In this document: positions 1 through 8,431 of the stretch, piece after piece
Position numbering within the stretch: the first letter of the stretch is position 1
Layout: each line of letters starts with the position of its first letter
Source of the DNA: Nitrospiraceae bacterium
Lineage (GTDB): Bacteria; Nitrospirota_A; Leptospirillia; Leptospirillales; Leptospirillaceae
DNA: 8,431 bases
Direction: 5' to 3'
NCBI GenBank assembly: GCA_028064945.1
Contig: JAPTWQ010000053.1
Location: 1-8,431 of the forward strand
The notes under the pieces: model-generated
Seen by the model: only the letters and a program-made list of their open reading frames with translations
Databases searched by the model: none
Told to the model about the DNA's origin: nothing
Position numbers and translations under genes: made by a program

Positions 1-541
1 TCGGCTTGGGCGTTGATGAAGGAAAATTGAGCGTCCCGGTCCGGATGATCGGCCTGCCCCGCCAGCACCTTGTCGTTGGCCTGAAGGCTGTAACCCAGCC
101 CGTGCAGAAGCTCGCCCACTGTCGTGTGGCTGATCTCGTACCCCATGCCCCTCAACTCTCGAGCCAATGTCCGCAGACTCTTCGTCGTCCAGCGGAGCGG
201 AGACATCGGATCTCCCCGCGTCTCGGGCTCCACCAGAGACTCGAGATCCTCAAGAAGCTTCGGAGACTTTTCCGTCAGAGGCTTGGGACCGGCTCCGGAT
301 CGTCGGATCCCCCCCGCTCCCGATTCCGGATCCGGAAACGCCTGTTCCTCCAACTCCTTGATCCCTCGTTGGATCACGATACGGGAGAGTCCCGTGATCT
401 CCGACAGGGCGGTCACGCCTCCATGACCCAGAACCTTGGCTTCCGTCGCCGCCCACAACCGGTGCATGCGCTCGTTCAGCGTCCAGCGGACGCTTCGTAG
501 CGCGATCGAATCTCCTGTCTTTGGCCCTCTGTCATCTTCAT
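1..541 (-). pseudogene. ISAzo13-family transposase, 5' part, frameshifted and cut by the window edge
   Basis: Read on the minus strand, an ATG at 541-539 opens a 21-codon frame (MKMTEGQRQEIRSRYEAS...) that stops at TGA 478-476. The rest of the protein continues in another frame from about 487 to the window edge, with landmarks LNERMHRLWAATEA, LGHGGVTALSEITGLSR (an HTH-like segment), SPLRWTTKSLRTLARELR and GYSLQANDKVLAG followed by HPDRDAQFSFINAQA. The LNER, GYSLQ-N-K and HPDRDAQF-IN signatures are those of ISAzo13 (Rhodopirellula-type DDE) transposases, which cut and paste their own element. In intact relatives the RYEA and LNERxRRLWAA stretches sit in one frame. The gene is therefore disrupted by an indel near 478-495, unless expression uses a frameshift. 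The catalytic DDE part lies outside the window. No strong ribosome-binding site precedes 541. Family identity is fairly sure; loss of function is inferred. Confidence 0.8.
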
Positions 542-650
542 GGTCCGATTGTATCATCGGGCGGGCGATGTGTTCAGTAATGTGAGATTGTGTTTTATGA
601 AAACTCTCAAAATCACGAAAGAGATAACTTTATTGTATTACAAGCCCTAA

Positions 651-710
651 GTATGTCGGTAAACTCATAACCTCTGAATAGCTACGAGGTTCAAATCCGA
701 CGATTTATAC
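651..710 (+). other. Imperfect stem-loop with tRNA-like sequence words
   Basis: Nested inverted repeats: GTAT 651-654 with ATAC 707-710, GTCGG 655-659 with CCGAC 697-701, and AACCTC 669-674 with GAGGTT 686-691 around an 11-nt loop. The sequence also contains CTCATAACC, as in a tRNA-Met anticodon loop, and GGTTCAAATCC, as in a T loop. The canonical 5-bp anticodon and T stems do not form, so it is not a tRNA gene. It could be a decayed tRNA fragment, another structured RNA, or chance. Confidence 0.25.
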
Positions 711-846
711 ATGGCCAGACAAGATTAACCTCATTGAATTAGACACTCTATGATCACATCAGAGTAATTCTCTCAAGTCATGAGAACTCCCGGGAAGATG
801 ATGGGTAGAATGCGAAGGTCCTTCCTTATAGGATCACCAACAAATT

Positions 847-879
847 AGAGGAGGCCTGATGAGGTCAAGACAGTTCTAA
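847..879 (+). other. Strong ribosome-binding site with a six-codon reading frame
   Basis: AGAGGAGG at 847-854 lies four bases before ATG 859-861, which opens MRSRQF and stops at TAA 877-879. After that stop the same frame stays open for 83 more codons, to TGA 1129-1131. This is either a leader-type peptide, the start of a gene killed by a nonsense mutation, or chance. The downstream frame is GC-rich, so openness alone is weak evidence. I recognise no protein family in it. Confidence 0.2.
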
Positions 880-895
880 TGGTACCGATACCGCC

Positions 896-960
896 CGTCC
901 GGAGTCCTCGACCGGACGATTATAGCCGGGGCCGAAGGGCCAGCGAGGCGCACGGGCCCC
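896..960. repeat. Two adjacent GC-rich dyads, REP-like
   Basis: A perfect 7-bp inverted repeat (CGTCCGG 896-902, CCGGACG 912-918, 9-nt loop) is followed after 9 nt by a 6-bp one (GGGGCC 928-933, GGCCCC 955-960). Neither is followed by a T-tract, so they are poor terminators. Paired GC-rich dyads in non-coding DNA resemble REP or BIME-type intergenic repeats, but no second copy is visible in this window. Confidence 0.3.
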
Positions 961-1149
961 CCTAGATTTTCGGCGTCACAAGCGGGCGGCGCAATGAAGG
1001 GAGAGGACGGAGAAGGGCGATTTGCTCACATTTCCATCCCTCCCCGCTCCGGCTCATATTCCCGCTCTCTTTCCCGTTCTCCTTCTCCAGGGGGGGGAGC
1101 CTCCATGCTCCAGCCTTCCGATTTCTCCTGAACTTCCTTCTCTCATCTC

Positions 1150-1437
1150 TCAGGCAGCGCTCACATGCACATCCACATGGATTCCCACTTTAGCAAGCAT
1201 CTTCACCAGGGCATCAATGCTGAACTTCTGAATCTTCCCTTGAAGAAGGTCGTTTAAACGGGGCTGCGTGATTCCAAGCATTTTTGCCGCCTCTCTTTGG
1301 CTCAACTTCGATCTTTCGACAAACTTTTCAACTTCGATCATCAATCGGGACCGGATCATGAGATGTTCTGCCTCAGCCTCCGAAAATCCCAGATCCTTAA
1401 AAATATTCTCCGACCCCTCTTCCCATTCCGGATTCAT
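1150..1437 (-). CDS. HigA-like antitoxin, XRE-family helix-turn-helix protein
   Basis: A 95-aa protein of the XRE/HTH_37 antitoxin type that normally binds and neutralises a RelE/HigB-family toxin and represses its own operon. Residues 8-40 form the N-terminal helices (NIFKDLGFSEAEAEHLMIRS). The helix-turn-helix runs from LSQREAAKMLGITQ to RLNDLLQGK (about 45-68). The closing FSIDALVKMLAKVGIHVDV (72-90) is typical of this group. The start is set by AAGGAG at 1451-1446, eight bases upstream. The ATG overlaps the toxin stop codon by 4 nt (ATGA, 1437-1434), which indicates translational coupling in a toxin-first operon. The frame is intact. Because the toxin upstream looks broken, the antitoxin may now be a solitary DNA-binding regulator or an evolutionary leftover. 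Confidence 0.85.
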   Translation of the reverse strand: MNPEWEEGSENIFKDLGFSEAEAEHLMIRSRLMIEVEKFVERSKLSQREAAKMLGITQPRLNDLLQGKIQKFSIDALVKMLAKVGIHVDVHVSAA

Positions 1438-1761
1438 GTCCGTCTCTCCTTTAAAACTATGTTCAATCTTTCCCGAGCCAACTCAAGATCCCGCTGGGGA
1501 GTCTTTTGGGTTTTCTTCACGAACGAGTGAAGGATATACAAAGTCTCCTCGAACTGTGCGACATAGATGATCCGATATTCGTTCTCCGCATGGATGCGAA
1601 TCTCGCACACTGGGGCCAACCCCATGCAAGGGCTTCCAGTCTTTCGGATCGAACCCCTCCTGAAGTCGGTAGATCTGATGTCCGGCTTCTCTTTGAGCCA
1701 TTCTGGAGAAATGTTGCTGAAGATCCTTTTTCGCACTCCCGACCCAAATCACTCGCTTCAT
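1434..1761 (-). pseudogene. RelE/HigB-family toxin, frameshifted
   Basis: Reading from ATG 1761, the first 53 residues look like an ordinary RelE/ParE-superfamily toxin of the HigB-like phage-derived Gp49 type: MKRVIWVGSAKKDLQQ, REAGHQIYRLQEGFDP, DWKPLHGVGPSVR. The frame then goes off and stops at 1483. The expected continuation, EIRIHAENEYRIIYVAQF, then LYILHSFVKKTQKTPQRD and ELARERL, lies in another frame that ends at TGA 1436-1434. Joined, the two parts give about 109 residues, the normal family length. The junction at 1600-1605 reads GTGCGAGATTCGC, whereas relatives usually have V-R-E-I-R, which would need an extra GA. A 2-nt loss from a GAGA run explains this. Active members cleave mRNA on the ribosome. 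The C-terminal half carries the K-K-T-Q region, so the truncated product should be inactive. Confidence 0.8.
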
Positions 1762-1767
1762 AGAGAA

Positions 1768-1795
1768 ATGATATCAAAACGAATATCTTGTTCAA
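1768..1795 (-). promoter_or_regulatory. Probable promoter of the toxin-antitoxin operon
   Basis: On the minus strand, TTGAAC (1795-1790) and TATCAT (1773-1768) are separated by 16 nt and match sigma-70 boxes at 4/6 and 5/6 positions. The -10 box ends only six bases before the toxin ATG at 1761. Transcription would then start at or next to the start codon, and no Shine-Dalgarno sequence is present. This points to a leaderless mRNA. The GATATC palindrome at the -10 box is a possible antitoxin operator. Confidence 0.5.
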
Positions 1796-1963
1796 TGGGC
1801 CAATCAAAATGTTGGTAAAGATCTTTCAGGTAAGCTCTAGCATGAAAAATCATGAGACACTCAGAATGGAAATCCTGTGTGAACAGAAAATCAGTTCTCA
1901 CAAGAAAATACCGACATCTTTGAATTGTCACGAAATGCTCTGGTATAGATCAGGTCACTCATC
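1796..1963. other. AT-rich gene-free DNA at the inner edge of the putative element
   Basis: No coding frame with a ribosome-binding site was found on either strand. The composition is more AT-rich than the chromosome to the right. Since this DNA directly abuts the tRNA fragment on the side where the tRNA 5' half should be, it is probably the terminal, attachment-proximal part of the integrated element. Confidence 0.4.
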
Positions 1964-2021
1964 GGACTCAAAATCCCTCGACCGAAAGGTCATACCGGTT
2001 CGATCCCGGTCTCCGGCCCCA
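1964..2021 (+). tRNA. 3' half of tRNA-Leu(CAA): attachment-site remnant, not a complete tRNA
   Basis: The anticodon loop CTCAAAA (1967-1973, anticodon CAA 1969-1971) is followed by the 3' strand of the anticodon stem TCCCT (1974-1978). Next come a class II variable arm (GACC 1980-1983, GAAA loop, GGTC 1988-1991) and a perfect T arm (ACCGG 1994-1998, loop TTCGATC, CCGGT 2006-2010). The acceptor 3' strand CTCCGGC (2011-2017), a discriminator base C and CCA (2019-2021) complete it. The long variable arm and CAA anticodon indicate leucine. A complete gene would need AGGGA before the loop, but ATCGGA stands there, and neither the acceptor 5' strand GCCGGAG nor a D arm occurs upstream. The non-leucine discriminator (C instead of A) also argues that it is no longer functional. 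Integrases that target tRNA genes leave exactly such a displaced 3' half at one element boundary. Confidence 0.8.
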
Positions 2022-2138
2022 GTCATTCGACGGCTGTTCCGCAACGTCCCCGAAAGGGGCAGACACTCACACGCCTGCACCCGGATGCAAGAAAACGGAT
2101 CAACTCCAGACAGGTCATTCATTACTCGCCTATAGAAC
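2022..2138. other. Short intergenic region between the tRNA fragment and the ATPase 3' end
   Basis: A small hairpin CCCC-GAAA-GGGG sits at 2048-2059. No T-rich terminator tail is visible downstream of the minus-strand ATPase gene, whose stop is at 2141-2139. If the integration model is right, this is original chromosome that lay just downstream of an intact tRNA-Leu gene. Confidence 0.4.
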
Positions 2139-4457
2139 TCAAGGTTTCAGAAAAACTCCCTTGACTCGATCGACCAGCAGGGTCGTCGTGCCAACAAGCA
2201 GAATGTCACCCAACAGGACCGAAATCGGAAGGGGCGTCAGCAGAAGATTTGTTCCTGCCAGGACAGCCACCACAAGCAGGTCCCCGACAATCGCGAGAGA
2301 CAATGCGCGGGAGGGCTTTGTCATCCAGAGCGGGCCCCGCTCCCGGATCACCAGAACATTGCCGAGTCCGGTGAGGACCAGAGTCAGAAAGGCCAGTGTC
2401 TGACAGGCGCCAGGAGAGAGGTGGAGCCAGGCTCGACCGGCATAAAAGACCGAGAGTGTCAGAGACAGCCAGAGAAAGGCGATCAGAATGGCCATGGCCA
2501 TAAGCCGACGGATGTTCCAGCGATTCGGGTGAACGGAAAAGCGGACATGGTCGCTCGCCAGGGACATGGTCACGAAGTCGTTCGTAAAAATGAGAAGCAG
2601 GATCATGCGGGAGTCGACAACATAGGTGTGGAACAGGAGAAGCCCCCCCGTCAGAAAGAGGGCCACTTCGAGGGTCTTCACGATTTTGTTCAAGACATAG
2701 TTCTGGATCCTGTGGTACACCTTGCGGCCTTCCTCCACCGCCTCTGCCAGCCCTCCAAGCCCGGGAGCCACAAGAATCATGCTCGCCGCCGCCCGGGCAA
2801 TGTCGCTGGACTTCGCCACGGCAATCCCCACCTCGGCCTGCTTCAGAGCCGGAGCGTCGTTGACGCCATCTCCGGTCATTCCGACAATTCGTCCCTTCTT
2901 CTGCAAGATCCCCACAAGATGAAACTTGTCTTCCGGCATGACGCCGGCAAAAACCTCACAATCCATGACATGACTGTCTGCGATCGCCGTCGCCGAACAG
3001 GGCGGCAGGGCAAGATCCAGACTCTTGGCCACGGCAACGGCCGCTTCCGACGTGTCACCGGTGACCAGCCGAATCCGGATCCCAAGATTCCTAAGGGATT
3101 GGATGACCGTGGAGGTCTCCTTTCGCAGGGGATCCGAAAAGGAGAGGAGTCCGAGCATCATAAGCGGTGCCTCGGGCAAAAGATCTCCCTTGGCCACGGC
3201 AATCGTTCGCTGACCGGTCAGATCGAGCCCCAGCAGATCCTTTTCCGGAACTCCCGCCTCCGCCATAATTCCCGGAGATCCCTTGACGATCCGGAAGCTT
3301 GCCCCCCGATCCGACTCAACGACAGCTTCTGTCCGCTTGGTAGCCGGATCGAAGGGAACCAGGGAGACTCTTCGCTCCTGTCCTGATGGCTTGACCCCTC
3401 TCTTTTTCGCCTCATCAAAAATGGCCATCTCAAGAGGATCTTGTGCCGAGATATCTGACGCCGCCATGGCGGCCTCCAGAAGGTCCTTTTCAGACACTCC
3501 GGAAGAGGGGCGGAGCTCCTGGACGGTCAGCCGGTTTTCCGTCAGCGTCCCCGTCTTGTCGCACAGGAGGTCTTCCATGACCGCCGCATCCGAAATGGCG
3601 GAGAGACGTGTCACAAGGACACCCTTTCGGGAAAGAACTTCAGCAGAGAGGGAATTGGCCAGGGTAAAAGTCGGGGGAAGAGCGACAGGAATTGCCGACA
3701 CAAGAAGGATGAGGACAAACGGGATGAGACTGGCCGGAGATCTCCCCGCATGAAGGGCGAGAGGAAAGAGAAGGATGGCCAGGAGAAGGTCAAAGGCAAG
3801 AAGAGAGCGAACGATCTGGAGAACGACCTCCTCGAAATGGCTTCGGGTCGTGGCATCGTGCACGAGCTTGGCGGTCTTCCCAAACGCACACCGGGACCCC
3901 GTTCGGCTCACAAGACCGCTCCCCTCTCCCCTGCGAACGAGCGAGCCAGACCAGAGAACGTCTTTCGGACTCTTCTCTACAGGGAGGGCCTCCCCCGTCA
4001 GGGAGGACTGGTCGACCAAGAGATTGCCGGATAAAAGATCCATGTCGGCAGGGACAAAGTCCCCGGTCCTGATGTGGACAAGATCTCCCGGGACCAGACC
4101 TTCCGAATTTATTTCCTGCCAGATGCCGTCGCGCTGGACCCGAGCCCGGATCTCAAGGCGGCTCCTGAGGAGCGCCAGAGCCTCCTGCCCCTTCTGCTCC
4201 TTGACGAATGCCAGAAGAGCATTCAGGAAGAGCAAAACGATGATGATCCCCGCCTCAAGCCTTTTTCCAAGAGCATATTCCAGGACGAAAGCGGTTTCCA
4301 GCATCCAGGGGATCGGCCCCCAGAACTTGAGTAAAAGGAGACGGATTTGAGAGGGTTCGGACAGAGAGACGGCATTGGGACCCACGCTCCGAAGGAGCTC
4401 GGCCGCCTCTTCCGTGGTCAGTCCGGAGAACGTGTCTTCAGAGACAGGAAGGGACAT
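2139..4457 (-). CDS. P-type ATPase, P3A plasma-membrane proton-pump type
   Basis: A 772-aa integral membrane cation pump driven by ATP. Actuator loop: SSLTGEALPVEK (151-162, TGEA instead of TGES). M4: IPVALPP (256-262). Phosphorylation site: DKTGTLT, with catalytic Asp300. Nucleotide domain: KGSP (392-395). P domain: TGD (466-468) and the hinge TGDGVNDAPALKQ (528-540). About ten membrane spans are visible: M1-M2 within 50-86, M3-M4 within 212-263, and six after 588. The FWGPIPWMLE opening and M6 FTNDFVTMSLASD (Asp627, aligning with the proton-binding Asp684 of plant AHA2) place it in P3A, whose members export H+. Asn79 in M2 matches AHA2 Asn106. The M5 arginine of plant and fungal pumps (AHA2 Arg655) aligns with Glu597, so ion specificity is less certain. 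There is no C-terminal autoinhibitory domain. It starts 36 nt after the MarR-like gene, probably in one operon. Confidence 0.93.
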   Translation of the reverse strand: MSLPVSEDTFSGLTTEEAAELLRSVGPNAVSLSEPSQIRLLLLKFWGPIPWMLETAFVLEYALGKRLEAGIIIVLLFLNALLAFVKEQKGQEALALLRSRLEIRARVQRDGIWQEINSEGLVPGDLVHIRTGDFVPADMDLLSGNLLVDQSSLTGEALPVEKSPKDVLWSGSLVRRGEGSGLVSRTGSRCAFGKTAKLVHDATTRSHFEEVVLQIVRSLLAFDLLLAILLFPLALHAGRSPASLIPFVLILLVSAIPVALPPTFTLANSLSAEVLSRKGVLVTRLSAISDAAVMEDLLCDKTGTLTENRLTVQELRPSSGVSEKDLLEAAMAASDISAQDPLEMAIFDEAKKRGVKPSGQERRVSLVPFDPATKRTEAVVESDRGASFRIVKGSPGIMAEAGVPEKDLLGLDLTGQRTIAVAKGDLLPEAPLMMLGLLSFSDPLRKETSTVIQSLRNLGIRIRLVTGDTSEAAVAVAKSLDLALPPCSATAIADSHVMDCEVFAGVMPEDKFHLVGILQKKGRIVGMTGDGVNDAPALKQAEVGIAVAKSSDIARAAASMILVAPGLGGLAEAVEEGRKVYHRIQNYVLNKIVKTLEVALFLTGGLLLFHTYVVDSRMILLLIFTNDFVTMSLASDHVRFSVHPNRWNIRRLMAMAILIAFLWLSLTLSVFYAGRAWLHLSPGACQTLAFLTLVLTGLGNVLVIRERGPLWMTKPSRALSLAIVGDLLVVAVLAGTNLLLTPLPISVLLGDILLVGTTTLLVDRVKGVFLKP

Positions 4458-4493
4458 TGTCGACTCTATGGGACCTGAGGCAGAGGGATCGGA

Positions 4494-4928
4494 CTACTCA
4501 TTGGCAATGATTGGCTCCCATGGGTTTCCTGCATCGATGGTCCGGGATTTTTCATCGAGGATCTCAGGCTCGATCATCACGGTCCTCATTCTGAGAAGAA
4601 AGTCGAGAAACTGTTCCTGCTCCTTCTCGGAAAAGACATCGAAGATGCGTGAGACCCGATCCTTAAAGGCCGAACAGTTTTCGGAACAAAACTCATCCTC
4701 CGCCTTCGGGGTCGGCTCGACAATGCTGGCCCGACGGTCTGTGGGAGAGTGGTCCCGCAGACTGCGCATCATCATCGGCCCGCATTCATAGAGAATGCCC
4801 ATCAGGTGGGTCGCTTCGGGGTAAATCCGGATCGCTCCATAGAGCCTCCTCCCATCGGACAAAAGCCGGTCCCACATCCAGAAAAGAGTGAGCAGCCAGA
4901 AGCGTAGAGGGGTGTCTGCCTCTTTCAT
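4494..4928 (-). CDS. MarR-derived protein lacking the recognition part of its winged helix
   Basis: A 144-aa protein. The N-terminal helices and following segment (FWLLTLFWMWDRLL, then IYPEATHLMGILYECGP) are followed by SPTDRRASIVEPTPKAEDEF (61-80), which matches the MarR wing signature D-x-R-R-x-x-x-L-T-x-x-G. A dimerisation-type C-terminal helix follows (RIFDVFSEKEQEQFLDFLLRMRTVM). In MarR proteins about 40 residues separate the segment after helix 2 from DRR and hold the two DNA-reading helices. Here only about 16 remain, so some 25 residues seem to be missing in frame. It could still dimerise but probably not bind DNA normally. Cysteines at 49, 81 and 85 (C-x3-C) are possible redox or metal ligands. 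Its position just upstream of the P3A ATPase suggests it was that operon's regulator. I see no good Shine-Dalgarno sequence, so the start is uncertain. MarR ancestry is likely, current function unknown. Confidence 0.6.
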   Translation of the reverse strand: MKEADTPLRFWLLTLFWMWDRLLSDGRRLYGAIRIYPEATHLMGILYECGPMMMRSLRDHSPTDRRASIVEPTPKAEDEFCSENCSAFKDRVSRIFDVFSEKEQEQFLDFLLRMRTVMIEPEILDEKSRTIDAGNPWEPIIANE

Positions 4929-4989
4929 TATAGGGATCTGCCTGCTGCCTTCAGAACTCGGGTGCTCTTTCTTTCATGCCCCCATCATA
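4927..4989 (-). promoter_or_regulatory. Candidate promoter region of the MarR-like/ATPase operon
   Basis: Two possible minus-strand -10 boxes are visible: TATGAT (4989-4984), with only a weak -35 about 17 nt upstream, and a perfect TATAAT (4932-4927) that overlaps the annotated ATG. If the second is used, translation would have to begin further inside, for instance at Met18. The first is more compatible with the annotated start. Neither has a convincing -35 box. Confidence 0.3.
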
Positions 4990-5315
4990 CTAGAAAATTC
5001 GAACATGGACAGCTCATATGTAATGAGATTAACGTTTCCATTCGTTACGCTATTAAAAGGGAACCCAATGCGCTTTTTTTCTTCCACCCAATGAGATCGC
5101 AGGAATGAATCTCCGAACCCATGAGCCATCTGGAAGAACAGCCTCACACGCCTTTGTAAGCGATTAAAGGCGGTTTTTCCTTATCGCCCTTTCGGATTAC
5201 GATCGAAAAGTCATTCAAAAATTCGCCCGGAGGGAGTCATTCCCCGAGAGTGGCGCGCTTCGTCCATTTGAGTGTGGGCCGTTCAAAGCGCCAAATTCAA
5301 AAGATCATTCCTCCC
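4990..5315. other. Mostly non-coding region upstream of the MarR-like gene
   Basis: No supported gene on either strand. Notable contents are a weak plus-strand promoter-like pair (TTAACG 5029-5034, TATTAA 5051-5056, 16-nt spacing) and a seven-T run at about 5074-5080. An intrinsic terminator at 5149-5178 has no protein gene before it. The left part is AT-rich. Confidence 0.4.
5149..5178 (+). terminator. Intrinsic terminator without an obvious gene
   Basis: A perfect 7-bp stem CGCCTTT (5149-5155) with AAAGGCG (5166-5172) encloses a 10-nt loop and is followed by G and five T (5174-5178). The T-tract is on the plus strand only. No protein-coding gene ends upstream on that strand, so it may end a small RNA or antisense transcript that starts near the divergent promoter region around 5030-5060. 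Confidence 0.55.
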
Positions 5316-5492
5316 TCAAATACGCGCATACTCTCTCCATCGCATCAGCTCATCGAGCCGACAAGGCAGAAAACATTTCCGCAAGCTCTCTGCCCAATGT
5401 CCATCAAACATTTTTCGCCGGTATTTTGGAACCCCTGTTTTGCCGCATTTACAATCCCGCCTCGTATGGCATAAGCTTTCCTCGTTTCCCAT
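5316..5492 (-). CDS. Small cysteine-rich hypothetical protein, 58 aa
   Basis: On the minus strand, AAAGGAGG (5504-5497) lies four bases before ATG 5492-5490. That ATG opens a 58-codon frame ending at TGA 5318-5316. The product is basic and rich in cysteine: Cys8, Cys14, Cys16, Cys40 and Cys44, with His9 and His32 (LCHTRRDCKCGKTG near the start, LRKCFLPCRL later). The spacing C-x5-C-x-C ... C-x3-C could bind a metal or form disulphides. No signal peptide or membrane segment is seen. I recognise no family. The near-perfect Shine-Dalgarno sequence is the main reason to list it; a frame this short can arise by chance, and no clear promoter precedes it. It runs divergently from the HIT-family gene. 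Confidence 0.35.
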   Translation of the reverse strand: MGNEESLCHTRRDCKCGKTGVPKYRRKMFDGHWAESLRKCFLPCRLDELMRWREYARI

Positions 5493-5614
5493 TATGCCTC
5501 CTTTCGCAACTCCGAGCGGTTCAAGTCAGGAGGCTTTTGTTTCTTTCCGGAATGTTCAAACTTCTTGAGACCCTCGCTTGACGTGGGTTTTCTTTACCCA
5601 AGAAAAATCGAATT

Positions 5615-5642
5615 GCCCTCGGAACGAGGGCTTACCAGAGGA
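5615..5642 (+). promoter_or_regulatory. Hairpin and ribosome-binding site in front of the HIT gene
   Basis: A perfect 6-bp hairpin (GCCCTC 5615-5620, loop GGAAC, GAGGGC 5626-5631) ends five bases before the Shine-Dalgarno AGAGGA (5637-5642), itself six bases before ATG 5649. The ribosome-binding site decides this start over an upstream in-frame ATG at 5565. A second small dyad (TGGGT 5584-5588, ACCCA 5596-5600) lies upstream, after a TTGACG that could be a -35 box (5578-5583). Confidence 0.5.
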
Positions 5643-5648
5643 TTCATC

Positions 5649-6224
5649 ATGTCCGATTCCTGCAGCCTCTGCGATCGCATCCGGTCGTCACCCGATTCCA
5701 TGACCCTTTGGAAGACATCTCACGCCCTTCTCTACCACATGTCTGGCATCGACCTGCCGGGATATCTGGTCGTCGCCCCGACTCGCCATGTGGAACATGC
5801 AGGCGAGCTTCATGACTCCGAGTTAGGGGATCTGGCCCGACTACAGTCCCACGCGACGAGGGAAATCCTCAAAATTCCCGGAGTTCGGAAGATTTACACC
5901 TTGAGCTTTGGAGAGGTTCTCCCCCACCTACACATCCATCTCTTTCCGCGAACGGATTTCATGATCGAGGATCGCGAAGTCTTCACCGATGGACTTCCGG
6001 ACGGAACAAGGATCTTCCAGCGATGGAGGGAGCGGCTGGCCATCAGCTCCCCATCAAAATCCGTTGAGGAGCTGATCATACGGATGAAGACGGCATCAGG
6101 GACCTCAAGCGAGCTCTCAGACAGCGGGCAGGAACCTTCGACGAAAGGAGATAGCCATCAGCCCTCTCCCGGAAGGATGGGCGAAGAGTGCCCAGGAAAG
6201 GAGAAGAAGCCCCCTGCCAAGTAA
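5649..6224 (+). CDS. HIT-family nucleotide-binding hydrolase or transferase
   Basis: A 191-aa cytoplasmic protein of the histidine triad superfamily, which hydrolyses or transfers nucleotidyl groups (for example AMP-lysine, dinucleoside polyphosphates). The triad HLHIHLF occurs at 93-99 (His93, His95, His97; His97 by family analogy the nucleophile region). The N-terminal C-S-L-C (Cys5, Cys8) together with His50 matches the zinc site of many bacterial HIT proteins. GYLVVAPTRHVEH (38-50) is the typical strand before it. The core ends near residue 145. The last 45 or so residues are hydrophilic and low in complexity (rich in S, P, E, G, K), which is unusual because most bacterial HIT proteins are 110-150 aa. 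The start is set by AGAGGA six bases upstream. The substrate cannot be told from sequence. It seems to be transcribed alone. Confidence 0.88.
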   Translation: MSDSCSLCDRIRSSPDSMTLWKTSHALLYHMSGIDLPGYLVVAPTRHVEHAGELHDSELGDLARLQSHATREILKIPGVRKIYTLSFGEVLPHLHIHLFPRTDFMIEDREVFTDGLPDGTRIFQRWRERLAISSPSKSVEELIIRMKTASGTSSELSDSGQEPSTKGDSHQPSPGRMGEECPGKEKKPPAK

Positions 6225-6268
6225 AAAACAAACCGAACGATTTTTTCTGGAAGACCTCATCTTGGCAG
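6214..6268 (+). repeat. Inverted repeat around the HIT-gene stop codon
   Basis: CTGCCAAG (6214-6221) and CTTGGCAG (6261-6268) form a perfect 8-bp inverted repeat spanning the stop codon. Inside it, runs of six A (6223-6228 region) and six T (6241-6246) can also pair. It may act as a 3'-end stabilising structure or a weak bidirectional terminator, but there is no T-tract after the outer stem. Confidence 0.3.
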
Positions 6269-6343
6269 ACGGGGAACCCCGAAGAGCAACACAAGGACAA
6301 GCCAAGAATCTATTGTTATTAACAAAAAACCATAATCGTAATA

Positions 6344-6371
6344 TTGCCATTTCTCCATGCAGGGCTATAAT
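6344..6371 (+). promoter_or_regulatory. Strong sigma-70-type promoter of the cytochrome c gene
   Basis: TTGCCA (6344-6349) and a perfect TATAAT (6366-6371) are separated by 16 nt. Transcription should begin near 6378, giving a 5' leader of about 170 nt before the cytochrome ATG at 6548. This is the best promoter match in the window and fits a highly expressed electron carrier. The DNA just upstream (6316-6345) is AT-rich, as an UP element would be. Confidence 0.65.
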
Positions 6372-6392
6372 GAAGATGCGAGCCAGTTTCAT

Positions 6393-6426
6393 CTTCGAGA
6401 GGAAAAGTTTTCTTCCCTCTTCGAAG
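6393..6426 (+). promoter_or_regulatory. Stable hairpin at the 5' end of the cytochrome leader
   Basis: CTTCGA (6393-6398) pairs with TCGAAG (6421-6426), GAGG (6399-6402) with CCTC (6416-6419, one bulged T), and AAG (6405-6407) with CTT (6412-6414) around a TTTT loop. It begins about 15 nt after the predicted transcription start. Structures in this position often protect mRNA from 5'-end decay or regulate translation. Which of these applies here is unknown. Confidence 0.45.
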
Positions 6427-6547
6427 GTGACTGCCTGGCAGAGCCGGAATCTTTCGGACCGAGAGGGTGGAAGGCCCCTGACCCATTCAAGAAAGGAGAG
6501 CGCACCTTTTCCCCTTCCAAAAAGAGGAGACGGGAAGCGCAACAACG

Positions 6548-6877
6548 ATGAAAAAGCTCACCATTTCACTGGGAATTCTTTCCATTCTCGCTCTCTCCTC
6601 CACCTCTTATGCCACCAGCGTCAAGGATCTGATCAATTCCAATGGCTGTTTCGCCTGCCACTCCGTCGACACAAAAATGGTCGGTCCCTCCTTTAAGATG
6701 GTGGCCGACAAGTACCGGGGACAGAAAGGTGCCGACGAAATGCTGGCGAAAAAGATCATCGCCGGCGGAAACGGACACTGGAATGATGTCACCGGAGGCG
6801 TGATGATGCCACCGCACCCTGGAATGTCCATGGACCAGGCCGAAGCGGTTGCCAAGTGGGTCCTTGCCACGAAGTAA
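6548..6877 (+). CDS. Periplasmic monohaem class I cytochrome c (c-551/c-552-like)
   Basis: A 109-aa precursor. An N-terminal signal peptide (MKK, hydrophobic core, cleavage after STSYA at residue 22) sends it to the periplasm and leaves about 87 residues. The haem site C-F-A-C-H is at 34-38 (NGCFACHSVD). GPSF at 46-49 is the usual proline loop. The Met axial ligand is most likely Met87 in the G-V-M-M-P-P segment, and the C-terminal helix is QAEAVAKWVLATK. This is the compact c-551 fold that carries single electrons between a membrane or outer-membrane donor and a terminal oxidase or reductase. In iron oxidisers such proteins link Fe(II) oxidation to the oxidase, but no partner genes are in view. 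No good Shine-Dalgarno sequence lies at normal distance (GAGGAGA is 17 nt upstream). It has its own promoter and leader. Confidence 0.92.
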   Translation: MKKLTISLGILSILALSSTSYATSVKDLINSNGCFACHSVDTKMVGPSFKMVADKYRGQKGADEMLAKKIIAGGNGHWNDVTGGVMMPPHPGMSMDQAEAVAKWVLATK

Positions 6878-6902
6878 ATCATTGTTTCCCATCAGACGGG
6901 GG

Positions 6903-6940
6903 GCAGGAGATGACCTTTCAGGAGGTCGTTCCTGCTTCTC
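6903..6940 (+). terminator. Probable terminator after the cytochrome gene
   Basis: GCAGGA (6903-6908) pairs with TCCTGC (6930-6935), and inside them GACCT (6912-6916) pairs with AGGTC (6923-6927). The stem is followed by a pyrimidine-rich TTCTCTTGTCTT instead of a pure T run. It should separate the cytochrome transcript from the next gene. Confidence 0.5.
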
Positions 6941-6969
6941 TTGTCTTCGCACTGTCCCTCCACTAGAAT
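6941..6969 (+). promoter_or_regulatory. Candidate promoter of the Spy-like gene
   Basis: TTGTCT (6941-6946) and TAGAAT (6964-6969) with 17-nt spacing match sigma-70 boxes at 4/6 and 5/6 positions. They start just after the preceding terminator and predict a leader of about 60 nt. An alternative envelope-stress sigma factor or response regulator site cannot be excluded. Confidence 0.4.
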
Positions 6970-7034
6970 CAAATCGACCACACCGATCGTTCTTATTCCT
7001 GAAAAATTCACATTATCCTTGGAAGGAGCGTCTC

Positions 7035-7526
7035 ATGATAAAAAAGGCTCTCATTCTCCCTCTTTTTTCTGCTCTCCTCATATCCGCCACACCTGTCATC
7101 TCTCATGCCGACAATCTCCCCCCGCTCACGGGGGCAAAAACTGCAAAGATGTTCAACGACTTTCGCTCCCAGGCCGGAAAGGACTTTCTCCTCCCCCAAG
7201 TCTTCAAGAACCATCCGGGAGTGACCTTTATCCTCTCTCATGCCAAGGAGCTCGGCCTGACGGGAACACAGATCAAGCACCTTAAGGTCATTCGTCGCCA
7301 TATGCTGGCCCGCTCGCTTGCGCAGTTCAAGAAGATCAATGCCCAGCGCGCCGCCTATCTCGCCATGGCTGAAAAAAGCCAGGCAGACCCCAAGAAGCTC
7401 CACAAGGATCTTCACAACATTGCCTGGCTCATGGCTCAGGCAACCGCGGATCATCTGACGGGCCATCTCAATGCCGCCAAGGTTCTTACGGCAGCCCAGC
7501 TCAAAAAGCTTTCCTCACTCAAATAG
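7035..7526 (+). CDS. Spy/CpxP-like periplasmic LTxxQ protein
   Basis: A 163-aa precursor. The signal peptide MIKKALILPLFSALLISATP runs to SHA, with cleavage after residue 25. The mature part is mostly helical, basic and lysine-rich, with two LTxxQ motifs, LTGTQ at 75-79 (after LGL) and LTAAQ at 151-155. This pair of motifs defines the Spy/CpxP group of envelope proteins, which act as ATP-independent chaperones or as sensors of envelope and metal stress. The sequence is diverged and contains no cysteines. His60, His69, His82 and His89 are scattered without a clear metal site. AAGGAG (7023-7028), six bases before the ATG, fixes the start. It is followed directly by a strong terminator, so it is a single-gene unit. 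Its place beside a periplasmic cytochrome suggests, but does not prove, a role in periplasmic protein upkeep. Confidence 0.75.
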   Translation: MIKKALILPLFSALLISATPVISHADNLPPLTGAKTAKMFNDFRSQAGKDFLLPQVFKNHPGVTFILSHAKELGLTGTQIKHLKVIRRHMLARSLAQFKKINAQRAAYLAMAEKSQADPKKLHKDLHNIAWLMAQATADHLTGHLNAAKVLTAAQLKKLSSLK

Positions 7527-7534
7527 CCCACCCC

Positions 7535-7571
7535 TGCAGGACGGGACATCCCCGTCCTGCACTCTTCCTTT
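7535..7571 (+). terminator. Strong stem-loop terminator after the Spy-like gene
   Basis: A perfect 11-bp stem TGCAGGACGGG (7535-7545) with CCCGTCCTGCA (7551-7561), loop ACATC, starts eight bases after the stop codon. A pyrimidine-rich tail CTCTTCCTTT follows. The tail is not pure T, but the stem is the most stable in the window. Confidence 0.7.
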
Positions 7572-8060
7572 CCCGATCCAGCCCCCTCTTCATGAGGATC
7601 TGCCCCGGCCACGCGTTCGTCTCCCCTCATGATCAACCCCCTTAAGTCATTGTTTTCTCGTGATAGGAACGGCTGCTTCACTCCATTTTCCCTGAAGGAT
7701 CGCCGCCGATCTTCTCCATGACCCAAATTCTTCTTGACTTTCCGGACTGCACGAAGGATAATCAACGTTGATATACGTCGGGCATCGTGGATTGTGTATC
7801 GCTGCGCAAGAATGCGCCGAATTCGCCGGATTCAAGGTTTTGACCCTGCCAGATGGACTCGTGTCCGACCGCTTGTTCAACCCCCGCTGATCATTCCCGG
7901 CACTCTGTTGGAGAAAACAGTTCCTTCGGCGTCCGACCCCCCCGTTTTTTGTCTCGGGCGGAGGCGCCGCGGTGCCGGGAACGCTCCACCATGGAGCATG
8001 AATTCCTCCCCGGGATCCCCGCCGTCACACTCACGTTCGTCTATTCTGCTAGGAGTAACA
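7572..8060 (+). other. Long non-coding leader region before the DEAD-box helicase
   Basis: No supported protein gene. An 8-bp inverted repeat (TCATGAGG 7590-7597, CCTCATGA 7625-7632) follows the terminator. From the promoter at 7734-7762 to the helicase ATG at 8061 there are about 290 nt of leader. The leader contains hairpins GCGCA/TGCGC (7804-7808, 7813-7817) and GCTCC/GGAGC (around 7982-7996) and a run of six T after CCCCCCCG near 7943-7956. Long structured leaders are known for cold-shock DEAD-box helicase mRNAs. Confidence 0.45.
7734..7762 (+). promoter_or_regulatory. Probable promoter of the DEAD-box helicase gene
   Basis: TTGACT (7734-7739) and GATAAT (7757-7762) have the ideal 17-nt spacing and match sigma-70 boxes at 5/6 positions each. 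Transcription should start near 7769, about 290 nt before the start codon. Confidence 0.55.
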
Positions 8061-8431
8061 ATGTCATTTGAGACCCTTGGCCTCAATCCGGATCTTCTGC
8101 GCGCTCTTTCCGACCTCAAACACGAATCCCCCACACCCATCCAGAAACAGACCATTCCTCCGATCATCGAGGGACGGGATGTACTCGGAGTGGCCCAGAC
8201 CGGTTCCGGCAAGACCGGAGGATTCCTTCTCCCCTCCCTCCACCGGAACAAACGCGCCCAGGGAAATCGTACACGCCATCAGATCCTCGTCCTCTCCCCG
8301 ACCCGGGAGCTGGCAGGGCAGATCGAGCGCTCCGCTCGGGAATACGGAAAATATCTCCGGAGCCGCACCGTTCTTCTCGTCGGAGGAACGGACATGCGAC
8401 GCCAGATCGATTTTCTTCGCAGACCCTGGGA
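8061..8431 (+). CDS. DEAD-box RNA helicase, RhlE-like, N-terminal part (cut by window end)
   Basis: The first 123 residues of a superfamily 2 ATP-dependent RNA helicase that unwinds short RNA duplexes in mRNA decay, ribosome assembly or cold adaptation. The Q motif is complete: Phe3 upstream, then PTPIQ with Gln28. Motif I (Walker A) is AQTGSGKT at 45-52, motif Ia is PTREL at 80-84, and the GG pair is at 108-109 (VGGTD). The DEAD box itself and domain 2 are beyond the window. The start is fixed by AGGAG (8051-8055), five bases upstream, and by MSFETLGL, the usual beginning of RhlE-type proteins. The short N-terminus before the Q motif fits RhlE. It has its own promoter and an unusually long leader. 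Subfamily assignment is tentative; the helicase call is secure. Confidence 0.93.
   Translation, partial: MSFETLGLNPDLLRALSDLKHESPTPIQKQTIPPIIEGRDVLGVAQTGSGKTGGFLLPSLHRNKRAQGNRTRHQILVLSPTRELAGQIERSAREYGKYLRSRTVLLVGGTDMRRQIDFLRRPW

Follow-up and report, generated by a model that had tools for sequence, protein, structure and literature searches.

The segment at positions 1964-2021 of the window, the whole 8,431-nucleotide stretch of DNA that was analysed, is with a probability of roughly 87% the attR site, i.e., the outer boundary on the right, of a genomic island that targets tRNA genes and is integrated at the anticodon loop of tRNA-Leu(UAA). Insertion into tRNA genes is a common route for mobile DNA into bacterial genomes. 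By this mechanism, a tyrosine recombinase would cross the attP of the element, which would carry its own 3' half of tRNA-Leu, with the chromosomal tRNA-Leu(UAA); at the left end, the chromosomal 5' half and the 3' half of the element would together restore the tRNA, and the original 3' half would be pushed to the right end and be free to decay there. The rebuilt tRNA-Leu(UAA) of the window and the integrase gene or its remains would lie further left. In relatives, a chimeric tRNA together with a displaced half of the original type (G001) and integrase genes beside intact tRNA-Leu (G017, G018 and, for the CAA isoacceptor, G005) were seen. The integration mechanism is already textbook, and the case is an ordinary one with good support, by which one end of a mobile island is fixed in what is probably a relative of the iron-oxidising acidophiles. 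The features of the window are collected in Table 1.

Table 1. Features of the 8,431-nucleotide window, with their proposed roles and the main observation on each.
Feature	Positions	Strand	Observation
Transposase (DDE_Tnp_ISAZ013)	3..557	-	PF07592, E 3.4e-28; runs off the window
Antitoxin of a toxin-antitoxin pair (HTH_37), putative island cargo	1150..1437	-	PF13744, E 3.3e-25
Toxin gene (Gp49/PF05973), broken	1434..1761	-	Reading interrupted: 1483-1761 in one frame, 1434-1736 in another
Junction arm on the element side, probably attP-derived, with the TC end just before GGAC	1862..1963	+	Similar DNA at the G003 and G005 halves
Displaced 3' part of tRNA-Leu(UAA), very probable attR (right-end junction)	1964..2021	+	56/58 against the UAA consensus
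Right flank, probably chromosome	2022..2138	.	Without AGCCA after CCA; the ATPase gene also follows the G001 half
P-type ATPase gene, probable chromosome side	2139..4457	-	PF00122, PF00702; 94% amino-acid homolog beside the G001 half
144-aa ORF, probable chromosome side	4494..4928	-	G016 homolog lies after the antitoxin and the intact tRNA-Leu(UAA)
Cytochrome c gene	6548-6877	+	PF00034; homologs downstream of intact tRNA-Leu(UAA) in G009, G019
163-aa ORF	7035-7526	+	Homologs after intact tRNA-Leu(UAA) in G009, G019
Start of a helicase-like gene	within 6548..8431	+	Homologs after intact tRNA-Leu(UAA) in G009, G019

The segment present at 1964-2021 runs from the anticodon stem to the CCA end of a class II tRNA and keeps the anticodon loop (with C34), the variable arm, the T arm, the acceptor 3' strand and CCA; the initial annotation, made from the DNA letters, had recognised it as the 3' half of such a tRNA, and this half is real. 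Through CCA, it agrees at 56 of 58 bases with the consensus of the intact tRNA-Leu(UAA) genes of relatives, versus 42 of 58 with the tRNA-Leu(CAA) of G005, and because of these values it is assigned to tRNA-Leu(UAA), from which, judged by its sequence, it derives; the CAA isoacceptor, which had been named at first, was wrong and is rejected. The two departures from the UAA consensus are the anticodon base 34 (T to C), the sole CAA-like feature of the window half, and the discriminator, base 73, where A has become C (A73C). The half had also been described as preserved base for base, which is nearly right, although these two bases are changed, and as bearing a non-leucine discriminator owing to drift after displacement, with which A73C agrees. 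The likeness of the window half to tRNA is far beyond chance; the stretch 1940-2060 matches 17 of the 21 family genomes at E <= 0.01 (best 1.2e-23), and the strong matches (E <= 3e-17) are the 3' parts of tRNA-Leu(UAA) genes, either intact or displaced. Neither plasmids matching the window at near identity nor an exact 30-base stretch of the half in viral contigs were found.

In the window half, the variable arm pairs at 4/4 positions and the T stem at 5/5, and the anticodon stem only at 3/5, because the outer part of its 5' strand is foreign. The window yielded no complete tRNA in ARAGORN and nothing in Rfam up to E = 1, as is expected of half a gene. Group I introns are classic in tRNA-Leu(UAA), and the half might be read as a 3' exon, the tRNA-Leu being split or intron-bearing at the anticodon loop or functional in some other way, with which the break at the anticodon and the remaining pairing of the variable arm and the T stem would accord; however, besides the missing Rfam match, there is a complete tRNA-Leu(UAA) elsewhere in G001, the G001 and G005 halves keep only three of the five T-stem pairs, the window half carries A73C and, taken alone, folds no better than shuffles (z 0.31), so that this reading is hardly credible at all. 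The group I intron itself was rejected on the lack of both an Rfam match up to that threshold and a complete tRNA, an intron crossing the left edge being only partly visible in the window.

The displacement by integration was tested in 21 genomes, i.e., the family of the closest relative of the window, the metagenome-assembled Nitrospirae bacterium UBA4572 (G001), which shares 96% of the amino acids over the C-terminal 216 residues of the P-type ATPase. A public 88% homolog bears the name 'Leptospirillia bacterium', and the 21 genomes are taken to be probable Leptospirillaceae. Intact tRNA-Leu(UAA), anticodon taa in ARAGORN, was found in 14 of them (G001, G002, G005, G007, G008, G009, G011, G012, G013, G014, G016, G017, G018, G019), and none in the assemblies of G003 and G021, where presumably assembly gaps account for the missing gene. 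Besides the window, there are five displaced UAA halves in 4 of the 21 genomes (G001, G003, G005, and two in G021) and two displaced CAA halves (G005, G017), the CAA matches beginning right at a contig end (G018:C21, G010:C47) being excluded from the count. The T stem is complete (5/5) in all 14 intact tRNA-Leu(UAA) genes and in four of the six UAA halves (window, G003, both of G021), and is reduced to 3/5 in the other two (G001, G005); some displaced copies decay, and the decay is not evident in each. The tRNA-Leu(UAA) gene is a recurrent integration site in the family.

In all seven halves with left DNA, the tRNA homology begins in the anticodon stem, as with a crossover at the anticodon, and TC stands just before GRAC, the place which is taken by AAG in 14/14 intact tRNA-Leu(UAA) genes. 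This breakpoint, repeated in two isoacceptor genes, together with left arms unlike that of the window in four of six cases and with the chimeric tRNAs of G001 and G018 described below, argues against a tRNA pseudogene that arose with no site-specific recombinase, through duplication, deletion or an insertion-sequence event of the ordinary kind. Such an origin, for which the insertion-sequence transposase 1.4 kb to the left and the lack of an integrase among the genes found in the window (which includes only 1.96 kb of the element) might be adduced, is thereby very improbable.

Site-specific integration at the anticodon, with the element lying to the left of the half, had been proposed from the window, and both parts of the proposal are backed by the chimeric tRNA of G001, the pair of apparently empty and occupied sites in G013 and G021, and the order of the features in G005. 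The displaced half of G001 adjoins the same ATPase gene as that of the window (contig C55) and is located at the contig end; the contig starts one base before the half, and this base is C, where the intact gene has G. The distinction of a displaced half from a cut-off tRNA rests here on the C base, on the loss of two T-stem pairs and on the presence of the intact gene at another place. This intact tRNA-Leu(UAA) of G001 (contig C49, i.e., a contig different from that of the half) is chimeric in comparison with G014, showing 0/45 differences in bases 1-45 and 12/42 in bases 46-87, within a region in which both genomes are 93% identical over 12 kb including the tRNA and 95.7% identical over the 300 bases before it; this is what an element-borne 3' half predicts. 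The foreign 3' part of the tRNA in G018 equals that of G001 base for base, whereas G018 is otherwise 71-75% identical to G014 there, which points to horizontal spread of the element-borne half. In the chimeric tRNAs of G001 and G018, the rebuilding of a tRNA gene with a 3' half brought by the element is clearly recorded. The tRNA genes of G001 and G018 with the common foreign tRNA-Leu(UAA) 3' half lie at L094 36-122 and L095 1313-1399.

The comparison of the intact tRNA of G013 with one of the G021 halves (C303) has shown right sides with 95.5% identity over 3,399 bases, counted from base three of the half, and left sides without a match over the only ~0.2 kb present to the left of the G021 half, so that G013 looks like the empty site and G021 like the occupied one. 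Such a comparison of empty and occupied sites was found for this pair, and none of the 21 genomes provided an empty-site relative for the window's own flank. In G005, assembled as a single 2.56-Mb contig, the intact tRNA (2020211-2020297), a toxin-antitoxin homolog (89%) and the half (2023658-2023715) follow each other in this order and in one orientation within 3.5 kb; an intact tRNA of the same kind is thus found upstream of the half, in the same orientation and on the same replicon. Between this tRNA-Leu(UAA) and the half, there was no PF00589 match at E <= 1e-5, and three ORFs located there had no Pfam match. The same genome contains a 25.7-kb island (L065/L066, C1:341097-366921) at tRNA-Leu(CAA), with a displaced CAA half at its far end, a PF00589 match (integrase) 0.63 kb from the tRNA, and a cargo of ArdC, a TrwB/TraG-type coupling protein (conjugation), type I restriction-modification and a SIR2-like protein.

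Matches to PF00589 are located 0.56-0.63 kb beyond the intact tRNA in G017 (UAA), G018 (UAA, the chimeric gene) and G005 (CAA). None was found close by at 11 of the 13 intact tRNA-Leu(UAA) loci with downstream DNA, three of these 11 (G001, G007, G012) being on contigs that end within 0.4 kb; the rest of them must be decayed or using something else.

To the left of the half, the arm 1862-1963, aligned without the half, scored 91 against G003 and 51 against G005, the best of 200 shuffles each being 38 and 35, and for the other four halves (the G021 pair and the CAA halves of G005 and G017) the arm scores stayed within those of their shuffles. Because the arm scores exceed the shuffles in the former and not in the latter, the ends in the window, in G003 and in G005 belong to one element type, and those at the other halves to other types. 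With G003, the window is 84% identical over 1143-2021, through the half; with G005, the identity is 78% over 1910-2021, the half included, and in the 54-base arm alone 39 bases agree.

The DNA to the left of 1963, comprising the toxin-antitoxin pair and perhaps the transposase, would be island cargo. The toxin of the window is broken while the antitoxin reads through, and uninterrupted toxin homologs of 109 aa are found in G005 and G009. The pair lies downstream of tRNA-Leu(UAA) in G005 and G009, its homologs adjoin the half in G003, and the antitoxin occurs alone in G016, ~50 bases beyond the intact tRNA, the orientation being the same in all four. No half was found further right of the G016 antitoxin, for which decay is the best explanation. 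In G018 (C6), there is a partial toxin-antitoxin homolog at the contig end, with neither a half nor a tRNA-Leu in 7.5 kb, and the pair may not be confined to the tRNA-Leu site. No half was found at >= 33/58 in the stretches of G018:C6 or G021:C221, and candidates for a further half to the right of the toxin-antitoxin pair (G009, G016) or of the tRNA (G019) were rejected as chance, since 14, 6 and 32 of 60 shuffles, respectively, scored at least as high. A weak 70% stretch was also observed in G008:C98. Among the four genomes in which island cargo was examined (G005, G009, G017, G019), the intact tRNA-Leu(UAA) is followed by a type I methyltransferase in G017, a RhuM-family protein and a type III-like methyltransferase in G009, and a type II-like methyltransferase in G019. 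The tRNA-Leu(UAA) islands of the family carry restriction-modification-type and toxin-antitoxin cargo.

The right side of the window is most likely chromosome, as its gene content suggests. The name of its 3'-most gene, presumably a helicase, is taken from its motifs, and on the G003 contig that carries the half, a helicase homolog lies ~8 kb away from it, differently arranged. To the right of the G003 half, there is a 1.9-kb region that is also located (73%) to the right of the intact tRNA of G008. The initial annotation had expected an intact tRNA-Leu beside the P3A ATPase gene in relatives free of the element; this expectation was not borne out, since no intact tRNA-Leu stands beside the ATPase in any of the 21 genomes and the sole close homolog (94%, G001) adjoins a half too, the next ones being at 61% or less. 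The ATPase was accordingly rejected as an empty-site marker, and because the half of G001 is the one place, among the 21 genomes, where its close homolog is found, the gene may have been gained locally or belong to the cargo of an older island.

The downstream motif AGCCA was found within 26 bases after CCA in 9 of the 13 intact tRNA-Leu(UAA) genes with downstream DNA, seven times at +8/+9, and after CCA in 4/7 CAA genes, compared with a background of 1.9% of 40,000 random 26-mers, the comparison being post hoc, as the motif was picked after seeing the sequences, and made in related genomes. It follows three of the eight displaced halves, namely those of G003, G005 (UAA) and G021 (C305), and is absent after those of the window, G001 and G021 (C303) and both CAA halves. 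The former three resemble inner junctions within tandem arrays. In G005, ~115 bases beyond CCA (L052 8299-8413 and 11717-11832) are common to the intact tRNA and the half, as if two islands that end alike stood in tandem. The window half might likewise be the inner junction of a tandem array, with islands on both sides and the ATPase as cargo of the older one, and the occurrence of AGCCA after displaced halves as after many intact tRNAs, the common stretch of G005 and the restriction of the close ATPase homolog to G001 among the 21 genomes would fit it. However, the halves of the window, G001 and G021 (C303) are without the motif, the right side of the latter matches the sequence after the intact G013 tRNA, and the 144-aa ORF, the cytochrome c and the helicase-like genes follow the intact tRNA in other genomes, making an inner junction in the window improbable. 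Because AGCCA is absent after its CCA, the window half looks like the outermost end of an island.

The C34 of the window may come either from a CAA-type attP or from a mutation. It is conceivable, although rather doubtful, that a single island family uses both the UAA and the CAA tRNA-Leu, having in common the AGCCA signature 8-9 bases beyond the tRNA and the TCGRAC arm end, and that the toxin-antitoxin cassette persists at the UAA site through successive islands. In that case, the window and the C305 half of G021 would owe their C34 to a CAA-type attP inserted in a UAA gene.

The regenerated tRNA and the displaced fragment are the marks of island ends in the Islander collection, in which 2083 of 3919 islands have anticodon-centred sites and 3760 of 3919 have a 3' fragment, the fragment being oriented like the tRNA and tandem arrays being known (PMC4383910). 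In distinction from these islands, the window shows the right end only, and the integrase and the rebuilt tRNA are known from relatives only. The ICEMh1/ICEPmu1-like ICEs of Pasteurellaceae are inserted at the anticodon loop of tRNA-Leu, with a direct repeat GATTCAAAATC that equals the anticodon loop, and their insertion results in one functional and one partial tRNA (PMC6861422). The target is tRNA-Leu in both cases; however, these ICEs use the tRNA-Leu for UUG and the window tRNA-Leu(UAA), the host phyla are unrelated, and no conjugation or recombinase genes were seen in the 1.96 kb of the element in the window. In the L. ferriphilum pan-genome, islands with integrases were described, which in the passages available of that paper are not placed at tRNA-Leu (PMC5880901). 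A description of tRNA-Leu islands in Leptospirillum was not found in the literature as represented by titles and the starts of abstracts, which is no proof of absence.

The transposase at the left edge may be part of the island or inserted later. The stretch 541-648 beside its gene is 90% identical to G008:C39:542-649 and ends about where the stretch 644-864 starts, and the insertion sequence may have interrupted the latter. The slight tRNA-like look of 644-864 was considered for a second tRNA remnant and rejected, as ARAGORN gave no tRNA at the six loci matching 541-1150, except a tRNA-Cys ~0.8 kb off (L083); its G008 copy, folded as RNA, did not surpass shuffles (z 0.11). This non-coding stretch of ~220 bases resembles G008 C1 (89%, 194 bases), shorter pieces in C70/C78 and G007 C76 (78%, 221 bases), and the G008:C1 copy is located ~0.4 kb from a PF00589 match.
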